Assembly (NCBI GenBank): GCA_020849625.1
Contig: JADLFV010000064.1
Span: forward strand, 27,148-91,147
Reading direction: 5' to 3'
From: Phycisphaeraceae bacterium
Lineage (GTDB): Bacteria > Planctomycetota > Phycisphaerae > Phycisphaerales > Phycisphaeraceae
DNA: 64,000 nucleotides
The notes under the pieces were generated by a model, which was not told where the DNA came from, made no database searches, and was given only the letters and a program-made list of their open reading frames with translations. The translations under genes and the position numbers were made by a program. Shown here piece by piece: positions 1 through 64,000 of this stretch. Each line of letters opens with the position of its first letter. The stretch's first letter is position 1.

Positions 1-1289
1 TTGGGGATGTAACAGTCGTTGCGAAGCAGCAGTTGCTGAAGCTCGTGGATGTGATCGCGTCCGATGGCGCGAGGGCGCGCCTGGTACTTATGACAGAGGT
101 AAGCGGCCGTTCCAACCGCTTGCCCGCCGACGCCGCAGGTCCGCATCAGGCGGATGGATCCGTGGGCCACGTGCGTCGCGCTGATGATTCGGCCCGCCAG
201 AAGCAAGTTGTCCACGTTGCGGGAGTAGTAGCAGCGAAACGGGATGGGATACAGTTGTTCCAGGTGGGTGTAGTCGGTCCACTTATTCTTGGCATAAAAG
301 CCTTTGGGATCATGCACGTCGATCGGCCAACCGCCGAAGGCCACCGCGTCAGCCATTGGCTTGGGATGCGTGACATCGTTTTGCGTCAGGATGTAGTCGC
401 CGACCACCCGCCGGCTCTCGCGCTTGCCCGGAACGGAACCGACCCACGACAGCACGAAGTTCTCCGCACCATAGTCGCCGTGATTCTTCACGTGGTCCCA
501 CACGCCGTAGAGAATCTTCAGCAACTCCGTGCGAATCTCCATGTGATCCGCGATCGTGTCCAGGCCCGCTCCGAACTCGATCCAGAGTTGAGGCTTATCA
601 AGGTCGCGGATGCGAACCGGCAGGTCTTGCGGCTTTGGAAAGCTGTAGGCCCACTGGGGCTTGTTGAATTTCATGGGCCGGCCCATGTCCTTGACGCGAT
701 ACATCAAGGTCGAGCCCATCGATATCTTCGATGGCTTCTCGGGTGCGAGCGACTCATCAAACGCATCGCGGGACTCCGTGCCGGTCATGAAGTCCGCCCC
801 CGCCATCACGGCCAGACAACCATCACCGGTCGCATCGACGAAGAGAGGCGCTTCAAACCGGTAAATTCGCTCAGTCGCCTGTTGCGATCCGATCACGGCG
901 TGGATCGCGCCAGCGTCTGCGGTCTCAATCGCATGGATATGAGTGTTCAGATATAACGCGACATTGGCCTTTGTGACCAGGTCTTCCAGTGTGGCGTCCG
1001 AAATACTGTTGCGCCACTGAACTTCGTGATTGTGATAGCGGTTGGCGAGGTCGATCTCTTCAACGATGCCGGTTTCGCGGGCGTGCTTGAAATCGCGGTC
1101 GGCGCCGGCCATCAGCAGGCCGATCTCGGAGGAAGCGTTGCCGCCGAGCACCGGCCGGTTCTGAACCAGTGCGACACGCAGCCCAAGACGAGAAGCGGCG
1201 ATCGCTGCGCAACTTCCCGCGATTCCGCCGCCGACCACGACCAGGTCCGCAACAATCTCCACGCGATTCATCTGACGAACGCGACTCAT
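1..1289 (-). CDS. FAD-dependent oxidoreductase, partial (3' end outside window)
   Basis: The gene runs leftward off the window, and about 429 codons are visible without a stop. It starts at ATG 1289; an in-frame ATG at 1319 is an alternative. The N-terminus carries a dinucleotide-binding loop, VVVGGGIAGSCAA (residues 17-29), followed by LGGNASSEIG. A second flavoprotein motif reads FVDATGDGCLAVMAGADF, and NLLLAGRIISATH lies near the visible end. This is the pattern of the FAD_oxidored (PF12831) family, whose substrates are mostly unknown and which planctomycetes often encode near sugar-degradation genes. No signal peptide is seen, so it is probably cytoplasmic. It lies downstream of a minus-strand promoter region with the paired GCAACAC/GTGTTGC element also found before the PEP-CTERM genes. 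The family call is firm; the substrate is unknown. Confidence 0.85.
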   Translation of the reverse strand, partial: MSRVRQMNRVEIVADLVVVGGGIAGSCAAIAASRLGLRVALVQNRPVLGGNASSEIGLLMAGADRDFKHARETGIVEEIDLANRYHNHEVQWRNSISDATLEDLVTKANVALYLNTHIHAIETADAGAIHAVIGSQQATERIYRFEAPLFVDATGDGCLAVMAGADFMTGTESRDAFDESLAPEKPSKISMGSTLMYRVKDMGRPMKFNKPQWAYSFPKPQDLPVRIRDLDKPQLWIEFGAGLDTIADHMEIRTELLKILYGVWDHVKNHGDYGAENFVLSWVGSVPGKRESRRVVGDYILTQNDVTHPKPMADAVAFGGWPIDVHDPKGFYAKNKWTDYTHLEQLYPIPFRCYYSRNVDNLLLAGRIISATHVAHGSIRLMRTCGVGGQAVGTAAYLCHKYQARPRAIGRDHIHELQQLLLRNDCYIP

Positions 1290-1426
1290 GTGTTGTTCCG
1301 TGCAGGCGTCTGGATCCATGTCACATTGAACTGGTGATACAACTGGTTTGACACGAGCAGACGCATCGTCTTGGGACTCCGCGTCGCCAGCAGGTAAACC
1401 TTCGGCTCGGCCGATACCGGCGTCAA
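1286..1426 (-). other. Short ORF overlapping the oxidoreductase start (remnant or leader peptide)
   Basis: A 46-codon frame from TTG 1426 ends in TGA at 1286-1288 and overlaps the oxidoreductase ATG (ATGA). Its residues (e.g. LLVSNQLYHQFNVTW) look protein-like, as in a C-terminal stub of a lost gene. There is no ribosome-binding site. It could be chance. Confidence 0.2.
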
Positions 1427-1468
1427 TTATCAAGGCTGTTGACTGACACGCAATCACCTTCCATTGAG

Positions 1469-1562
1469 GAATCCTGCAACACCATAAGCCTGCGTAATTA
1501 GATGCAAATCAAGTGTTTGTATCAGTTGGCGCCGTTTCGGACACCGGCGTGTTGTAAAGAAT
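1469..1562 (-). promoter_or_regulatory. Paired operator-like element upstream of the oxidoreductase
   Basis: Read on the minus strand, ATTCTTTACAACAC (1562-1549) is followed by GTGTTGCAGGATTC (1482-1469), 73 bp away between matching core starts. The same two half-elements, in the same order and with 75-bp spacing, precede the two PEP-CTERM genes. Each half is close to the reverse complement of the other. This is a candidate binding-site pair for the neighbouring LacI-type regulator (inference). Confidence 0.5.
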
Positions 1563-1586
1563 TAAACGGCGAGAACAAGCGGCGGA

Positions 1587-2627
1587 CTACGGGGTGGATT
1601 CCCATGTGTAGTCGTCCGGCAGGACCAGTTCAGCGCCCAGAGTGAGGCATTTATTGCGGCTCTTCGATCGGGTGCTGATGATCGAGATCAACTGCTCTAC
1701 CGCTCGCCGCCCCACGACCTGTTCACACAAATCGATCGAGATCGGCTGCGGGTCGAGCCCCGCCAGGTAGCTGGTGTGGTGCCCGCAGGAGATGATCAGA
1801 AAATCCTGCATCGGGCGAATGCCCCTGCGGATGAGCAGCGGGTACAGCGCGGCTGTAATTTGATCGCAGGAGCAGAACAATCCGGTCAGTGATGGGCCCA
1901 GTTGGGCGATCTGGTCGGCCACCGGTAACAAAGCCTGCTTGATCTGGGGAATGGCCGCTAGTTGCAGCGGCCTTTCATGGCAGGGCTTCAACTCCACGAA
2001 CTTGCGCCCAACTTCATTGAGAGTGAACACGAAGGCGTGATTGCGTTGGGCCAAAGCCAGGTGCTGACTTTCAATGGAAACGTACGCCAGCAATCCGCGG
2101 GTGTTCTTATGCAGATATTTGGCGGCGATCTGACCGGCTACTTCATTGCCCAACATCACGTGCGTATGGTGAGGAGTCAGATACGACGTCAGCCAGACCG
2201 CCGGCACCTTCGGCAGCGCAGCCATCATATCCTGGGAGGGATGCGAGCCTGCCAGGAGCATGCCGTCGATCATGCCCCTGCGGACGATCGGGGGCAGACG
2301 GTGCGGGTGATTGGCCATGATCAGGCCAAGCCCTTGATCCGCCAGGGCGGTGCCAATACCCATCAGCAGTTGTACGAAAAGCTCCGAAGAGCTGGAGTAA
2401 CCCTGATCCACCATGATGAGTGCCACCTGGCGATAGCACAGCGAGGCTCCAACACTCTTGGGCACGCCCGGCCGCTGATCGATCGGGGCCAGTGTGTAAC
2501 CGGTGCGCTCGACGATCGAATTCACCTTGTGCACCGTGCGCATCGACGGCCCCGGCCGGCCGTTGATCACCCGCGACACGGTTGACTTGCTCACCCCGGC
2601 CATTCTGGCTATCTGCTCCAGCGTCAT
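1587..2627 (-). CDS. LacI-family transcriptional regulator
   Basis: 346 residues, the usual LacI length. The N-terminal helix-turn-helix is MTLEQIARMAGVSKSTVSRV (residues 1-20), then INGRPGPSMRT with the hinge region after it. The rest (about 65-340) is a periplasmic-binding-protein-like effector domain, usually sugar-responsive in this family. It is cytoplasmic and DNA-binding. It sits between the oxidoreductase (same strand, downstream) and divergent PEP-CTERM genes, so it is the likely local regulator. A -10-like TACCCT (2639-2634) ends 7 nt before the ATG and a -35-like TTGCAA lies 16 bp upstream of it, so the mRNA is probably leaderless. ATCTTGCAATACAC overlaps the -35 and resembles the shared operator motif, hinting at autoregulation (inference). 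Confidence 0.9.
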   Translation of the reverse strand: MTLEQIARMAGVSKSTVSRVINGRPGPSMRTVHKVNSIVERTGYTLAPIDQRPGVPKSVGASLCYRQVALIMVDQGYSSSSELFVQLLMGIGTALADQGLGLIMANHPHRLPPIVRRGMIDGMLLAGSHPSQDMMAALPKVPAVWLTSYLTPHHTHVMLGNEVAGQIAAKYLHKNTRGLLAYVSIESQHLALAQRNHAFVFTLNEVGRKFVELKPCHERPLQLAAIPQIKQALLPVADQIAQLGPSLTGLFCSCDQITAALYPLLIRRGIRPMQDFLIISCGHHTSYLAGLDPQPISIDLCEQVVGRRAVEQLISIISTRSKSRNKCLTLGAELVLPDDYTWESTP

Positions 2628-2633
2628 AGTTCA

Positions 2634-2666
2634 AGGGTAATCCAATTCCTATATCTTGCAATACAC
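2634..2666 (-). promoter_or_regulatory. Promoter of the LacI-type gene
   Basis: On the minus strand, TTGCAA (2661-2656), a 16-bp spacer, then TACCCT (2639-2634), with the start codon at 2627. The -35 lies inside a weak copy of the GAATCnnTGCAACAC-like element (2653-2666). Confidence 0.45.
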
Positions 2667-2893
2667 AAATCAGCGGCTCGATTTTGTCGGCGGTGCGCAG
2701 TGTGATGTCAGCCGATCCTGGCCCGACGCGAGCCGTCTAACTTCAGAGCCGCTCTAAACTATAAACAGATCAACCACCAATTCCGCTGGCGGGTCCCCCG
2801 TGAACTGCCGCGGGCCGAAGCTTCTGGATGGTCTTCAATAGCGAATATTCTTCGGCTGCCAAGCCCCCTGGCAGGTTACGGTTCTCGCCGCCC
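2667..2893. other. Intergenic stretch with no recognised feature
   Basis: Part of the 480-base divergent gap between the regulator and the first PEP-CTERM gene. I see no coding potential or repeat here. The right part becomes AT-rich as it enters the promoter. Confidence 0.5.
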
Positions 2894-2989
2894 GAATCTT
2901 TGCAACACACGAGCCTTGTCTCAGTAGTTAATTGCATGTAAATATTTGATATCTATTAAATTATGTTATATTCAAAGTGTTGCGTGATT
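2894..2989 (+). promoter_or_regulatory. Promoter region with paired GCAACAC/GTGTTGC element (PEP-CTERM 1)
   Basis: GAATCTTTGCAACAC (2894-2908) and GTGTTGCGTGATT (2977-2989) flank an AT-rich stretch ending in TATATT (2967-2972), a plausible -10. The cores are 75 bp apart. The second half-site would lie on the transcription start, as expected for repressor sites. The whole arrangement is repeated at 4402-4498. Confidence 0.55.
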
Positions 2990-3066
2990 TGCCACCGCAA
3001 GGTCATTGCGTGCGAGCCAACAGCCCTGATAATTGAAGTGTTGTGATGATGGCATCAGCAGTCGAG

Positions 3067-3082
3067 GCAGGACTACCCCTGC
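3067..3082 (+). promoter_or_regulatory. Conserved 5'-UTR hairpin, copy 1
   Basis: GCAGG-actacc-CCTGC forms a small stem-loop 27 nt before the start codon, followed by AGGAG (3097-3101). An identical hairpin lies at 4575-4590 before the paralogue. Confidence 0.45.
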
Positions 3083-3109
3083 GACACCTACACAGAAGGA
3101 GAAGAAAAG

Positions 3110-3988
3110 ATGAAGTCTGTGACCAGTATTCTGAGCATGGCAACGATCCTGGCGATCGGTGCCGCCGCACAAGCATCGCTGCTTGTCGAAGAGACGTTCG
3201 ACTATGCAGCCGGCACCCTGGTCGGGAACAACGGCGGGACCGGGTTCAGCACAGCGTGGGCGACGACATTCACCTCGAACGCCGTCGGCAGCATCGATGT
3301 GACCAGCGGCAGCATCGCCTTCAGCGACTATGCCACCACCGGGAACAAGGTCACGGTCGATTTACAGAATAGAACCAACACCTCATCGGCCAACATTCTC
3401 GCCGAACGCACGGTCTCCGCAGGTTTGGCCAGCGGCGACATGTGGGTCAGCTACCTCTACCAGCGTCAGGATACGACCGGCAGCATCACCAGCCGCACCG
3501 CTCGTGTGGGCTTCAACGACGGTGCCATCCACTTTGACACAGCGATCAAACAAAGCAGCTCGCAAGGGATCGCAGTTCGCTACGACGCTACCAACGGCGC
3601 GACCGTGGCAGATGTCAGCGTCCAGGATGGCAGCGCCTACCTGGCGATTGTCAAATATGCCGACCTTGGCGTCGTCAATTCGCTGGCGAGCTTCTGGGTG
3701 CTCAGCGCAGCGAACTACGACAGCATCAAGGCGGGCGGCATTGATGAATCGGAGTTGGACGGGGCTGCTGTGCTCAAGGCAACCGATGCCGTCACTTCTG
3801 CCGAGGTGCTCACCGCAGCCGTTGACCTGCTGCGCATCGTCAACGTCTCCAGTGATTTTCCTTTCACGTTCGACGTTGATGAGTTTCGTTTGGGCACATC
3901 GCTGAGCGACGTCGCGGCCGTTCCTGAGCCGGCTTCGGCTGCTTTGGCGGTTTTCGCGCTGAGTCTGCTCACAATCCGCCGTGATTGA
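3110..3988 (+). CDS. PEP-CTERM-anchored secreted protein, paralogue 1
   Basis: 292 residues. A signal peptide spans about residues 1-23 (cleavage after AAAQA). The body (24-268) begins [20 protein letters not shown] and looks like a beta-rich, LamG-like extracellular module, but I cannot name a function. The C-terminus is AVPEPASAALAVFALS followed by LLTIRRD: the PEP motif, hydrophobic segment and basic tail recognised by the exosortase/PEP-CTERM sorting system. AGGAG lies 7 nt before the ATG. It is closely related along its length to the next gene, but lacks the dockerin-like repeats present there. A terminator follows at 4004. Surface location is well supported; the ligand or activity is unknown. 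Confidence 0.85.
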   Translation: MKSVTSILSMATILAIGAAAQASLLVEETFDYAAGTLVGNNGGTGFSTAWATTFTSNAVGSIDVTSGSIAFSDYATTGNKVTVDLQNRTNTSSANILAERTVSAGLASGDMWVSYLYQRQDTTGSITSRTARVGFNDGAIHFDTAIKQSSSQGIAVRYDATNGATVADVSVQDGSAYLAIVKYADLGVVNSLASFWVLSAANYDSIKAGGIDESELDGAAVLKATDAVTSAEVLTAAVDLLRIVNVSSDFPFTFDVDEFRLGTSLSDVAAVPEPASAALAVFALSLLTIRRD

Positions 3989-4003
3989 GTCAATATCCTC
4001 GTT

Positions 4004-4036
4004 GCCTCTGTCTCGGTGACACGGGACAGAGGCTTT
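4004..4036 (+). terminator. Terminator after PEP-CTERM 1
   Basis: GCCTCTGTC (4004-4012) pairs with GACAGAGGC (4025-4033), followed by a short TTT. Confidence 0.55.
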
Positions 4037-4076
4037 ACCCATCAGAACGTGTGTGAGTAGCACTCATATCCCGGTG

Positions 4077-4306
4077 TGAGTTGATTAAGCATCGGGTTGA
4101 CCATGGCGATGTGCTCATGCAATCGCTGCTGTCGGGCAGCGACTGGTAATCATTGCCCAGTCGTCGATTCTTGCCCAGCCAGGTAAACGCGCGTGCCACA
4201 ATCTCACACGAGGCAGCACCACGAGACGTCGCATTTCTGGCGGCTTGTTGATCGGATCATCGACCCCGGCGAACACTTGGCCCACGCAACGAACCCGCCA
4301 AGGCAC
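4077..4306 (-). pseudogene. IS5-type transposase C-terminal remnant, frameshifted
   Basis: Three minus-strand frames read in turn match the C-terminus of IS5-family (DDE) transposases: MRRLVVLPR, then IVARAFTWLGKNRRLGNDYQ (compare the usual VERTFAWLGRYRRLSKDY), then EHIAMVNPMLNQL. At least two frameshifts break the frame. No start, no N-terminal catalytic part and no terminal repeats are visible. It sits between the two PEP-CTERM paralogues, so an insertion sequence probably took part in or followed that duplication. Confidence 0.65.
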
Positions 4307-4401
4307 CCAATGATAAAGCTGCGCATGTCCGCGTTGCGTGCGTAGCTGCCTGCGTCAGCGGGCGAGATTCACCCCATGGCCAGCCGCGGCTCCCGCCCCC
4401 T

Positions 4402-4498
4402 GATTCTTTGCAACACGATGGTGTTTGAATCGTCAATCAATAAATATAAAAACTATAATAACAGATAATTATGTTATTATAAAAGTGTTGCACGATTC
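4402..4498 (+). promoter_or_regulatory. Promoter region with paired GCAACAC/GTGTTGC element (PEP-CTERM 2)
   Basis: GATTCTTTGCAACAC (4402-4416) and GTGTTGCACGATTC (4485-4498), cores 75 bp apart, flank an AT-rich tract with TATTAT/TATAAA as -10 candidates. This is a duplicate of the arrangement at 2894-2989. Confidence 0.55.
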
Positions 4499-4574
4499 GC
4501 CGCCGTAAGGTGATTGCTTGAAAGTCAATTGCCCTGATAATTGAAGTGTTGTGCTTATTGCATCATCAGGCGAG

Positions 4575-4590
4575 GCAGGACTACCCCTGC
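4575..4590 (+). promoter_or_regulatory. Conserved 5'-UTR hairpin, copy 2
   Basis: GCAGG-actacc-CCTGC stem-loop, the same as at 3067-3082, 25 nt before the ATG at 4616. AGGAG lies at 4604-4608. Confidence 0.45.
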
Positions 4591-4615
4591 GACACCCCAC
4601 AGTAGGAGATGAACA

Positions 4616-5722
4616 ATGACGATTCCAACTCGCATTCTGAGCCTGGCAATGTTCTTGGTGATCAGCGCTGCCGCACAAGCTACGCCGTTGATGGAGGAGA
4701 CGTTCGACTATACGGTCGGCCCCCTGGCGGGGAACAACGGCGGGACTGGGTTCAGCGATGCGTGGGTATCGACTATCCCATCTACCACCGCCACCATTGA
4801 CATCACCAGCGGCAGCATCGCCTTCAGCGACTACGCCACCACCGGGAACAAGGTCACGCTCGACTTAGTGACCGAACCCGCCGGTCCCGCCGTCGCTATT
4901 TACTCCCGCCGCACTGTCAGCGTGGGTGTGCCCAGTGGAGACATGTGGGTCAGCTATCTCTACCAGCGCCAGGATGCGGCCGGCGACAACACCAGCCGCA
5001 CCGCTCGCGTGGGCTTCAACGACGGCGTCATCCATTTTGACACCGCGATCAAAGCATCCAGCTCGCAAGGAATCGCGGTCCGCTATGAAGGCTCCTTCGG
5101 CACAGCCGCGGCAGACGTCAGCGTCCAGGATGGCAGCGCCTACATGGCGATCGTCAAATATGCCGACCTTGGCAACATCGGATCGCTGGCCAGCTTCTGG
5201 GTGTTCAGCGCAGCGGGTTTCGACAGCATCAAGGGGGGCGGCATTGATGAATCGGAATTGGACGGGGCGGCTGTGCTCAAGGCGACCGATACCGTCTCCA
5301 CTGCTGAGGTGCTCACCGCATTTCTGGACCAGTTGTCCCTGGTCAACGTCAGCAATACCTATCCTTTCAAGTTCGACATTGATGAGATTCGTATGAGCAC
5401 AACCTTGGCGGACGTGGTTCCCGTCGCGGCCCTCCAGCCCGGTGACGCCAACGGCGATGGCATGGTGAACTTGTCGGACTTGCAGATTCTCGGTGATAAC
5501 TGGCAGTCCACCACGGCCACTTGGTCGGAAGCTGACTTCACCGGCGACAGCACCGTCAACCTGGCCGACTTGCAGATCCTCGGCGACAACTGGGGATTCG
5601 GCACCGGCCCGGACGTGTCCTTTGATGAGGCGCTGGCCCAGGTTGCCGTTCCCGAGCCGGCCGCGATCGGGCTGCTGGGGATAGGCGGTCTGATGTTGCT
5701 GCACCGTCGTCGCGCCTGCTGA
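4616..5722 (+). CDS. PEP-CTERM protein with dockerin-like repeats, paralogue 2
   Basis: 368 residues. Signal peptide 1-22, then a body closely related to the preceding PEP-CTERM gene ([20 protein letters not shown]). After that comes an added module (about 275-330) of two EF-hand-like, dockerin-type repeats: [20 protein letters not shown] and a second ending [12 protein letters not shown]. In dockerins such Asp/Asn-rich loops bind calcium and mediate cohesin contact; no cohesin is seen here. The end is [20 protein letters not shown] plus HRRRAC, a PEP-CTERM sorting signal. The same repeat module occurs in the two Asp-box proteins downstream, so it moves between genes as a cassette. Function unknown; surface location likely. 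Confidence 0.85.
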
Positions 5723-5816
5723 GTTGTTCCTCACGCGAGGGTCGCCTGACCGCGGCCTTTGCGTTTTCCCGCCTCGAAGTGTCAGCACCTATTGCCCCTT
5801 GATGGAGTTTCCTGTG

Positions 5817-6608
5817 ATGAAGCAACGCAAGGCATTCACGTTGATAGAACTACTGGTGGTCATCTCCATCATTGCCCTGTTGATGGCCCTGTTGCTCCCG
5901 GCCCTGGTTAAAGCCCGCGAAGCAGGGCGACGCAGCGTCTGCCTGAGCAACACGCGGCAAATGATGACCGCCGCCGCTGCCTACATGGCCGATCACAAAG
6001 ACCACTTCATGTTCCAGCGAGCGCCGGACGGCGAGGTCCAGAACGCCTTGAATCCAATCAATCCCGCAGATTTTGATCCCAACTGGCTATACCTGATGAT
6101 CAGTTACTTCGGCGTGAGCGGGCCGGAGAATACCCTGGTCTGTCCCACTGTTCGCGCCATCTTTGATGCCAGCACCGATTCCCAAATTAAGGATAAAACC
6201 ACCTACGGCGCCAACGGCATGGTCACGTGGTTTGGTGGAATCGACATTCCCCAGCCCGCCAGCGTCAGCGCGTTCATGGATCAGTTTGTGTTGACTTACA
6301 GCTCCATCGTTCGTCCCTTCGCACCCGGCGGCGCAGGCGGTTACAACACCCCTCCAGGCAAATTCACCATCACCAATTCCGCGTGGGTCGGCTGGATGCG
6401 ATATAACGTAGGCACGTTAATCATTGACAGACCGCATGATGGCCGCAATCTTTCTTTCCTAGATGGCCACGCCGAGGGATTTTCCTGGAAAGACATCACC
6501 AGCCGCAAGTTCGGTTTGTTGATCGGGGGGCAGGACATCCAGGAGCCTGAAGTTCCCGGTTACAGCAACCCGGCGCGTCTCGGTCGGCCGTACTGGCTTG
6601 CGCCGTAA
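5817..6608 (+). CDS. Prepilin-type N-terminal cleavage/methylation protein (H-x-DG type)
   Basis: 263 residues from ATG 5817, chosen because GGAG (5804-5807) precedes it and the class III prepilin leader then begins at once: [20 protein letters not shown]. Cleavage would fall before the Phe of FTLIELL, followed by a hydrophobic helix. The C-terminal part has [14 protein letters not shown], a form of the H-x(n)-DG motif of the planctomycete pseudopilin-like family (DUF1559-like proteins). Such proteins are secreted or assembled by type II/IV-pilus-like machinery and are heavily amplified in planctomycetes; their individual roles are mostly unknown. It lies among PEP-CTERM and Asp-box genes and may share their regulation. 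Confidence 0.85.
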
Positions 6609-6742
6609 AGCAGACACATGCCGCAGTGGGAAAGGTGTGGGCTCGCATGCAGCGTCACGAACGTCAGCGCCTTGCGTGCCGACACGGGCAACAGTCTGGT
6701 CGACGCGGCTTGGTTGCAACAGTAATTGGAAAGACGGACACC

Positions 6743-8227
6743 ATGCTTGAGCAAATGCGCATCAGTTGGATCGTCGGTCTGATGGCTCTGGTGCTCTCCG
6801 CTTCGCCCAACATCAGCGCGCAAACGACGCTGTTCAACGGCGTGGAGGTGCCGGGGGTGGTCATCGCCCATTCGCCGGCCTCCAGCGAAAAATACATCAG
6901 TTGCCCCGCCATCGCCATCCTGCCCAATGGCGACTACGTCGCGAGCCATAACATATTCGGGCCCAATACCACCGACGTCGGCATCTACCTCACCCGCGTG
7001 TATCGCTCCACCGACAAAGGTCAGACCTGGTCGCACGCCGTGACGCTCAATCACTTGCAGGCGAACCTGTTCGTCCACAACCAGGCCCTTTACATGCTTG
7101 GCGCGCCTGGCGGCCGCAAAGAGTTGACCATCCGCAAATCCACCAACGGCGGGTTGACCTGGACCTCGCCGACCAACAGCACCAACGGCATCCTTCTCTC
7201 ATCCAGCGTCTATGGGTATCACACCTCCTCCGTGCCCATGGTGGTGCACGATGGCCGCATCTGGCGGGCTTACGAGGACAACGCCACCGGCGGGGATTGG
7301 CCCGGCCAGTTCCGCGCCGCGATGATGAGCGCCCCGATCGGCAGCGATCTGCTCAACGCCGCCAGTTGGACCCACACCAACGCCCTGGCCAGCAACCCAT
7401 CCTGGCTTCCAGGCAACGACTTCCGAGGCTGGCTGGAAAGCAATGCCGTGGTCGATCGCAACGGCCAGGTGGTGAACGTAATCCGCGTGGACGTGAGCGA
7501 GGGCAAGCCGGAGAAGGCGGCAATTATTCGATCGCCGAACCTCAACACACTCACGTTCAATCCCGGCAACGACATCATCGACATGCCCGGCGGAACCAAG
7601 AAGTTCACCATCCGCTACAGCCCCGCGGCTGACAAGTACCTCACCGTCGCCAGCATCGTCAATGAGGACAACTACGACCCAAACCGCAAACCCGAGCGCA
7701 TCCGCAACATCATGGCGTTGCTGTCCTCGGACAATCTCGAGTCGTGGACGGTGGAGCAGATCATTGTGCAGGACCTGTCCGACGTATCCAAGATCGGCTT
7801 CCAGTACATGGACTGGCAGTTCGACGGCTCGGACATTGTCATCGTCTCGCGCACCGCGTACCCCGACGGGTTGGGCGGCGCCCATAATTTCCACGACGCC
7901 AACTTCATGACTTTCCACCGTGTCAGCTACAGCTCACTGCTCACGCCCGGCGATGCGAACGCCGATGGCATGGTCACCCTGGCTGATCTGCAGATACTCG
8001 GCGACCACTGGCTGAGCGGCAGCGCCGACTGGAACCAGGCGGATTTCAACGGTGACGGGGTCGTGAACCTGGCGGACCTGCAGATTCTCGGCGATCATTG
8101 GGGCAGCGGCACGACGCTGGACATCCGCTTCGATCAGGCGCTGCAACAAAGCGGGCTGGCCGTGCCCGAGCCGGGCGCACTGTGCATGCTGGTGGCTGCC
8201 GCTTCAGGGCTGATCCTGCGACGCTAG
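6743..8227 (+). CDS. Asp-box (sialidase-like) secreted protein with dockerin repeats and PEP-CTERM, paralogue 1
   Basis: 494 residues from ATG 6743 (ATG 6755 also possible). A signal peptide (MRISWIVGLMALVLSAS) ends at ISAQ. The body is a beta-propeller-type fold with Asp boxes STDKGQTW and STNGGLTW and the YISCPAIAILPNGDYVASHN strand, as in sialidase/BNR proteins. It lacks a clean GH33 FRIP motif, so the substrate is uncertain. Two dockerin-like repeats ([20 protein letters not shown] and a second) precede AVPEPGALCMLVAAASGLIL plus RR, a PEP-CTERM signal. It is exported and cell-surface anchored. It is nearly identical over long stretches to the next gene, showing a recent tandem duplication. 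Confidence 0.8.
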   Translation: MLEQMRISWIVGLMALVLSASPNISAQTTLFNGVEVPGVVIAHSPASSEKYISCPAIAILPNGDYVASHNIFGPNTTDVGIYLTRVYRSTDKGQTWSHAVTLNHLQANLFVHNQALYMLGAPGGRKELTIRKSTNGGLTWTSPTNSTNGILLSSSVYGYHTSSVPMVVHDGRIWRAYEDNATGGDWPGQFRAAMMSAPIGSDLLNAASWTHTNALASNPSWLPGNDFRGWLESNAVVDRNGQVVNVIRVDVSEGKPEKAAIIRSPNLNTLTFNPGNDIIDMPGGTKKFTIRYSPAADKYLTVASIVNEDNYDPNRKPERIRNIMALLSSDNLESWTVEQIIVQDLSDVSKIGFQYMDWQFDGSDIVIVSRTAYPDGLGGAHNFHDANFMTFHRVSYSSLLTPGDANADGMVTLADLQILGDHWLSGSADWNQADFNGDGVVNLADLQILGDHWGSGTTLDIRFDQALQQSGLAVPEPGALCMLVAAASGLILRR

Positions 8228-8284
8228 CGTTGATCCACGGTCCGCCGGCCGAGAGCGGGCCTTATGTCCACACTGGAGGCAACC

Positions 8285-9724
8285 ATGAGCCGTTGGCATA
8301 CCATATATATTACAGCCACCGTGCTCGCGGTCGCTCTGTGCTGTGCGACGGCCGCGCTGCATGCTCAGACCACGACCTTCAACGGCGTGGAGGTGCCGGG
8401 GGTGGTCATCGCCCATTCGCCGGCCTCCAGCGAAAAATACATCAGTTGCCCCGCCATCGCCATCCTGCCCAATGGCGACTACGTCGCGAGCCATAACCTC
8501 TTCGGACCCAATACCACCGATGTCGGCATCTACCTCACCAGCGTGTATCGCTCCACCGACAAAGGTCAGACCTGGTCGCACGCCGTGACGCTCAATCAAT
8601 TACAGGCGAACCTGTTCGTTCACGACCAGGATCTCTACATGCTTGGCACGTCTGGTGCTCGCAAAGACTTGACCATTCGCAAATCCACGAATGGCGGGCT
8701 GACCTGGACCCAGCCGACCAATAGCACCAACGGCATCCTTCTCTCATCCAGCAGCTTCGGGTATCACACTTCCTCCGTGCCCGTGGTGGTGCACGACGGC
8801 CGCATCTGGCGGGCTTACGAGGACATGGCCACCGGCGGGAGTTGGCCCAACATGTTTCGCGCCGCGATGATGAGCGCCCCGATCGGCAGCGATCTGCTCA
8901 ATGCCGCCAGTTGGACCCACACCAACGCCCTGGCCCACAACCCATCCTGGCTTCCAGGCAACGACTTCCGAGGCTGGCTGGAAGGCAATGCCGTGGTCGA
9001 TCGCAACGGCCAGGTGGTGAGCATAGTTCGCGTGGACGTGAGCGAGGGCAAGCCGGAGAAGGCGGCAGTTATTCGTTCGCAGAACCTCAACACCGTCTCG
9101 TTCAATCCCGGCAACGACATCATCGACATGCCCGGCGGCGCCAATAAATTCAACATCCGCTACAGCGTGGCCGCTGACAAGTATCTGGCGGTCGCCAGCA
9201 TCGTCAGCCAGGACAATTACACACCGAGCCGCAGGCCCGGTGTAATCCGCAACATCATGGCGCTGCTGTCCTCGGACAATCTCGAGTCATGGACGGTCGA
9301 GCAGATCATTGTGCAGGACCTGTCCGACGTGTCCAAGATCGGCTTCCAGTACATGGACTGGCAGTTCGACGGCTCGGACATTGTCATCGTCTCGCGCACC
9401 GCGTATCCCGACGGGTTGGGCGGCGCCCATAATTTCCACGACGCCAACTTCATGACTTTCCACCGTATCAGCTACAGCTCGCTGCTCACGCCCGGCGATG
9501 CGAACGCAGATGGAGTCATCAACCTGGCTGATCTGCAGATTCTCAGCAACAACTGGCTGAGCGGCAGCGCGAACAGGAACCAGGCGGATTTCAACGGTGA
9601 CGGGGTCGTGAACCTGGCGGACCTGCAGATTCTCGGCGATCATTGGGGCAGCGGCACGACGCTGGACATCCGCTTCGATCAGGCACTGCAACAAAGCGGG
9701 CTGGCCGTGCCCGAACCGTACTAG
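8285..9724 (+). CDS. Asp-box protein paralogue 2, PEP-CTERM anchor cut off by an in-frame stop
   Basis: 479 residues from ATG 8285, with GGAGG (8275-8279) 5 nt upstream. The architecture matches paralogue 1: signal peptide, Asp boxes STDKGQTW and STNGGLTW, then two dockerin-like repeats. The frame ends VPEPY-TAG, just after the PEP motif. Codon-by-codon comparison with paralogue 1 shows equal spacing, and the sequence after the TAG still reads MCLLATTASGLILRRKRC in the same frame to a TGA at 9776-9778. A single nonsense codon has therefore removed the hydrophobic anchor and basic tail. The product would be secreted without anchoring unless the amber codon is read through. Confidence 0.8.
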   Translation: MSRWHTIYITATVLAVALCCATAALHAQTTTFNGVEVPGVVIAHSPASSEKYISCPAIAILPNGDYVASHNLFGPNTTDVGIYLTSVYRSTDKGQTWSHAVTLNQLQANLFVHDQDLYMLGTSGARKDLTIRKSTNGGLTWTQPTNSTNGILLSSSSFGYHTSSVPVVVHDGRIWRAYEDMATGGSWPNMFRAAMMSAPIGSDLLNAASWTHTNALAHNPSWLPGNDFRGWLEGNAVVDRNGQVVSIVRVDVSEGKPEKAAVIRSQNLNTVSFNPGNDIIDMPGGANKFNIRYSVAADKYLAVASIVSQDNYTPSRRPGVIRNIMALLSSDNLESWTVEQIIVQDLSDVSKIGFQYMDWQFDGSDIVIVSRTAYPDGLGGAHNFHDANFMTFHRISYSSLLTPGDANADGVINLADLQILSNNWLSGSANRNQADFNGDGVVNLADLQILGDHWGSGTTLDIRFDQALQQSGLAVPEPY

Positions 9725-9778
9725 ATGTGCTTGCTGGCGACTACCGCTTCAGGGCTGATCCTGCGACGCAAGCGGTGT
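9725..9778 (+). pseudogene. Stranded PEP-CTERM anchor of paralogue 2
   Basis: This is the in-frame continuation after the TAG of the preceding gene: MCLLATTASGLILRRKRC then TGA. It aligns codon for codon with the intact anchor at 8170-8227. Confidence 0.7.
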
Positions 9779-9785
9779 TGAATCA

Positions 9786-9901
9786 CAGCCCGCCGGCCGA
9801 GAGCGGGCGTTACGTCCACACTGGAGGCAACCATGAGCCGTTGGTATCACGCATTATTCCGCAGCCGCAGTGTTCCATCGCTCCAGTGGGCAGCACTGTG
9901 A
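9786..9901 (+). pseudogene. Truncated third copy of the Asp-box gene start
   Basis: The leader CCGCCGGCCGAGAGCGGGC, the CACACTGGAGGCAACCATG ribosome-binding region and the first codons (MSRW) repeat those of the gene at 8285. The frame then diverges and stops after 22 codons (9833-9901). It looks like the leftover of a third tandem copy lost by deletion. Confidence 0.6.
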
Positions 9902-9954
9902 GATTGAAATGACTTCGACCCCTGACAGGATTTCTTCACAAAACGGACAGACCA

Positions 9955-12900
9955 ATGCATGATTCATTGATTGATTGTCGAGTTTCCCGAGTTTCCCAAT
10001 GCCTTATATTCGCCTGTCTCGGTATGCTGCTGTGGGCAACCCCGCCCGGCCATGCCGCGGATTTAGATGATCTGCTGTTCGCGGCCAGTTACAACCACTC
10101 GCTGTACGCGGACGTTTCGCGCGGCATTCCCAAGGCCGTCGCCCATGACATGGTGTCGCTCTGTGATGATGGGTATGAAGGCAAAGCGTTAAAGCTGGGG
10201 CCTTATCAATGGGTTCGCTACGACCTGGAAAACAACCTGCAACTGAACGCGGGCACCATCACGCTGATGGTGCGACCTGACTTCACTCCCGGCGCTTACA
10301 CTGAAGCGGACAGCACCGGCACCGATGTGCAGAACCTTTTTGCCGCTCGCATCCGCACGGGTCATCGCTTCGAGTGCTACTTTGATCTGAGCAATCCCGC
10401 CGAGCCGCTGTTGTGCTTCGCGTTCCAGGACGGGGAGGAGTCATCAGCCAAGATTGCCTTGCCGGTGGCGGACTGGCCGGCGGGGCAATGGCGGCGAGTC
10501 AGCGTGTCGTGGGGGCCGCCCAATCGGACGGCGTTTCGCATTGGTGACGGGCCATGGACGGAGAAGCTGACCGGCTCATTCCCACATCTGCCGGAGAAAA
10601 TGTTCTATGACCTGTACGTCGGTTCCAACGCCACGCCGACGGGTGGTTCACCGCTGGGCCAACCCAATCGATTCAACGGCGCCATCGACGACTTCTGCGT
10701 TTTCAGCACATGGCAACGCGAGCCGCTGGAGACGATTCCGGTGCTGCCGCCGCCAGCCAAGGTGAAGTTGCCCCAGATCGGCTGGGCGCTCGACTACCCG
10801 GCGCGGATTGTGTTTCGCCTCAAAGAGGGGAACGCCACTCCCGGCAAATGGGCCCATCTGCCGGTGGAGGTCGAGGTGACGCCGGAGCATGGCTGGCCGC
10901 AGCTTGATGCCGCTGGTCGCCGCCGCGCCGTCGATGCCCTGCGCCTGGTGCGCTACGACTACGACACGGGTGAGCCGGTAAATGACGGCAAGCTCATCGC
11001 TTTGCGCGTCAGCGATGATGCCTATTGGGCGGATACGTTCAAGGTTCGCTTCAATCATGAAGGTGATCTGCCCGGACTGTATGCCCTGTATTACAACCCG
11101 GCTGCGGAGCAGGACGTGGCGCCGGACCCGGTGGCCATACCCATGGTCGGCGTCGGCGAGCGTCTGGCTTTGGGCGATCGTCAGACGATTGGGCCGTTGG
11201 GCACAGGTCTGCGCGGATCGTTCGATATCGCGGACCTTGACGGCGATGGCGACCTGGACGTCTGGTTGAGCAGTGGATGGCAGCACCGCAACAACCAGGA
11301 CCTGTGGTGCGGCCACTACTTCTACGAAAACCTCGGCACCAGCAGCGGGGCGGTGGTGCTCGCTCCACCCACGCTGATTTTCCGCGGCAACTCGCCGTTC
11401 GGCCCGATCGTCCCCAGCAGCACGCCGCAGTTGGTTGACGTCAACGGCGACGGACATCTCGATATGTTCCTTTACTCACAGGAAACGCCGATCTGGATCG
11501 AGTGGGAATTGCAGAAGGGACGAATCGTCGTCAAGGAGTACCACCATTTCACGGTCAACACCGAAACGAAAGGCGAGCGAGCTCGGCTGATCGACTGGGA
11601 CAAGGATGGCAAGCTGGACATGCTGGTGGGCAAGCGCATACTTTTCGCCCAGCCGCCAGGACCGGATGGCGAAATGGTGTTCGATGACGCCCACAGCCAC
11701 GACATCGAAGTCGCCTCGGTAGAAGATGCCGACTGGTCGAGCAGCCCGCTGGGCCTGTTGCCGGTGGACTGGGACGGCGATGGACAGATCGAAATGATCG
11801 CCACGAACTGGGCGACACAGTTGTACATCCACGAGCCGATCGAAGGCGATCCGTACAAGTTCGACCATGGCCGGCGGATCAGCACGTGGGACAAGCATGA
11901 GTTGCAGATTCCGGGCGTATTTCCATTTCCCGTGTTCGCGGACTGGGACGGCGACGGCGATCTGGACCTGGTCTGGAGCAACAACAGCGCGTCGCTTGCC
12001 TGGTGCGAGAACATAGCCGGCGCCAGCGCGACGCCGCAGTTACGCCAGAGCCGATACGTGCTGCAGAAACAGCCGGACATGGACGGCTGCGTGCTGGCCA
12101 TCCCGTGTCTGTACGATTGGGACGAGGACGGCGATCTGGACATGATTGTCGGCACGGCCAATGAATTTATTCACTATTACGAGAACATCGGCACGCCGCA
12201 GCAGGCGGTCTGGGGCCAGCTTCAATACTTGCAGGCAGCCGGCCAGAACATCGAACTGCGCGCGGGCGAGGATGGCTCGCTGCTCGGAGCGCAGGAATCG
12301 GACTGGGGCTACATCAACCCGCTGGTCGCGGACTGGGACGGCGACGGCCGCGCCGACCTGCTGGCCAGCGGCATCCGCGGCGAGCACTGGTACTTCCGCA
12401 ACATCGGCAGCAAGGGCCAACCCTACCTGGATGAAGGTCGCCTGATCCGCGTGGACTGGGGTGATCAACCGCGAGCGACGCCGACGTGGATCCGCTACAA
12501 ACCGCAGGGCGACGAACTGATCACCGCCCATCGTTGCCGACCGGCCGTGTTGGACTGGGATGAGGACGGCATCATGGATTACGTCACGCTCGATCACGAG
12601 AACAAGTGGGCTGTGTATTTCGGCAAGCGCATGGAAGATCACCAGGTGATCCTTGCGCCGGGTCAGCACGTGTTTGAGCTGAATGATCCCTACGCGCGCG
12701 CTTTGGTGTGGAACCGCAAGCCGTTGACGGACAAAGACTGGCGGCCGCATTACGCCGGGCGCACCGTGCTGCAATTCGTCGATTGGAACGGTGACGGCAA
12801 ACGCGATTTGATCCTCGACAACATCAACGCCCGCTATTACCTTAACACCGGCACGAACACCCAGCCGGTCTTCGAGGATCAGGGCGACCTGGTCAAGGCC

Positions 12901-13071
12901 CGCCTCACGGTGCATAACAGCGGCCCTTACGTGTGCGACCTCGACGCTGATGGTAAACTGGACCTGATCGTGGGCACTGAGTCAGGACACATCTTCTACT
13001 TCAACCGCGCCTTCATCGAAGGCGCATCGCCGCAGGCGATTGTGGTGGACGACCTGACGCGAAAGCAGTGA
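9955..13071 (+). CDS. Secreted LamG plus FG-GAP/VCBS-repeat protein
   Basis: 1038 residues. After a signal peptide (about 1-34, ending GHAA) comes a LamG/concanavalin-like domain (about 36-250), with the usual FNGAIDDFCVF strand near its end. A linker follows to about 415. The rest carries some ten FG-GAP-like calcium-loop repeats such as DLDGDGDLDVW, DWDKDGKLDMLVG, DWDGDGDLDLVW, DWNGDGKRDLIL and DLDADGKLDLIVG, which fold as a beta-propeller. No PEP-CTERM or membrane anchor is seen. The protein is extracellular and probably binds carbohydrate. It lies between the Asp-box genes and a symporter, so a role in capturing or processing a sugar polymer is likely. No catalytic residues were identified. 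Confidence 0.8.
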   Translation: MHDSLIDCRVSRVSQCLIFACLGMLLWATPPGHAADLDDLLFAASYNHSLYADVSRGIPKAVAHDMVSLCDDGYEGKALKLGPYQWVRYDLENNLQLNAGTITLMVRPDFTPGAYTEADSTGTDVQNLFAARIRTGHRFECYFDLSNPAEPLLCFAFQDGEESSAKIALPVADWPAGQWRRVSVSWGPPNRTAFRIGDGPWTEKLTGSFPHLPEKMFYDLYVGSNATPTGGSPLGQPNRFNGAIDDFCVFSTWQREPLETIPVLPPPAKVKLPQIGWALDYPARIVFRLKEGNATPGKWAHLPVEVEVTPEHGWPQLDAAGRRRAVDALRLVRYDYDTGEPVNDGKLIALRVSDDAYWADTFKVRFNHEGDLPGLYALYYNPAAEQDVAPDPVAIPMVGVGERLALGDRQTIGPLGTGLRGSFDIADLDGDGDLDVWLSSGWQHRNNQDLWCGHYFYENLGTSSGAVVLAPPTLIFRGNSPFGPIVPSSTPQLVDVNGDGHLDMFLYSQETPIWIEWELQKGRIVVKEYHHFTVNTETKGERARLIDWDKDGKLDMLVGKRILFAQPPGPDGEMVFDDAHSHDIEVASVEDADWSSSPLGLLPVDWDGDGQIEMIATNWATQLYIHEPIEGDPYKFDHGRRISTWDKHELQIPGVFPFPVFADWDGDGDLDLVWSNNSASLAWCENIAGASATPQLRQSRYVLQKQPDMDGCVLAIPCLYDWDEDGDLDMIVGTANEFIHYYENIGTPQQAVWGQLQYLQAAGQNIELRAGEDGSLLGAQESDWGYINPLVADWDGDGRADLLASGIRGEHWYFRNIGSKGQPYLDEGRLIRVDWGDQPRATPTWIRYKPQGDELITAHRCRPAVLDWDEDGIMDYVTLDHENKWAVYFGKRMEDHQVILAPGQHVFELNDPYARALVWNRKPLTDKDWRPHYAGRTVLQFVDWNGDGKRDLILDNINARYYLNTGTNTQPVFEDQGDLVKARLTVHNSGPYVCDLDADGKLDLIVGTESGHIFYFNRAFIEGASPQAIVVDDLTRKQ

Positions 13072-13075
13072 GTAT

Positions 13076-13153
13076 ATGACAGCAATCCCGGCAATTCAGG
13101 GGACCAGTTTGCTGTGGGTGGACGTGGTCATCGTGATCTATATTCTCACGTAC
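13076..13153 (+). pseudogene. Remnant N-terminus of a second SSS symporter
   Basis: The ORF opens with MTAIPAIQGTSLLWVDVVIV then IYIL. LLWVDVVIVIYIL resembles the start of sodium/solute symporters, including the intact gene just downstream (LHWIDQIIIMVYVLA). The similarity stops after about 25 codons, so this is probably a duplication or replacement scar. Confidence 0.4.
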
Positions 13154-13229
13154 CGGCGCTGCTGCAGCACGATCGCATTTGAGTGCCTCAAGCTGATAAC
13201 GGACATTCACCCAGCTGCAGGAGCGACCC

Positions 13230-14837
13230 GTGACGCTGCATTGGATCGACCAGATCATCATCATGGTGTACGTGCTGGCCATGGCCGGCATCGGCTTCTA
13301 TTTCGTGCTGCGCAACAAGAGCACGGATGAATACTTCGCCGGCGGCCGCAGTCACGGCGGAATTCTGCTGGGACTGAGCCTGGTCGGCGCGCACATCAGT
13401 TCTATCACGTTTATCGCCCACCCCGCCGATGCCTACAAGACGGCCTATTTGCGGTTCCTGCCCGCCTTGATCCTGCCGCTGACGATCCTGATTGCGGGGA
13501 TGTTCTTCGTGCCCCTGTATCGCAAGGCCCGAGTCACCAGCGCCTATGAATATCTCGAAGCCCGCTTCGGGCCCGGTGTGCGCCTTTACGCCGCGAGCAT
13601 GTTCGCCATCTACATGCTGCTGCGACTCAGCGCCGTCCTGTTCCTGTTCTCGGTGGTGATCAAGACCATTACCGGCCTTGATGCCGACACGTGCATCCTG
13701 ATTGCCGGCATCATCACCGCGGCCTATACCGTTGTCGGCGGTCTCAACGCCGTGATCTGGACTGACGCGATCCAGAGTGTCGTGCTGTTGGGGGGCGGGT
13801 TGGCGATCCTGCTGCTGCTGCTGATACAGATTCCAGGCGGGCTGGGCGAAGTGCTCACCACGGCCTGGGCGGATAACAAGTTGTCCGTGGGCGACCTGAA
13901 TCCCGCCACAGGAGCGATCGAACCAACCCGCTGGTTTGATGACATGGCCCACAAGAGCGTGTTCCTGATGCTCCTGATGGGGACGACGAACTGGATGACC
14001 GCATACTGCACCAGCCAGGACAACGTGCAACGATACGTGGCGGCCAAGTCCGCTCATGAGGCCCGCAAGAGCATCTGGCTGTGCACCGCCATGAGCATCC
14101 CGGTCTGGGCGACCTTCATGTTCATGGGCACCTGCATGTACGTCTTCTACAAGAAGTTCCCCGATGAACAGGCCGCCCTGATGCTGACCGGCGGCCGTAA
14201 AGCCGAGGACATCCTGCCCTACTACCTGACTTCGCAGGTTCCCGTGGGTGTCGTGGGTTTGGTGGTGTCGGGGGTGGCGGCGGCCGCCATGTCCACGCTC
14301 TCGGCCAATTTGAACTCATTTTCCAGCGTCGTCACCGTCGATATCTATCGCCGGCTCCTGGTGCGCCATCGCAGCGACCGCCATTATCTACGGGCTGGTT
14401 GGATCTTCACCGGCCTGTCCGCGCTGGTCATGGTTTTGGGCGCTTTGGCTTTGCTCCACGCTTCCACCAAGACGCTCAACGATTTCTTGCTCATCGTCGG
14501 CAATATCGTCCAGGTTGGCATCCTGGCGGTGTTCCTGTTGGGATTCCTCACACGCCGGGCCAACTCCTGGTCTGTGGGACTGGGGATCCTGTTCACGTTG
14601 CTGTTCTCCACCTGGTGCGTGTTGTCAGGCCGGGGCTGGATACCTGAAGGTTGGGCGGCGAAATTCGACCTCTACTACGTCGGACCGCTGGGCAACCTCT
14701 TGCTGTTTGCGATCGGATTCTTCCTGGGTTACCTGATTCCCTGCCGCCATCTTCCAGAACCGCGCCTGACCATCTGGGGTCACACCGGCAAGGATGAGGA
14801 TGATTTCCCGCTCGCTGATCAACCGGCGCAAGGGTGA
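13230..14837 (+). CDS. Sodium/solute symporter (SSS family)
   Basis: 535 residues from GTG 13230, with CAGGAG just upstream. It has 13-14 predicted membrane helices and the SSS signature features: STDEYFAGGRS after the first helix, SLVGAHISSITFIAHPADAY in helix 2, SAYEYLEARFG, and VSGVAAAAMSTLSANLNS in the sodium-site helix. It is an inner-membrane, Na+-coupled importer of a sugar, sialic acid, amino acid or similar. The family includes SiaT sialic acid and SGLT-type sugar carriers. The Asp-box genes beside it favour a carbohydrate or sialic-acid-like substrate, but this is inference from context. The length is typical. Confidence 0.88.
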   Translation: MTLHWIDQIIIMVYVLAMAGIGFYFVLRNKSTDEYFAGGRSHGGILLGLSLVGAHISSITFIAHPADAYKTAYLRFLPALILPLTILIAGMFFVPLYRKARVTSAYEYLEARFGPGVRLYAASMFAIYMLLRLSAVLFLFSVVIKTITGLDADTCILIAGIITAAYTVVGGLNAVIWTDAIQSVVLLGGGLAILLLLLIQIPGGLGEVLTTAWADNKLSVGDLNPATGAIEPTRWFDDMAHKSVFLMLLMGTTNWMTAYCTSQDNVQRYVAAKSAHEARKSIWLCTAMSIPVWATFMFMGTCMYVFYKKFPDEQAALMLTGGRKAEDILPYYLTSQVPVGVVGLVVSGVAAAAMSTLSANLNSFSSVVTVDIYRRLLVRHRSDRHYLRAGWIFTGLSALVMVLGALALLHASTKTLNDFLLIVGNIVQVGILAVFLLGFLTRRANSWSVGLGILFTLLFSTWCVLSGRGWIPEGWAAKFDLYYVGPLGNLLLFAIGFFLGYLIPCRHLPEPRLTIWGHTGKDEDDFPLADQPAQG

Positions 14838-14960
14838 ACCGCTAATTCAGGAATTCTGACTGTTTTATCTTTTTCATGCATTTCAAGGCGATCTTCTTTT
14901 CATTGTCCTGGAATAATTCCATCGGTCAGGTGCTGGACATGCAATATCGTCCGTTAGGTA

Positions 14961-15350
14961 ATGCTCACGCACAGGTACGATAACACCTTAGACGCGCTGA
15001 CCAATCCGTACATCGACGCAGGCTTCGCGGGCTTGGTTTGCCTGCTGCCAATCGTGCATGAGGGGCCTGCACCGCCAACCTGCTGGGCGGCCTGGCCATC
15101 ACGCATTACACGCACGGCCCCGATAAGCCCGCCTCCAGCATCGACTGGTTTGAGGCTGTCCGTTCAACACCAGCAGCGGTTACGCGGCTGCGTACAAGTT
15201 CGACAGCGGCGGCAACTTCCAGTTCTGGTCCTCTGGCGATGCCGGCATCGGCTTTTGCATGGCGGCGGTGCCTGAGCCGGTCTCGGCGGTCTGGCTAGTC
15301 CTCAGGGGGCTGGCGTTGTTAATCCGGGGCGGCAGGCCGGGATGGACCTG
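14961..15350 (+). pseudogene. Frameshifted PEP-CTERM protein remnant
   Basis: Three successive frames give protein-like text: YDNTLDALTNPYIDAGFAG (from 14961), NLLGGLAITHYTHGPDKPAS (from 15077), then FNTSSGYAAAYKFDSGGNFQ (from 15163), ending AVPEPVSAVWLVLRGLALLI and RGG. The last part is a PEP-CTERM signal. Two frameshifts and the lack of a full N-terminus mark it as decayed. The 120 bases before it (14838-14960) hold nothing I recognise. Confidence 0.6.
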
Positions 15351-15369
15351 TAGCCACTCATTCTCCCAT

Positions 15370-15397
15370 TTGACAGCAAACACCGCTCAGGTACACT
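15370..15397 (+). promoter_or_regulatory. Promoter of the S10-spc-alpha superoperon
   Basis: TTGACA (15370-15375), a 16-bp spacer, then TACACT (15392-15397). This is the best sigma70-type match in the window and lies directly upstream of the ribosomal genes. Confidence 0.75.
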
Positions 15398-15402
15398 ACT
15401 TG

Positions 15403-15425
15403 GCTCCCCTTCGCGGAAGGGGAGC
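15403..15425 (+). promoter_or_regulatory. Leader hairpin of the ribosomal operon
   Basis: GCTCCCCTT-cgcgg-AAGGGGAGC is a 9-bp stem at the very start of the predicted transcript. There is no T-run after it, so it is not an evident terminator. It could serve leader-based autoregulation or mRNA stability. Confidence 0.45.
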
Positions 15426-15452
15426 AGGTATCCCTATAAGGCTCTTTGACAA

Positions 15453-15761
15453 ATGACCGGCGGCAAAATTCGAATCCGAATGGAAGCCTACGACCACCAG
15501 GCCCTGGACGCCTCGGCCCGGGAGATCGTGGACCACGCAAAGCGAACCAATGCCCGGGTGGCGGGGCCGATTCCTCTGCCCACCCGCATCGAGCGCTACA
15601 CCGTGCTGCGTAGCCCGCATATTGACAAGAAAAGTCGGGAGCAGTTCGAAATCCGCACGCACAAGCGGATCATCGACATCAGCGAACCCAACGCCCGGAC
15701 GGTCGAAGCGCTCAATCGCCTGGTGGTGCCCGCCGGTGTGTTTGTGAAGATCAAAGCGTAA
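15453..15761 (+). CDS. rpsJ: Small ribosomal subunit protein S10
   Basis: 102 residues, full length. The family core is clear: [15 protein letters not shown], then [19 protein letters not shown] and [12 protein letters not shown]. It is a 30S head protein and also NusE in antitermination complexes. It is the first gene of the superoperon, about 50 nt after the predicted start site. No strong Shine-Dalgarno precedes the ATG. The usual upstream str genes (rpsL, rpsG, fusA, tuf) are not here. Confidence 0.97.
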
Positions 15762-15780
15762 TCGCGGTTACGCAATGCTG

Positions 15781-15805
15781 TTTAGCGGCGGAGTTGGCTC
15801 CGCCG
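15781..15805. repeat. TAGC-edged hairpin in the rpsJ-rplC spacer
   Basis: TTTAGC followed by GGCGGAG-ttgg-CTCCGCC. A variant with a different stem lies at 29421-29445. Confidence 0.6.
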
Positions 15806-15899
15806 GACGTCAATCAAGCAAGGCCACGATCCTCTGACCATCGGATACACGGTCACGATCAGCCTGCCGCGGGGCGGGCGGCCTCGGAGATTCAAAGTC

Positions 15900-16574
15900 A
15901 TGGCTCAGGCCATCCTCGGACGCAAAATCGGCATGACTCGCCTGTTCGACGAGCAGGGACACAGCGTCCCGGTCACCGTCGTGCAGGCTGGGCCGTGTTT
16001 TGTCAGCCAGGTCAAGACCGTCGAGAGCGATGGCTACAGCGCGGTGCAGATCGCCTACGAGGACATCAAGCCTCGCCGATCGACCCTGCCGCTGATCGCT
16101 CACGACGCCAAGGCCGGGCTCGTTCCCATGCGGTTTCACCGTGAGTTTCGCACCGGCAGCGAGGATCAGTTTGAGGTCGGCCAGGAACTGACGGTGCAGA
16201 ACTTCGCCGAGGTGAAGTTCGTGGACGTGGTGGGCACCAGCAAGGGCAAGGGTATGCAGGGCGTGATGAAGCGCCACCACTTCTCGGGCATGGAAGCCTC
16301 GCACGGCGTGGAGCGCAAGCACCGCTCGCCCGGCTCGATCTGCAGCCGCTCATCCAACCGTGGTACGGGCAAGCCCAAGAAGGGCATCCGTATGGCCGGG
16401 CACATGGGCGCCGATCGGGTGACCGTGCGTAGTTTGCCGGTGATCGGGATTGACAAGGAACGCAACCTGCTGATGGTCAAGGGTCCGGTGCCCGGGTCCA
16501 AGCAGGGACTTTTGATGATTCGGGAGGCCGTGCGGCTGAACAAGTCGAAAGCCGAAATGCTCAAGGCGTCGTAA
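15900..16574 (+). CDS. rplC: Large ribosomal subunit protein L3
   Basis: 224 residues. It starts MAQAILGRKIGMTRLFDEQG, with the central GTSKGKGMQGVMKRHHFSG loop and RSSNRGTGKPKKGIRMAGHM, which reaches toward the peptidyl transferase centre. It is an early 23S rRNA assembly protein. Length is typical. It lies 138 nt after rpsJ, and that spacer holds a TAGC-edged hairpin. Confidence 0.97.
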   Translation: MAQAILGRKIGMTRLFDEQGHSVPVTVVQAGPCFVSQVKTVESDGYSAVQIAYEDIKPRRSTLPLIAHDAKAGLVPMRFHREFRTGSEDQFEVGQELTVQNFAEVKFVDVVGTSKGKGMQGVMKRHHFSGMEASHGVERKHRSPGSICSRSSNRGTGKPKKGIRMAGHMGADRVTVRSLPVIGIDKERNLLMVKGPVPGSKQGLLMIREAVRLNKSKAEMLKAS

Positions 16575-16584
16575 GTCGGGAGGA

Positions 16585-16654
16585 AGGCTTGAGGGGTGAG
16601 GCTTGAGCCGTGAGGCGCAGAACCTCAAAACTCAAGCCTCAGGCCTCAAGCCTC
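16585..16654. repeat. Heptamer palindrome array, AAGCCTC type (rplC-rplD)
   Basis: Left arm: GGCTTGAG units (AGGCTTGAGGGGTGAGGCTT and on). Right arm: CTCAAGCCTCAGGCCTCAAG. The arms are reverse complements of the same 7-8-nt unit. Confidence 0.6.
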
Positions 16655-16768
16655 CAACGAAACTGCCCCGCCGCGACAACTCGCTTTTGCACCGAGTCGC
16701 GTCCACCAACCTCAGGGCGCGGCGACACAAACGCAGTCGTCTGAGGCGACGAACCGTAGGTAACCGTC

Positions 16769-17404
16769 ATGATCCAAATCCCAGTCCATAATCTCAGCGG
16801 CCAGCAGGTAGCCAGCATCGACGTCGATGAGCAACTGCTGGGCGGTGAAGTTCGCCCCGCGCTGCTCAAGCAGGCGTATGTCCGCTACCACGCCAACCGC
16901 CGCCAGGGCTCGGCCGCTACCCGCAACCGCGGCCGCGTCGAGGGATCGACCAAGAAACTCTACCGCCAGAAGGGCACCGGCAACGCCCGCCGCGGCCCCA
17001 TCCGCACCAACATCATGCGCGGCGGCGGCGTGGCCTTCGCCAAACTCCCGCGCAGCTTCCGCCAGGACATGCCAATCCGCATGCGGCGACTGGCCAATCG
17101 CAATGCCCTGCTGGCTAAGGCTGTGGACGGCGAAATCAAGATCATCGACAAGCTCACTTTTGATAAACCCTCGACCAAACAATTCGCCTCACTTTTGACC
17201 GCCCTCAAGATCGACCGCTCCTGTCTGATTGCTCTGGCCGACACCCGCGACAGCACCGCCCGCTCGGCCCGTAACCTCGACAACGTCAGCCTGACCCAGA
17301 TCGACCGGCTCAACGCTTTCGATCTGTTAAACCATCGATACGTGTTGGCCGATCAGGCCGCGTTCGAGGGTTACCTCAACCGGATCAAGGAGGCCGTCTC
17401 GTGA
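16769..17404 (+). CDS. rplD: Large ribosomal subunit protein L4
   Basis: 211 residues. The conserved loop contains RQGSAATRNRGRVEGSTKKL and YRQKGTGNARRGPIRTNIMR, which lines the exit tunnel in the 50S subunit. In E. coli L4 also represses the S10 operon through its leader; whether the hairpin at 15403 does this here is unknown. The last codons overlap the GTG start of rplW by 4 nt, so translation is probably coupled. Confidence 0.97.
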   Translation: MIQIPVHNLSGQQVASIDVDEQLLGGEVRPALLKQAYVRYHANRRQGSAATRNRGRVEGSTKKLYRQKGTGNARRGPIRTNIMRGGGVAFAKLPRSFRQDMPIRMRRLANRNALLAKAVDGEIKIIDKLTFDKPSTKQFASLLTALKIDRSCLIALADTRDSTARSARNLDNVSLTQIDRLNAFDLLNHRYVLADQAAFEGYLNRIKEAVS

Positions 17405-17682
17405 TCGACGCCACCTACGTCATCAAGCGCCCGCTGATCACCGAAAAGACCACCTGGGAGTCAGGCGAGCGCAATCGCTACAGCTTCGAGGTGGCCGCCG
17501 ACGCCCGCAAGGCCGACATCAAGCGGGCCATCGAATCGCTCTACAGCGTCAAGGTGGTCAAGGTGTCCACCCAGATGCGCAAGGGCAAGCTTCGCCGCAC
17601 CCGCTACGGCTACAGCCAGAACCCCGACTGGAAACGCGCCACCGTGCAACTGGCCGAGGACCACAAGATCGACCTGTTCTGA
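17401..17682 (+). CDS. rplW: Large ribosomal subunit protein L23
   Basis: 93 residues from GTG 17401, overlapping the rplD stop (GTGA). It shows YVIKRPLITEKTTWE near the N-terminus and VKVSTQMRKGKLRRTRYGYS in the rRNA-binding loop. It is a 50S protein at the tunnel exit and a docking site for trigger factor and SRP. Length is typical. Confidence 0.97.
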   Translation: MIDATYVIKRPLITEKTTWESGERNRYSFEVAADARKADIKRAIESLYSVKVVKVSTQMRKGKLRRTRYGYSQNPDWKRATVQLAEDHKIDLF

Positions 17683-17686
17683 CAAA

Positions 17687-17737
17687 TAGCCCCGGCCTTG
17701 GCCGGGGTGGTTGAATCCCCCGGCCAAGGCCGGGCTA
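17687..17737. repeat. TAGCC-edged inverted repeat (rplW-rplB)
   Basis: TAGCC plus CCGGCCTTGGCCGGGG, a 9-base spacer, then the reverse complement ending in CTA. Each arm is also a near-palindrome. Confidence 0.75.
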
Positions 17738-17751
17738 AATGAGACCAAACC

Positions 17752-18609
17752 ATGGCCATTCGAACCTACAAACGAACCAGCGCCGGCCGGCGAAACGCTT
17801 CGGTCAATCTCCTCGACGAAGTCACTCGCTCCAAGCCGCAAAAAAGCCTGCTGGAGCCGATGAACGGCAAGGGCGGTCGCAACCATCACGGCGTGATCAC
17901 CTGTCGCTGCACCGGCGGCGGACACAAGCGCCGTTACCGTCGCATCGACTTCCTGCGCCGCAAGGACGACTCGGCCGCCACCGTGATCGGCATCGAGTAC
18001 GACCCCAACCGATCCTGCAACATCGCGTTGCTGGATTATGCCGACGGCGCCAAGACCTACATTCTCGCCCCCCTGGGCGTGCGTGACGGCGATAAGCTCA
18101 ACTCCGGCGACAAGGGCATCGAGCCGCGTCCCGGCAACGCCATGCCCCTGCGAGCCGTGCCCGCCGGCCTGATGGTTCACAACATCGAACTGACCCCGCG
18201 CCGCGGCGGCCAGCTCTGCCGCTCGGCGGGAAGCTACGCTCGCCTGACCAACAAGGAAGGCGACTGGGCCACGCTGGTGTTCCCCTCCGGTGAAATCCGC
18301 CAGGTCTCGCTCGACTGCCGCGTCACCATCGGGCAGCTCGGCAACCTCGACCACAACCGCGTCACCCTCGGCAAGGCCGGCCGCTCCCGCCATCTGGGCA
18401 TCCGTCCCAAGATTCGCGGCGTGGCGACCAACCACCACGACCACCCGCTGGGCGGCGGTGACGGCAAGAGCAAAGGCAATCGTCCGCCCGAATCAAAGAC
18501 CGGCGTCCCGTCCAAGGGCGGGCGCACCCGCAAGCCGGGCAAGCCTTCCAACAAGCGCATCCTCCGCCGCCGCGTGTCCAAGCGCTACGGCCAGTTGAAA
18601 CTGAAATGA
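17752..18609 (+). CDS. rplB: Large ribosomal subunit protein L2
   Basis: 285 residues. It has the conserved GRNHHGVITCRCTGGGHKRR segment, RAVPAGLMVHNIELTPRRGG, and VATNHHDHPLGGGDGKSKGN with the histidine-rich loop near the peptidyl transferase centre. It is a primary 23S rRNA binder needed for subunit association. It is slightly longer than the usual 273-277 residues. ATG 17752 lies 14 nt after the spacer repeat. Confidence 0.97.
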   Translation: MAIRTYKRTSAGRRNASVNLLDEVTRSKPQKSLLEPMNGKGGRNHHGVITCRCTGGGHKRRYRRIDFLRRKDDSAATVIGIEYDPNRSCNIALLDYADGAKTYILAPLGVRDGDKLNSGDKGIEPRPGNAMPLRAVPAGLMVHNIELTPRRGGQLCRSAGSYARLTNKEGDWATLVFPSGEIRQVSLDCRVTIGQLGNLDHNRVTLGKAGRSRHLGIRPKIRGVATNHHDHPLGGGDGKSKGNRPPESKTGVPSKGGRTRKPGKPSNKRILRRRVSKRYGQLKLK

Positions 18610-18617
18610 TTTTCCAT

Positions 18618-18663
18618 TAGCCCCCGGCTCTGCCGGGGGACCCCCGGGCAGAGCCCGGGGCTA
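18618..18663. repeat. TAGCC-edged inverted repeat (rplB-rpsS)
   Basis: TAGCC with stem CCCCCGGCTCTGCCGGGGG and a second inverted arm ending GGGGCTA. The stem sequence differs from the CCTTGG type in neighbouring spacers, but the edges are the same. Confidence 0.75.
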
Positions 18664-18676
18664 AAGGGTAGAACGC

Positions 18677-18967
18677 ATGGCACGATCACTGAAAAAAGGC
18701 CCCTACGTCGATTTGAAGCTCTACCGCAAGGTCGAGAAGCTCAATCAGATGCAGAAGCGCGAACCGATCAAGACCTGGGCCCGCGCCTGCACCATCGTGC
18801 CCGAGTTCGTCGGTCACAGCTTCCTGGTCCACAACGGCAAGCAGTTCCACAACGTGTTCGTCACCGAAGACATGGTCGGTCACAAACTGGGCGAGTTCAG
18901 CCTCACCCGCCTGTTCAAAGCCCACACCACCGGCACCAAGGCGCAGCGCGCAGAGGGCATGGTCTGA
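18677..18967 (+). CDS. rpsS: Small ribosomal subunit protein S19
   Basis: 96 residues: [20 protein letters not shown], then [20 protein letters not shown] and [16 protein letters not shown]. It is a 30S head protein that contacts S13 and the A-site finger. TGATG couples its stop to the rplV start. Confidence 0.97.
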
Positions 18968-19296
18968 TGCCATACACCAACGTTCATCGCGCCGCACGCA
19001 TCAGCCCCACCAAGGTTCGTCCGGTGGCGGACATGATTCGCGGCAAGAAGTACGCCGACGCTCTGAACATCCTGGCGTTCTCCAAGAAACGCGGGGCGGT
19101 TTATCTGCGGCAGGCCCTGGTGGCCGCTTATCACAACGCCGATCAGGCCGAGGCCGACACCCGCCGCCTGGTGGTCACCGACTGCCGCATCGACAGCGGC
19201 CCGACCATGAAGCGTTTTCAACCCAAGGATCGTGGCCGCGCCCACGCCATCCTCAAGAGGACCAGCCACATCACCGTCACGGTGGATGAAAAATGA
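18967..19296 (+). CDS. rplV: Large ribosomal subunit protein L22
   Basis: 109 residues. It has ARISPTKVRPVADMIRGKKY near the N-terminus and the extended hairpin MKRFQPKDRGRAHAILKRTS that lines the exit tunnel constriction (macrolide region). The ATG overlaps the rpsS stop by one base. Confidence 0.97.
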   Translation: MPYTNVHRAARISPTKVRPVADMIRGKKYADALNILAFSKKRGAVYLRQALVAAYHNADQAEADTRRLVVTDCRIDSGPTMKRFQPKDRGRAHAILKRTSHITVTVDEK

Positions 19297-19301
19297 CCAG
19301 A

Positions 19302-19354
19302 TAGCCCCGGCCTTGGCCGGGGTGGATTCAATCCCCCGGCCAAGGCCGGGGCTA
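19302..19354. repeat. TAGCC-edged inverted repeat (rplV-rpsC)
   Basis: CCCCGGCCTTGGCCGGGG and its inverse around a 13-base spacer; edges TAG and CTA. Confidence 0.75.
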
Positions 19355-19367
19355 TGTGAGAAAACCC

Positions 19368-20072
19368 ATGGGACAGAAAGTTCATCCATTCGGCTTCCGC
19401 GTCGGCATCACCGAAGCCCACAAGAGCCGCTGGTACGCGCCCAAGCAGCTCTATGGGGAGCTGCTGGTCGAGGATCAGAAGATCCGCGATTTCTGCGATC
19501 GCCGCCTCAACCGCCGCGCTCCGTTCGCGGCCGTCAGCGACATCCACATCGAGCGCACCCGCGAAGAACTGAAGGTTCTGATCAAGACCGCTCGCCCCGG
19601 CCTGGTCATCGGCCCCAAGGGCGCCGAGATCGACGCCCTGACTTCCGACTTGCAGCACCTGACTGGCCGCAACGTCTCCATCCACTGCATCGAAATCCAC
19701 AACCCCGACCTCGACGCCAAGCTCATCGGCGAGTCGATCGCCGAGCAGTTGGCCAAGCGGGCCAGCTTCCGCCGCGTCATCAAGATGAAGGCCGAAGCCG
19801 CCATGACCGCCGGGGCCAAGGGTGTCAAGATTCAACTGTCCGGCCGGCTCGGCGGCCATGAAATGAGTCGCAGCGAAGAAATCCGCCTCGGCTCGATCCC
19901 GCTGCAAACCCTGCAGGCCAACGTCGATTATGCCCTGACCGAAGCCCACACCACCTACGGCTCCATCGGCGTCAAGGTATGGGTCTATCACGGCATGTAC
20001 AAGGAACTGGCCGAGGGCGAGGTCGAGTCCAAGGCTGCCGGCGCTCGTCCCCGTGCTCGAGGTCGCCGCTAA
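19368..20072 (+). CDS. rpsC: Small ribosomal subunit protein S3
   Basis: 234 residues from ATG 19368 (MGQKVHPFGFRVGITEAHKS, the canonical start; GTG 19356 upstream is inside the repeat edge and unlikely). The KH domain has GLVIGPKGAEIDAL with the GxxG loop, and the C-terminal half has GVKIQLSGRLGGHEMSRSE. It is a 30S mRNA-entry protein. The tail ends ARPRARGRR. Confidence 0.97.
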   Translation: MGQKVHPFGFRVGITEAHKSRWYAPKQLYGELLVEDQKIRDFCDRRLNRRAPFAAVSDIHIERTREELKVLIKTARPGLVIGPKGAEIDALTSDLQHLTGRNVSIHCIEIHNPDLDAKLIGESIAEQLAKRASFRRVIKMKAEAAMTAGAKGVKIQLSGRLGGHEMSRSEEIRLGSIPLQTLQANVDYALTEAHTTYGSIGVKVWVYHGMYKELAEGEVESKAAGARPRARGRR

Positions 20073-20077
20073 CAATA

Positions 20078-20130
20078 TAGCCCCGGCCTTGGCCGGGGAC
20101 ACCGCAGAACCCCGGCCAAGGCCGGGGCTA
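20078..20130. repeat. TAGCC-edged inverted repeat (rpsC-rplP)
   Basis: CCCCGGCCTTGGCCGGGG type, two inverted arms around a short spacer; edges TAG and CTA. Confidence 0.75.
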
Positions 20131-20155
20131 TATGAACGAGACAGGAACGTAACCC

Positions 20156-20572
20156 ATGCCCTTAATGCCCAAACGAGTCAAGTTCCGCAAGCAGCAGCGC
20201 GGCAAGGTCCGCGGCAATGCTCAGCGCGGCAACTATGTGGCCTTCGGCGAATACGGCCTGCAGGTGCTGGAAACGGGCCTGCTGACCGCCCGACAGATTG
20301 AGGCCGGCCGCGTGGCCGCCCGTCAGTTCGTCAGCCGCGAAGGCAAGCTCTACGTGCGGGTCTTCCCCGACAAGCCCATGAGCAAGAAGCCGTTGGAAAC
20401 CCGAATGGGCAAAGGCAAGGCCGAGCCCGAATACTGGGCGGCCCGCGTCAAGCCCGGGGCGGTGCTGTTTGAGATCACCGGCGTGCCCCGCAACGTGGCC
20501 CAGGAGGCGTTCGTGCGTGTGGCCCACAAGATGCCGTTCCGCTGCCGCTTCATCGAAAGGCGTCACGCTTGA
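20156..20572 (+). CDS. rplP: Large ribosomal subunit protein L16
   Basis: 138 residues: MPLMPKRVKFRKQQRGKVRG, then GEYGLQVLETGLLTARQIEA and MGKGKAEPEYWAARVKPGAV. It is a 50S protein close to the A-site tRNA elbow. A second in-frame ATG at 20165 (MPKRVKF) is possible. Length is normal. Confidence 0.97.
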   Translation: MPLMPKRVKFRKQQRGKVRGNAQRGNYVAFGEYGLQVLETGLLTARQIEAGRVAARQFVSREGKLYVRVFPDKPMSKKPLETRMGKGKAEPEYWAARVKPGAVLFEITGVPRNVAQEAFVRVAHKMPFRCRFIERRHA

Positions 20573-20576
20573 CATA

Positions 20577-20628
20577 TAGCCCCGGCCTTGGCCGGGGATC
20601 GCAACACCCCCGGCCAAGGCCGGGGCTA
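20577..20628. repeat. TAGCC-edged inverted repeat (rplP-rpmC)
   Basis: CCCCGGCCTTGGCCGGGG type filling almost the whole 70-nt spacer. Confidence 0.75.
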
Positions 20629-20642
20629 TGTGAGAGGTTGAT

Positions 20643-20861
20643 ATGGCCATCAAAGCAAAAGAAGTCCACAGCATGAAGGACACGGAGATGGGTGAGGAAG
20701 TCACCCGTCTGCGCAAGCGCCTGCACGAGCTGCGGACCCAGGCATTGACCGAGAAGCTGGAAAACCCGCGGCAGTTGGGCAATCTTCGCCGCGACATCGC
20801 CCGCATCCTCACCGAGCAAAGCGCCCGGAAGTTGAAGCAGAAGCAGGAGACCTCCTCGTGA
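20643..20861 (+). CDS. rpmC: Large ribosomal subunit protein L29
   Basis: 72 residues, two-helix protein. It has the family core VTRLRKRLHELRTQALTEKL followed by the ENPRQLGNLRRDIARILTE segment. It lies near the tunnel exit and contacts L23. Its stop overlaps the GTG of rpsQ by 4 nt. Confidence 0.95.
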   Translation: MAIKAKEVHSMKDTEMGEEVTRLRKRLHELRTQALTEKLENPRQLGNLRRDIARILTEQSARKLKQKQETSS

Positions 20862-21133
20862 GCCAGAGCCAAACGCGCAAGTCGCCCCGTGTCCAGGTGG
20901 GAGTGGTCACCAGCGCCAAGCGCGACAAGACGCGCACCGTGGCCGTGGAGTATCTCCAGCAGCACAGCAAGTACGGCAAGTACCTGCGCCGCCAGGTCAA
21001 GTACCAGGTGCACGATGAAAAGAACCAGGCCAAGTCCGGCGACCGTGTGGAAATTTCGCCGTGTCGGCCTCTGAGCAAGACCAAGAGCTGGCGTCTGGTC
21101 CGCATCGTCGAATCAGCTCCAGCCGAAGCCTGA
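20858..21133 (+). CDS. rpsQ: Small ribosomal subunit protein S17
   Basis: 91 residues from GTG 20858. OB-fold protein with VQVGVVTSAKRDKTRTVAVE, KYGKYLRRQVKYQVHDEKNQ and the SGDRVEISPCRPLSKTKSWR strand. It binds 16S rRNA in the 30S body. Translation is probably coupled to rpmC. Confidence 0.97.
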   Translation: MSQSQTRKSPRVQVGVVTSAKRDKTRTVAVEYLQQHSKYGKYLRRQVKYQVHDEKNQAKSGDRVEISPCRPLSKTKSWRLVRIVESAPAEA

Positions 21134-21138
21134 CCATA

Positions 21139-21176
21139 TAGCCCCGGCCTTGGCCGGGGGCAGCGACGTGTCGCTG
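21139..21176. repeat. Half TAGCC hairpin plus small stem-loop (rpsQ-rplN)
   Basis: One arm only, TAGCC with stem CCCCGGCCTTGGCCGGGG (21139-21160), followed by CAGCGAC-gtg-TCGCTG (21161-21176). It looks like a half-size or decayed form of the element. Confidence 0.65.
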
Positions 21177-21192
21177 TGAGTGGAATCGAACC

Positions 21193-21579
21193 ATGATTCA
21201 ACAAGAAACCAGAGTCGATGTGGCCGACAACACCGGAGCCAAGGTGGCCTACATCATCCGCGTGCTGGGCGGCTCAACGGGGCGCGGCCGCTACACCCGC
21301 CGCACCGCCGGTGTCGGCGACAAGGTGATCTGCTCGGTCAAAAAGTCCCTGCCCGGCAGCGACCTCAAGGCCGGCAGCATCGTCAAGGCCGTGGTGGTCC
21401 GCACCGCGTATCCGACCCGTCGGCCCGACGGCAGCTACGTGAAGTTCGATCGCTCGGCCGTGGTGCTGATCGACGACGAAGGCAACCCGCGCGGCACGCG
21501 CATCTTCGGGGCCGTGGCTCGCGAACTGCGCGAACGCAACTACATGAAGATCGTCTCCTTGGCCAGCGAGGTGGTGTAA
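21193..21579 (+). CDS. rplN: Large ribosomal subunit protein L14
   Basis: 128 residues, a little longer than the usual 122. It has [20 protein letters not shown], the signature around [20 protein letters not shown], and [20 protein letters not shown]. It binds 23S rRNA at the intersubunit face. The next ATG (rplX) is 2 nt after the stop. Confidence 0.97.
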
Positions 21580-21581
21580 CC

Positions 21582-21923
21582 ATGCCCAAGCACGTTCGTA
21601 AAGGTGACCAGGTGATCGTCAACGCCGGCCGCGACAAAGGCCGCACGGGTCAGGTGCTGCGCGTCCTTCCGGGGGCCGACCGCGTCGTGGTCCAGGGCGT
21701 CAACGTCCGCACCCGCAAGCAGCGTCCCAATCAGGCCAACCCCCAGGGCGGCCTGGTCCACAAGGAAATGCCCATTCACCTGTCCAACGTCCAGCCCGTG
21801 GTCGATGGCAAGCCCACCCGTGTCCGCTTCCAGACCAAGAAGAACGGCGCCAAGGTTCGCATCGCCTCCCGCGGAGGCTCGCAACTGGGCCCGGAACTGA
21901 AGAAGGCCGGCAAGAAGAAGTAA
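21582..21923 (+). CDS. rplX: Large ribosomal subunit protein L24
   Basis: 113 residues from ATG 21582. This start is chosen because MPKHVRKGDQVIVNAGRDKG is the canonical KOW N-terminus and it follows the rplN stop directly; the same frame is open upstream through rplN, which is incidental. It is an assembly-initiator protein of the 50S subunit. RPNQANPQGGLVHKEMPIHL is conserved. The tail is lysine-rich (KKAGKKK). Confidence 0.96.
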   Translation: MPKHVRKGDQVIVNAGRDKGRTGQVLRVLPGADRVVVQGVNVRTRKQRPNQANPQGGLVHKEMPIHLSNVQPVVDGKPTRVRFQTKKNGAKVRIASRGGSQLGPELKKAGKKK

Positions 21924-21926
21924 GGA

Positions 21927-21960
21927 TCTCAAGCCTCAAGCCTCAACCCTCAAGGCTCTA
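21927..21960. repeat. Heptamer array, CTCAAGC type (rplX-rplE)
   Basis: Tandem CTCAAGCCTCAAGCCTCAAC followed by CCTCAAGGCTC. One-arm form of the array seen at 16585. Confidence 0.55.
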
Positions 21961-21965
21961 ACACC

Positions 21966-22541
21966 ATGATGCCCCGACTCAAGCAGACATTTCGAGAGCA
22001 GGTGCTCGACAAACTCGAACAGGAGTTTTCCGTCACCAATCGCATGGCCATGCCCTGCCTGGACAAGATTGTCCTCAACGTCGGCGTGGGCAAGTCACTG
22101 GAAGGCACCAAGCTCAATCCCAAGGTCCGCGAGCAGGTCGAGCAGGACCTGGCCAAGATCAGCGGCCAGAAGCCCGTGTTCATCCGTGCCCGCAAATCGG
22201 TGTCCAACTTCAAGGTGCGGGCCGGCTACGAAGTGGCGGCCATGGTCACCCTCCGCGGCGACCGCATGTGGGAGTTCCTCGACCGGCTGATCTCCCTGGC
22301 CATCCCCCGCATCAAGGACTTCCGCGGCCTCAGCGATAAGAGCTTCGACGGACGCGGCAACTACAGCTTCGGTGTCAGCGAGCAGGGCATCTTCCCCGAA
22401 GTTGACATGGCGAACGTCCAGTTCGTGCACGGCATGCACATCACCATGGCGTTCCGCAACAGCAACGATCAGATGTCGCGAGCTTTCCTGCGCGAACTGG
22501 GCTTCCCGTTCGTCCGCGAGGAGGACGCCAAGCGCAACTGA
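21966..22541 (+). CDS. rplE: Large ribosomal subunit protein L5
   Basis: 191 residues. It shows LDKIVLNVGVGKSLEGTKLN, ARKSVSNFKVRAGYEVAAMV and NYSFGVSEQGIFPEVDMANV. It binds 5S rRNA in the central protuberance. ATG 21966 and ATG 21969 are both possible starts. Length is slightly above the usual 179. Confidence 0.97.
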   Translation: MMPRLKQTFREQVLDKLEQEFSVTNRMAMPCLDKIVLNVGVGKSLEGTKLNPKVREQVEQDLAKISGQKPVFIRARKSVSNFKVRAGYEVAAMVTLRGDRMWEFLDRLISLAIPRIKDFRGLSDKSFDGRGNYSFGVSEQGIFPEVDMANVQFVHGMHITMAFRNSNDQMSRAFLRELGFPFVREEDAKRN

Positions 22542-22575
22542 GTAACCTGGCCGCAACCCGGCAATGGAGTTTCGT

Positions 22576-22845
22576 ATGGCCTGTAAATCAACCGCATTAC
22601 GCATGGAACGGATCCGCAAGACCGTGGAGAAATACGCGGAACTGCGGCGCAAGCTCAAGAAGGAAGGTGACTACGCCGGCCTGCAGAAGCTGCCCCGCGA
22701 CGCCAGCCCCACGCGGATTCACAATCTCTGCGCCCTGACCGGACGCAGCCGCGGTGTGTACCGCAAGTTCAAAATCTCACGCATCAAACTGCGTGAACTG
22801 GCCCTGGAAGGCAAAGTCCCCGGGATGAAGAAAGCTTCCTGGTGA
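22576..22845 (+). CDS. rpsN: Small ribosomal subunit protein S14 (zinc-free type)
   Basis: 89 residues from ATG 22576, with GGAG at 22566-22569. It is the long, C-minus type: the core [20 protein letters not shown] lacks the CxxC pairs of the zinc form. It ends [20 protein letters not shown]. It binds the 30S head near S3 and S10. Confidence 0.96.
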
Positions 22846-22850
22846 GCATA

Positions 22851-22902
22851 TAGCCCCGGCCTTGGCCGGGGACGATGACGACCCCGGCCAAGCTCGGGGC
22901 TA
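22851..22902. repeat. TAGCC-edged inverted repeat (rpsN-rpsH), mutated arm
   Basis: The first arm is CCCCGGCCTTGGCCGGGG; the second arm reads CCCCGGCCAAGCTCGGGG, with a changed base pair region. Confidence 0.7.
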
Positions 22903-22924
22903 TGTGAACGGAGACGACCCCCAT

Positions 22925-23323
22925 ATGGCACTCAGTGACACCATCGCCGACATGCTCACGCGACTGATCAATGCCGCGGCCGCCAAGAAGCCCCAGGTGC
23001 GCATCCGCAACTCCAAGATCTGCACCGGCATCGCCAAGGTGCTCAAGGAGGAGGGCTACATCAACGGCTACGACGTCATCGACGACGGCCGCCAGGGCGT
23101 GTTGCGCATTGACTTGAAGTACGGCCCCCACGGCGAGCAGTTGATCCACGCTCTGCGCCGCCAGTCCCGACCCGGTTGCCGCGTTTACAGCAAGGTCGAT
23201 GACCTGCCTCGCCCTCTGGCCGGCATGGGCATCGCCATCGTTTCCACCTCGCGTGGCGTGCTCTCCGACCGCCAGGCCCGCGAGCAGAAAGTCGGCGGCG
23301 AACTGCTGTGCACCGTGGAGTAA
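22925..23323 (+). CDS. rpsH: Small ribosomal subunit protein S8
   Basis: 132 residues from ATG 22925 (MALSDTIADMLTRLINAAAA, canonical). The C-terminal motif GMGIAIVSTSRGVLSDRQAR is diagnostic. It binds helix 21 of 16S rRNA and, in E. coli, represses the spc operon at rplE. The frame is open further upstream through the repeat, but that part is not homologous. Confidence 0.97.
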   Translation: MALSDTIADMLTRLINAAAAKKPQVRIRNSKICTGIAKVLKEEGYINGYDVIDDGRQGVLRIDLKYGPHGEQLIHALRRQSRPGCRVYSKVDDLPRPLAGMGIAIVSTSRGVLSDRQAREQKVGGELLCTVE

Positions 23324-23324
23324 C

Positions 23325-23356
23325 TCAAGCCTCAAGCCTCTAACCTCAAGGCTAAA
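23325..23356. repeat. Heptamer array, CTCAAGC type (rpsH-rplF)
   Basis: CTCAAGCCTCAAGCCTCTAA then CCTCAAGGCT, directly after the rpsH stop. Confidence 0.55.
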
Positions 23357-23359
23357 ACA

Positions 23360-23905
23360 ATGTCACGCATCGGCAAAAAACCGGTCACCATCGAAGGCGG
23401 CGCTTCGGTCAGCGTCAGCGGCCGCACCGTCACCGTCGAGAAAGGCTCGGCCAAGCTCACCTACGAGCACCGCCCCGAGGTCTCCGTCAAGGTTAACGCC
23501 GGCCAGGTCATCGTCGAACGCAAGGACGAGTCCCGAGCCGCCCGCGCTTACCACGGCATGACCCGCGCCCTGATCGCCAACATGGTCAAGGGCGTCACCC
23601 AGGGCTTTGTCAAAGATCTGGAGATCGTCGGTGTCGGCTGGAACGCCCAGCTTCAGGGCAAGACCGTCAAGCTCAACGTCGGGTACGCCGACGCCAAGGT
23701 CGTCGACGTCCCGCCCGGCGTCAAGGTCGAAATCAACGGCCCCAAGATCAAAGTCTCCGGCCCCGACAAGCAGAAGGTCGGCCTGTGTGCCGCCGAAATC
23801 CGTGCCCAGCGCCCGCCCGAGCCCTACAACGGCAAAGGCATCAAGTACGCCGACGAGCACATTGTCCGCAAGCAGGGCAAGGCCTTCGCCGGCACCGCGT
23901 CCTGA
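23360..23905 (+). CDS. rplF: Large ribosomal subunit protein L6
   Basis: 181 residues: MSRIGKKPVTIEGGASVSVS at the start and PEPYNGKGIKYADEHIVRKQ near the end, the family signature. Two alpha/beta repeats bind 23S rRNA near the GTPase centre. Confidence 0.97.
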   Translation: MSRIGKKPVTIEGGASVSVSGRTVTVEKGSAKLTYEHRPEVSVKVNAGQVIVERKDESRAARAYHGMTRALIANMVKGVTQGFVKDLEIVGVGWNAQLQGKTVKLNVGYADAKVVDVPPGVKVEINGPKIKVSGPDKQKVGLCAAEIRAQRPPEPYNGKGIKYADEHIVRKQGKAFAGTAS

Positions 23906-23941
23906 TCCCGTGAACTGAACCTTTGTGGAACGCACAAAGCC

Positions 23942-24298
23942 ATGGACCGCAACCAACTCAAAACCGTCCGCCGCAACCGTCGCCGTCGCGGTCTGCGCAA
24001 ACGCATCATCGGCACCACGCCTCGCCCGCGCCTGGCGGTGTTCCGTTCCAGCAAGCACATTTACGTCCAGTTGATCGACGACATGACCGGCAACACGCTG
24101 GCCTGCGCCGGTTCGCTGGAGGCCGGCCTGGACAAGGGCAGCAATCTCGAGGCTGCCAAAAAGGTCGGCTCCCTGATCGCCCAGAAAGCCCAGGCCGCCG
24201 GCATCTCCCAGGTCGCCTTCGATCGTGGCGGCTTCCGCTTCCACGGCCGGGTCAAGGCCCTGGCCGACGCCGCCCGTGAGGGAGGATTGAAGTTCTAA
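23942..24298 (+). CDS. rplR: Large ribosomal subunit protein L18
   Basis: 118 residues. An arginine-rich N-terminus ([18 protein letters not shown]) is followed by [18 protein letters not shown] and [20 protein letters not shown]. It binds 5S rRNA with L5. Confidence 0.97.
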
Positions 24299-24304
24299 GC
24301 CATA

Positions 24305-24356
24305 TAGCCCCGGCCTTGGCCGGGGATTGAAATCACCCCGGCCAAGGCCGGGGCTA
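24305..24356. repeat. TAGCC-edged inverted repeat (rplR-rpsE)
   Basis: CCCCGGCCTTGGCCGGGG type with a 12-base spacer between inverted arms; edges TAG and CTA. Confidence 0.75.
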
Positions 24357-24376
24357 TATGAACGGATGGATGAATC

Positions 24377-25126
24377 ATGGCAGAAATGATCGAAGAGCGT
24401 CAGTCACTGGAATCGACCACGGTCGGCATCTTCCGCACCGCCACCGTGGTCAAGGGCGGTCGCCGTTTCAGCTTCGCCGCCCTGGTCGTCGTCGGCGATC
24501 GCCGCGGCAACATCGGCCTGGGCTACGGCAAGGCCCCCGGCGTCCCCGCCGCCATCGAAAAGGCCCAGAAGGAAGCACGCAAGAACATGGTCCACCTGGA
24601 GCTGAAGGAATCGACCATTCCTCATCCGATCACCGGTAAGTTCTGCTCATCCAAGGTGCGCTTGCTCCCGGCCGCTCCTGGTACGGGCGTGATCGCCGGC
24701 GGCACCGTGCGGGCCGTGCTCGAGATGGCCGGTGTCCAGGACTGCCTGACCAAGGCCTACGGCTCGACCAACCAGAAGAACCTCTGCAAAGCTGTGATCG
24801 ACGGCCTGGGCAAGCTGCGCCTTCGCCCAGACATCGCACGCCTGCGCGGCGTTGAGATCACCAAGAGCACGGTGGACGAGTTGCTGGAAGTCGGCCGGCG
24901 TTACATGCCCAAGAAGGCGGCCGCGACTGAGAAGGCGGCCGCCCCCGTGAACCTGGTGGGCAAGGACAAGGGCGGCCGCAAGGGCGGCCCGCGCCGTGGC
25001 GGCGGTCGTCGTCGCGGTGAAGGTCAGGGCGAAGAGCCCGTGGCATCGGCCGAAACTCAGTCCACAGAGCCGGGGTCTGTGACCCCGGAAACCGGACTCG
25101 CAGAGTCCGGCTCGGATAAAGGATAA
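24377..25126 (+). CDS. rpsE: Small ribosomal subunit protein S5 with a long C-terminal extension
   Basis: 249 residues against about 165 usual. The core is normal: VVKGGRRFSFAALVVVGDRR, GLGYGKAPGVPAAIEKAQKE and the GTGVIAGGTVRAVLEMAGVQ signature. S5 is a 30S decoding-accuracy protein. After about residue 175 comes an Ala/Lys- then Gly/Arg-rich tail (GGRKGGPRRGGGRRRGEGQG). The last codons, encoding STEPGSVTPETGLAESGSD, lie on two perfect DNA palindromes (25070-25110), as if a hairpin element entered the gene end and is now translated. There is no rpmD (L30) between it and rplO. Confidence 0.95.
   Translation: MAEMIEERQSLESTTVGIFRTATVVKGGRRFSFAALVVVGDRRGNIGLGYGKAPGVPAAIEKAQKEARKNMVHLELKESTIPHPITGKFCSSKVRLLPAAPGTGVIAGGTVRAVLEMAGVQDCLTKAYGSTNQKNLCKAVIDGLGKLRLRPDIARLRGVEITKSTVDELLEVGRRYMPKKAAATEKAAAPVNLVGKDKGGRKGGPRRGGGRRRGEGQGEEPVASAETQSTEPGSVTPETGLAESGSDKG
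25070..25110. repeat. Two palindromes inside the 3' end of rpsE
   Basis: CCGGGGTC-tgt-GACCCCGG (25070-25088) and CCGGACTC-gca-GAGTCCGG (25092-25110), both within the coding frame. Confidence 0.75.
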
Positions 25127-25132
25127 CTGACC

Positions 25133-25588
25133 ATGATGATCCATGAGATCACTGAAAAAGTCGGCGCCCACAAGAAGCGTAAGCGTGTGGGCCGTGGCGT
25201 CGGCAGCGGGCATGGCAAGACCGCCGGTCGCGGCCACAAGGGCGCCGGTTCGCGCAGCGGCTTCAGCGGCTCGGTCCGCGCCAGTCGTGAGGGCGGCCAG
25301 ATGCCCCTGTTCCGTCGTTTCCCCAAGCGCGGCTTCAGCAACGCCAAGTTCCGCACCGAGTATGCCGTGGTCAACATCAAGGCCCTCGACGCCCGTTTCG
25401 ACGACGGGGCCGAGGTCAATCCCGACATGCTGGTGAAGGTCGGCCTGATCAGCGACACGCGCAAGCCGGTCAAGATTCTGGCCGAAGGCGACACCAGCAA
25501 GAAGCTGGCCGTCACCGCCGCCCGTTTCTCCGCCGCCGCCAAGGAAAAGATCGAAAAGGCCGGAGGAACCGTCACCGTGATCGAGTAA
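25133..25588 (+). CDS. rplO: Large ribosomal subunit protein L15
   Basis: 151 residues. The glycine/arginine-rich N-terminal segment RVGRGVGSGHGKTAGRGHKG and EGGQMPLFRRFPKRGFSNAK are typical. It is a late-assembly 50S protein. It starts 6 nt after rpsE. Confidence 0.97.
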   Translation: MMIHEITEKVGAHKKRKRVGRGVGSGHGKTAGRGHKGAGSRSGFSGSVRASREGGQMPLFRRFPKRGFSNAKFRTEYAVVNIKALDARFDDGAEVNPDMLVKVGLISDTRKPVKILAEGDTSKKLAVTAARFSAAAKEKIEKAGGTVTVIE

Positions 25589-25604
25589 GGGGATTCTTCA
25601 GGGG

Positions 25605-25699
25605 AATTTAGATTTTAGAATTTAGATTCTAGATTGCGACGGCACACGTCAGGCGCATCAGAAAAATCTAAAATCTGAAATCGCAAATCGAAAATCAAC
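25605..25699. repeat. Heptamer palindrome array, AAATCTAAAATC type (rplO-secY)
   Basis: The left arm has AATTTAGATTTTAGAATTTA; the right arm has AAAATCTAAAATCTGAAATC then GCAAATCGAAAATC. AT-rich in an otherwise GC-rich operon. Confidence 0.55.
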
Positions 25700-25700
25700 T

Positions 25701-27146
25701 ATGTGGCAGGCATTCCTGAACATCTGGAAAATTCGTGACCTGCGGAACAAACTGCTGTTCACGCTGGGCATGCTGTTCATCTATCGCATCGGCAGCTTTA
25801 TTCCCCTGCCCGGTGTCGATCAGGCGGCGATCCAGAGCTGGGCTGAGAGCGCCCGCGAAGGCGCCGTCGGCAACCTCATCGCTTTCGTCGGCATCTTCAC
25901 CGGCGGCAACCTCGGCCAATCCACCATCTTCGGCCTGGGCATCATGCCCTACATCTCCGCCGCCATCATCTTCCAGTTGCTCGGCAGCGTCTATGAGCCG
26001 CTCAAACAACTGCAGAAGGAAGGCCCCGCCGGGCGGCAGAAAATCCAGGAATACACCCGTTACGCCACCGTCGGCCTCTGTCTCATCCAGGCTGCGTTCT
26101 GGCTCAAGTTCCTCTCCACGCCCGGCACCGCGGGTGGTGAGGCACTGGTCTATGCCCAGTACCTGCACGGCATGGGCAAGGCCGTCTTCTGGGGCTGCGG
26201 CATTCTCGGTCTGACTGCCGGCACCGTCTTTCTCATGTGGCTCGGTGAGCAGATCGACAAGTACGGCATCGGCAACGGCGTTAGCCTCATCATCACCGCC
26301 GGCATCCTCGCCAGCATGCCTCAGGCCATCACCATTATCGTCGCCGGGTTCTCCCGTACCGGCGGCGATATGTCCAAGCCCTACGGCATCGACACCGTCA
26401 TCTTCCTGGCCGCCGCCTTCGTCATCGTCGTCGCCGGCGCCATCGTCATCACCCAGGGACAACGCCGCATCAAGATTCAGCAGGCCAAGCACACCCGTGG
26501 CCGCAAGGTCTATGGCGGTCAGCAGTCCTACCTGCCCCTGCGCGTCAACCACGGCGGCGTCATGCCCATCATCTTCGCCAGCTCCCTGATGATGTTCCCC
26601 TCCCTGCTGCTCAGCTACATGGCCCAGGCGGCCTTCGCTCCCGACCCCGACACCGCCGGCTTGATCCATCGCGGCTATTGGGCTGTGGTCAGCTTCCTGG
26701 CGGAAAACTTCATGAACATGAACGGCTATCTCTACGCCGTTTGCTACATCGCCCTGATCTACTTCTTCAGCTACTTCTGGACATCCGTGCAGTTCCAGCC
26801 CAAGGAAGTGGCGGAAAACCTGCGCGATCACGGCAGCTTCATCCCCGGCCTGCGCCCCGGGCCGCGCACGGCCGAGTATCTGGAAACCGTGATGGAGCGC
26901 ATCACCTACGTGGGGGCCGGGTTCCTGGCCATCATCGCCGTGGTGCCCACCATCGTGGCTCGCATGTTTGAGATTCCGTTCGTGGTCACCCAGTTCCTCG
27001 GCGGCACCGGCCTGCTGATCGTGGTCAGCGTGATGCTGGACTTCGTGCAGCGCATCGAGGCCAACCTGCTGATGCGCAACTACCAGGGCTTCCTGGGCGG
27101 CGGCGGGGGTGGCGGCGGATCGAGGATTCGGGGCGGGCGTTCGTAA
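25701..27146 (+). CDS. secY: Preprotein translocase subunit SecY
   Basis: 481 residues with about ten membrane helices. It has IYRIGSFIPLPGVDQAAIQS at the start, GLGIMPYISAAIIFQLLGSV in the plug region, and GQQSYLPLRVNHGGVMPIIF. It is the channel of the SecYEG translocon, exporting the many signal-peptide proteins seen here. The C-terminus ends in a glycine tract (GGGGGGGGS) before a basic tail. It starts 2 nt after the AT-rich repeat array, with no obvious Shine-Dalgarno. Confidence 0.97.
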   Translation: MWQAFLNIWKIRDLRNKLLFTLGMLFIYRIGSFIPLPGVDQAAIQSWAESAREGAVGNLIAFVGIFTGGNLGQSTIFGLGIMPYISAAIIFQLLGSVYEPLKQLQKEGPAGRQKIQEYTRYATVGLCLIQAAFWLKFLSTPGTAGGEALVYAQYLHGMGKAVFWGCGILGLTAGTVFLMWLGEQIDKYGIGNGVSLIITAGILASMPQAITIIVAGFSRTGGDMSKPYGIDTVIFLAAAFVIVVAGAIVITQGQRRIKIQQAKHTRGRKVYGGQQSYLPLRVNHGGVMPIIFASSLMMFPSLLLSYMAQAAFAPDPDTAGLIHRGYWAVVSFLAENFMNMNGYLYAVCYIALIYFFSYFWTSVQFQPKEVAENLRDHGSFIPGLRPGPRTAEYLETVMERITYVGAGFLAIIAVVPTIVARMFEIPFVVTQFLGGTGLLIVVSVMLDFVQRIEANLLMRNYQGFLGGGGGGGGSRIRGGRS

Positions 27147-27164
27147 GTGTCTAAACAGAATTGA

Positions 27165-27193
27165 GTTGCGAGCAATGTCGGCTCTCGGTACAC
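27165..27193 (+). promoter_or_regulatory. Internal promoter between secY and map
   Basis: TTGCGA, a 17-bp spacer, then TACACT, about 43 nt before the map start. It could give map and infA separate expression. Confidence 0.5.
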
Positions 27194-27235
27194 TAATGGG
27201 CTCAACCTGGTCGGCTAGCTGCGAAAGCAAATGAC

Positions 27236-28015
27236 ATGGCGATCCAGCTCAAGACCAGGCAGGAAATCGAAAAAATGCGCGCCGCGGGCCGGGTGGTCCG
27301 TCGCGTGCTGGATGGGTGCCGCCGGCTGTGTCAGCCCGGTGTCACGACGCGACAGATCGATGAGGAAGCCGACCGCCTGATTCGCGAGAATCACGCTCAG
27401 GGGTTGTTCAAGAACTACCCCACCTACCGCCCCGGCGAAGGTTTTCCCTCCACGATCTGCATCAGCGTCAACGAAGTGGTCGTCCACGGCATCGCCGACG
27501 AACGGCGACTGAAGGACGGCGACATCGTCGGCATCGACTGCGGCGTGCAGCTCGATGGCTGGTGCGGCGACTCGGCGACCACGGTGCTGGTCGGTGACGT
27601 CGCCCCCGAAGTGCGCAAGCTCTGCCAGGACACCGAGCACGTGCTCGAACTGGCGATTGACAACATGCGGCCCGGCCGAAAGTGGAGCCAGGTCGCACGG
27701 CTGATGCAGAACTACGCCGAGAGCCAGGGCTACGGCGTGGTGCGGGACTTCGTGGGACACGGCATCGGACAGAAGATGCACGAGGAACCCAAGGTTCCCA
27801 ACTTCGTCAGTCGTGATCTGCTGCGGAACGACATCGAGCTGCGAGAAGGCATGGTCCTGGCGGTCGAGCCGATGTGCAACCTCGGCAGCCGCGACGTGCG
27901 GACCCTCGACGACGGATGGACCGTGGTCACCGTCGATCGCAAGCCCTCGGCTCATTACGAACACACCGTCGCCGTCACCGCGGACGGCGTCGAAGTCCTG
28001 ACCGACGGACGATAG
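27236..28015 (+). CDS. map: Methionine aminopeptidase, type I
   Basis: 259 residues. It removes N-terminal methionine from new proteins. All five metal ligands are present: D101 (GIDCGVQLDG), D112 (GDSATTVLVG), H175 (FVGHGIGQKMHEEP), E211 (VEPMCNLGS) and E242 (HYEHT). There is no extra zinc-finger N-terminus. Map next to secY and infA is the common bacterial arrangement; adk, often between secY and map, is missing here. Confidence 0.97.
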   Translation: MAIQLKTRQEIEKMRAAGRVVRRVLDGCRRLCQPGVTTRQIDEEADRLIRENHAQGLFKNYPTYRPGEGFPSTICISVNEVVVHGIADERRLKDGDIVGIDCGVQLDGWCGDSATTVLVGDVAPEVRKLCQDTEHVLELAIDNMRPGRKWSQVARLMQNYAESQGYGVVRDFVGHGIGQKMHEEPKVPNFVSRDLLRNDIELREGMVLAVEPMCNLGSRDVRTLDDGWTVVTVDRKPSAHYEHTVAVTADGVEVLTDGR

Positions 28016-28027
28016 ACGAAAGGCAAC

Positions 28028-28243
28028 GTGCCCAAGGAAGATACGATCCAACTTGAAGGCGAAGTCGTCGAAGCCCTCCGCAGCGCCATGTTCCGCGTGC
28101 GCCTGGAGAACGGCCACGAAATCATCGCCCGCATCTCCGGCAAGATGCGCATGCACTACATCCGCATTCTGCCGGGCGATCGCGTCACCGTGGAGATCAG
28201 CCCCTACGATCTGTCCAAGGGCCGGATCACCTACCGCCATTGA
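28028..28243 (+). CDS. infA: Translation initiation factor IF-1
   Basis: 71 residues from GTG 28028, 12 nt after map. OB fold with [40 protein letters not shown] and [20 protein letters not shown]. It binds the 30S A site. Length is typical. Confidence 0.96.
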
Positions 28244-28262
28244 CCTCCGCAAGTGACCCACA

Positions 28263-28284
28263 TAGCCCCGGCCTTGGCCGGGGG
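28263..28284. repeat. Half TAGCC hairpin (infA-rpmJ)
   Basis: TAGCC with CCCCGGCCTTGGCCGGGG, single arm, 10 nt before the rpmJ ATG. Confidence 0.65.
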
Positions 28285-28294
28285 AGCAAGAGCC

Positions 28295-28408
28295 ATGAAA
28301 GTACGATCCAGCGTCAAACGAATCTGTGAAAACTGCAAGATCATCCGCCGCAAAGGCGTCGTGCGCGTGATATGCACCAACCCCAAACACAAGCAAAGGC
28401 AAGGCTGA
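28295..28408 (+). CDS. rpmJ: Large ribosomal subunit protein L36
   Basis: 37 residues: [20 protein letters not shown], then [17 protein letters not shown]. The zinc ligands C11, C14, C27 and H32 are present (zinc-containing form). It is the smallest 50S protein. Confidence 0.96.
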
Positions 28409-28474
28409 GAGGCCTGAGGCCTGAGGCTTGAGTTTCAAGCCCTCAAGCCTCAAGCCTCACCCCTCAAGCCTGGA
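28409..28474. repeat. Heptamer palindrome array, AAGCCTC type (rpmJ-rpsM)
   Basis: Left arm GAGGCCTGAGGCCTGAGGCT, right arm CTCAAGCCTCAAGCCTCACC, inverted around TTTCAAGCC. Confidence 0.6.
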
Positions 28475-28482
28475 GACCCCCC

Positions 28483-28866
28483 ATGCCCCGTATCGTCGGC
28501 ATCGACATTCCCGACAACAAGCCCATTCGCATCGCCCTGCGCTACATCTACGGCATCGGTCCCCACCATGCCGACCGCATCCTCAAGGAGGCCAACATCG
28601 ACGGCCAGACTCGCTCGCACACGCTGAGCGAAGACCAGTTGGCTGCCATCGCCTCCCTGATCGAGACCAACTACATCGTGGAAGGCGCCCTGCGACGCCA
28701 GGTGAGCCAGAACATCGGCCGCCTGCGCGAGATCCGCTGCTATCGCGGCGATCGACATCGTCGCGGCCTGCCCGTCCGCGGCCAGCGCACCAAGACCAAC
28801 GCCCGCACCCGCAAGGGCCGCAAGAAGACCGTAGCCGGCAAGAAGTCGGTCAAGGGCATGAAGTGA
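28483..28866 (+). CDS. rpsM: Small ribosomal subunit protein S13
   Basis: 127 residues: [20 protein letters not shown], then [20 protein letters not shown] and the C-terminal signature [20 protein letters not shown] followed by a lysine-rich tail. It is a 30S head protein contacting P-site tRNA. Confidence 0.97.
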
Positions 28867-28867
28867 G

Positions 28868-28966
28868 AATGACGAATGACGAAATTCGAATGACGAAACA
28901 TTCGATCATTCGTCATTCGGACATTGTTTCGAATATCGAATATCGAATTTCGTCATTGCAACCCCA
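28868..28966. repeat. Palindrome array, ATTCGAATGACGAA type (rpsM-rpsK)
   Basis: ATGACGAATGACGAAATTCG and its inverse ATTCGTCATTCG, followed by TTTCGAATATCGAATATCGA. A different unit from neighbouring arrays, with the same two-arm design. Confidence 0.55.
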
Positions 28967-29004
28967 ATGATTCGAATAACCACGTAAGCCCGGAATTGCT
29001 CCCC

Positions 29005-29379
29005 ATGGCCAAGAAACAGAAGATTCGCAAGAACGTCAGCCGCGGCATCGCCCACATCAAGGCCACGTTCAACAACACGTTGATCACCATCACCGACGTC
29101 AACGGCGAGACGCTCTGCTGGCAGTCGGCCGGCACCGTGCAGTTCAAGGGCTCGCGCAAGAGCACGCCCTTTGCCGCCACCCGTGCCGCCGAGGAAGCCG
29201 CCGCTGCCGCCAAGAAGATGGGCATGCAGGAGGTTGAGGTCCGCGTGCGTGGCGCCGGAAGCGGCCGCGAATCGGCCGTCACCGCCCTGCAGAACGCCGG
29301 CCTCAAGGTCACCGCCATCGAAGATCACACCCCGATCCCCCACAACGGCTGCCGCCCCCGCAAGCGCCGCCGCGTTTAA
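29005..29379 (+). CDS. rpsK: Small ribosomal subunit protein S11
   Basis: 124 residues from ATG 29005 ([20 protein letters not shown]). The conserved core is [20 protein letters not shown], and the C-terminus is [20 protein letters not shown]. It lines the mRNA path in the 30S platform. The gene normally following, rpsD (S4), is absent before rpoA. Confidence 0.97.
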
Positions 29380-29420
29380 TCGCTGTTTCACTGCGGACTC
29401 TGATCCGCATTGCCTTGTCG

Positions 29421-29445
29421 TTTAGCCGCGGAGCTTGCTCCGCGT
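29421..29445. repeat. TAGCC-edged hairpin (rpsK-rpoA)
   Basis: TTTAGCC followed by GCGGAG-cttg-CTCCGC. It occupies the place where rpsD would be expected. A separate TGCGGA-ctctga-TCCGCA stem precedes it. Confidence 0.6.
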
Positions 29446-29563
29446 TGATCGGTTCGGGAACAGAAGCCAAATCTCACAAGCGCGGCAACGTGAGATGACG
29501 AGCGTGACTCCCGCAACCCGTTTCGTTGGATATCGAAACCTGCCGCACCCTGGAGAATCCGCC

Positions 29564-30568
29564 ATGCGAATCCGTTGGCGAGGTCTGGAACTTCCCCACC
29601 GTGTTGTCCCCGATGCCTCCGTGGCCAGCGGCACCTACGGCCGCTTCACGGTCGAGCCGTTCGAACGCGGCTTCGGCACCACCGTCGGCAACAGTCTCCG
29701 TCGCATCCTGCTGTCCAGCCTGGAAGGCGCGGCCGTCACCAGCGTCAAGATCAAGGGCGCCCCGCACGAGTTCACCAGTCTTGAAGGCGTGCAGGAAGAC
29801 ATCACCGACGTCATCCTCAACGTCAAGAACATGATCGTCTCGCTCGAAGGTGAAGAGCCCAAGACCATGCGCCTGCAGGCCGAGGGCCCCGGCGAGGTGA
29901 CCAGCGATCTGATCGAGGCCGACACTTCCATCACCATCCACAACAAGGAACAGGTGCTGGCCACGCTGACCAAGCAGATCGACTTCGACATGGAGTTCGT
30001 GGTCAAGAAAGGTCGCGGCTACGTCCCGGCCAGCGAGCAGATCAACGAGTCCGAGGAGCAGGAAGTCGGCGTCATCCCCGTTGATGCCATCTTCTCCCCG
30101 GTCACCCGAGTCCGTTACAAGGTTGAGGACACCCGCGTCGGGCAGAAGACCAACTACGACAAGCTCACGCTGGAAATCTGGACCAACGGAACCGTCACCC
30201 CCGAGATGGCGCTGGTCGAGGCGGCCAAGATTTTGCGCAAGCACCTGAATCCGTTCGTGCAGTATTTCGAGCTGGGTGAGCAGACCGCCAGCGAAACCGC
30301 CGCCGCCGCCGCCCGCGTCGATGAGGAGCTGATCCGCAAGCTGCAGATGCCGATCACCGAGCTGGACCTGTCCGTGCGGGCCAGCAACTGCCTGGAGTCG
30401 GCCAAGGTGATTGCCGTGGCCGACCTGGTGCAGATGAACGATCAGGACCTGCTGAAGGTTCGCAGCTTCGGCAAGACAAGCCTGCGCGAAGTGAAGCGCA
30501 AGCTGGCCGACCTGGGCCTGGAGCTGGGCATGGACCTGCCCGCCGAGCTTCAGCAGACGGCTGAGTGA
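29564..30568 (+). CDS. rpoA: RNA polymerase alpha subunit
   Basis: 334 residues from ATG 29564, preceded by TGGAGA. The N-terminal dimerisation domain has FTVEPFERGFGTTVGNSLRR and ILLSSLEGAAVTSVKIKGAP; the C-terminal domain (about 255-320) has ELDLSVRASNCLESAKVIAV and RSFGKTSLREVKRKLADLGL, which binds UP elements and activators. Length and order are typical. An upstream in-frame ATG at 29435 would add a non-conserved stretch and is not preferred. Confidence 0.97.
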   Translation: MRIRWRGLELPHRVVPDASVASGTYGRFTVEPFERGFGTTVGNSLRRILLSSLEGAAVTSVKIKGAPHEFTSLEGVQEDITDVILNVKNMIVSLEGEEPKTMRLQAEGPGEVTSDLIEADTSITIHNKEQVLATLTKQIDFDMEFVVKKGRGYVPASEQINESEEQEVGVIPVDAIFSPVTRVRYKVEDTRVGQKTNYDKLTLEIWTNGTVTPEMALVEAAKILRKHLNPFVQYFELGEQTASETAAAAARVDEELIRKLQMPITELDLSVRASNCLESAKVIAVADLVQMNDQDLLKVRSFGKTSLREVKRKLADLGLELGMDLPAELQQTAE

Positions 30569-30570
30569 GA

Positions 30571-30652
30571 GGAATTTTCGATTTTAGATTTTCGATTTGC
30601 GATTTTTCAAGGCGACGAATTTACTGTTCGATCGCAAATCGCAAATCGCAAA
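30571..30652. repeat. Heptamer palindrome array, GATTTGC type (rpoA-rplQ)
   Basis: Left arm TTTCGATTTTAGATTTTCGA then TTTGCGATTTTT; right arm GATCGCAAATCGCAAATCGC. AT-rich unit flanking a short centre. Confidence 0.55.
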
Positions 30653-30741
30653 TCCCATGGGGCCTTCGTTGCCCCGGGCGCATGTGTCGCCCCTTGCCGT
30701 GTGCGCCTCGCCGCTTGCGGCTTCGCGCTCACGAGTGGCCC

Positions 30742-30770
30742 GGCTGAGGTCGCCGTCTCTGACCTCAGCC
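30742..30770 (+). promoter_or_regulatory. Hairpin upstream of rplQ
   Basis: GGCTGAGGTC and GACCTCAGCC form a 10-bp stem with a 9-base loop, 11 nt before the AGGAG of rplQ. It may affect rplQ translation. Confidence 0.4.
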
Positions 30771-30792
30771 CCGTCAAGAAAGGAGCCTTGTC

Positions 30793-31395
30793 ATGAGACA
30801 CCAGGTTCGCGGCCGCGTCCTCGGTCGCAAGACCAATCACCGTATCGCCCTGTGGCGCAACATGGCGGTGTCCCTGTTCGCCCACGGCCAGATCACCACC
30901 ACCCTGCCCAAGGCCAAGAGCGTCAAGCCCTTCGTCGAGCGCCTCATCAGTGTCGCCAAGAAGGGCGACCTGGCCTCCCGCCGCCGCGTCGTGGCTATGC
31001 TCGGCGGCGACAAGTACATCGTCCGTTCCGAGGACGATGAGGATGTCAAGCGCAACAAATACGGCGAACTGACGAGCGCACCGCGCGTCAGCAAGGTGCT
31101 CTTCGAGGAAATCGCCCCGCGCTATGCCGACCGCAACGGCGGCTATACCCGCATCATCAAGCTGGCCAAACACCGCATCGGCGACGGCGGCGATCTGTGC
31201 GTCCTGCAACTGGTGGGTCTGCCCGGCAGCGAGGACGGCCCGCAGGTCACCGGCCGCCACTCCCGCCGCCGCGAGATCGCCAATCGCCGCACCGAACGGG
31301 CCGCCAAGCTGCGCAAAGCCAAGGGCGAGCCTGCTTCAGCGGGCGGGTCTTCCGAGGGCGAAGTCAAAGCCGAGTTGGATGAGGCGGCGTCCTGA
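30793..31395 (+). CDS. rplQ: Large ribosomal subunit protein L17, C-terminally extended
   Basis: 200 residues against about 120-130 usual. The core has HRIALWRNMAVSLFAHGQIT, TTLPKAKSVKPFVERLISVA and YTRIIKLAKHRIGDGGDLCV. The tail past about residue 135 is charged (RREIANRRTERAAKLRKAKG, then Glu/Ala-rich to DEAAS). It has a strong AGGAG 7 nt before the ATG. It is the last gene of the superoperon. Confidence 0.95.
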   Translation: MRHQVRGRVLGRKTNHRIALWRNMAVSLFAHGQITTTLPKAKSVKPFVERLISVAKKGDLASRRRVVAMLGGDKYIVRSEDDEDVKRNKYGELTSAPRVSKVLFEEIAPRYADRNGGYTRIIKLAKHRIGDGGDLCVLQLVGLPGSEDGPQVTGRHSRRREIANRRTERAAKLRKAKGEPASAGGSSEGEVKAELDEAAS

Positions 31396-31482
31396 GTCGA
31401 GATCCCGCGACAAGTCGCGGCGCTGCGTAGCGGCCGCGGTGGGGCGGGCGGACGCATCGAGTTTGGTTGATCCTGACTTTTT

Positions 31483-31517
31483 CACCCCGGTCCGGGCGGC
31501 CGGGGTGTTTTCATTTT
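31483..31517 (+). terminator. Terminator of the S10-spc-alpha superoperon
   Basis: CACCCCGG (31483-31490) pairs with CCGGGGTG (31500-31507), followed by TTTTCATTTT. This is a textbook intrinsic terminator. Confidence 0.85.
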
Positions 31518-31525
31518 GCTACGAT
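31516..31525 (+). promoter_or_regulatory. Extended -10 element of mgtE
   Basis: TTGCTACGAT, with TACGAT at 31520-31525, directly behind the terminator. The same string precedes glyA and purQ. Here the start codon is 44 nt downstream, so there is a short leader. Confidence 0.45.
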
Positions 31526-31568
31526 TGCCGCTGATTCGCCGCGTTCAGCGACCGCCTGGGAGCCCGTC

Positions 31569-32996
31569 ATGAGCCACGAAGCCTCGATCACCATCGAATG
31601 GCAGCAGCTGGCGGAAGTGATTGACTCCGGCAATGCCGAGTATCTGTGCAATTTCCTGCACCTGCTGCCCCCGGAAGACACGGCTTACACGATTGCCCGC
31701 CTCGATGAGGATCACCAGACGCGCATGCTGGAGATGCTCACGCACGCCGATCCGGAGTTGGCGGCCGACCTGCTGGAGCACTTCGCCGACGGACACGCGG
31801 CCGACATGCTCGAGGAGCTCAAGCCCGAGACCGCCGCCGCCATCGTCGATGCCATGGACAGCGACGAGCAGACAGACGTGCTCGCCGAGCTACACGAGGA
31901 CGACGCGGCCGCCATCCTCGACAAAATGGCCCCGGAGGAAGCCGCCGACGCCCGCAAGCGTCTGGCCTACGACGAAGACACCGCCGGCGGCCTGATGATC
32001 ACCGAGGTGCTGGTCTTTCCCAAAGACTGCACCGTCGAGTCGGCCGTCAGCGACCTGCGCCACAAGGCTGAATCCAATCAGGACTTCGAATCCCGCTACA
32101 TCTACGTCGTGGGCGATGCCGGCCGCTTCATCGGCGTCGTGCCCATGCGCCGCCTCGTGCTCTCGCCTCGTGACAAGCCCCTCACGCAACTGATGGTCGG
32201 CGATCCCCTGACCGTCCACGTCAACACGCCGCTCAACGATCTGGACGACCTGTTCGACCGCGTGCCCTTCTCCGCCTTGCCCGTGCTCGATGATGCCGCC
32301 AGCCTGGTCGGCGTCGTGCAGCGGGCCAAGGTCGAAGAGGCACTCGGTGAACGCAGCGACGAACAACTGGCCAAGTTCGGCGGCATCATCGGCGGCGAAG
32401 AGCTGCGCAACATGCCGTTGCTCTCGCGCACCCTGCGTCGGCTGGCGTTCCTGCTGCCCAACGTGGTGCTCTCTGCCATCTCCGTGACCATCATCCTGTT
32501 CTACGAGCCGATCATTCACAAGATGACCCTGCTGGCCGTGGTCCTGCCCCTGGTGGCCAACCTCAGCGGCGCGGCCGGAAACCAGTCCGTCGCCGTCACC
32601 ATCCGCGAACTGGCCCTGGGTCTGGTCCGCCCCGGCGACTTTATACGCATCTGGTCGCGCGATTTGGGCATCGGCGTGATCAACGGCCTGGTCGTCGGGC
32701 TGATGCTCGGCGTCGTGTCCATGATCCTCTGCTGGGCCTCCATGCAGATGGGACTGGTCGAAAGCCGCTATCAGCAGGACCTGTTGCCCCTGGCCGGCAT
32801 CGTCGCCTGCTCCTATTTCTTCAACAGCATCCTCGCGGTGCTCATCGGCGGCACCGTCCCCCTGGCCCTCAAAGGCCTGCACGTCGATCCGGCCATGGCC
32901 TCCAGCCCCATCCTCACCACCGTCACCGACATGTGCAGCTTCATGGTCACCCTCACGCTCGCACTGATCCTCATCCACCTGATGGGCGGAGTCTGA
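31569..32996 (+). CDS. mgtE: Magnesium transporter MgtE
   Basis: 475 residues from ATG 31569. The N-terminal helical domain (about 1-130) has repeated MLEMLTHADPELAADLLEHF-type helices. A CBS pair follows (about 135-260: LMITEVLVFPKDCTVESAVS, then LPVLDDAASLVGVVQRAKVE). Five membrane helices occupy 280-475, with the pore signature VANLSGAAGNQSVAVTIREL and TVTDMCSF near the last helix. It is an inner-membrane Mg2+ channel gated by cytosolic Mg2+ through the N and CBS domains. Length and layout are standard. The holA start codon follows two bases after its stop. Confidence 0.96.
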   Translation: MSHEASITIEWQQLAEVIDSGNAEYLCNFLHLLPPEDTAYTIARLDEDHQTRMLEMLTHADPELAADLLEHFADGHAADMLEELKPETAAAIVDAMDSDEQTDVLAELHEDDAAAILDKMAPEEAADARKRLAYDEDTAGGLMITEVLVFPKDCTVESAVSDLRHKAESNQDFESRYIYVVGDAGRFIGVVPMRRLVLSPRDKPLTQLMVGDPLTVHVNTPLNDLDDLFDRVPFSALPVLDDAASLVGVVQRAKVEEALGERSDEQLAKFGGIIGGEELRNMPLLSRTLRRLAFLLPNVVLSAISVTIILFYEPIIHKMTLLAVVLPLVANLSGAAGNQSVAVTIRELALGLVRPGDFIRIWSRDLGIGVINGLVVGLMLGVVSMILCWASMQMGLVESRYQQDLLPLAGIVACSYFFNSILAVLIGGTVPLALKGLHVDPAMASSPILTTVTDMCSFMVTLTLALILIHLMGGV

Positions 32997-32998
32997 GC

Positions 32999-34015
32999 TT
33001 GGCATCCAAAAAACCCGCCAAACCCGTCACCCTCACCGCCGAGATGCGCTTCGTCGTGCTGTACGGCCCCGAGCCCATGCTGCAGAAGCTGCGCCTCAAC
33101 CAGTTGCGCGACGCCCTGATCGCCGTTCACGGCCCGCTCGATCCGATCCACATCGATGGTAAAAGCGCGCAACTGGCAGACGTCTTCGATGAGGTGCGCG
33201 AATACTCGCTGCTGACCGCGTACAAGCTGGTGGTGCTCGACGATGCGGACCAGTTCATCCAGACTCATCGTGATGCCTTGGAACGTTACGCTGCTGAGCC
33301 GGTGGATCACGCCACACTGGTGTTGCGCAGCGATGGCTGGCGCAGTATTACCAATCTCCACAAGCTGGTGGAGAAGGTCGGCGCGGTGATCCGCTGCGAC
33401 GTGCCCAGCGAGGCCGAAGCCCGCAACTGGGCGATCAGACGTTGCCAGAAGGAGCATCAGCGCGTGTTGCAGGCGCAGGCGGCCGATGAACTGGTGCAGC
33501 GCGTGGGCCCGCACCTGATGCAGATCGACGCCGAATTGGCCAAGCTCTCGCTGCTGGTGGCCACGGATCAGCCGATCGAAGTGAGCCTCGTGCAGCGCAC
33601 CGTTCGGGCCGGCAGCGACGAGCAGGCCTGGGCCGTGCAGGAGGCGGTGCTGGCCGCGTTGGCCGATGCCCAGGCTGGGCCGTTGATCGGCAAGGTCCAC
33701 GAGCTGGTGGACCTGTCCGGCCAGGCGGAAGTGCTGGTGGGCTACTTCGTGGCGGACCTGCTGCGCAAGCTGATCGTGGCTCAGGGCATGCTGGCTGAGG
33801 GTGTTTCGCAGGACGAGGTGTTCAAGGCCTTCAAAATGCACTGGGGCGAGCGCCGTCGTACGTTCGCATCCGCCCTTGAGCATTACGACCTGTCCACCCT
33901 GCGCCATCTGCTGGCTGACATTCTGGACTCCGACGCCCGCGCCAAGAGCGGCTATGGCGACAGCCTGCGGAATCTTGAAGGTTTCTGCGCCCGACTGGTC
34001 GATAAAATCAATTGA
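32999..34015 (+). CDS. holA: DNA polymerase III subunit delta
   Basis: 338 residues from TTG 32999, chosen because GGAG (32988-32991) sits 7 nt upstream and upstream ATGs lie deep in mgtE. It is the clamp-loader delta subunit that opens the sliding clamp. It has RFVVLYGPEPMLQKLRLNQL near the N-terminus, LVVLDDADQFIQTHRDALER at the Walker-B-like position, and PHLMQIDAELAKLSLLVATD followed by the collar domain. No functional P-loop is seen, as expected for delta. Similarity is to the family pattern rather than to any one protein. Confidence 0.85.
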   Translation: MASKKPAKPVTLTAEMRFVVLYGPEPMLQKLRLNQLRDALIAVHGPLDPIHIDGKSAQLADVFDEVREYSLLTAYKLVVLDDADQFIQTHRDALERYAAEPVDHATLVLRSDGWRSITNLHKLVEKVGAVIRCDVPSEAEARNWAIRRCQKEHQRVLQAQAADELVQRVGPHLMQIDAELAKLSLLVATDQPIEVSLVQRTVRAGSDEQAWAVQEAVLAALADAQAGPLIGKVHELVDLSGQAEVLVGYFVADLLRKLIVAQGMLAEGVSQDEVFKAFKMHWGERRRTFASALEHYDLSTLRHLLADILDSDARAKSGYGDSLRNLEGFCARLVDKIN

Positions 34016-34104
34016 ATCTCAATCCCCCGACGCACCCCGCTCATGGATGAGCACCCCCGCCCCCGGAAGTGAACTGAGGCGGAATACAGATGCAGGAGGC
34101 ACAC

Positions 34105-34428
34105 ATGCGTCAGCTTCTTTTACTGACGGTCCCCGTACTGCTGGCCCTGGCGCTGGCAGCCTGTGATGCTGTCGGGCCCAAGGACCAGCAGGCCATCGTC
34201 AACGCTCCTCCCCCGGCCCAAGTCCCCGAGGCCGACCCCCAGGCCGACGCACTCACCGCCGCCATTCAGGCCCAGTCCGACCTGCTGGCCGAAGCCTCCT
34301 CCGCCCCCGGAAGTGCCGCCACCGCGACCGCTCCCCCCGTCGCCCACGAAGTCATGTGGCTCACCCCCGCAAGTGACACCGGTTCCTCCGCACCCGCCCC
34401 CACCACCGAACGCCGTGGGCTGAGCTAA
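34105..34428 (+). CDS. Small lipoprotein, probably the N-terminal part of a split gene
   Basis: 107 residues from ATG 34105, with GGAGG at 34095-34099. The signal peptide LLLLTVPVLLALALAAC ends in a lipobox (LAAC), so it is lipid-anchored. The rest is low-complexity Ala/Pro/Thr. It ends RRGLS-TAA; the reading frame then stays open through AKPR into the next ORF's ATG at 34441. The next ORF lacks a signal peptide and a Shine-Dalgarno, so the two are best read as one ancestral lipoprotein cut by a nonsense codon. Confidence 0.7.
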   Translation: MRQLLLLTVPVLLALALAACDAVGPKDQQAIVNAPPPAQVPEADPQADALTAAIQAQSDLLAEASSAPGSAATATAPPVAHEVMWLTPASDTGSSAPAPTTERRGLS

Positions 34429-34440
34429 GCGAAGCCCCGG

Positions 34441-35265
34441 ATGCCCGACGCCTCATCCTCCGCCGCCGCCAACCTCCAGGCCGGCCAGTACGAAGTTGCG
34501 GACGGTTCCGCGCTCGATGCCTCCTCACCGCCCGACATCGCCACCGTTCTCTATGATCGCATCAGTGCCGCCGATGACAACGACCTGGCCCGTGCTCTGC
34601 GTGCCGTCTCGCTCAGTTTCGCTGACCCTGATCTTCAACTCGATCCGCGCTTCCTCGATCCGCTCGCTCCCGATCAGCAGGACGCCGTGCGCCTCTATCA
34701 CCAACTGCTGACCACCACGCAGGCCCAGATGCTCGCCCACGCCGGCCGCATCGATCGCCCCGCCTTCGATGCCCAACTCGATGAACTGTTCGGCCAGCAG
34801 CCGGTGGCCATCCGCAACCTCGCCGTCTGCCGCCGCGTCATGGGCTTCGGCGTTTATGAGCCGTTCGAGTCCACCACCTTTATCGCCGGCCGCGAGCAGA
34901 AGATGATCGTCTATCTCGAACTCGAACACTTTCAACCCGTGCAGCGCGACGGCGACCGCTTCCACGTCGATCTTCAGCAGGAGTTGACCCTCTACTCCGC
35001 CGACGGTTTAGCCGTCTGGCGCAACGAGCCGGTGAAGATCAACGACGTTTCATCGAACCGCCGCCGCGATTTCTTCGTGGTGCAGCTAATCAGCATCCCC
35101 GCCCGCCTCAGCGTCGGCCAGTACCGCCTCAAAGTCCGCGTCACCGACCTCAACGGCGGCAGCATCGACGAGCAGGGCCTGGACCTCGACTTCGTCGCCG
35201 ACCGTTCCCTCGTTGACGGCAAAACCACCAGCGCCACTGAGAATCTGCCCCTGCGCCAGCCGTAA
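34441..35265 (+). CDS. Hypothetical protein in frame with the upstream lipoprotein
   Basis: 274 residues. I do not recognise the family. Residues 20-120 are helical and Asp/Leu-rich (ATVLYDRISAADDNDLARAL); 130-250 look like a beta-sandwich (FESTTFIAGREQKMIVYLEL, then SVGQYRLKVRVTDLNGGSID). No signal peptide of its own. It begins 4 codons after the in-frame TAA of the lipoprotein gene, without a ribosome-binding site. It would be periplasmic if translated as one protein, cytoplasmic if re-initiated. Confidence 0.6.
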   Translation: MPDASSSAAANLQAGQYEVADGSALDASSPPDIATVLYDRISAADDNDLARALRAVSLSFADPDLQLDPRFLDPLAPDQQDAVRLYHQLLTTTQAQMLAHAGRIDRPAFDAQLDELFGQQPVAIRNLAVCRRVMGFGVYEPFESTTFIAGREQKMIVYLELEHFQPVQRDGDRFHVDLQQELTLYSADGLAVWRNEPVKINDVSSNRRRDFFVVQLISIPARLSVGQYRLKVRVTDLNGGSIDEQGLDLDFVADRSLVDGKTTSATENLPLRQP

Positions 35266-35287
35266 CCCGGCCACCCGCTCCCCCATT

Positions 35288-35369
35288 TAGCCCCGCGTGA
35301 ATACACGCGGGGCCGCCTTGTGTTTCATCATCCTCCCTCGCCCCCGGTGTATTCACATTCACCGGGGGC
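35288..35369. repeat. TAGCC-edged hairpin pair downstream of the hypothetical gene
   Basis: TAGCC with CCCCGCGTGAATACACGCGGGG-type stem (35288-35313), then CCCCCGGTG-tattcacatt-CACCGGGGG region (35341-35369). The GTGAATACAC / GTGTATTCAC text links the two. It may also terminate transcription. Confidence 0.55.
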
Positions 35370-35459
35370 TGAATGACACAATCTCTTTTTGTTTCGGATA
35401 CGACTCATAACGATATAACCTACAATCGCCGATCATCGATCCACCCAGGACGCCCGGGC

Positions 35460-36401
35460 ATGTCCTACGCCGCGTATCCACCCGACTTCACCGCTCCTGT
35501 CTGGCAGGACGATCCCTACGCCGCTCGTCTGGAGACACGCTTCGAGGTGCGCAAGTTACGCGGGCTGGGCGACCTGTTGCAGCGGACATTTCAGCTTTAT
35601 CGCGAGTGTTTCGGGCTGATGATTCCGGTCACGTTGATCCTGGTGATTCCGTTCGATGTGGTGATCGCGGTCCTGGACACTTTCTCCAGTGGGGAAGATG
35701 CGCTCAGTTTGCTTTCTGGCCTTACGAGCATGTTGCAGGCGGTGGCCACATCCTTCGCCACGCCGGCGATCATCTATGCGATGCTGATCCATTTGCGCGA
35801 GCGTCGCCGCGCGGGCTTGCGCGAGGCGATGATCTGGGGCGGCATGGCGGGCTGGCGGACGCTGGGCTACTGGATCGTGCGCGGGTTGATCGTTCTGTTA
35901 GGCATGGTGCTGCTGATTGTGCCGGGGCTGATTTTCATGGTCTGGTTCTACCTGACCGACGTGGTGGTGGCGGCTGAGGGTCGCAATCATCCGGGCGTGC
36001 TCAACCGCAGCAGAGAATTGGTCAGGGGTAACGGCTGGCACGTTTTGGCATCGATCGTGGTGCTCTCGCTTATCATGCTCGGCGTCGGGATCGTTGCCGG
36101 CGTGCTGATGGACATCATCCCCGAGTTGGGCCAGTTCGACGATACGATTCTGATGGGTTATCTGATCGTCGTGAACACGCTGTTCAATTCCGCCTTGAGC
36201 CTGCTGGTCTGGCTCTACACCGCCGTGGCGGTCGTGGCGTACATGGACGGCGTCGGCTCGCATCTGCGCGAGTGCTCGGCCTGTGGCTACAACCTCACCG
36301 GCAACGTCAGCGGTCGATGCCCCGAGTGTGGTAAGCCCATTCCGCCGCAGGTCCAAGCCCTGATCAATATGCCGCAGGCAGCCGGCCCAAGCTCGCTATG
36401 A
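35460..36401 (+). CDS. Membrane protein with C-terminal CxxCGYNL zinc ribbon
   Basis: 313 residues from ATG 35460. About five membrane helices (for example PVTLILVIPFDVVIAVLDTF, YWIVRGLIVLLGMVLLIVPG, ASIVVLSLIMLGVGIVAGVL) resemble DUF975/glycerophosphoryl-diesterase-type membrane domains. The tail ECSACGYNLTGNVSGRCPEC then GK is a four-cysteine ribbon that I associate with planctomycete, especially Phycisphaerae, membrane proteins. Function unknown. Its stop (36399-36401) lies inside the -10-like element of the next gene. Confidence 0.7.
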   Translation: MSYAAYPPDFTAPVWQDDPYAARLETRFEVRKLRGLGDLLQRTFQLYRECFGLMIPVTLILVIPFDVVIAVLDTFSSGEDALSLLSGLTSMLQAVATSFATPAIIYAMLIHLRERRRAGLREAMIWGGMAGWRTLGYWIVRGLIVLLGMVLLIVPGLIFMVWFYLTDVVVAAEGRNHPGVLNRSRELVRGNGWHVLASIVVLSLIMLGVGIVAGVLMDIIPELGQFDDTILMGYLIVVNTLFNSALSLLVWLYTAVAVVAYMDGVGSHLRECSACGYNLTGNVSGRCPECGKPIPPQVQALINMPQAAGPSSL

Positions 36402-36402
36402 T
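36397..36402 (+). promoter_or_regulatory. -10 element of the alcohol dehydrogenase gene
   Basis: TATGAT, ending 7 nt before ATG 36409 and overlapping the previous stop codon. This implies a leaderless mRNA. Confidence 0.45.
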
Positions 36403-36408
36403 GACCTC

Positions 36409-37428
36409 ATGCGGGCGATGCTCCTGGAACAGATCGGCGACATCGATTCATCGCCGTTGAAGCTGCGCGAGATCGAGCTGCCCATTCCGGGGGCGGGGGA
36501 ACTTCGCGTCAAGGTCAGCGTCTGTGCCGTATGTCGCACGGATCTGCATATTGTCGAAGGCGATCTGTCGCAGCAGAAGTTACCGCTCGTGCCGGGGCAT
36601 CAGATCGTGGGTTACGTCGATCAGGTCGGCGAAGGTTGCACGCATTTCCGGGGGCGGGTGGGCGATCGGGTGGGGATTGCCTGGCTGCGCAGTGTGGATG
36701 GCACTTGCCGCTTCTGTCAGCGCGGATTGGAAAACCTCTGCCCCGAATCGCGCTACACTGGCTATCACGAGCACGGCGGATATGCGGAATATGTTGTCGC
36801 CCCGGAAGACTTTGTGTACCCGCTGGCAAACCTTCCGGGTGCGTTCGATGATGCACACGTTTCACCTCTGTTGTGCGGTGGCCTGATCGGCTACCGCGCA
36901 CTGGAACGCGCTGCGGTCCCCGATGGCGGCAAACTCCTGCTGGTGGGCTTTGGTTCGTCAGCCCACCTGGTGGCGCAGTTCGCCCGGCATCGCGGCTACG
37001 AGGTTTACGTGCTCTCACGCACGAAATCGCATCAGAAGATGGCGATGGAGATGGGCGCAGCGTGGGCGGGTGATGAGACGGGTGATCTTCCGTGCAAGGT
37101 GGACAGCGCGATCCTGTTCGCGCCGGTGGGCAAGCTGATTCCGCCGGTGCTCGAGGCGCTGGATCGGGCGGGGACGCTTTCCATTGCGGGGATTCACTTG
37201 AGCGACTGTCCGCCGCTGAACTACCAGAAGCATCTGTTTTACGAAAAGCAATTGCGCTCGGTGACGGCCAACACGCGCGACAACGCCCATCGCATGCTGC
37301 GCGAGGCGGCCGCGGCGAAGGTGAAGCCGATGGTGACAATGTACGATCTGGCCGACGCCAACCGGGCCCTGGCGGACATGAAGCACAGCCGCACCGACGG
37401 CACGGGCGTGCTGCAGGTCGGCGGTTAG
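36409..37428 (+). CDS. Zinc-dependent alcohol dehydrogenase (MDR superfamily)
   Basis: 339 residues. The catalytic zinc site is C42 ([10 protein letters not shown]) and H64 (PGHQIVG); the Rossmann part shows [19 protein letters not shown]. The structural zinc loop is [16 protein letters not shown]100, C103 and C111 are present, but the first of the usual four cysteines is D97. Asp can replace Cys in some MDR zinc sites, or the site may be weakened. It oxidises or reduces an alcohol/aldehyde with NAD(P); the substrate is unknown. ATG 36418 is an alternative start. Confidence 0.85.
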
Positions 37429-37438
37429 CATCAATCGA

Positions 37439-37488
37439 CCCGGCCAAATGGCCGGGCTATGTGCAAATAGCCCGGCCATTTGGCCGGG
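37439..37488. repeat. TAGCC inverted repeat in outward orientation (adh-glyA)
   Basis: CCCGGCCAAATGGCCGGGCTA, 8 bases, then TAGCCCGGCCATTTGGCCGG and G. Here the TAGCC edges face each other in the centre, the opposite of the ribosomal-operon copies. Confidence 0.7.
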
Positions 37489-37535
37489 TTGAACGCCTTC
37501 TGCCATCCGCAACGCCTTTCGCCCCGTTCTGTTTT

Positions 37536-37544
37536 TGCTACGAT
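37536..37544 (+). promoter_or_regulatory. Extended -10 of glyA (leaderless)
   Basis: TGCTACGAT with TACGAT ending at 37544, 7 nt before ATG 37551. It has the TGn extension. Identical to the purQ element. Confidence 0.5.
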
Positions 37545-37550
37545 GGTCGG

Positions 37551-38834
37551 ATGAGCACCACCACCACCCCTACGCAAAACCCCATCGCCGCCACCGACCC
37601 GGAAATCTGGCAACTGGTCGATGCCGAGTCCAAGCGCCAGGCTACCACGCTGGAGATGATCGCCAGCGAGAACCACGTGTCCGCCGCGGTCATGGCCGCG
37701 ATGGGTTCCTGTCTGACCAACAAATATGCCGAGGGTTATCCCGGCCGCCGGTATTACTCGGGCACCGGTTTCTATGACGAGATCGAACAGTTGGCCATCG
37801 ACCGCGCCTGCGAATTGTTCAGCTGCAAGTTCGCCAACGTGCAGCCGCACTCCGGCGCCAACGCCAACTTCGCCGCGTTCCTGGCCCTGATGCAGCCGGG
37901 CGACACGTTCATGAGCGTGGTGCTGTCGGAAGGCGGGCACCTGACGCACGGCTCGCCGGTGAACGTCTCGGGCCTGTGGTTCAAGCCCGTGCATTATCCG
38001 CTGGTCAAGGACGAATCGCGCAAGGACTGCGGCTACATCGACTACGACGAAGTGGCCCGGCTGGCCAAGGAATGCAAGCCCAAGATCATCATGTGCGGTT
38101 ACTCCGCTTACCCCCGCACGATCGATTTCAAACGCTTCCGTGAGATTGCCGACTCCTGCGGCGCTCTGTTGGTGTCCGACATCGCACACATTGCCGGGCT
38201 CGTTGCGGCTGGCGTGCATCCGACTCCCTTCGGTCACGCCCACGTGGTCACCACCACCACGCACAAGACCCTGCGCGGCCCGCGCGGCGGCCTGATCATG
38301 ACCAACGATCCCGAACTGGCCAAGGCCATCAACAAGGCTGTCTTCCCCGGCTGCCAGGGCGGCCCGCTGATGCACATCATCGCCGCCAAGGCGGTGTCCT
38401 TCGGTGAAGCGCTCAAGCCGCAGTTCAAGGACTACGCCAAGCGCATCGTCGCCAACGGCAAGGCCCTCGCTGCGGCGCTGACCAAGCGCGGCCAGAAGCT
38501 CAGCTCCGGCGGCACCGATAATCACCTGGTGCTGGTCGATCTGCGACCCAACTTCCCCGACCTCACCGGCAAGCAGGCCGCCACCTGGCTCGAAAATGCC
38601 GGCATCGTCACCAACATGAACACGGTGCCCAACGAGCAACGGTCGCCCCTGCAGACCAGCGGCGTGCGCCTGGGCACACCCGCCCTGACCACGCGCGGCT
38701 TCAACGAGTCGCACATGGATCAGATCGCCGGCTGGATCGACCGCGTCCTGCGCAGCAACGGCAACGAAGCCACCGCCAAGACCATCCGCGCCGACATCGC
38801 CGCCCTGTGCGCCAAATTTCCCATGCCGCATTGA
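37551..38834 (+). CDS. glyA: Serine hydroxymethyltransferase
   Basis: 427 residues from ATG 37551; the frame is open further upstream only by chance. It interconverts serine and glycine, with tetrahydrofolate as one-carbon acceptor, using PLP. The PLP lysine is K239 in [18 protein letters not shown]. Other signatures are [35 protein letters not shown] and [15 protein letters not shown]. It is cytoplasmic, and full length for the family. Confidence 0.97.
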
Positions 38835-38871
38835 CTGATGTCTGATGTCTGATTGATGATGTCTGATGTGG
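38835..38871. repeat. Short TGATGTC tandem array after glyA
   Basis: CTGATGTCTGATGTCTGATT then GATGATGTCTGATGTGG: degenerate 7-8-nt tandem units, one arm only. Confidence 0.5.
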
Positions 38872-38931
38872 AGCTTGACGCCAAGGGCTGAGGTTGACGG
38901 TGCGACCGAAGCCCTGGATATCACCCGTGGT

Positions 38932-38937
38932 TACACT
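38932..38937 (+). promoter_or_regulatory. -10 element of the GT2 gene (leaderless)
   Basis: TACACT ending 7 nt before GTG 38944. Confidence 0.45.
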
Positions 38938-38943
38938 ATCCCC

Positions 38944-39654
38944 GTGTCCAGACGCCTGATCATCGTCCCGGCGTTCAACGAGGCGGCCATCATCGGCCGC
39001 GTCGTCGATGACATTCTCCTGACCCTGCCCGATTACGACGTGGTGGTCGTGGACGACGGCTCAACCGACGGCACAGCGGACTGCATCCCTCATCGCGCCC
39101 GGGTGCTCAAACTTCCCTTCAACCTCGGCATCGGCGGAGCGATGCAGACCGGCTACATGTACGCGGCCCGGCACGGCTACGACGTGGCGGTGCAGGTCGA
39201 TGGCGATGGTCAGCATCCGGCCGATGCCGTGCCGCTGTTGGTTCAACAACTGGAGACTTCCGGTTGCGACCTGGTCGTCGGCTCACGCTTCCTGCAGGAC
39301 ACCGGCTACGAGCAGCAGCCGGCTCGCGTGCTGGGCATTGCCGTGCTGGCGTTGCTGCTGCGCCTGTTGACGGGGCGGCGCTTCACCGATTGCACCAGCG
39401 GCTTTCGGGCTGCCAACCGTCGCGTGATCGAGTTGTTCGCCCAGTGGTATCCCGACGATTATCCTGAGCCCGAGGTGATCCTGCTGCTGCACCGCGCGGG
39501 TTATCGCATCGAAGAGCGTGCGGTGGAAATGCTCAAGCGTCGGACCGGCCGCACCAGCATTCCCTTCCTGCGCGGCGTGTTCTACATCATCAAAGTATCC
39601 CTGGCCCTGCTGCTGGACACCGTGCGCGATCCCTGGCGGCATGCCTCGAAATAG
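38944..39654 (+). CDS. Glycosyltransferase family 2 (dolichol-phosphate-mannose-synthase-like)
   Basis: 236 residues from GTG 38944, supported by the -10 at fixed distance and by the conserved N-terminus RLIIVPAFNEAAIIGRVVDD. The nucleotide-sugar site is VVVDDGSTDGT (DD at the UDP site) and the metal-binding DxD is QVDGDGQHP. FTDCTSGFRAANRRVIELF is typical of DPM1-like enzymes. It has no strong membrane helices except a weak C-terminal one. It probably transfers a sugar to a lipid carrier at the start of the surface-polysaccharide cluster that follows. Confidence 0.88.
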   Translation: MSRRLIIVPAFNEAAIIGRVVDDILLTLPDYDVVVVDDGSTDGTADCIPHRARVLKLPFNLGIGGAMQTGYMYAARHGYDVAVQVDGDGQHPADAVPLLVQQLETSGCDLVVGSRFLQDTGYEQQPARVLGIAVLALLLRLLTGRRFTDCTSGFRAANRRVIELFAQWYPDDYPEPEVILLLHRAGYRIEERAVEMLKRRTGRTSIPFLRGVFYIIKVSLALLLDTVRDPWRHASK

Positions 39655-40183
39655 ATGCGCCACGAAGGCACGAAGGCCACGAAGAGGAAGGAGGTTTACA
39701 TGGAGCCGATGAAAACGTTGGACGAGCAACTTGAATCCTTGGCTCATCGGGTCATCGGAGCAGCGATTGAAGTGCATCGAACACTGGGGCCGGGCTTTCT
39801 GGAATCAGTTTATGAGAAGGCGTTGTCGCACGAATTGCAATTGTATGGCATCCGTCACGCATGCCAGGTTCCTGTGAAGGTGAATTACAAAGGTGTCGAG
39901 GTGGGCGAGGGGCGAATCGATATTCTGGTGGAGGATCAGATCGTCATTGAACGCAAGTGCGCCGATGACCATCATGCGATTTTTGAATCCCAACTCATTT
40001 CGTATCTGAAGGCGGCTGATCTACGTCTTGGCTACCTGATGAACTTCAAATCTGCAAGGCTTAAGGATGGTATCCAACGGATTATCCTTTGAATATGATG
40101 CACCATCAAAACGCAAAAGGTACGAAGATTGAGATATTCAGAATCCTGATATCTTCGTGTCCTTCGTGCCTTCGTGGCGCATC
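39654..40183. mobile_element. Single-gene cassette with 32-bp terminal inverted repeats
   Basis: 39654-39685 and 40152-40183 are inverted copies differing at one base (GATGCGCCACGAAGGCACGA and onward). They bracket only the GxxExxY gene. The left repeat begins on the last base of the preceding stop codon and the right one ends just before the ribosome-binding site of the next gene. No flanking target duplication was evident by eye. The fit to the gene boundaries suggests insertion between two genes of one operon. Confidence 0.6.
39700..40092 (+). CDS. GxxExxY protein (PD-(D/E)XK nuclease-fold family)
   Basis: 130 residues from ATG 39700, with GGAGG at 39690-39694. The name motif is GFLESVYEKAL. 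The nuclease-fold core shows EGRIDILVEDQIVIERKCAD: an Asp and the ExK (E-R-K) of PD-(D/E)XK enzymes, with the upstream Glu in FLESVYE. The family is widespread, short, and of unproven function. Its base composition is less GC-rich than the neighbours, and it lies inside 32-bp inverted repeats, splitting a glycosyltransferase cluster. It was probably acquired as a unit. Confidence 0.85.
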   Translation: MEPMKTLDEQLESLAHRVIGAAIEVHRTLGPGFLESVYEKALSHELQLYGIRHACQVPVKVNYKGVEVGEGRIDILVEDQIVIERKCADDHHAIFESQLISYLKAADLRLGYLMNFKSARLKDGIQRIIL

Positions 40184-40204
40184 CGCTCTTACAGGAGCCT
40201 GAAC

Positions 40205-40549
40205 ATGGATCTGAGTCGCAACCTGATCGTGCTGGCCATTGGGGCGTTGATTCTCTTCATGGCGGTGCGTAGCCTGCGGGCCGGGCGGCTCAAGGAGCGT
40301 TATGCCCTGCTCTACATTTTCCTGGGCATGCCCTTCCTGGTGCTGGCGGTGTGGCGCGAGGGCATGGGCCTGCTGGCCGGGTGGTTGGACATCGACTACC
40401 GCACGCTGGCCCTGCTGATGGTCACCACTTTCGTGGTCATCATGAACCTGAAGATGCTGAGCCTGCTGAGCGTGCAGGAGCGCAAGATCAACGAGCTGGC
40501 CCAGCGACTGGCCCAGCCCCCGGCGGAGCGCAAGGCCGATGGCGATTGA
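40205..40549 (+). CDS. DUF2304-type small membrane protein
   Basis: 114 residues from ATG 40205 (AGGAG at 40193-40197). Three hydrophobic helices: NLIVLAIGALILFMAVRSLR, LYIFLGMPFLVLAVW and ALLMVTTFVVIMNLKMLSLL, then a charged C-terminal tail ERKINELAQRLA. DUF2304 proteins are usually encoded beside glycosyltransferases of cell-surface polysaccharide synthesis, as here. Its stop overlaps the next start (ATGGCGATTGA). Confidence 0.75.
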   Translation: MDLSRNLIVLAIGALILFMAVRSLRAGRLKERYALLYIFLGMPFLVLAVWREGMGLLAGWLDIDYRTLALLMVTTFVVIMNLKMLSLLSVQERKINELAQRLAQPPAERKADGD

Positions 40550-41588
40550 GGTGGCGGTGGTCATCGTGTCCTACCACAGCCGCGCCGACCTGCAGGCGTG
40601 TCTGGTGTCGGTGCGGGCGGCCGACGTCGAGGGAATCACGCAGCGCGTGGTGGTGGTGGATTGCGCGTCGAATGACGGATCGGTCGCCTTCGTGCGCGAG
40701 CGCTTTCCGCAAGTGGAAGTGGTGGCGTTGGATGAAAACCTCGGCTACGCCGGCGGCAACAACCGCGGCCTGCGCCACGTGCGAGAGCAATTTCCGGGGG
40801 CGCGCTACCTGGTGGTGCTCAACCCCGACACCCGCGTCGAGCCGGGCTGGCTGACGTCGATGGTCGCGTTGATGGAGCGTGAGCCGAACGCGGCAGTGGT
40901 GCAGGCGAAGTTGCGACTGATGGATTCCCCGGACAGGATCGACTCAGCGGGCAATCAGTCGCACGTGCTGGGTTTTGGCTTCGTTTCCGCTTATGGGCAA
41001 CCCGACGACGGGCGCTTCGACCAGCGGCGCGAACTGGCCTATGCCTCCGGCTGCGCCATGCTGGTGCGCCTGTCAGCCCTCGAAGGTGGCGATCTGTTCG
41101 ACGATGATTACTTCATGTACCTCGAGGACGCGGAACTGGGCTGGCGCTTGCGTCTGGCCGGCTGGCAGGTGCGCTTCGAGCCCGCGGCCGTGGTCTATCA
41201 TCGCCACGACCCCCGCAGGACCACGAGCCGGCACCTGTATTACCTGGAGCGCAATCGCTGGCGTCTGCTGCTGAGTTGCTACCGGCGGCGCACATTGCTG
41301 TTGCTGGCGCCCATGCTGCTAGTGGCGGAGCTGATGGTGCTCGTTTATTCGCTGCGGCAGGGCGCGTTGCTCGCCAAACTGCGAAGTTACGGCAGCATCT
41401 GCAACCGATCCGTCCGGCAGCGACGACGTATGATCCAGCATGAGCGCGTGCTGGACGATCGAACGTTGCTGGCCGCTCACCAGCCGAACTTCGACGCCAC
41501 CGCCATCGGCTGGCGACCGTTGCGCGGCACGGTGAACGCATGCATGCGAGTCCTCTGGATGCTGATTTACCCGGTGATTCGATGGTGA
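40539..41588 (+). CDS. Glycosyltransferase family 2 (rhamnosyltransferase-like)
   Basis: 349 residues, overlapping the previous gene by 11 nt. The N-terminal GT-A domain has VAVVIVSYHSRADLQACLVS, VVVDCASNDGSVAF, the DENLGYAGGNNRGLRH loop and YLVVLNPDTRVEPGWL as the DxD region. ELGWRLRLAGWQVRFEPAAV is typical of WbbL-like rhamnosyltransferases. A hydrophobic region near 250-275 may attach it to the membrane. It builds a surface glycan; the sugar is unknown. Confidence 0.88.
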   Translation: MAIEVAVVIVSYHSRADLQACLVSVRAADVEGITQRVVVVDCASNDGSVAFVRERFPQVEVVALDENLGYAGGNNRGLRHVREQFPGARYLVVLNPDTRVEPGWLTSMVALMEREPNAAVVQAKLRLMDSPDRIDSAGNQSHVLGFGFVSAYGQPDDGRFDQRRELAYASGCAMLVRLSALEGGDLFDDDYFMYLEDAELGWRLRLAGWQVRFEPAAVVYHRHDPRRTTSRHLYYLERNRWRLLLSCYRRRTLLLLAPMLLVAELMVLVYSLRQGALLAKLRSYGSICNRSVRQRRRMIQHERVLDDRTLLAAHQPNFDATAIGWRPLRGTVNACMRVLWMLIYPVIRW

Positions 41589-42934
41589 GCGTGAACGATA
41601 CAACGGTCGAACAGGGGCGACGGCGCGAATCGCGGGCTGTCCGTTCCGTCGTGGCGGGCGTGGTCTTTCAGGCCACGTACGTGATCGCCCAGTTCGTGAT
41701 TCTGGCGGTGCTGTTTCGCAGCGTCGGGCCTGAACAGTTGGGTTTATGGGTGACGGTGTTCGGCATCACCGCCTGGTTGAATCTCCTGCTGCTGGGCATG
41801 GATCGTGCGACGCTCACCTGGCTGGGGCGGTCTGCCCATGCTCAGCCGGCGACGGCCTGGCGGATCGTGCATGCGATATGGCTCGTGGTTGGGATCAGTT
41901 CGACGACCGCGGTGGCGGCCATCGTGCTCCTGGGAGGCTGGGTGCCGTGGGCGAAAGTGCTCAATGCGGACAGCGAGGCGGCCATCCGCCTGGCGGCGCC
42001 AACCGCGCTGGCGGCTCTGGTCATGATGGCGGCTTCGCTGTTGCCGGCCATGGGCGGGCTGATTTTGCAGGCGCTGCAACGCGGCGGGCAAAGGCATCTG
42101 TTGGGGGTGGTGGGCCAGGTCATCGGCGTGGCGCTGCTGTTGGCGGCGACGGCCATGGGCTGGCCTCTGCCGGTGCTGGGGGTGATCATCGTCAGCCCCA
42201 TCATGCTCGCGGGACTGTTGCAGTGGATCGGTGTCTGGCGCGCCATGCCGCCACGTCGCACGGTCCAGCATCTGCATGCCGAGAAAATCGTCGGCCCCAT
42301 ACTGGCCACGGGGTTGGCGATGTGGGTGATCGAGCTGGTTCAGGTTCTGATGATCAACAGCGGGCCGTTGCTGGTGGCACAGTGGGGCGGTGCGGAAGCG
42401 GTGGTTCCCTACGGCGCGGTGTATCGGCTGATCGGGCCGCTGGTCGTGTGCTATATGGTGGTCAGCCATGCGTACTGGCCGGCGTTGAGCGACGCGCTGG
42501 CAGCGCGCGATGAGCAGTGGATTGTACGAGCGCTGAGGCGTTCGTTGCTGGCGTCGTGTGGATTGTGGCTGACAGGAGCGGTGGGGTGCCTGTTGCTGGG
42601 TCAATGGTTTATCGCTTGGTGGCTGGGGCCCATGGCGGTGCCGACGGTCGGTTTGCTGGCAGCAGGTCTGTTGTTTGCACTGGTGCACGGTGTTTATTAC
42701 TGGTCATTGACCGCGTTGAGCGGGCTGAACTTTGTGCGCGTGCAGGTGGCCAGTTCAGTGGCGGGCATGATGCTGTATATCCTAGTGGGCATGTTGCTGT
42801 TGGGTTCGTGGACGCCGGCCCATGTCTTTCTGTTGCAAAGCGCAGGCATCGGCCTGGTGGCGGCGGTGAACGTGTTCTTGCTGCGCGCCAGACTCAGGCG
42901 CCGTTTGAATGTTGTCGCTCAGGATAGGGGCTGA
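41582..42934 (+). CDS. Polysaccharide flippase (Wzx/MATE-like)
   Basis: 450 residues from ATG 41582, overlapping the previous stop (ATGGTGA). About 12 hydrophobic helices, beginning VVAGVVFQATYVIAQFVILA, with SVGPEQLGLWVTVFGITAWL in the second, as in oligosaccharide flippases of the MVF/MOP superfamily. It would move lipid-linked glycan across the inner membrane. The position between glycosyltransferases supports this. Confidence 0.8.
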   Translation: MVSVNDTTVEQGRRRESRAVRSVVAGVVFQATYVIAQFVILAVLFRSVGPEQLGLWVTVFGITAWLNLLLLGMDRATLTWLGRSAHAQPATAWRIVHAIWLVVGISSTTAVAAIVLLGGWVPWAKVLNADSEAAIRLAAPTALAALVMMAASLLPAMGGLILQALQRGGQRHLLGVVGQVIGVALLLAATAMGWPLPVLGVIIVSPIMLAGLLQWIGVWRAMPPRRTVQHLHAEKIVGPILATGLAMWVIELVQVLMINSGPLLVAQWGGAEAVVPYGAVYRLIGPLVVCYMVVSHAYWPALSDALAARDEQWIVRALRRSLLASCGLWLTGAVGCLLLGQWFIAWWLGPMAVPTVGLLAAGLLFALVHGVYYWSLTALSGLNFVRVQVASSVAGMMLYILVGMLLLGSWTPAHVFLLQSAGIGLVAAVNVFLLRARLRRRLNVVAQDRG

Positions 42935-42936
42935 TC

Positions 42937-43767
42937 ATGCTGGTGAAACTCCTGCATGCCCTGCATGCTCCTTTGGCCCGCACGCCCATCGCAGGCTGGA
43001 TCGCGCCGCTTCAATTGTCGCGGCGATTGCGCGGCTGGAACGATCGCATAATCCTGCGCCGCGGTGAACACACGCTGACCATGTTCGACCAGTCGCTGCG
43101 ATTCAAGGTGACGACTCGGACGCAGGTGATCGGCATCGATGATGCCCTGTCGGAGAAGGCATTTCTCCAGCGCCTGCTCGACTGCGTGCAGGCCGGCGAC
43201 GTGGTGTATGACGTGGGGGCTAACCTGGGCATTGTGAGCATGCTTGTGGCGCGCTGCACGACGGACATGGATATCCGCATCGACGCCTTCGAGCCAGAGC
43301 CGGCCAACTTCGCGCTGTTGCAAGCCAATCTGGCGGAAAATCACGTGGCGAGCGTGCACCTGCATGCCCTGGCCCTGGGCGAACAAGACGGCGCTGTCAT
43401 GCTGCATCGTCATGGTGAAGCCGGCGGAGGCACACATGCAACGACCGGCCGATCGGGCGATGCCGTCGCGGTGCCCGTGGCCCGAGGGCAAACGATCGCA
43501 CAACAGACTCAGGCGCCGCCGACGGTGCTGAAGATCGACGTGGAAGGCGCCGAATGGGCGGTCTTGCGCGGCTTTGAACCGTTACTGCGCCAAGGGACGA
43601 TCCGCGAGTTGCTGATCGAGGCGCATCCGCGGCCGCTGGAGGCAAGGGGCGAGTCCATGGCCGCGATGTGCGACTGGTTGAGCGCGCTGGCATACCGTGT
43701 CGTGTGGTCGCGGCGGCGGAACATGGAATGGCACCTGCACCTGCAGCGGAAGGAAACAGTACGGTGA
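42937..43767 (+). CDS. FkbM-family SAM-dependent methyltransferase
   Basis: 276 residues, 2 nt after the flippase. The SAM-binding loop is DVVYDVGANLGIVSMLVARC, then IDAFEPEPANFALLQANLAE and LKIDVEGAEWAVLRGFEPLL, the FkbM signature. It probably O-methylates a sugar of the surface glycan. The stop shares GTGA with the next start. Confidence 0.88.
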   Translation: MLVKLLHALHAPLARTPIAGWIAPLQLSRRLRGWNDRIILRRGEHTLTMFDQSLRFKVTTRTQVIGIDDALSEKAFLQRLLDCVQAGDVVYDVGANLGIVSMLVARCTTDMDIRIDAFEPEPANFALLQANLAENHVASVHLHALALGEQDGAVMLHRHGEAGGGTHATTGRSGDAVAVPVARGQTIAQQTQAPPTVLKIDVEGAEWAVLRGFEPLLRQGTIRELLIEAHPRPLEARGESMAAMCDWLSALAYRVVWSRRRNMEWHLHLQRKETVR

Positions 43768-44870
43768 AACGTGTCGGTCTGGTGCTGTCGGCGATTGATC
43801 CGCGGCGAACGGGCGGCGCTGAGACGTACTGTCGCAAGCTGGCCGCGACTTTACCCCGGGTCGATCCGCAAACGCATTATTTGGCATTCGTGGGTCGCGG
43901 CTGTGCCGCCGTTGCCGGCGATGGCATGGAGGTGATCGAATTGCCGATCGATCCGGCCTGCCGATACCGGCGCATTTTGTGGGAGCAGACAACGCTTCCG
44001 AAAGTATTGCGACGCGCCGGGCTCGACCTGGTGCACTTTCCCTACAACACGATCCCGTTCCGGTGGCGCGGCCCGGGCGTCGTGACGATCCATGATGCAC
44101 AGCGGTTTGTCAGCCCCGCGGGCATGTCGGGGGTGGAGTTGGCCTATCGCGCGTGGATCGAGGCGCGGATTGCGCGTTCGTCTTTGTCCGTGGTGTCGCC
44201 CTCACACAGCGATGAGACGTTGCTGGCCAGACACCTCGGGCTGAAGGCGGAGAGGATTTGTGTGGTTTATCACGGTATGGATGAGAAATTCCTGGATGCG
44301 GGCGCGAGGGTGATTCAACGTCGGCCCGAAGTGATCTGGTTTGGCCGGCCATACCTGCGCAAGAATGTGGCGTTACTCGTGCGTGTTTGGGCTGAACTGC
44401 CGGAGCATGTCCTCGTTCGGTTGCGATTGATCGGCGTGAGCGGCGAGGATGCGCGGGCGTTGGTGAAAATGGCGGGAAAATGGGGAGTGTCGCAGCGGGT
44501 GAGTATCGAGCCGGCCTGTGCTCACGAACAGTTGCCGGCTTTGATCGCGGGTGCGATGGCGGTGTGCTACCCATCACGTTATGAGAGTTTCGGCCTGCCG
44601 GTGCTCGAAGCGTTAGCGGCCGGGACACCGGTGTTATGCAGTGATATCTCAACGTTTCGTGAGTTGTTTGGACAGGTATCGTGGTTAGGCCCGCTGGATG
44701 ATCCAAAGCCCTGGGCTCAGTTCATTGCGCATCTGCATGATTCTCCCGAGCAGATAGAGCGGCGCGGGCAAACCGGGCGCGCGTATGCAGCGACGTTCAC
44801 CTGGGAGCGCTGTGCCCGCCAGACAGCCGAACTGTACCGCAACCTGCTTGCCGCAGGCCATCTCGCTTGA
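43764..44870 (+). CDS. Glycosyltransferase family 4
   Basis: 368 residues from GTG 43764, overlapping the FkbM stop by 4 nt. It has GT-B fold features: RRTGGAETYCRKLAATLP at the N-terminus, VVTIHDAQRF, FGRPYLRKNVALLVRVWAEL at the start of the second domain, and PSRYESFGLPVLEALAAGTP, the E-x7-E nucleotide-sugar motif. It is a retaining transferase, probably a mannosyl or glucosyl transferase, and the last gene of the cluster. Confidence 0.88.
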   Translation: MKRVGLVLSAIDPRRTGGAETYCRKLAATLPRVDPQTHYLAFVGRGCAAVAGDGMEVIELPIDPACRYRRILWEQTTLPKVLRRAGLDLVHFPYNTIPFRWRGPGVVTIHDAQRFVSPAGMSGVELAYRAWIEARIARSSLSVVSPSHSDETLLARHLGLKAERICVVYHGMDEKFLDAGARVIQRRPEVIWFGRPYLRKNVALLVRVWAELPEHVLVRLRLIGVSGEDARALVKMAGKWGVSQRVSIEPACAHEQLPALIAGAMAVCYPSRYESFGLPVLEALAAGTPVLCSDISTFRELFGQVSWLGPLDDPKPWAQFIAHLHDSPEQIERRGQTGRAYAATFTWERCARQTAELYRNLLAAGHLA

Positions 44871-44887
44871 AGCGTTCATTGGCAAAG

Positions 44888-45012
44888 TCAGCACTGCCGC
44901 CTCTGGCGGGTGGTGGGGATGTTCTGTTGCTTACGATACTTGGCCACGGTGTGGCGGGCGATCTCGATGCCGTACTTCTTGAACGGCTCAAAGGGCGTCG
45001 TCACTGAGCCAT
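44888..45012 (-). pseudogene. Duplicated 3' end of rpoN (RpoN box fragment)
   Basis: The minus strand reads YGIEIARHTVAKYRKQQNIP then TTRQRRQC-stop. This is a close copy of the end of the intact rpoN at 45260 (HGIEIARRTVAKYRKQLNIP then TARQRKEY). Homology extends a little upstream, to the GTCGTC-ACTGAG region, then ends. The key box Arg has become His in ARHTVAKYRK. Only the DNA-binding tail is present, so it cannot be a sigma factor. Confidence 0.75.
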
Positions 45013-45094
45013 GTGATGAACCTGACGAAAATGACGAACGACGATGGATGTCGGGTTCATTTGTATTTGGAATCGGGTACTGACTTACTTTGCC

Positions 45095-45165
45095 GGGTGC
45101 CACGGCCGCGCGTCGACCGTGTGCATCACCCGGCACAACCGCACGCGGTTGTGGCACCCAAAGTA
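45095..45165. repeat. 71-bp dispersed double-hairpin element, copy 1
   Basis: It contains CACGG...CCGTG and CACAACCGCACGCGGTTGTG. The second copy at 58836-58906 has matched base changes in the stems. The remaining part of the 390-base gap (45013-45259) shows nothing else I recognise. Confidence 0.65.
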
Positions 45166-45259
45166 AACCAGTGTCCGAAGACAATTCATTTAGCATTTAG
45201 CCTAAATGCTGATTTCTTCGGGCGGGGGCGAATGGCGGGTGGTCTGGAACGCGCGGGGC

Positions 45260-46783
45260 TCAGTACTCTTTTCGCTGGCGGGCGGTGGGAATGTTCAGTT
45301 GCTTGCGATATTTGGCCACGGTGCGGCGGGCGATCTCGATGCCGTGCTGCTTGAGCTGCTCAACCAATGCGTCGTCGCTGAGCGGGTCGGTCTTGTTTTC
45401 AGCGTCGATAATCTGCTTGAGCTTGGCCTGCACGGCCGTCCAGCTCATGGCATCGCCCGCCTCGGTTTCGGTGCCGCCGGAGAAGAACATGCGCAACGGC
45501 ACAATCCCGCGCGGGGTTTGGATGTATTTTTCGTTCACGGCCCGGCTGACCGTCGCCACGTGGATGCCCAACTGGTCGGCCACGGTGGTCATGGGCAGCG
45601 GCTTGAGGGCCGCCTTGCCCTGGTCGAAATAATCGCGCTGGGCGGCCAGCACCACGTTGATCACCCGCAGCAGCGTGTGATTGCGCTGCTGGATGGCGTC
45701 GATCAGCCAGCGGGCGTTGGACAGGTGATTGCCCACGAACTGCCGCGTCTTGCGGTCCACCTGCTTGTCGCGGGCCATGTTGGCGTAGGTGGCGCTGACC
45801 TGCAGGGCGGGCATGCGGCTGTTGGTGAGCATGGCCACGTAAGCGTCCTGCTGTTCGTCGTATTCAATGATGGCATCGGGCGTGATGGCCCGCGGGCTGT
45901 CGTCGCTGAGCAGTCGGCCGGGATGCGGATGAAACTGCCGCAGGTTGGCGATGGCCCGCTTGACCTGTTCGATGTCCAGGCCCGCCTCCCGCGCGATGTG
46001 CGGCAGACGGTTGGCCTCCACATCCTTCAGGTAATCGCTGACCAACTTGCGCTCCACCGTCAGGTCCAACTGCGCATCCTGCCTCATGCGGGCGTCGATC
46101 TGCAGCAGCAGACATTCGCGCAGGTCACGCGCTGCCAGACCCGGCGGCTCAAGGTACTGCTGCAGCATGTTCCACGCTTCGTGCAACTGCTCGCTGCTCA
46201 GGTGGGCTGGTTTCTGCGTCAGCAGGTCCTGCTCGCTGGTGCGCAGATAGCCGTCAGCATCGATGAACCCGATGAGAAATTCCCCCGCCTCGTCCAGCGG
46301 CTCGGGAGCCTCAGCCAGGTGCCACTGGTTGATCAACTGATCGTAGAGCGACATGCCGCGGGCAGCGGTGTTGGACAGGGCGTCCATCTTGGCGTCGCGT
46401 TCGCCATCGCTGCCGGTGCGGCGGCGGCTGAAACTTTCGCCGGTCTCAAACTGCGTGTCGAAGCTTTCGCCGTACTCTTCGGAGAGATTCGTCAGTCGCT
46501 CGAAGTCGTCGGCGTTGTTGTCGGAAGTGGTGCCTTCGTGCACGACCAGCTCACGTTCGGATTCGCGGCTGTCGCGGTCCTCCTGTTTCTTCTCCGCCTC
46601 CAGCGTCTCGGCGTCCGCCCCGGGCTCGACCATCTCCAGCGTGGGATTGCTGGCCAGTTCCTGTTCCAGGCGAGCCTCCAGGGCCTGCATCGGCATCTGC
46701 AGGATCTCCATGGACTGGATCATGCGCGGAGCCAGCTTCATCCGCTGGTCAATCCGCATGTGCTGGCCGGTATCGATTCTCAT
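45260..46783 (-). CDS. rpoN: RNA polymerase sigma-54 factor
   Basis: 507 residues. Region I: RMKLAPRMIQSMEILQMPMQ (activator response), with AIPL-like ALEARLEQELASNPTLEMVE. An acidic region II follows. The core-binding and helix-turn-helix parts include IQQRNHTLLRVINVVLAAQR and TVADQLGIHVATVSRAVNEK with YIQTPRGIVPLR. The RpoN box is IARRTVAKYRKQLNIPTARQ, which recognises the -24 element. It directs transcription that needs AAA+ enhancer-binding proteins. Full length. A copy of its 3' end lies just downstream. Confidence 0.96.
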   Translation of the reverse strand: MRIDTGQHMRIDQRMKLAPRMIQSMEILQMPMQALEARLEQELASNPTLEMVEPGADAETLEAEKKQEDRDSRESERELVVHEGTTSDNNADDFERLTNLSEEYGESFDTQFETGESFSRRRTGSDGERDAKMDALSNTAARGMSLYDQLINQWHLAEAPEPLDEAGEFLIGFIDADGYLRTSEQDLLTQKPAHLSSEQLHEAWNMLQQYLEPPGLAARDLRECLLLQIDARMRQDAQLDLTVERKLVSDYLKDVEANRLPHIAREAGLDIEQVKRAIANLRQFHPHPGRLLSDDSPRAITPDAIIEYDEQQDAYVAMLTNSRMPALQVSATYANMARDKQVDRKTRQFVGNHLSNARWLIDAIQQRNHTLLRVINVVLAAQRDYFDQGKAALKPLPMTTVADQLGIHVATVSRAVNEKYIQTPRGIVPLRMFFSGGTETEAGDAMSWTAVQAKLKQIIDAENKTDPLSDDALVEQLKQHGIEIARRTVAKYRKQLNIPTARQRKEY

Positions 46784-46861
46784 AGCGCGGTCACACCATT
46801 CATGACGGAAAACTCACCTGCAAATAGTATCGGATATATCGAAGAAAGCCACGAGCGGGAA

Positions 46862-46940
46862 GGGGTGAGGTTTGAGGCTTGAGGTTTGAGGCTTGAGTTT
46901 CAAGCCCACAAGTCTCAAGCCTCACCTCTCAAGCCTTCCT
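46862..46940. repeat. Heptamer palindrome array, GGCTTGAG type (rpoN-recR)
   Basis: GAGGTTTGAGGCTTGAGGTT then TTTCAAGCCCACAAGTCTCA and CTCAAGCC: tandem units and their inverse. Confidence 0.6.
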
Positions 46941-47548
46941 CCAAACTCCCCCCGTCCCTGCAAGGCGTCGGAGAGCACCGCCTTGGACAGGCCATCCAGC
47001 GAGGTGCCGGTGGGCAGGCCGCGGGCCAGGCGGGTGACGCGCACGCCCAGTTCGTGCAGTTGTTCCTGCAGCAGCAGGGCGGTGCCATCGCCTTCCAGCG
47101 TGGGGTTGGTGCCGAGGATCACTTCGCGCACGTTGCCGCGCTTGACCCGCTCAATCAGCCGGTCCACGTTCAGCTCACCCGGGCCGATGCCGTCGAGCAG
47201 TGCGACGCGGCCCAGCAGCACGTGGTAGCGGCCGCGATAGATGCCGGTCTGCTCCAGGGCAGCGATATCGGTGGGTTGCTCGACGACCAGGATGCTGGCC
47301 GGGTCGCGCTTGTCGTCAGCACAGATGGAACAGGGGTCTGCCTCGGTGACGTTGCCGCACTCGGTGCAGACTTTCAGATCGTTCTTGAAATCGTGCAGGG
47401 CAGCCGCCAACCGGTTGACATCTTCCGGGGGCGACTTGAGCAGATGGAAGGCGATGCGATGGGCCGAGCGCGAGCCGACCCCCGGAAGGGTTTGCAGTTG
47501 CTCGATCAGTCGAGCGAAGGCCGAGGGCATTTTCTGCGGCGCGGGCAT
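46922..47548 (-). CDS. recR: Recombination mediator protein RecR
   Basis: 208 residues from ATG 47548, fixed by a TACAAT -10 ending 7 nt upstream. The helix-hairpin-helix is LQTLPGVGSRSAHRIAFHLL; the zinc finger is CTECGNVTEADPCSICAD (four Cys); the Toprim domain has ILVVEQPTDIAALEQTGIYR and EVILGTNPTLEGDGTALLLQ. It acts with RecF/RecO to load RecA on gapped DNA. The last codons extend into the AAGCCTC array. Confidence 0.95.
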   Translation of the reverse strand: MPAPQKMPSAFARLIEQLQTLPGVGSRSAHRIAFHLLKSPPEDVNRLAAALHDFKNDLKVCTECGNVTEADPCSICADDKRDPASILVVEQPTDIAALEQTGIYRGRYHVLLGRVALLDGIGPGELNVDRLIERVKRGNVREVILGTNPTLEGDGTALLLQEQLHELGVRVTRLARGLPTGTSLDGLSKAVLSDALQGRGEFGGRLER

Positions 47549-47554
47549 GGGAGG

Positions 47555-47560
47555 ATTGTA
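47555..47560 (-). promoter_or_regulatory. -10 element of recR (leaderless)
   Basis: On the minus strand GCTACAAT, with TACAAT ending 7 nt before the ATG at 47548. Confidence 0.5.
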
Positions 47561-47566
47561 GCGGAG

Positions 47567-47633
47567 GAGGCTTGAGGAGTGAGGCTTGAGGTCCCCAATC
47601 AGCATCTCACCCCTCAAGCCTCACCCCTCAAGC
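47567..47633. repeat. Heptamer palindrome array, AAGCCTC type (recR-BFD divergent gap)
   Basis: GAGGCTTGAGGAGTGAGGCT and the inverse CCCCTCAAGCCTCACCCCTC. It sits between two divergent leaderless promoters. Confidence 0.6.
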
Positions 47634-47634
47634 C

Positions 47635-47640
47635 TATACT
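47635..47640 (+). promoter_or_regulatory. -10 element of the BFD-like gene (leaderless)
   Basis: TATACT ending 7 nt before ATG 47647. Confidence 0.5.
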
Positions 47641-47646
47641 CTCCTC

Positions 47647-47922
47647 ATGCACGACGACGACCTGGTCTGTCTCTGTTTTCGCGTCAGCAAGCGGAAGATC
47701 GTCAACTTCTGCCGGCGGGAGCAGCCCGCGGTGGCCAGCCGGATCAGCGAATGTCTCTCGGCCGGCACCGGTTGCCAGTGGTGCGTGCCGTATCTGAAGC
47801 GTCTGCACGAGCAGGTGCAGCAGGGCGAATCTGAGCCGGACCTGCCGGTGAATCCGCAGGAATACGCCAAACAGCGGGCCGCCTACCGCCGCAGCGGCAA
47901 GCGCCCGGCTGAGGGGGCATGA
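47647..47922 (+). CDS. (2Fe-2S)-binding BFD-domain protein
   Basis: 91 residues. The bacterioferritin-associated-ferredoxin fold is shown by four cysteines: LVCLCFRVSKRKIVNFC (C8, C10) and GTGCQWCVPYLKRLHEQV (C-x2-C). It probably holds a [2Fe-2S] cluster for electron transfer, for example to iron-storage or assimilation proteins. The tail after about residue 60 is polar. It is divergent from recR. No ferritin gene is nearby, so the partner is unknown. Confidence 0.8.
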   Translation: MHDDDLVCLCFRVSKRKIVNFCRREQPAVASRISECLSAGTGCQWCVPYLKRLHEQVQQGESEPDLPVNPQEYAKQRAAYRRSGKRPAEGA

Positions 47923-47940
47923 CCGCCACGCGGGGGCAGT

Positions 47941-48081
47941 AAAACCCGAAACTCGAAATCCGAAACTCGAAATAAAACCCAAACCCAAAAGCTAAAAATA
48001 GACCTTGTCAGCGGCTTTTTCGTGTTCGAGTTTTGAGTTTATTTCGAGTTTCGAGTTCCGGATTTCGAGTTTCGTGATCCC
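47941..48081. repeat. Palindrome array, CTCGAAA type, downstream of BFD
   Basis: AAACCCGAAACTCGAAATCC and tandem copies on the left; TTTCGAGTTTCGAGTTCCGG then TTTCGAGTTTCG on the right, around a GTCAGCGGC centre. It fills nearly half of the 308-base gap before the WXG-like gene. Confidence 0.6.
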
Positions 48082-48167
48082 CACTTTCAACCCCGCGTGG
48101 GCTGTCATGCACCCCTCCGGCCGATCCGTTGTAGCTTCCGGGGGTGACCCGGGCATATCCTGCCTGT

Positions 48168-48173
48168 TACAAT
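48168..48173 (+). promoter_or_regulatory. Candidate -10 for the WXG/FtsK cluster
   Basis: TACAAT in CTGTTACAATCAAC, 57 nt before the WXG-like start. No clear -35. Confidence 0.35.
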
Positions 48174-48230
48174 CAACTTAACGCCACCCTCACCACGCCG
48201 GGCCACCGGCCGAACACGAGGCGATCGCCC

Positions 48231-48503
48231 ATGGCCAAAGCACACGTCGATCCCGAACAACTGCAACGCTTCGCCCGCACCCTCACCCGCTTCAATCAGG
48301 GCCTCACCGAGATGCTCCAGGGCCTGCGGGGCCAGATGCGCCGCCTGGAAAATGACTGGCAGGATCAGGAGCAGCAGAAGTTCAGCGAGTCGTTCGAACA
48401 GATCAGCCGCAGCCTGGCCCGATTCCTGGAGCAGAGCGACGAGCACGCCCGCGTCCTGACCCGCAAGGCCCGGCACATTGAAGAGTACCTCAAGCAACGC
48501 TGA
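48231..48503 (+). CDS. WXG100-like small helical protein
   Basis: 90 residues from ATG 48231. Size and pattern fit the WXG100/ESAT-6 superfamily: two amphipathic helices (about 8-42 and 50-88) joined by a turn at LENDWQDQEQQKFSESFEQI, where W-Q-D takes the place of W-x-G. Such proteins are type VII secretion substrates or components, dimerising as four-helix bundles. No signal peptide. The FtsK-type ATPase encoded 1 kb downstream is the expected partner. The Gly of WXG is replaced by Asp, so the assignment rests on architecture plus context. Confidence 0.7.
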   Translation: MAKAHVDPEQLQRFARTLTRFNQGLTEMLQGLRGQMRRLENDWQDQEQQKFSESFEQISRSLARFLEQSDEHARVLTRKARHIEEYLKQR

Positions 48504-48513
48504 ATATGGAAAT

Positions 48514-48707
48514 GCCATTCACCGCAGAGGACACAGAGAACGCAGAGAAGCAAAGACATGAACCGCGGATGAAAGCAGATGAATATAGATCAAACAAAAC
48601 ACGGCTTCCTATCTGCGTTCATCCACGTCCCATCCGCGTGCATCAGCGTGATCTGCCTTTCTCTGCGTTCTCTGCGATCTCTGCGCTCTCTGCGGTGAAA
48701 TGTTTGT
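48514..48707. repeat. Nested inverted-repeat element inside the WXG-FtsK cluster
   Basis: The outer arms are TTCACCGCAGAGGACACAGA with GAACGCAGAGA, and TCTCTGCGTTCTCTGCGATC to GCGGTGAA. The inner arms are CGCGGATGAAAGCAGATGAA and ATCTGCGTTCATCCACGTCC to ATCCGCG. Two different unit families nest in one element. Confidence 0.65.
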
Positions 48708-48717
48708 AAGGATCGCC

Positions 48718-49329
48718 ATGCCCGGCTCAGCCAACGTTCAATCCATCGCCGAACTGCTCGAACTGCGGGCCTTTCTGCTGACCGTGGCTGACAAGATCCG
48801 CACCGGCGTTCAGTCGGCCAACTCCGAGGTCAACGCCACCGCATCCTGGATCAACCACACGCAGCCCGCATACTGGAAGTCGCAATGCGATCGCTGTCAG
48901 CGCAGTTTCCATGATGCCGCCGAAGCTCTTCGCCGAAAGAAAATGTCGCCCACGCCCACCGGCCAGCCGCCCTCGGCCCTGGTCGAGCAGAAAGCCATGC
49001 TGGCCGCCAAAGCCAAGCTCGAACATGCCCAGCAGCGGGCGGCTGTCACCAAGCAATGGAAGGCGCGCTTCGAAAAGGAAGCGTTCCTCTATCGCTGCGG
49101 CGTGCAGCCGGCCGACCGCCTGGTCGAGAGCATCATCCCCAAGGCGGCCGCGTACCTGGAGAAGCTGGTGGCCCACCTGGAAAATTACACGCACGTGTCC
49201 TTCGCCGATGCTGACGAATCGGTCGCCGATGCCGCCGCCGGGGCCGAGGCCGCGGTCACGCTGCCTCCGGGCGCCCCGCTGATCGAAGCGGACAAAGTTG
49301 ACGATGATCAACAGGAGCAGCAGCGATGA
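48718..49329 (+). CDS. Unknown helical protein in the WXG/FtsK cluster
   Basis: 203 residues from ATG 48718 (AGGA upstream). I do not recognise a family. It is almost all helix: AELLELRAFLLTVADKIRTG, a segment ASWINHTQPAYWKSQCDRCQ, then a long charged helix LAAKAKLEHAQQRAAVTKQW, and an acidic, Ala-rich C-terminus. No signal peptide or membrane segment. It overlaps the next gene by 4 nt, so it belongs to the same transcript as the FtsK ATPase. It could be a chaperone, adaptor or long substrate. Confidence 0.65.
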   Translation: MPGSANVQSIAELLELRAFLLTVADKIRTGVQSANSEVNATASWINHTQPAYWKSQCDRCQRSFHDAAEALRRKKMSPTPTGQPPSALVEQKAMLAAKAKLEHAQQRAAVTKQWKARFEKEAFLYRCGVQPADRLVESIIPKAAAYLEKLVAHLENYTHVSFADADESVADAAAGAEAAVTLPPGAPLIEADKVDDDQQEQQR

Positions 49330-49538
49330 GCGCCACGGTGGCCATGGCCCAACTCAATGACGCCCGCAAGGCGGTGCTGGCCCGCTGGCAGCACGTGTCG
49401 CATCGCTGGCGCGACCCGGCCGCCGAACACTTCCAGGAGATGATCATCGACGTCATCGACCACGATCTGCGCCAGGTGATCAGTGCCATGAACCATGCCC
49501 ACACCGTGGTGCAGAAAGCCCGACAGGAGTGTTCATGA
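49326..49538 (+). CDS. Second small WXG-like protein
   Basis: 70 residues. Two helices, with HVSHRWRDPAAEHFQEMIID in the middle; the W-R-D...F spacing resembles the W-x-G turn region and the following helix of WXG100 proteins, though it is shorter. It overlaps its neighbours by 4 nt on both sides (ATGA), so it is tightly co-translated with the ATPase. A heterodimer with the protein at 48231 is possible, but this is inference. Confidence 0.55.
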   Translation: MSATVAMAQLNDARKAVLARWQHVSHRWRDPAAEHFQEMIIDVIDHDLRQVISAMNHAHTVVQKARQECS

Positions 49539-52500
49539 ACCAGCAGGGGGCCGGCCAGCTTGTCGAGGCGGTGAGCGAGCAGCCCAGCCTGCTCCAGGTG
49601 CAGCGTCAGGCGCTTCGCCGGTTGTACGACGCCGCTCACCAGGCCGACCAGGCTGATCACACGCAGCAGACCGGCTACCGGGCCCGCAAATCATGGATCG
49701 AGCGCCGCGATCAGCGCGTGCAGGAACGAATCGCCGCCCGGGCACGGCAGTTGGCGCAGATCAACGCGGAATGCGAATCCGCGCTGGAGGCCTTCATCCA
49801 GGGCCAGCACGATCAACTACGAGCCGACGAACACGAAGCCCGCGACCTGCGCGAGCAGACCCATCGCCGCCACGAGCACGAGTTGAACCACCTGCGCCAA
49901 GACGTGGCCAACTCGCGCACCGCGGCCGTCAAGGTGCTCGAAGATCAGCAGAATCACCATGCAGCCTGGCTCAAGCGGCGGCATCAGGAAGATGACGCAT
50001 GCCATTCGCAATTGACTTTGCTGCGCCAGCAGGCGGCCGATCGCGTGCTGACCTTTCCCCGCATCATGCGCAGCAGCAGTGACAAATCGCCTGCCGAAAT
50101 CACCATTGAAACGCCCGATGAGGAGCAGGCCTCCAAGGTTCAGATCGACCGCTTCATGGAGCAATCCGTCCTCGCGGTGCGTCGCTTGCACGAGTTGACG
50201 CTGCCGCACGCTTTCTTCGGCGTCGAGCCTTATCTGTGGTCGGTGCTGGTGCTGTTCGCCGGGGCCGGCAGCGGTTACGCCGCGATGAAAATCTGGCCGG
50301 CGTGGAAGGTTTCGACTGGTATGGCCGTGCTCAGCGGCATGGCGGCGGCCCTGGGCCTGATCCTGCTGACCGGGCTGACGCTCTTCCAACTGGCCCGGCG
50401 GCGGGTGCGCGTTTACAGCGCCCGGGCTGAGGCCGCCTTCAGCGCCCTGGACCGCGCCATCGAGCACGACCGTCAGCTCGCCCGCAGTCTGCACGATGAA
50501 CAAGTCGCCGCCGCCCAACAGACCTGCGATGAGAAAACCCGCAAGATCGATGAGAGCTATGCCGCGCGCCACAAAAAAATCGAACGCAAGGGCAAAGACG
50601 CCGTGGTCAAACTCGAGCAGGTGATCAAGGAGCAACGCCAGACCCGCGCCGCCGCCCAGGTCAAAGAGCTGGCCGCCTTCAAGCGCGACTCGGAGCAGCG
50701 CCGCAAAAGATTGGCCGATTGCCTGGCCCTTCGCCGCGAAGTCGCCCAGCGCCGCACCGGGCGCGACATGGGCCGGCTGGAGACGATGTTCCACAACGCC
50801 CAGAGCGCCTTGCTCGATGGCTGGACCGCCGGCCGCGACCAGGTGCTGGCCGAATTGGAGCCGTCGCAACAACTGGACGCCGCACACAATCAACCGTGGA
50901 GCGATCCGGCCTGGCCCGACTGGACGCCCTCACCGAAGCCCGCCGCCGCGGCGCGTTTCGGTCAACTGGCGATTGCCTCTGACTGTCTGCTCGATCCCCA
51001 GCAACGCGGCGGGCAATTCGACCTGGGTTGGCCGCCGCATTACGCCATTCCCGCCATCCTGGCCGGGCCCGGTGAGCGCAGCCTGCTGATCCAGACCGAT
51101 CCGCTCGGCCGCGAGCCTGCTCTCGATGCCGTGCGCTCCGCCATGATGCGCCTGCTCACCACCTTGCCGCCGGGACAGGTCAAGTTCACACTCATCGATC
51201 CGGTGGGCCTCGGCCAGACTTTCGCCGGGTTCATGCACCTGGCGGACTACGATGAATCGCTGGTCAACACCCGTATCTGGAGCGAGCCGGCCCAGATCGA
51301 GCAGCGCCTGGCCGACCTGACCGATCACCTCAGTTACGTCATTCAGAAACACCTGCGCAATCGCTTCGAGCACATCGACGCCTACAACCTCCAGGCCGGC
51401 GAACTGGCTGAGCCTTACCATTTCGTGGTGGTGGCGGATTATCCACAAGGCCTGACGCCGACCGCCATCGCCCGCTTGAACTCGATCGCTGCCAGCGGCC
51501 CGCGCTGCGGGGTGTACGTGCTGGCCGTGCAGGATGTGCGGCAGCGGCTGCCTTCGGATGCCGAGAGCGACCTGGCTGCCCGTTGCACGACGATTCAACA
51601 GGTGCAGCAACAGAATGGCGACGCTCCGCCGCGCTACGTCTGGCGCGATGAGGTGTTCTCGCGTTTTGCGTTAACCCTGGACAAGCCGCCCAGTGACGAG
51701 TTGATGCGCGAACTGATCGACCGCGTCGGCCGCCAGGCGGTGTCCGCATCGCGCGTGCAGTTGCCGTTCGCCACCATCGCGCCGTCGGCTGACAAGCTGT
51801 GGTTCAAGTCCAGCAGCCACGATCTGTCGGTGCCCATCGGCAAGGCCGGCGCCACGCGCCTCCAGCCGATGACCTTCGGCGTCGGCGTCGCTCAGCACGC
51901 TCTGATTGCCGGCAAAACCGGCTCAGGTAAATCCTCGCTCCTGCACGCCCTGGTGACCAACCTCGCTCTCTGGTACAGCCCCGATGAACTGGAGCTTTAC
52001 CTGGTCGATTTCAAGCGCGGCGTCGAGTTCAAACCCTACGTCACCCATCGCATTCCCCATCTGCGGGCCGTGGCCATCGAGTCCGACCGCGCCTTCGGCT
52101 TGTCCATTCTCAAAAAGCTTGATGCCCAGATGGACGAGCGCGGCGAAAAATTCCGCAAGACCGGCGTGCATGACATCGCCTCGTATCGCGCCGCCAGGCC
52201 TGATGATCGCATGCCGCGCACGCTGCTGATCGTTGACGAGTTCCAGGAGCTTTTCGCAGCCGACGATCAGATCGCGCTGACTGCCGCGACGTTGCTCGAT
52301 CGACTGGTGCGCCAGGGCCGCGCCTTCGGCATGCACGCCATCATGGGCACGCAATCACTCAGCGGTGCGGCGGGACTGGCACTGGGCACCGCCAGCCAGA
52401 TGGCCGTGCGCGTCGCATTGATGTGCGGCGAGGCGGACTCGCAACTGATTCTGGGCGAAGACAACACCGCCGCCCGCCTGCTCAGCCGCCCCGGCGAAGC

Positions 52501-53551
52501 GATCTACAACGAGCAGGGCGGAGCCGCCACGGCCAACATTTTCTTTCAGGTCGCCTGGTTGCCCGGTGAATTGCACAAGCAGCAGCTCGACCGCGTGGCC
52601 CAGCATCACGAATCGCGCGGCGGCAGGGCGGTGCAGTGCGCGGTGTTTGAAGGCTCGCTCCCGGCCGACATCTCCGCCAACATCCCGCTGGCCGCGGCCC
52701 TGACCCATCCCGCCGCGGCGGATGATCATGAACCGGCCAGGGCTTATCTCGGTGAGCCGATCGCCATCGAACCACCGGCCGCGTTCGAGTTGCCCCGCAT
52801 CAGTGGCGCTAACGGCCTGATCATCGGGCCCCGCGCTGAATCCGCACTGGCCATCACCTTCAGCGGCGTGTTGAGCCTGGCCGCCCAGTTGCCGCCGGAC
52901 CGCGCCCGCTTTGTCATCATCAACGGCTCACCCGAGCCGGAGCACGCCCGCCAGTTCGAGCATTGGCCGCAACTGATGCCCAACCGCTGCGACCTGGTCG
53001 CCTGGCGTCAGATCAGCTCCGCCATCGCCGAACTGCACGAGTTGATGCAACAGCGCACGCAGGACAGCGCCAGCTATCCGCAGCCGTCGGTGTTCCTGAT
53101 CGTGTTCGCCCTGCATCGCCTGCGCGATCTGCGCAAACGCGAGGAGGAAATCTCCTTCAACTTCGACGCCGACAAAGACTCTTCGCTTCCTGGGGCGGGG
53201 GCGGTGGTTCCGGGGGCGGACAAGATGTTCGTCGAACTGCTGCACGACGGACCGGCCGTGGGCATCCACACCATCGCATGGTGCGATCGCGCCGCCGCCC
53301 TGGATCAGATGTTCGACCGCCGTGATCTGCGGGCCTTCGACCAGCGCGTGCTCTTCCAGATGAGCGCCACCGACTCCGCCACCCTGATCGACTCAGCCGA
53401 CGCCAATCAGCTTGGCCCCTTCCGCGCCCTGCTCTACCGTGAAGACCGCGGCACCCAGCGCATCATCCGCCCCTACGGCCCCCCGGAAGCGGCCTGGCTG
53501 GAGCGGTTCGCCCAGACACTGCGAAATCGCTCGCAAACAGCGGGCGGTTAA
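49535..53551 (+). CDS. FtsK/SpoIIIE-type ATPase, EccC/EssC-like
   Basis: 1338 residues from ATG 49535 (AGGAG 5 nt upstream; GTG 49529 is less likely). Layout: a long coiled coil (about 20-190); two membrane helices near 230-290 (SVLVLFAGAGSGYAAMKIW and MAAALGLILLTGLTLFQLA); a second coiled coil (300-440); then three ATPase-like modules. Module 1 (about 490-680) lacks a P-loop (LAGPGERSLLIQTDPLGREP). Module 2 has Walker A AGKTGSGKSS (792-801, K799) and Walker B TLLIVDEFQELF (D901, E902). Module 3 (about 1085-1320) has a degenerate loop (LIIGPRAESALAITF). Three tandem modules and an N-terminal membrane anchor recall type VII secretion EccC/EssC, not chromosome-pumping FtsK, since no gamma DNA-reading domain is seen. 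Confidence 0.85.
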   Translation: MNQQGAGQLVEAVSEQPSLLQVQRQALRRLYDAAHQADQADHTQQTGYRARKSWIERRDQRVQERIAARARQLAQINAECESALEAFIQGQHDQLRADEHEARDLREQTHRRHEHELNHLRQDVANSRTAAVKVLEDQQNHHAAWLKRRHQEDDACHSQLTLLRQQAADRVLTFPRIMRSSSDKSPAEITIETPDEEQASKVQIDRFMEQSVLAVRRLHELTLPHAFFGVEPYLWSVLVLFAGAGSGYAAMKIWPAWKVSTGMAVLSGMAAALGLILLTGLTLFQLARRRVRVYSARAEAAFSALDRAIEHDRQLARSLHDEQVAAAQQTCDEKTRKIDESYAARHKKIERKGKDAVVKLEQVIKEQRQTRAAAQVKELAAFKRDSEQRRKRLADCLALRREVAQRRTGRDMGRLETMFHNAQSALLDGWTAGRDQVLAELEPSQQLDAAHNQPWSDPAWPDWTPSPKPAAAARFGQLAIASDCLLDPQQRGGQFDLGWPPHYAIPAILAGPGERSLLIQTDPLGREPALDAVRSAMMRLLTTLPPGQVKFTLIDPVGLGQTFAGFMHLADYDESLVNTRIWSEPAQIEQRLADLTDHLSYVIQKHLRNRFEHIDAYNLQAGELAEPYHFVVVADYPQGLTPTAIARLNSIAASGPRCGVYVLAVQDVRQRLPSDAESDLAARCTTIQQVQQQNGDAPPRYVWRDEVFSRFALTLDKPPSDELMRELIDRVGRQAVSASRVQLPFATIAPSADKLWFKSSSHDLSVPIGKAGATRLQPMTFGVGVAQHALIAGKTGSGKSSLLHALVTNLALWYSPDELELYLVDFKRGVEFKPYVTHRIPHLRAVAIESDRAFGLSILKKLDAQMDERGEKFRKTGVHDIASYRAARPDDRMPRTLLIVDEFQELFAADDQIALTAATLLDRLVRQGRAFGMHAIMGTQSLSGAAGLALGTASQMAVRVALMCGEADSQLILGEDNTAARLLSRPGEAIYNEQGGAATANIFFQVAWLPGELHKQQLDRVAQHHESRGGRAVQCAVFEGSLPADISANIPLAAALTHPAAADDHEPARAYLGEPIAIEPPAAFELPRISGANGLIIGPRAESALAITFSGVLSLAAQLPPDRARFVIINGSPEPEHARQFEHWPQLMPNRCDLVAWRQISSAIAELHELMQQRTQDSASYPQPSVFLIVFALHRLRDLRKREEEISFNFDADKDSSLPGAGAVVPGADKMFVELLHDGPAVGIHTIAWCDRAAALDQMFDRRDLRAFDQRVLFQMSATDSATLIDSADANQLGPFRALLYREDRGTQRIIRPYGPPEAAWLERFAQTLRNRSQTAGG

Positions 53552-53607
53552 AGCGGAAAACCGGCTTTTTGCGCCATAGGGTGTGAGATGCGCTATCGCA
53601 GCGCCTT

Positions 53608-53653
53608 TAGCCCCGGGCTCCGCCCGGGGAACCCCCGGCAAAGCAGGGGGTTA
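53608..53653. repeat. TAGCC-edged hairpin downstream of the FtsK gene
   Basis: TTTAGCC with CCCCGGGCTCCGCCCGGGG, then a degraded second arm CCCCCGGCAAAGCAGGGGG. It may terminate the cluster. Confidence 0.6.
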
Positions 53654-53715
53654 TCGGCACTAACTCACGGACGTGAATCAAACGGGATGGATCACACAAA
53701 CAGAAGGGAACACTC

Positions 53716-54129
53716 ATGCAGCAGTCAGGAAATCATTGGCCGAAAGCAACGATGGTGCTGGCGGCAATGGGCCTTGGCCTGTGGCTGGGCCGCACATCGC
53801 TGACCCCGCAGGCCAGCGCCCAGGCCGGCAGCGATCTGAGCAAGGTGGAAGCGGTGCAGGAAGGTGACGTGATGCTGGGCGCCGGCGACGTGCGCTTCGG
53901 CGTGGCGATCGAGCCGGACGGCGCAGCGGTGGTGTCCAATTCGCGCAACTACCATGCGATCTTCGTCACTTCCGACGGTCAGGCCCGCGACCTGGGCATC
54001 CGCCTGCGCCACCCCCACGCCGCCGCCGCCATCCCGCCCAACGGCATCGCCGTGATCGAAGACATGCAAGGCGACTACTTCGCCATCTCCGCCACCGGCC
54101 GCATCCAGCCACTGGCCGACGTCCGCTGA
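53716..54129 (+). CDS. Secreted or membrane-anchored hypothetical protein
   Basis: 137 residues. The N-terminal hydrophobic segment TMVLAAMGLGLWLGRTSL and a possible cleavage at AQA (about 35) suggest export. The mature part (VMLGAGDVRFGVAIEPDGAA, VVSNSRNYHAIFVTSDGQAR) looks like beta strands. I do not recognise the family. It follows the FtsK cluster after a hairpin and is more likely a separate unit. Confidence 0.6.
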   Translation: MQQSGNHWPKATMVLAAMGLGLWLGRTSLTPQASAQAGSDLSKVEAVQEGDVMLGAGDVRFGVAIEPDGAAVVSNSRNYHAIFVTSDGQARDLGIRLRHPHAAAAIPPNGIAVIEDMQGDYFAISATGRIQPLADVR

Positions 54130-54155
54130 ACGGACGGTGCGCCAGGTTGTGCATT

Positions 54156-54164
54156 TGCTACGAT
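54156..54164 (+). promoter_or_regulatory. Extended -10 of purQ (leaderless)
   Basis: TGCTACGAT with TACGAT ending 7 nt before ATG 54171, identical to the glyA element. Both are one-carbon/purine genes, but recR shares GCTACAAT, so the string is probably a general -10. Confidence 0.5.
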
Positions 54165-54170
54165 ATGCCC

Positions 54171-54938
54171 ATGAAGCCCCGCACTCTCATCATCCGCACC
54201 GCTGGAACCAATTGCGACGTCGAACTGGCCCATGCTTTCGAACTGGCAGGGGCGGCGACGGAGACCATTCATCTCAATCGCCTGATCGAGCAGCCGCAAC
54301 TGATCGACGGGTTCGATCTGATCGGCTTCCCCGGCGGATTCAGCTACGGCGATGACATCGCGGCCGGTCGCATCTTCGCCAATCGGATTCGCCATCACCT
54401 GATGCAGCCGCTGCAACAGGCGGTCGAGCGCGGCGTGCCCATGATCGGCATCTGTAACGGCTTTCAGGTCATGGTCAAGATGGGATTATTGCCTGACCCC
54501 CGGAAGTTTGAGCAGACGGTGACGCTGGCGGATAACACCTGCGGCCGCTTCATCGATCGCTGGGTGAAGCTCTCTGCGGCGCCCGAAAGCGTGTGCATCT
54601 GGACCAAAGGTTTAGGTGAGTTCGATCTGCCCATCGCCCACGGCGAAGGCCGCTTCACCCCCGGAAGTGAGCAATATCTGATCCAGCTACGCGAGAACAG
54701 ACAGATCACGCTGCGTTACACTGCCGGCGACAATCCCAACGGCTCCGTGGACGACATCGCGGGCATCTGTGATCCAAGCGGGCTGGTGCTGGGCCTGATG
54801 CCGCACCCGGAGCGCTTCTGCGCTGCAACGAACCATCCGCGCTGGACCGCCCCCGGAAGGTTGACCTCCACCCCGGCCGGCCTGCAATTTTTCCGCAACG
54901 CGGTCGAGCACGTCAGCGCCGCCGCCGCATCGGTATGA
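54171..54938 (+). CDS. purQ: Phosphoribosylformylglycinamidine synthase, glutaminase subunit
   Basis: 255 residues from ATG 54171, fixed by the -10 spacing and by TLIIRTAGTNCDVELAHAFE. The class I glutaminase nucleophile is in GVPMIGICNGFQVMVKMGLL (Cys), with the His/Glu pair in LGLMPHPERFCAATNHPRWT. FPGGFSYGDDIAAGRIFANR is the PurQ signature. It supplies ammonia to PurL in purine synthesis. Longer than the usual 225, with extra text around the CCCCCGGAAG-bearing segments (54490-54510, 54655-54670, 54848-54860). purS and purL are not nearby. Confidence 0.93.
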   Translation: MKPRTLIIRTAGTNCDVELAHAFELAGAATETIHLNRLIEQPQLIDGFDLIGFPGGFSYGDDIAAGRIFANRIRHHLMQPLQQAVERGVPMIGICNGFQVMVKMGLLPDPRKFEQTVTLADNTCGRFIDRWVKLSAAPESVCIWTKGLGEFDLPIAHGEGRFTPGSEQYLIQLRENRQITLRYTAGDNPNGSVDDIAGICDPSGLVLGLMPHPERFCAATNHPRWTAPGRLTSTPAGLQFFRNAVEHVSAAAASV

Positions 54939-55011
54939 GCAAACTCGAACGCCGGAGGGTCATTCACCGCAACTCCTCTGCCAGTCCAGCCGACCAGTTA
55001 CACCTCCCGTT

Positions 55012-55045
55012 GCTATTATTAGTTTTTTAGAAAACTAGTAATAGC
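55012..55045. terminator. AT-rich palindrome after purQ
   Basis: GCTATTATTAGTTTT-ttag-AAAACTAGTAATAGC, a 15-bp stem with one mismatch and an internal T run. It is probably a terminator, possibly bidirectional. Confidence 0.5.
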
Positions 55046-55108
55046 CATGAGTGGGGGCGGCCTCGGTGTGATGCGATATCAGGCAGTGGCTCCTTCGCAG
55101 GATCAATT

Positions 55109-55139
55109 CGAAGCCCACGGATTGAATCCGTGGGCTTCG
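55109..55139. repeat. Perfect 15-bp palindrome between purQ and the membrane gene
   Basis: CGAAGCCCACGGATT and its exact inverse around one base. Nearly the same hairpin is the rpsA terminator at 56767. It may terminate the minus-strand membrane-protein gene. Confidence 0.6.
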
Positions 55140-55148
55140 GGATCAAGG

Positions 55149-56345
55149 TCAGTTCCTGTCCATCTGCGAACGGTGCGTGAGCCAACTCAGGGCGGCGCCG
55201 GCAGCCAGCATGACAAAGGCGCAGGCCACCGCGGACCAGCCCCAGCCGGCGGCGGAGTCGGGCGTGGATTTGTCGCCAAGGGTGCGAAGGCGATCGAAGA
55301 TGACGCAGAGATTGTGGCCCAATGCGCTCATCAGGAACGACAGTACGCCGGCCGGCAGCAGCAGCAGGTGGCTCCCGTTAATCCACCAGGCGGTCGTCCA
55401 TAGTCCCGCGTCGGCCAGCAGCATGAGGCGCAGCGGTGTGATCGACCAGTACCCGGCGTTGAACCACACGGGGCCGCCGGCACTGAGGGCCAGCGCGGCG
55501 ATGCCGGTGCCGAGCAGGGCGATGCGCCGTTCGATGGACCATTGCGGGTCTTTGTGTTTGATCATCAGCAACCCGCCCAGCCCGATCAGCATCGGGGCCA
55601 GGTCATAGGCGTGCAGATCGGTGCCCTTGAACACCCAGTGCGTGGCCCACAGGTGCAGCGTCACGGAAGTCAGCGGCACGTAGCGTGCGGCTGTCAGCAG
55701 GATGCGGGCGGGATCGCCGCGGGGCGTTTCGTGTTCTGTCCAGCGGATGCCGCGCAGGCCGATCAGCAAGGCCAGCAGCCACCAGCCCAGGTACAGTTGA
55801 TCGGCATGAAATAAATTCGCTTTGACCAGTGCCCGCCACACACCGCCCAGCAGCAGCAGGGCGGCCAGGTCCAGGGCGAGGATGGCCCAGCCGCGCGGCA
55901 GCAGGCGGATGTTCATGCCGCAGAAGATGACAGCGAGTTTGGCCAGTGCCAGCACCCAGGCCGGGGCGCAGACCCATAGGCCGTTGAATTCGTTGAAGGT
56001 GAAGCTGCGGTGGAATAGCAGCGTCAGATCGCTCAGCAGCAGCACCTCCAGCACCAGCAGCACCAGGGCATGGCGCATGATCTGCAGCTTGCGGGCCAGC
56101 CAGATGCCCAGGGCGATGACGACCAACTCATAGAGGTTGAACACCACCAGCAGCTTGACGAGCCAGTCGAAGCGGTCGGGGTCAGCCTGGGTCAGCGCAC
56201 GGTTGAGCAGGAAGCATCCCAGCAGCATGGCCGCCCCGCTGAGCAGGTAGAAGGGGTTGTAATCGATGATCCACTCCCAGGGCGAACGACGCAACACGAT
56301 GGGATCGACGACGGTGGTAGATGGCTGTTGATCGAGCGATGTCAT
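55149..56345 (-). CDS. Multi-pass membrane protein, unknown
   Basis: 398 residues from ATG 56345. About ten to twelve hydrophobic helices: NPFYLLSGAAMLLGCFLLNR, LVVFNLYELVVIALGIWLAR, ALVLLVLEVLLLSDLTLLFH, and a final ACAFVMLAAGAALSWLTHRS. A conserved-looking loop RSPWEWIIDYNPFYL opens the protein. I do not recognise a family; size and helix number suggest an integral inner-membrane protein with no soluble domain. No neighbour suggests a role. Confidence 0.65.
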   Translation of the reverse strand: MTSLDQQPSTTVVDPIVLRRSPWEWIIDYNPFYLLSGAAMLLGCFLLNRALTQADPDRFDWLVKLLVVFNLYELVVIALGIWLARKLQIMRHALVLLVLEVLLLSDLTLLFHRSFTFNEFNGLWVCAPAWVLALAKLAVIFCGMNIRLLPRGWAILALDLAALLLLGGVWRALVKANLFHADQLYLGWWLLALLIGLRGIRWTEHETPRGDPARILLTAARYVPLTSVTLHLWATHWVFKGTDLHAYDLAPMLIGLGGLLMIKHKDPQWSIERRIALLGTGIAALALSAGGPVWFNAGYWSITPLRLMLLADAGLWTTAWWINGSHLLLLPAGVLSFLMSALGHNLCVIFDRLRTLGDKSTPDSAAGWGWSAVACAFVMLAAGAALSWLTHRSQMDRN

Positions 56346-56440
56346 GTCCGCACCCGTCCTTTCGTGACTGTGACCGGGCGCGGTGATCGCGCCGCGGCCG
56401 TGGCCGTGCAAGGGCTGCTGACGGGTCGGCGGGGTGATGC

Positions 56441-56650
56441 CTAGGACGTCCGCACCGACAGCGGCAGCAGGACCGTGATCGACTCGCCACAAGCGAACCG
56501 ATCGCGCGAGCGGTGCGGGCTGGGGATCAGCGCGAATGGGAATGAATAAAAAATGGCAATGTCTGGATCTTGGGCTCGCACCAGCATCGCAACAGGTTGT
56601 CTTACGTTGATTATATCGTCGGGGGTCGTGACGCCAATGAAAAAGTTCAC
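56441..56650 (-). CDS. Possible small protein upstream of the membrane gene
   Basis: 69 residues from GTG 56650. The frame (VNFFIGVTTPDDIINVRQPV, later IFYSFPFALIPSPH) has protein-like, less GC-driven composition, but there is no ribosome-binding site and I know no homologue. It could be a remnant. The remaining gap on the left (56346-56440) shows nothing else. Confidence 0.25.
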   Translation of the reverse strand: MNFFIGVTTPDDIINVRQPVAMLVRAQDPDIAIFYSFPFALIPSPHRSRDRFACGESITVLLPLSVRTS

Positions 56651-56700
56651 ATGTTGTTTGATTGCCTTTGGCCTTTGGGAGAAGGTGGGGTGAAGGCGTG

Positions 56701-56763
56701 GTTCGACAATGTGGCTTGCAGGTGTTCGGCCCTCACCCCGGCCCTCTCCCAGGGGGAGAGGGG
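56701..56763. repeat. Dispersed CCCTCACCCC repeat, copy 1
   Basis: GTTCGACAATGTGGCTTGCA then GTTCGGCCCTCACCCCGGCC and CTCTCCCAGGGGGAGAG. The inverse strand of 60101-60163 carries the same order of words. Confidence 0.65.
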
Positions 56764-56766
56764 GTG

Positions 56767-56798
56767 AAAAAAAGCCCACGGATGGAATCCGTGGGCTT
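56767..56798 (-). terminator. Intrinsic terminator of rpsA
   Basis: On the minus strand AAGCCCACGGAT-tcc-ATCCGTGGGCTT followed by seven T (56773-56767). Confidence 0.85.
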
Positions 56799-56829
56799 CG
56801 GGGTTGTTGCGTGGCAGACCTGCGGCGGG

Positions 56830-58611
56830 TTATTCGTTGGTCTTGGAGCCGCCGGGGCCGAAGGTGATCTTGTCGGTGCCGAGGTGATCGAGGCCGCCCA
56901 GTCCGCCGAGGCCGCCGGCACTGGGGGCGCGATCGCGCTTCTCGGCTGCGGCTTCCTGGTCGGATGTCCACTGGGCACGCTTGAGCGACAGGCCGATCTT
57001 GCGGTCTTCGATATCGACGCGCAGAATCTTGACCTCGACCTCCTGGTTCTGCTGCACCACTTCCTGCGGATTCTCGACCTTGTGGTCAGCCAGTTCGGAG
57101 ATGTGCAGCAAACCTTCGAGGTTTTCTTCCAGTTCGACAAACACGCCGAAGTTGGTGATCTTGGTCACCTTGCCGCGGACGATCATGCCGGGCTGATAGT
57201 GGGACGGGATCGCCTCCAGCCAGGGGTCTTCGTGCATCTGTTTGAGGCCCAGGGCCACGCGCTGCTTCTGGCGATCGACTTCCAGCACCACGCACTTGAT
57301 CTGGTCGCCCTTCTGCAGCATTTCGTTGGGGTGCGACAGCTTCTTGGTCCAGGACAGGTCCGACACGTGCAGCAGGCCGTCGATGCCCGGCTCGATCTCC
57401 ACGAACGCGCCGTAGCTGGCCAGGTTGCGCACCTTGCCTTCGATGACGGTTCCGGCCGGATACTTCTCAGCCACCAGTTCCCACGGGTTGACCTCGGTCT
57501 GCTTCATGCCGAGACTGATTTCCTGTTTGTCCTTGTTGATGTCGAGCACGACCACTTCGACCTCTTCGCCGATGCTGACGATTTCGGACGGGTGATTGAT
57601 GCGCTTGGTCCAGGACATTTCGGAGATGTGCACCAGGCCCTCGACGCCTTCCTCCAGCTTCACGAATGCGCCGTAGCTCATAATGTTGGTCACCACGCCC
57701 TTGATGCGAGTGTTGACCGGGTACTTGCTCTCGATGTCGTCCCACGGCGAAGCTTCGGTCTGCTTGAGGCCCAGGGCGATCTTTTCCTTGTCAAAGTCGA
57801 TGTTGAGGACTTTGATCTTGATCTTCTGATCGATGCGGACCAGGTCGGAAGGATGATTGACCCGGCCCCAGGACATGTCGGTGATGTGCAGCAGGCCGTC
57901 GATCCCGCCCAGGTCCACGAACGCGCCGAAGTCGGCGATGTTCTTGACCGTACCTTCGACCACGTCGCCCACCTTGACGGTTTCCAGCAGCTTCTTGCGC
58001 TTCTCCGCCCGTTCTTCTTCGATGAGCTTGCGGCGGCTGATGACGATGTTGCGGCGCTGCTCGTCGATCTTGAGGATCTTGGCCTTGATGGAGCGACCGA
58101 TGAAGATGCCGATGTCCGCGGGGCGACGGATATCGACCTGGCTGGCGGGCAGGAACACGGGCACGCCGATGTCCACGAGCAGGCCGCCCTTGATCTTGCG
58201 CATGACGCGGCCCTGGACGTCGTCGCCTTCCTTGCTGTCGGTGATGATGCGCTCCCAGCCGCGGATGCGGTCGGCTTTGCGCTTGGAGATGATCACGTGC
58301 CCGCCGTCGCCTTCGACTTCTTCCAGCAGCACTTCGACCACGTCGCCGATCTCCACCGACGTCGGCTCATCGAATTCGCCGCGCTCGAGAATGCCTTCGC
58401 TCTTGAGCCCGACTTCGATCAAAAAGTCGTCACCCGCCATGCCGATGACTTTGCCCTGGAGGATGGCGCCGGGCTTGAAGTCACTGATCTGCGTGCCCAG
58501 CAAGCCGTCCATGTCACCGCCGGCGATCGCCTGGCCGTACTCGGCTTCGAGCATCTCCTGAATTTTGTCGTCGTCAACGTCGAGGGAAGCGATAAGGTTG
58601 TAATCGACCAT
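56830..58611 (-). CDS. rpsA: Small ribosomal subunit protein S1
   Basis: 593 residues with six S1 (OB-fold) domains. Domains 1-2 (about 48-115 and 130-200) contact the ribosome; domains 3-6 bind mRNA and repeat the VVEGTVKNIADFGAFVDLGG, IKGVVTNIMSYGAFVKLEEG, IEGKVRNLASYGAFVEIEPG and VRGKVTKITNFGVFVELEEN pattern, each followed by GLLHISDMSW-like text. The tail is Gly/Ala-rich (SAGGLGGLGGLDHLG). It delivers mRNA to the 30S subunit. Leaderless mRNAs, which seem common here, do not need S1 in other bacteria. A strong terminator follows. Confidence 0.96.
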   Translation of the reverse strand: MVDYNLIASLDVDDDKIQEMLEAEYGQAIAGGDMDGLLGTQISDFKPGAILQGKVIGMAGDDFLIEVGLKSEGILERGEFDEPTSVEIGDVVEVLLEEVEGDGGHVIISKRKADRIRGWERIITDSKEGDDVQGRVMRKIKGGLLVDIGVPVFLPASQVDIRRPADIGIFIGRSIKAKILKIDEQRRNIVISRRKLIEEERAEKRKKLLETVKVGDVVEGTVKNIADFGAFVDLGGIDGLLHITDMSWGRVNHPSDLVRIDQKIKIKVLNIDFDKEKIALGLKQTEASPWDDIESKYPVNTRIKGVVTNIMSYGAFVKLEEGVEGLVHISEMSWTKRINHPSEIVSIGEEVEVVVLDINKDKQEISLGMKQTEVNPWELVAEKYPAGTVIEGKVRNLASYGAFVEIEPGIDGLLHVSDLSWTKKLSHPNEMLQKGDQIKCVVLEVDRQKQRVALGLKQMHEDPWLEAIPSHYQPGMIVRGKVTKITNFGVFVELEENLEGLLHISELADHKVENPQEVVQQNQEVEVKILRVDIEDRKIGLSLKRAQWTSDQEAAAEKRDRAPSAGGLGGLGGLDHLGTDKITFGPGGSKTNE

Positions 58612-58835
58612 GAAGAGGGGGGATTCCGATTGCTCCTACCGGGTCGCTTGCGCGGCTCAGTCGCGACACGCTCACACGCACGGGGCATGCGGCGGCCGCC
58701 TTGGTGACGCCCTCGATGTCCGATCGACGACCGGAGCCTGCACCGGGGGCGAACCGACCATTGTACCAGCCCCGGTGCAGCGGGCAAACTGAGTATCCAG
58801 CGGTTTTTCCCGGGTTTATTCGCCCGATTCCAAGC

Positions 58836-58906
58836 GGGTACCACGGCCGCGCGTCGGCCGTGCGAACCACCCGGCACACCCGCACGCGGGTGTGGCACCC
58901 AAAGTA
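58836..58906. repeat. 71-bp dispersed double-hairpin element, copy 2
   Basis: CACGGCC...GGCCGTG and CACACCCGCACGCGGGTGTG; same length and word order as 45095-45165. It lies in the 316-base gap upstream of rpsA, where nothing else is evident. Confidence 0.65.
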
Positions 58907-58927
58907 TGCTCGCCCGTTGATGCGGAT

Positions 58928-60061
58928 TTATTCGCCCCCATCCCGCCCGTCCGTCAGCCACGCCAAGTCGAACACCGCCAGCGTCATCCGCTTGTATTTG
59001 TCCGCCTCGAAGTAGCAACCGATGCGCCCGTCGGGCAGTCTCACCAGACACGAATACGCCGCCTGCCCCTCATACAGCAGCTTCGACACCGGCCAGGTGA
59101 AGCCTTCGTCATAACTCAATCGAATGGTCATGTGATCGCGGCCCTTTTCCCTGGCGGGATTGGAAAAAAGTATGCGGCTCTTGTCACCGTCGTCCGGCCA
59201 ACTGTAACGCACGATGCTGGCCTGACACACCGGCTCGACCAGTTCATCGGCCCGCACCGCCGGCCCCCACGTGGTGCCGCCATCTTCGCTCAGCGCGTAA
59301 CGCCGCCGCGCATCGCCATAGTACGAACGCATGTTGGTCATCACCCGCCCGTCGGGCAGTTCGACAAGCTGGCTCTCGTTCATGTTCGGCTGAATGGCAT
59401 TGTCGCTGAGCATCCAGGTCTGGCCGTGGTCGTCGCTGTAGATGCTGTGCGCGCCGCGGATGCTGGGGGCCTGTTCGGAGCCTTTGGTGTCGTGATTGGC
59501 AGGGATCAGCAGCCGGCCGGGATGTGCGCCGCGCTGCAGTTGCACGCCGATGCCGGGACCGGTGGCGTACCAGTCCCAATTCGGATTCTTGGTGGTGGCA
59601 GTGATGTCGGTGGGCTGCGACCAGCTCTGGCCGTCATCATCGCTGTGCGTGACCCACACGGTGCGCGAGTCAGCCGGATCGTTGCTGCTCTTGCGCTCGT
59701 GATAGACACCCGGGTTGTGGGTCATCAGCAGCCAGATGGTTCCGGTGGACTGATCGACCACGGGGCAGGGATTGCCGCAGGTGTTTTGCTCATCATCCCA
59801 GACGGTGATCTGCCCGCTCCAGGTTTTGCCGCCGTCGGTGGAGCGCTTGACCAGCATGTCGATGTCGCCGCTGTCGCCGCCGCTGTTTTTGCGACCTTCC
59901 GCGAATGCCAGCAGCGTGCCGTCGTTGCTCACCACGATGGCGGGGATGCGATAGGTGTGATAGCCGTTCTGCCCGCTGACGAAGATGTCGGTCATGGCCG
60001 GCTCCGCCGCCATCAGAACGCCGGCCAATTGCAGTGTGACGAGGAAGCTGATGATGCGCAT
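58928..60061 (-). CDS. Exo-alpha-sialidase (GH33-like), secreted
   Basis: 377 residues from ATG 60061, chosen because GGAG lies 9 nt upstream (ATG 60067 is also possible). Signal peptide MRIISFLVTLQLAGVLMAAE. The RIP motif is GYHTYRIPAIV. The candidate acid/base Asp is in the SGDIDMLV region, the nucleophile Tyr in AAYSCLVRLPDGRIG with the conserved Glu in MNESQLVELPDG, and arginines in RIP, IRGAHSIY and CLVRL. Five Asp boxes: STDGGKTW, SDDDGQSW, SDDHGQTW, SEDGGTTW and SYDEGFTW. It would release terminal sialic acid or a related 2-keto sugar outside the cytoplasm. It is distinct from the Asp-box pair at 6743-9724, and no sialic acid catabolic genes are in view. Confidence 0.87.
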   Translation of the reverse strand: MRIISFLVTLQLAGVLMAAEPAMTDIFVSGQNGYHTYRIPAIVVSNDGTLLAFAEGRKNSGGDSGDIDMLVKRSTDGGKTWSGQITVWDDEQNTCGNPCPVVDQSTGTIWLLMTHNPGVYHERKSSNDPADSRTVWVTHSDDDGQSWSQPTDITATTKNPNWDWYATGPGIGVQLQRGAHPGRLLIPANHDTKGSEQAPSIRGAHSIYSDDHGQTWMLSDNAIQPNMNESQLVELPDGRVMTNMRSYYGDARRRYALSEDGGTTWGPAVRADELVEPVCQASIVRYSWPDDGDKSRILFSNPAREKGRDHMTIRLSYDEGFTWPVSKLLYEGQAAYSCLVRLPDGRIGCYFEADKYKRMTLAVFDLAWLTDGRDGGE

Positions 60062-60100
60062 GAGCATAGTCTCCGTGATGGATAAATACTGTTTCATAAC

Positions 60101-60163
60101 TCCCTTTCCCCTTGGGAGAGGGTTGGGGTGAGGGCCGAACTTCTGCGAGCCACATTGTCGAAA
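60101..60163. repeat. Dispersed CCCTCACCCC repeat, copy 2 (inverted)
   Basis: Inverse-strand text: TTTCGACAATGTGGCTCGCA, then GTTCGGCCCTCACCCCAACC and CTCTCCCAAGGGG. A partial further copy is at 60181-60213. The rest of this 335-base gap is blank. Confidence 0.6.
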
Positions 60164-60383
60164 CACGTCTCTGGTTAATCCGCCCTCACCCTGCCCTCTC
60201 CCAGGGGGAGAGGGTTCTTCAATCGTGGGTTAGAACAATGTGATGTCTGACCCGCGACTCAGTATAGGCCCCAAATATTTCCTGCCAAACCCCCGGAAAA
60301 AACGCATCCCCACCCCAAGCCCGGCCATGCGAGTCTTCGAGCTTGGCTGGAATATCTTCCGACCTCCTGTCAATCGATTGCGG

Positions 60384-60389
60384 TATCCT
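60384..60389 (+). promoter_or_regulatory. -10-like element of the solute-binding protein gene
   Basis: TATCCT ending 8 nt before ATG 60397, a near-leaderless arrangement. Confidence 0.35.
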
Positions 60390-60396
60390 GTTGCCC

Positions 60397-61953
60397 ATGC
60401 GCGATCATGCGAGCAAGTGGATCATCCTGGCGCTGCTGGTGCTGATCGTGGGCCTGCCCTACGTGCTGCGTCCGAGCGCGAACACGGATTCAGCTTCGGG
60501 TGCAGATACTGCTTCTTCAACTTCCGGGAGCGGGGGCACTTCCGGGGGCGGCGATACGCTGATCATCTACACGCCGCACAACGACTCGATCCGCTTCGAG
60601 ATGGACCGCGGCTTCAACCGCTGGCGCCGCCAGCAGGGCCTGCCGCCTGTCACCTTCGACTGGCGCTCCGGCGGCACCAGTGACATCCGCAAACAGGTGC
60701 TCGATCAGTTCGCCGTGCTGGTCGATGAGCATCGCGAAGAGCAGGGCATCGGCATCGACCTGTTCTTCGGCGGCGGCGAGTACGATCACGACATCCTCGC
60801 CAAAGGCATCAAGCGCGACGATGAATATGTCCCCCTGACCATCCCCGCCCAGATCCCGCCCGAGCTTTTCAAAGAAGCATTCCCTTATCCCAACATCGGC
60901 GGCGAACGACTCAACCACGAGCAGCAACGCTGGACCGGCGTCGTCCTGGCCAGCTTCGGCATCGTCTATAACTGCCCCTACCTCCAGGCCATCGGCGTGC
61001 CCGAACCGACCACATGGTCTGATCTGACCAATCCCAAACTTTTCAGTGCCGTGGCACTGGCTGACCCCGCGCACTCCGGCTCCATCACCGCGGCTTACCA
61101 CGCCGTGATGCGCCGCACCGGCTGGACCGAAGGCTGGGCCATGCTCCGCCGCATCTTCGCCAACGCACGCTACTTCACCGCCAGCTCCACCCAGGTGCCC
61201 ATCGACGTCTCCGCCGGTGAAGCCGCCGCCGGCATGTGCATCGACTACTACGGCCGCTTCCAGGCCGGCAGCGTCGGCCACAACCGCATCGGCTATGTCG
61301 ATCCGCCCTTCATGACCAGCACCACGGCGGATACCCTCAGCATCTTCCGGGGGGCGCCGCACATGGAAACCGCTCAGCAGTTCGTCCGCTGGATGCTCGG
61401 CAAACCCGCCCAGCGCCTCTGGCAGCTCAAACTCAACACCTCCGGCGGCCCGGAAAAATACGAGCTTCGCCGCCAACCCATCCGCGCCGATCTGTTCACT
61501 CCGCAGGAAAAAATCAACTGGACCGACCCGCAGATCGATCCCTTCGAGTCCAGCAAACCACTGCCCGACGGCATGCCCTCGTTCTTCAACACCATCGCTC
61601 CCATCAGCCACGCATTGGCCATCGACATCCACCAGGACTTGGCCGACGCCTGGCGTGCCATCATTCACACCGACGACCCCGCCAAACGCCAGCAGATGGA
61701 AGCGCTTTTCGATCAAATGCCCCCGGAATTGAGCCTGATCTGGCCCGACGGCCTGGACGCCCAGTGGCAGGTCGCATTAGGCGACATCAACCATCCCCGC
61801 CACGCCGAAGCCGCCCAGACCTTGAAGGATTTCGTGGACAGCCTCGCCACCCGCTGGCGCAGCAACCCCGACCAGCGCGACAAAGACCGCCTCACCTGGA
61901 CGCTGTTCTTCCGAGATCAGTACCGCCAGGTGGCGGCGCTGGGCGAGCAGTGA
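60397..61953 (+). CDS. ABC-transporter-type extracellular solute-binding protein
   Basis: 518 residues from ATG 60397. An N-terminal membrane anchor or signal (WIILALLVLIVGLPYVL) and a Ser/Gly linker are followed by a class-1 solute-binding fold: TLIIYTPHNDSIRFEMDRGF, IDLFFGGGEYDHDILAKGIK, WTGVVLASFGIVYNCPYLQA, PEPTTWSDLTNPKLFSAVAL and GMCIDYYGRF. This matches the ferric-ion/polyamine-type branch (FbpA/PotD-like). Usual length is about 340; here a C-terminal extra of about 150 residues is present. No permease or ATPase genes are adjacent. The ligand is unknown; iron is a guess from the branch. Confidence 0.8.
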   Translation: MRDHASKWIILALLVLIVGLPYVLRPSANTDSASGADTASSTSGSGGTSGGGDTLIIYTPHNDSIRFEMDRGFNRWRRQQGLPPVTFDWRSGGTSDIRKQVLDQFAVLVDEHREEQGIGIDLFFGGGEYDHDILAKGIKRDDEYVPLTIPAQIPPELFKEAFPYPNIGGERLNHEQQRWTGVVLASFGIVYNCPYLQAIGVPEPTTWSDLTNPKLFSAVALADPAHSGSITAAYHAVMRRTGWTEGWAMLRRIFANARYFTASSTQVPIDVSAGEAAAGMCIDYYGRFQAGSVGHNRIGYVDPPFMTSTTADTLSIFRGAPHMETAQQFVRWMLGKPAQRLWQLKLNTSGGPEKYELRRQPIRADLFTPQEKINWTDPQIDPFESSKPLPDGMPSFFNTIAPISHALAIDIHQDLADAWRAIIHTDDPAKRQQMEALFDQMPPELSLIWPDGLDAQWQVALGDINHPRHAEAAQTLKDFVDSLATRWRSNPDQRDKDRLTWTLFFRDQYRQVAALGEQ

Positions 61954-62055
61954 AAACTCGATTGATGAAGTTCGGATGACGATTGACAGACCGTCATGAC
62001 GATGTCATCAAAAGAGGGCTACTCACTCGTTCCGGAACCGGTCTAAGTCTGGTGA

Positions 62056-62061
62056 TATTAT
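62056..62061 (+). promoter_or_regulatory. -10-like element of the cyclase-like gene
   Basis: TATTAT ending 8 nt before ATG 62069, in an AT-rich stretch. Confidence 0.35.
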
Positions 62062-62068
62062 CATCACT

Positions 62069-62974
62069 ATGCTTGAAGACACACATTCTCAAATACGAAT
62101 CCCTGCCGTCGAACAACCAGTGTCTGTTGGTTGGTATGTGGTCGCATACTTCGACATACTGGGCCAACAAGACAAAATGGACGAACTAAAACTCATTGAT
62201 AATCCTTCTCTACAACGTGAACGCTTTAAGCAGCTTTCCTTCGATATGGTTCGAATGGTGTATCGTTTTCGTGTGGCTTTCAATGAATTATTCCAATCAT
62301 TTCTTGCTACAAGACCACCAGACCACATCAAGCAATTGCCCTCGGACATACAACAACAATATTTCCGTCGTAGAACAAGCGAAATACGATTCCAAACATT
62401 TTCAGATACGTTGATCGTTTATTTCCCACTGAAGTCCAAAGAAATATTTCAATCGAGAGTAATCTATGCCATAGTGTATGGCATTGCATTAGTCATGCCT
62501 GCTATGCTAAGCCAAGGAATCCCAATCCGTGGAGGAATAGATTTGGGCCACGGAGCGGAACTGTGTCCAGGTGAAATCTACGGCCCTGTCCTCAAAGATG
62601 CCTACACTTTAGAACACGAAGTTGCAAGGTACCCTAGAATAATGGTCGGAAACGCATTTGTAGAATGTCTGGACACTATTCCATCAGACATAGATGAAGC
62701 TCCATACAACCAGTTACACCAAGAACTCGCAGCTGAATGCAAAGCAGTGATTTCCAAAGACTCTGAAGGAGCCTTCTATATTGATTATCTAGGAACAAAG
62801 ATACGTGCAATGAAACAACCGCATTGGGCTAAAGTCGTGCAAGATGCGTATAGATTTGTTCATGAGCAATTGAAACAATTTGAAAAGCAATCTAACAGCA
62901 AATTGGCGGAACGTTATCGTGAGCTGAGTGAGTATTTCCTTGACCGATGTCCAGGTATTTTGTACGGGTTGTGA
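62069..62974 (+). CDS. Class III nucleotidyl-cyclase-like protein, AT-rich
   Basis: 301 residues. The order of motifs follows class III cyclases: VVAYFDILGQQDKM with D29 (metal-binding Asp 1, usually FxDIxGF), FQTFSDTLIVYFPL with D113 (Asp 2), IPIRGGIDLGHG (154-162; usually RxGIxxG) and GPVLKDAYTLE (172-182; usually GPxVNxAxRLE). It could make a cyclic nucleotide or be an inactive relative; the substrate-specifying residues are not clear. No membrane segment or sensor domain is seen. The gene is clearly richer in A+T than everything around it and is flanked by repeats, so it was probably acquired. Related short cyclases occur in anti-phage Pycsar systems, but no effector gene is adjacent. Confidence 0.6.
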   Translation: MLEDTHSQIRIPAVEQPVSVGWYVVAYFDILGQQDKMDELKLIDNPSLQRERFKQLSFDMVRMVYRFRVAFNELFQSFLATRPPDHIKQLPSDIQQQYFRRRTSEIRFQTFSDTLIVYFPLKSKEIFQSRVIYAIVYGIALVMPAMLSQGIPIRGGIDLGHGAELCPGEIYGPVLKDAYTLEHEVARYPRIMVGNAFVECLDTIPSDIDEAPYNQLHQELAAECKAVISKDSEGAFYIDYLGTKIRAMKQPHWAKVVQDAYRFVHEQLKQFEKQSNSKLAERYRELSEYFLDRCPGILYGL

Positions 62975-63000
62975 TCTGCACCTGCATTAAATCCGGAACG

Positions 63001-63133
63001 GGACAGTCAGTGGGGTCTGACCATCGGACAGTCAGTGGGGTCTGACCATGAGGCCGAAACGGGAGGCCGAAACGGGGTCAGACCCCGCTTTCATCTTCCC
63101 GTTTTCATCTTCCGATACGGGGTGACCCCGTTT
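63001..63133. repeat. GGGGTCTGACC direct and inverted repeats
   Basis: GGACAGTCAGTGGGGTCTGA occurs twice in tandem (63001-63023 and 63026-63047), then GAGGCCGAAACGG twice, an inverse GGGGTCAGACCCC at about 63074-63086, and GGGGTGACCCCG. The words are like those of REP/IS200-associated intergenic elements. No transposase gene is present. Confidence 0.5.
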
Positions 63134-63190
63134 TCACGTTTTCATGCGTGTGCCTTTTGTGCTATGTTTTGGCCAAGTGCCTTTAAGAAA

Positions 63191-63288
63191 GTGTGAGAAG
63201 CCATGAGCGACTAGCCACGAGCCATCAGGGACAACGCCCCAGACTTAACCCTCGTGGCTCATGGCTCATGGCTAGTGGCTTCTCACAC
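63191..63288. repeat. Large inverted repeat, GTGTGAGAAGCCA type
   Basis: GTGTGAGAAGCCA (63191-63203) with TGAGCGACTAGCCACGAGCC, and the inverse arm GGCTCATGGCTAGTGGCTTC to TCACAC (63266-63288). Same two-arm, short-unit design as the other arrays. Confidence 0.6.
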
Positions 63289-63380
63289 GATTTCTAATCT
63301 TGGCGCTCTTGGCGTCTTGGCGGTTCAACAGATTTCGTCCAGCGCTTCAAGGATGCGACCGCTGGTCGCAATCAATCGGG

Positions 63381-63626
63381 TCACTGGGTGACTGAGCTTT
63401 CGTCGATCTGTTTGCGCCGCGCATCGTATTCCGCTTTCGTGATGCGGCCTTCCTTGTAGTCCTCCTCAAGGTCTTCGCTCTCATCATGAGCGTTGTATTC
63501 GTAGGCTGCCGCGGCCCCGCCTGCTCCCACCGCGGCGCCGGCGAGAAAGGCGCAGCCCTGCAGGGCCGGGATGCTTGCCAGCAGGACCAGCACGCCAGTC
63601 CATTTCAGCACACTTGTGGTATTCAT
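63381..63626 (-). CDS. Small lipoprotein with SHOCT-like C-terminus
   Basis: 81 residues from ATG 63626, preceded by AAAGGAAGG. The signal peptide WTGVLVLLASIPALQGC ends in a lipobox (LQGC). A glycine/alanine stretch (GAAVGAGGAAAAYEY) follows, then DLEEDYKEGRITKAEYDARR and KQI, which matches the short SHOCT oligomerisation motif (a helix, GxIT, then a second helix). It is an envelope lipoprotein of unknown role. The upstream frame is open to 63890 but is not coding-like. Confidence 0.75.
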   Translation of the reverse strand: MNTTSVLKWTGVLVLLASIPALQGCAFLAGAAVGAGGAAAAYEYNAHDESEDLEEDYKEGRITKAEYDARRKQIDESSVTQ

Positions 63627-64000
63627 CGTGGACCTTCCTTTCCTGATTGCACGCCTGTCAATCATAGGGGCCGACCCTTGGATGCGGCCAGTGCGGAGAC
63701 CGCGTTTGATTTTCGATCGGCGGGTCGTATTTAGCCCCGGCCGCCAGGTCGGGAATTCCCCGGGTGACCGCGAGGGATAAACACCTACATATATTTTCGC
63801 AAACGGCCGCCGGCGCGCACAGGCTGGCACGCAATTCTCAGTTTTTTGAAGGTCGCGCGAAAAAATTTCTATTGCTGCCTGCGTCGGCACTTACGCTCAT
63901 TTTTGCCCCCTCAAAACTGCCTCCGGCGCGCACAAACGTTGCGCTTCGCCCATTTATAGGAAGGCCGTCCGGTTTCGGATGAGGCTCAATTGCTTGATTA
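63627..64000. other. Right-edge intergenic stretch
   Basis: No gene is recognised. CCGGCGCGCACA occurs twice (about 63810 and 63923). TTTAGCCCCGGCC at 63730 looks like the edge of a degraded TAGCC hairpin. The promoter of the lipoprotein gene must lie in the first part. Confidence 0.4.

What the first reader, a model, noticed from the sequence alone, without database searches (positions are those of the whole stretch)
48231..53551. Minimal type VII secretion-like locus: WXG-like proteins plus a three-module FtsK ATPase with one live P-loop
A 90-residue WXG100-like protein, an unknown 203-residue helical protein, a 70-residue W-x-D protein and a 1338-residue membrane-anchored FtsK/SpoIIIE ATPase lie in order, the last three with 4-nt overlaps. 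The ATPase has three tandem modules as in EccC/EssC, but only the middle one keeps Walker A (K799) and Walker B (D901, E902), and two long coiled coils surround its membrane helices. None of the usual T7SS partners (EccB, EccD, EccE, mycosin, EssA, EssB, EsaA) is seen nearby. In actinobacterial EccC the first module is the one tied to regulation, so a live middle module with dead flanks would be a different working plan. This may be an undescribed planctomycete branch of type VII secretion.
Basis: partly seen in the sequence, partly recalled or inferred. Interest (0 to 1): 0.78.

Follow-up and report, generated by a model that had tools for sequence, protein, structure and literature searches.

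The report
Membrane-anchored WXG pump in planctomycetes
A share of planctomycete bacteria carries a set of four genes, for three small helical proteins and one three-part ATPase, that likely forms a stripped-down protein export machine akin to type VII secretion; similar sets were already described in other bacteria, but here the ATPase is predicted to sit in the membrane and no recognised toxin gene lies with it.

Summary
The genes W (WXG100, 90 aa), H (203 aa), S (70 aa) and A (ATPase, 1338 aa) are real, in order, the last three with ATGA overlaps. A has three FtsK/EccC-type modules and exactly one P-loop, in the middle one, in 110 of 110 aligned sequences. W, H and S precede A in 50 of 59 relatives with enough upstream sequence. 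A and W co-occur in 71 of 151 genomes of the order (1 A-only, 2 W-only) and 53 of 294 of the phylum (1 A-only), in some cases megabases apart. S is a short WXG100-like hairpin; H is predicted as a long helical hairpin. The pattern is not undescribed: WXG genes with a three-module ATPase live only in the middle were noted for planctomycetes in 2012 and with CoCoNuTs in 2024, and a minimal WXG/FtsK set in Helicobacter in 2016. New here: the constant partners H and S, genomes where the four genes are dispersed yet kept, and a predicted pair of membrane helices absent from the plasmid relatives. Best reading: a toxin-free T7SS-like exporter (likely, untested). Whether the live module corresponds to EccC D1 or D2 stays unresolved: sequence and structure disagree.

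The parts
48231..48503 (+). W: 90-aa WXG100 protein (turn motif W43-Q-D, not WxG); invariant Y86 near the C-terminus
   Evidence: Pfam WXG100 E 6.9e-13; PDB best Helicobacter HP0062 (family profile 1.6e-12); 53-row alignment
48718..49329 (+). H: 203-aa protein, predicted long helical hairpin (helices 8-76 and 88-175) with an acidic, low-confidence tail
   Evidence: no family over cut-off; 58-row alignment; AlphaFold2 pLDDT 88.2; no clear PDB fold match, best E 1.6e-2
49326..49538 (+). S: 70-aa short WXG100-like hairpin, W28-x-D30
   Evidence: W and D identical in 61 of 61; profile match to W E 5.3e-5, probability 67; 10 of 61 members, not the window's own, match Pfam WXG100 at E <= 0.1, best 9.2e-4
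49535..53551 (+). A: 1338-aa FtsK/EccC-type ATPase
   Evidence: PF01580 E 1.6e-39; NCBIfam EccCa E 3.2e-35, below the equivalog cut-off; PDB best EccC 4nh0
50210..50377 (+). two predicted membrane helices of A (about residues 226-281)
   Evidence: hydropathy
51047..51679 (+). module 1 of A (about residues 505-715), no P-loop
   Evidence: no significant profile match to any EccC/EssC domain
51767..52579 (+). module 2 of A (about residues 745-1015), live; Walker A 51911-51934, Walker B 52223-52240
52718..53509 (+). module 3 of A (residues 1062-1325), no P-loop

Best explanation
These four genes, which co-occur across planctomycete genomes even in some where they lie far apart, likely encode a membrane-anchored, type VII secretion-like export machine. 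Inferred mechanism: A would form a ring in the inner membrane, held by its predicted helix pair. W (a WXG100 hairpin, likely a dimer as reported for HP0062) and S (a short WXG-like hairpin) would bind the long helical hairpin of H. The live middle module would hydrolyse ATP, while the two modules without a P-loop would act as docking and gating surfaces. The W-H-S complex, or H with its variable C-terminus, would be the cargo, moved into the periplasm. Shown: the genes, their conservation and co-occurrence, the single P-loop, and the kinship of A and W with plasmid cassettes that also hold small genes and a coiled-coil protein, in one of them ending in a nuclease. Predicted: membrane helices and folds. 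Inferred: complex formation, ring, export, domestication from a mobile cassette. Untested: any transport at all.
For: W is WXG100. S is WXG100-like. A's live module by profile: EccC/EssC D1 212 > D2 162 > FtsK 152 > D3 70; module 3 matches EccC/EssC D1-D2 but not FtsK (T7SS profiles of four sequences with domain bounds set by me). Foldseek's best match for A is the three-module EccC (E 3.5e-31; FtsK 9.6e-12). W, H and S lie upstream of A, in that order and on the same strand, in 50 of 59 loci with room; any other ORF family recurs in at most 10 of 110 loci (flanks of 0-8 kb, so a lower bound). Co-occurrence of A with W: 71 both, 1 A-only, 2 W-only, 77 neither of 151; 53 both, 1 A-only of 294. 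H and S found in 25 of 25 genomes that I chose among those with A and W, H once in each, including genomes where the genes are dispersed. Predicted helix pair in 94 of 104 and in none of six plasmid or contig relatives ahead of the modules, bar one segment inside a TerD domain.
Confidence: 0.5

Rival explanations
1. An intracellular stress or defence machine: the ATPase ring and WXG hairpins act on H inside the cell (holding, remodelling or activating it), with no export; the membrane helices only anchor it.
For: Plasmid relatives of A lack the membrane pair; the Caballeronia relative sits beside vWA, CARF, phosphatase and kinase genes; the Rhodococcus AH-ZY2 relative carries an N-terminal TerD domain, E 4.4e-19; R. 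pseudokoreensis has Hsp70, TPR and GrpE genes beside it; the eLife 2024 paper describes such cassettes in Type III-A CoCoNuT operons (passages); no export motif; a Ser/Thr-kinase-like ORF (by eye) occurs near 9 of 110 planctomycete-type loci.
Against: The planctomycete A has a predicted helix pair in 94 of 104; no family other than W, H and S recurs in more than 10 of 110 loci.
Confidence: 0.3
2. A toxin delivery system whose toxin and immunity genes lie elsewhere or have been lost; H is the delivery half of a polymorphic toxin.
For: Helicobacter plasmid: a coiled-coil protein in the H place ends in a nuclease (PF14414 E 1.1e-11) and is followed by a SUKH protein; H of several planctomycetes ends in an Imm33-like domain.
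Against: Exactly one H per genome in 25 of 25 and no LXG domain in this genome: no toxin repertoire seen; the usual H end is a short acidic tail (median 44 residues, 18% D/E, 78 tails). The Helicobacter nuclease protein itself did not match the H profile at E < 0.05.
Confidence: 0.13
3. A DNA pump of the FtsK/HerA kind with helical accessory proteins.
Against: FtsK forms its own clade, 100/99, without this family; profiles favour EccC/EssC for modules 2 and 3; Foldseek ranks EccC and EssC first; WXG100 partners are not part of FtsK systems (recalled).
Confidence: 0.07

Closest known systems
Solo WXG plus three-module YueA-like ATPase, 'mobile versions of T7SS' (Zhang et al. 2012, PMC3482391, table footnote; passage seen)
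   Same: WXG gene, ATPase with three HerA/FtsK modules of which only the middle is active; planctomycetes are named
   Different: The passage gives no partners (H, S) and no membrane helices, and calls the systems mobile; here four co-inherited genes, H once per genome in 25 of 25 checked
[quoted passage not shown] passages seen)
   Same: Three ATPase modules with the middle one live, N-terminal coiled coil (not tested by predictor here), two WXG100-type proteins, one helical or coiled-coil partner
   Different: There the ATPase lacks membrane helices, the coiled-coil partner carries a restriction-type nuclease, and TerY-P and CoCoNuT genes adjoin; here a predicted helix pair, no nuclease found, and no such gene set among the recurrent neighbours (a kinase-like ORF near 9 of 110 loci)
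Helicobacter HP0062/HP0066 (PMC3397514 and PMC4978471; passages seen)
   Same: HP0062 is the closest solved structure to W, with WRD in the turn, clustered with an FtsK/SpoIIIE protein; WxG and FtsK are called a minimal T7SS set
   Different: Helicobacter clusters carry an HNH-type nuclease; a related plasmid ATPase is 823 aa without a membrane pair
EccC/EssC of type VII secretion
   Same: Tandem FtsK-type modules, membrane anchor ahead of them, WXG100 partner
   Different: Scores far below the equivalog cut-offs, one P-loop, no EssB or YukD in the genome, no WxG and no YxxxD/E

Membership tests
Type VII secretion system (T7SSa/b) | WXG100-family protein | tested here: met
   Pfam WXG100 E 6.9e-13, over cut-off
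Type VII secretion system (T7SSa/b) | W-x-G turn motif | tested here: not met
   WxD in 53 of 53 W and 61 of 61 S rows, WxG in none
Type VII secretion system (T7SSa/b) | YxxxD/E export signal (recalled) | tested here: not met
   0 of 53 W, 0 of 61 S, 3 of 58 H within the last 25 residues of the aligned rows; H and S rows were trimmed
Type VII secretion system (T7SSa/b) | EccC or EssC as judged by curated cut-offs | tested here: not met
   EccCa 122 of 509 bits, EccCb 85.5 of 346.6, EssC 72.9 of 778.4
Type VII secretion system (T7SSa/b) | membrane partner EssB/YukC, and YukD | tested here: not met
   absent from the genome (96% complete), Bacillus subtilis control rings
Type VII secretion system (T7SSa/b) | EccB | tested here: inconclusive
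   no match but no control rang either
Type VII secretion system (T7SSa/b) | EccD, EccE, mycosin, EssA, EsaA | not tested
   no genome-wide search made
Type VII secretion system (T7SSa/b) | ATP-driven export of WXG100 proteins | not testable with these tools
   needs experiment
Solo-WXG/three-module-ATPase minimal systems (2012 footnote; CoCoNuT extension) | three modules, only the middle one with a P-loop | tested here: met
   110 of 110 sequences have exactly one GxxxxGK[ST]; three modules in the model
Solo-WXG/three-module-ATPase minimal systems (2012 footnote; CoCoNuT extension) | two small WXG100-type proteins | tested here: met
   W clear, S by weak but consistent profile matches
Solo-WXG/three-module-ATPase minimal systems (2012 footnote; CoCoNuT extension) | coiled-coil partner fused to a nuclease (CoCoNuT form) | tested here: not met
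   the window's H, whole, has no Pfam family over cut-off; of the longer H ends of relatives, four plus the ORF in L026 were scanned and gave Imm33-like or nothing
Solo-WXG/three-module-ATPase minimal systems (2012 footnote; CoCoNuT extension) | ATPase without membrane helices (CoCoNuT form) | tested here: not met
   two hydrophobic segments in 94 of 104 sequences
Solo-WXG/three-module-ATPase minimal systems (2012 footnote; CoCoNuT extension) | mobile element | tested here: inconclusive
   neighbours differ even from same-family relatives; no direct search for mobility genes
FtsK/HerA DNA translocases | live module groups with FtsK | tested here: inconclusive
   outside the FtsK clade (100/99), but the order of FtsK, T7SS D1 and this family is unresolved

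The most novel reading that the evidence does not exclude
A mobile WXG/FtsK toxin cassette was domesticated in planctomycetes: it lost its toxin and immunity genes, its ATPase gained a membrane helix pair, and it became a cellular export machine of a diderm phylum, kept as a four-gene set even after the genes scattered over the chromosome. That would be a type VII-like exporter built without the known type VII membrane partners.
Probability: 0.3. Interest if true: 0.72.

Novelty: new variant of a known kind. Interest (0 to 1): 0.5.

Why it matters
T7SS is studied as a system of Gram-positive bacteria and mycobacteria; whether the WXG/ATPase sets of diderms export anything is open. This set occurs in a phylum with cultured members, has no recognised toxin to confuse the readout, and defines four parts, so deleting one gene and asking whether W, H and S still leave the cytoplasm would settle it. 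The dispersed genomes, which break the operon yet keep all parts, are strong comparative evidence that the four proteins work together.

Tried and rejected
(1) My first idea, that module 1 is the degenerate DUF/D0 of EccC, module 2 is D1, module 3 is D2 and D3 is missing, is only half supported. Profiles put module 2 nearest D1, but module 1 matches no EccC/EssC domain significantly (D0 15.6, best D2 27.7), module 3 does not choose between D1 and D2, the whole model aligns with D1-D2-D3 (713 residues, rmsd 13.5), and modules 2-3 align with EssC and EccC D2-D3 (479 and 495 residues). Left open. VIA rows barely cover module 1, so its fold was not searched by itself. (2) H as a known fold: 759 Foldseek matches, none at E <= 0.001, the listed ones generic long helices. 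(3) H as a WXG100: profile match weak (probability 23). (4) Extra effectors or further partners: none recurrent beyond 10 of 110 loci. 19 of 21 proteins show the Imm33-like ending, but that search was led by an Imm33-bearing first row, so the share says nothing about the whole family. (5) Loci with room but without the full trio: L038, L045, L046, L062, L066, L067, L075 lack all three, L104 lacks W, L093 has W only; their genomes were not searched. In G079 and G077, whose ATPase loci also lack the trio over 14 kb, W, H and S lie elsewhere. (6) Profiles for W and S were iterated together and picked each other up; genes were assigned by the better score, and the genome counts use the separate alignments A1, A2, A3. 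(7) Relatives that fit less well: the Deinococcus plasmid ATPase shows no GxxxxGK[ST]; R. pseudokoreensis has no convincing W, H or S (best W 6.4 bits); in Caballeronia and Helicobacter the 76- and 77-aa genes in the S place did not match the S profile at E < 0.05, nor did the Helicobacter nuclease protein match H, so their reading as S and H is by place and size. E-values are for sets of 8 and 27 proteins, without the bias filter, so coiled-coil matches may be inflated. The sixth plasmid hit (Nonomuraea) has no annotation and was not analysed.
Full report
What is there. The window holds four same-strand genes: W 48231-48503, H 48718-49329, S 49326-49538 and A 49535-53551. H/S and S/A share ATGA. 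W is a true WXG100 protein (Pfam E 6.9e-13) and the only Pfam WXG100 match at E <= 0.001 of the 4.82 Mb genome. Its best solved relative is Helicobacter pylori HP0062 (phmmer 3.2e-6; family profile 1.6e-12), then EsxB and EsxA types. H and S match no curated family over a cut-off.

Which module is live, in EccC terms. Profile-profile scores of the live module are D1 212, D2 162, FtsK 152, D3 70; module 3 scores D1 62.8, D2 60.1, D3 41.8, FtsK 21; module 1 scores at most 27.7 (the T7SS profiles come from three EccC and one EssC sequence, with domain bounds set by me). A tree of 41 live-type modules puts this family and its plasmid relatives together (96/93), FtsK apart (100/99) and T7SS D1 apart (95/86), with three T7SS D2 rows across a 98/93 branch; the order of the first three is open, and the tool flags several long branches. 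By sequence the live module therefore looks like D1. By structure modules 1-3 lie on D1-D3 and modules 2-3 on D2-D3 of EssC and EccC (479 and 495 residues), so it stands at D2. PMC9436818 (passages) describes EssC as DUF plus D1-D3 and suggests a four-domain D0-D1-D2-D3 series.

S and H. W28 and D30 of S are identical in 61 of 61 rows. The W and S profiles match over the turn (E 5.3e-5, probability 67), and 10 of 61 S members, not the window's own, match Pfam WXG100 at E <= 0.1. S is best read as a short WXG100-like hairpin. Both W and S have WxD, never WxG (53 of 53; 61 of 61), and no YxxxD/E in the aligned rows; WRD in HP0062 is noted in PMC3397514 (passage). H is predicted as two helices of 69 and 88 residues (pLDDT 88.2) with no clear PDB match. 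H tails have a median of 44 residues with on average 18% D/E (78 tails). In some relatives the tail is an Imm33-like domain: L009 4.8e-8, L014 1.2e-7, the ORF upstream in L026 3.1e-8, and L033 below cut-off.

Conservation. Of 110 loci with an ATPase relative, 59 had at least 2 kb upstream; 50 of these 59 have W, H and S there, all 50 in the order W-H-S-A on one strand; 7 have none, L104 has H and S, L093 has W. Other ORF families recur in at most 10 of 110 loci (an oxidoreductase-like family, 10; a Ser/Thr-kinase-like family, 9; both by eye), with flanks of 0-8 kb. Three same-family relatives share no neighbour outside the set with the window (L123, L124, L125). In 151 genomes of the order 72 have A (long match), 73 have W, 71 both (table and Fisher p 1.3e-39, which does not correct for kinship). 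G138, the A-only case, has A at a contig edge. In 294 genomes of the phylum (overlapping the first set) 54 have A, 53 W, 53 both; G352 is A-only. I then chose 25 genomes that have both: H and S were found in 25 of 25, H once in each. A few genomes show a second W-type match (3 of 73) or a second full-length A (G204). Linkage is broken in several: in G224 A, W, S and H lie at about 0.23, 0.71, 1.94 and 2.66 Mb of one contig; in G167 W, H-S and A are at 2.5, 4.3 and 5.9 Mb; in G079, G310 and G253 the trio W-H-S sits apart from A; in G276 W-H sit apart and S is beside A. Four genes that keep company genome by genome without an operon most likely work together.

Relatives outside planctomycetes. 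Plasmid scans found six records with a relative of modules 1-3 at E <= 1e-20. Rhodococcus sp. AH-ZY2: ATPase (1322 aa, one P-loop, N-terminal TerD domain), a 314-aa protein whose front matches H (23.0 bits), a 73-aa gene matching S weakly (10.1 bits) and an 87-aa gene matching W (43.1 bits). Helicobacter sp.: W-type 89 aa (52.8 bits), a 340-aa protein ending in a WHH/colicin-type nuclease (1.1e-11, 9.8e-9), a SUKH protein, a 77-aa protein and the ATPase; neither the 340-aa nor the 77-aa protein matched H or S. Caballeronia: WXG100 (81.7 bits), a 436-aa protein with a weak H match (15.1 bits), two small genes, the ATPase, then CARF, vWA, phosphatase and kinase genes. Deinococcus: ATPase without a recognisable P-loop, W-type (38.5), S-type (23.4) and H-type (20.6) genes. 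R. pseudokoreensis: ATPase with one P-loop beside Hsp70, TPR and GrpE genes, no convincing W, H or S. Nonomuraea was not analysed. Ahead of the modules none of the five plasmid ATPases nor the faecal-contig one has a hydrophobic segment of 1.5 or more, except Rhodococcus AH-ZY2 at residue 17, inside TerD. In these forms the H place is held by coiled-coil proteins with extra C-terminal parts, in one case a nuclease followed by an immunity-type protein.

What was already in print. Zhang et al. 2012 (PMC3482391, table footnote; [quoted passage not shown] PMC4978471 (passages): WxG and FtsK as a minimal type VII set in Helicobacter pylori, with HP0062 and HP0066. PMC11090510 (passages): in Type III-A CoCoNuT operons an EssC-like ATPase with only the central domain active, N-terminal coiled coil, no membrane helices, two WXG100 proteins and a coiled-coil nuclease. 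Anantharaman et al. 2012 is cited there but not held. Searches for a dedicated planctomycete account found none: WXG100+Planctomycetes+FtsK 0 papers; type VII secretion+Planctomycetes 6, of which only PMC3482391 was opened; WXG100+planctomycet 3 (listing only). Most subscription papers are not held.

Mechanism. Shown: the parts, their conservation and co-inheritance, one P-loop, and kinship of A and W with plasmid cassettes. Predicted: folds and membrane helices. Inferred: A forms a membrane ring; W and S cap or carry the long H hairpin; ATP hydrolysis in the middle module drives the complex, or H alone, across the inner membrane; the other modules dock and gate. I put 0.5 on export, 0.3 on an intracellular role, 0.13 on hidden toxin delivery and 0.07 on DNA movement. 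As a family claim it should be filed as T7SS-like, not as T7SS: several defining features were tested and not met.

Value. The core pattern is known, so this is a variant, not a new kind. What is worth a specialist's time is the membrane-anchored planctomycete form without a recognised toxin, the identification of S and H as constant partners, and the dispersed genomes.

Noticed in passing
window 48504-48717: The W-H gap is filled by a 214-nt element whose ends are inverted repeats (40 nt, 85%) built of TCTGCG-type units; 5 matches to TCTGCGTTCTCTGCG (up to 2 mismatches) in the window against 0.25 expected, all inside this element. It looks like a dispersed repeat; copies elsewhere in the genome were not searched.
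   Followed up: partly
L095:3509-7595: In an Anaerolineae relative two ORFs lie between S and the ATPase, each with a charged helical front and one hydrophobic segment, followed by what looks by eye like TPR and WD40 repeats; the ATPase itself has only about 160 residues ahead of module 1. The anchor may be a separable module.
   Followed up: partly
L143:6727-11854: The Rhodococcus plasmid ATPase has a TerD domain at its N-terminus (E 4.4e-19), TerD genes downstream, and its H-type protein shares by eye a ParB-like C-terminal end with H of L095 (no Pfam match).
   Followed up: partly
L144:1-10411: A faecal contig labelled Bacteriophage sp. carries a related ATPase (E 4.5e-138) beside a ThiF-like ORF (by eye), a WND hairpin (weak W and S matches) fused to some 270 further residues (6316-7368), and a serine-recombinase-like ORF (by eye); it looks more like an integrative element than a phage.
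   Followed up: partly
L009, L014, L026, L033: An Imm33-like domain (an immunity-type family) is fused to the C-terminus of H or of the ORF in its place (L033 below cut-off); no toxin gene was looked for around these loci.
   Followed up: partly
L045, L067, L100: Three contigs labelled Candidatus Kuenenia stuttgartiensis carry the ATPase; L045 pairs with Planctomicrobium L062 at 99/97 in the tree, so the bin names may be wrong.
   Followed up: no
window 47647-47922: A small BFD-like ferredoxin gene (Pfam E 1.1e-7) lies just upstream; ordinary.
   Followed up: no
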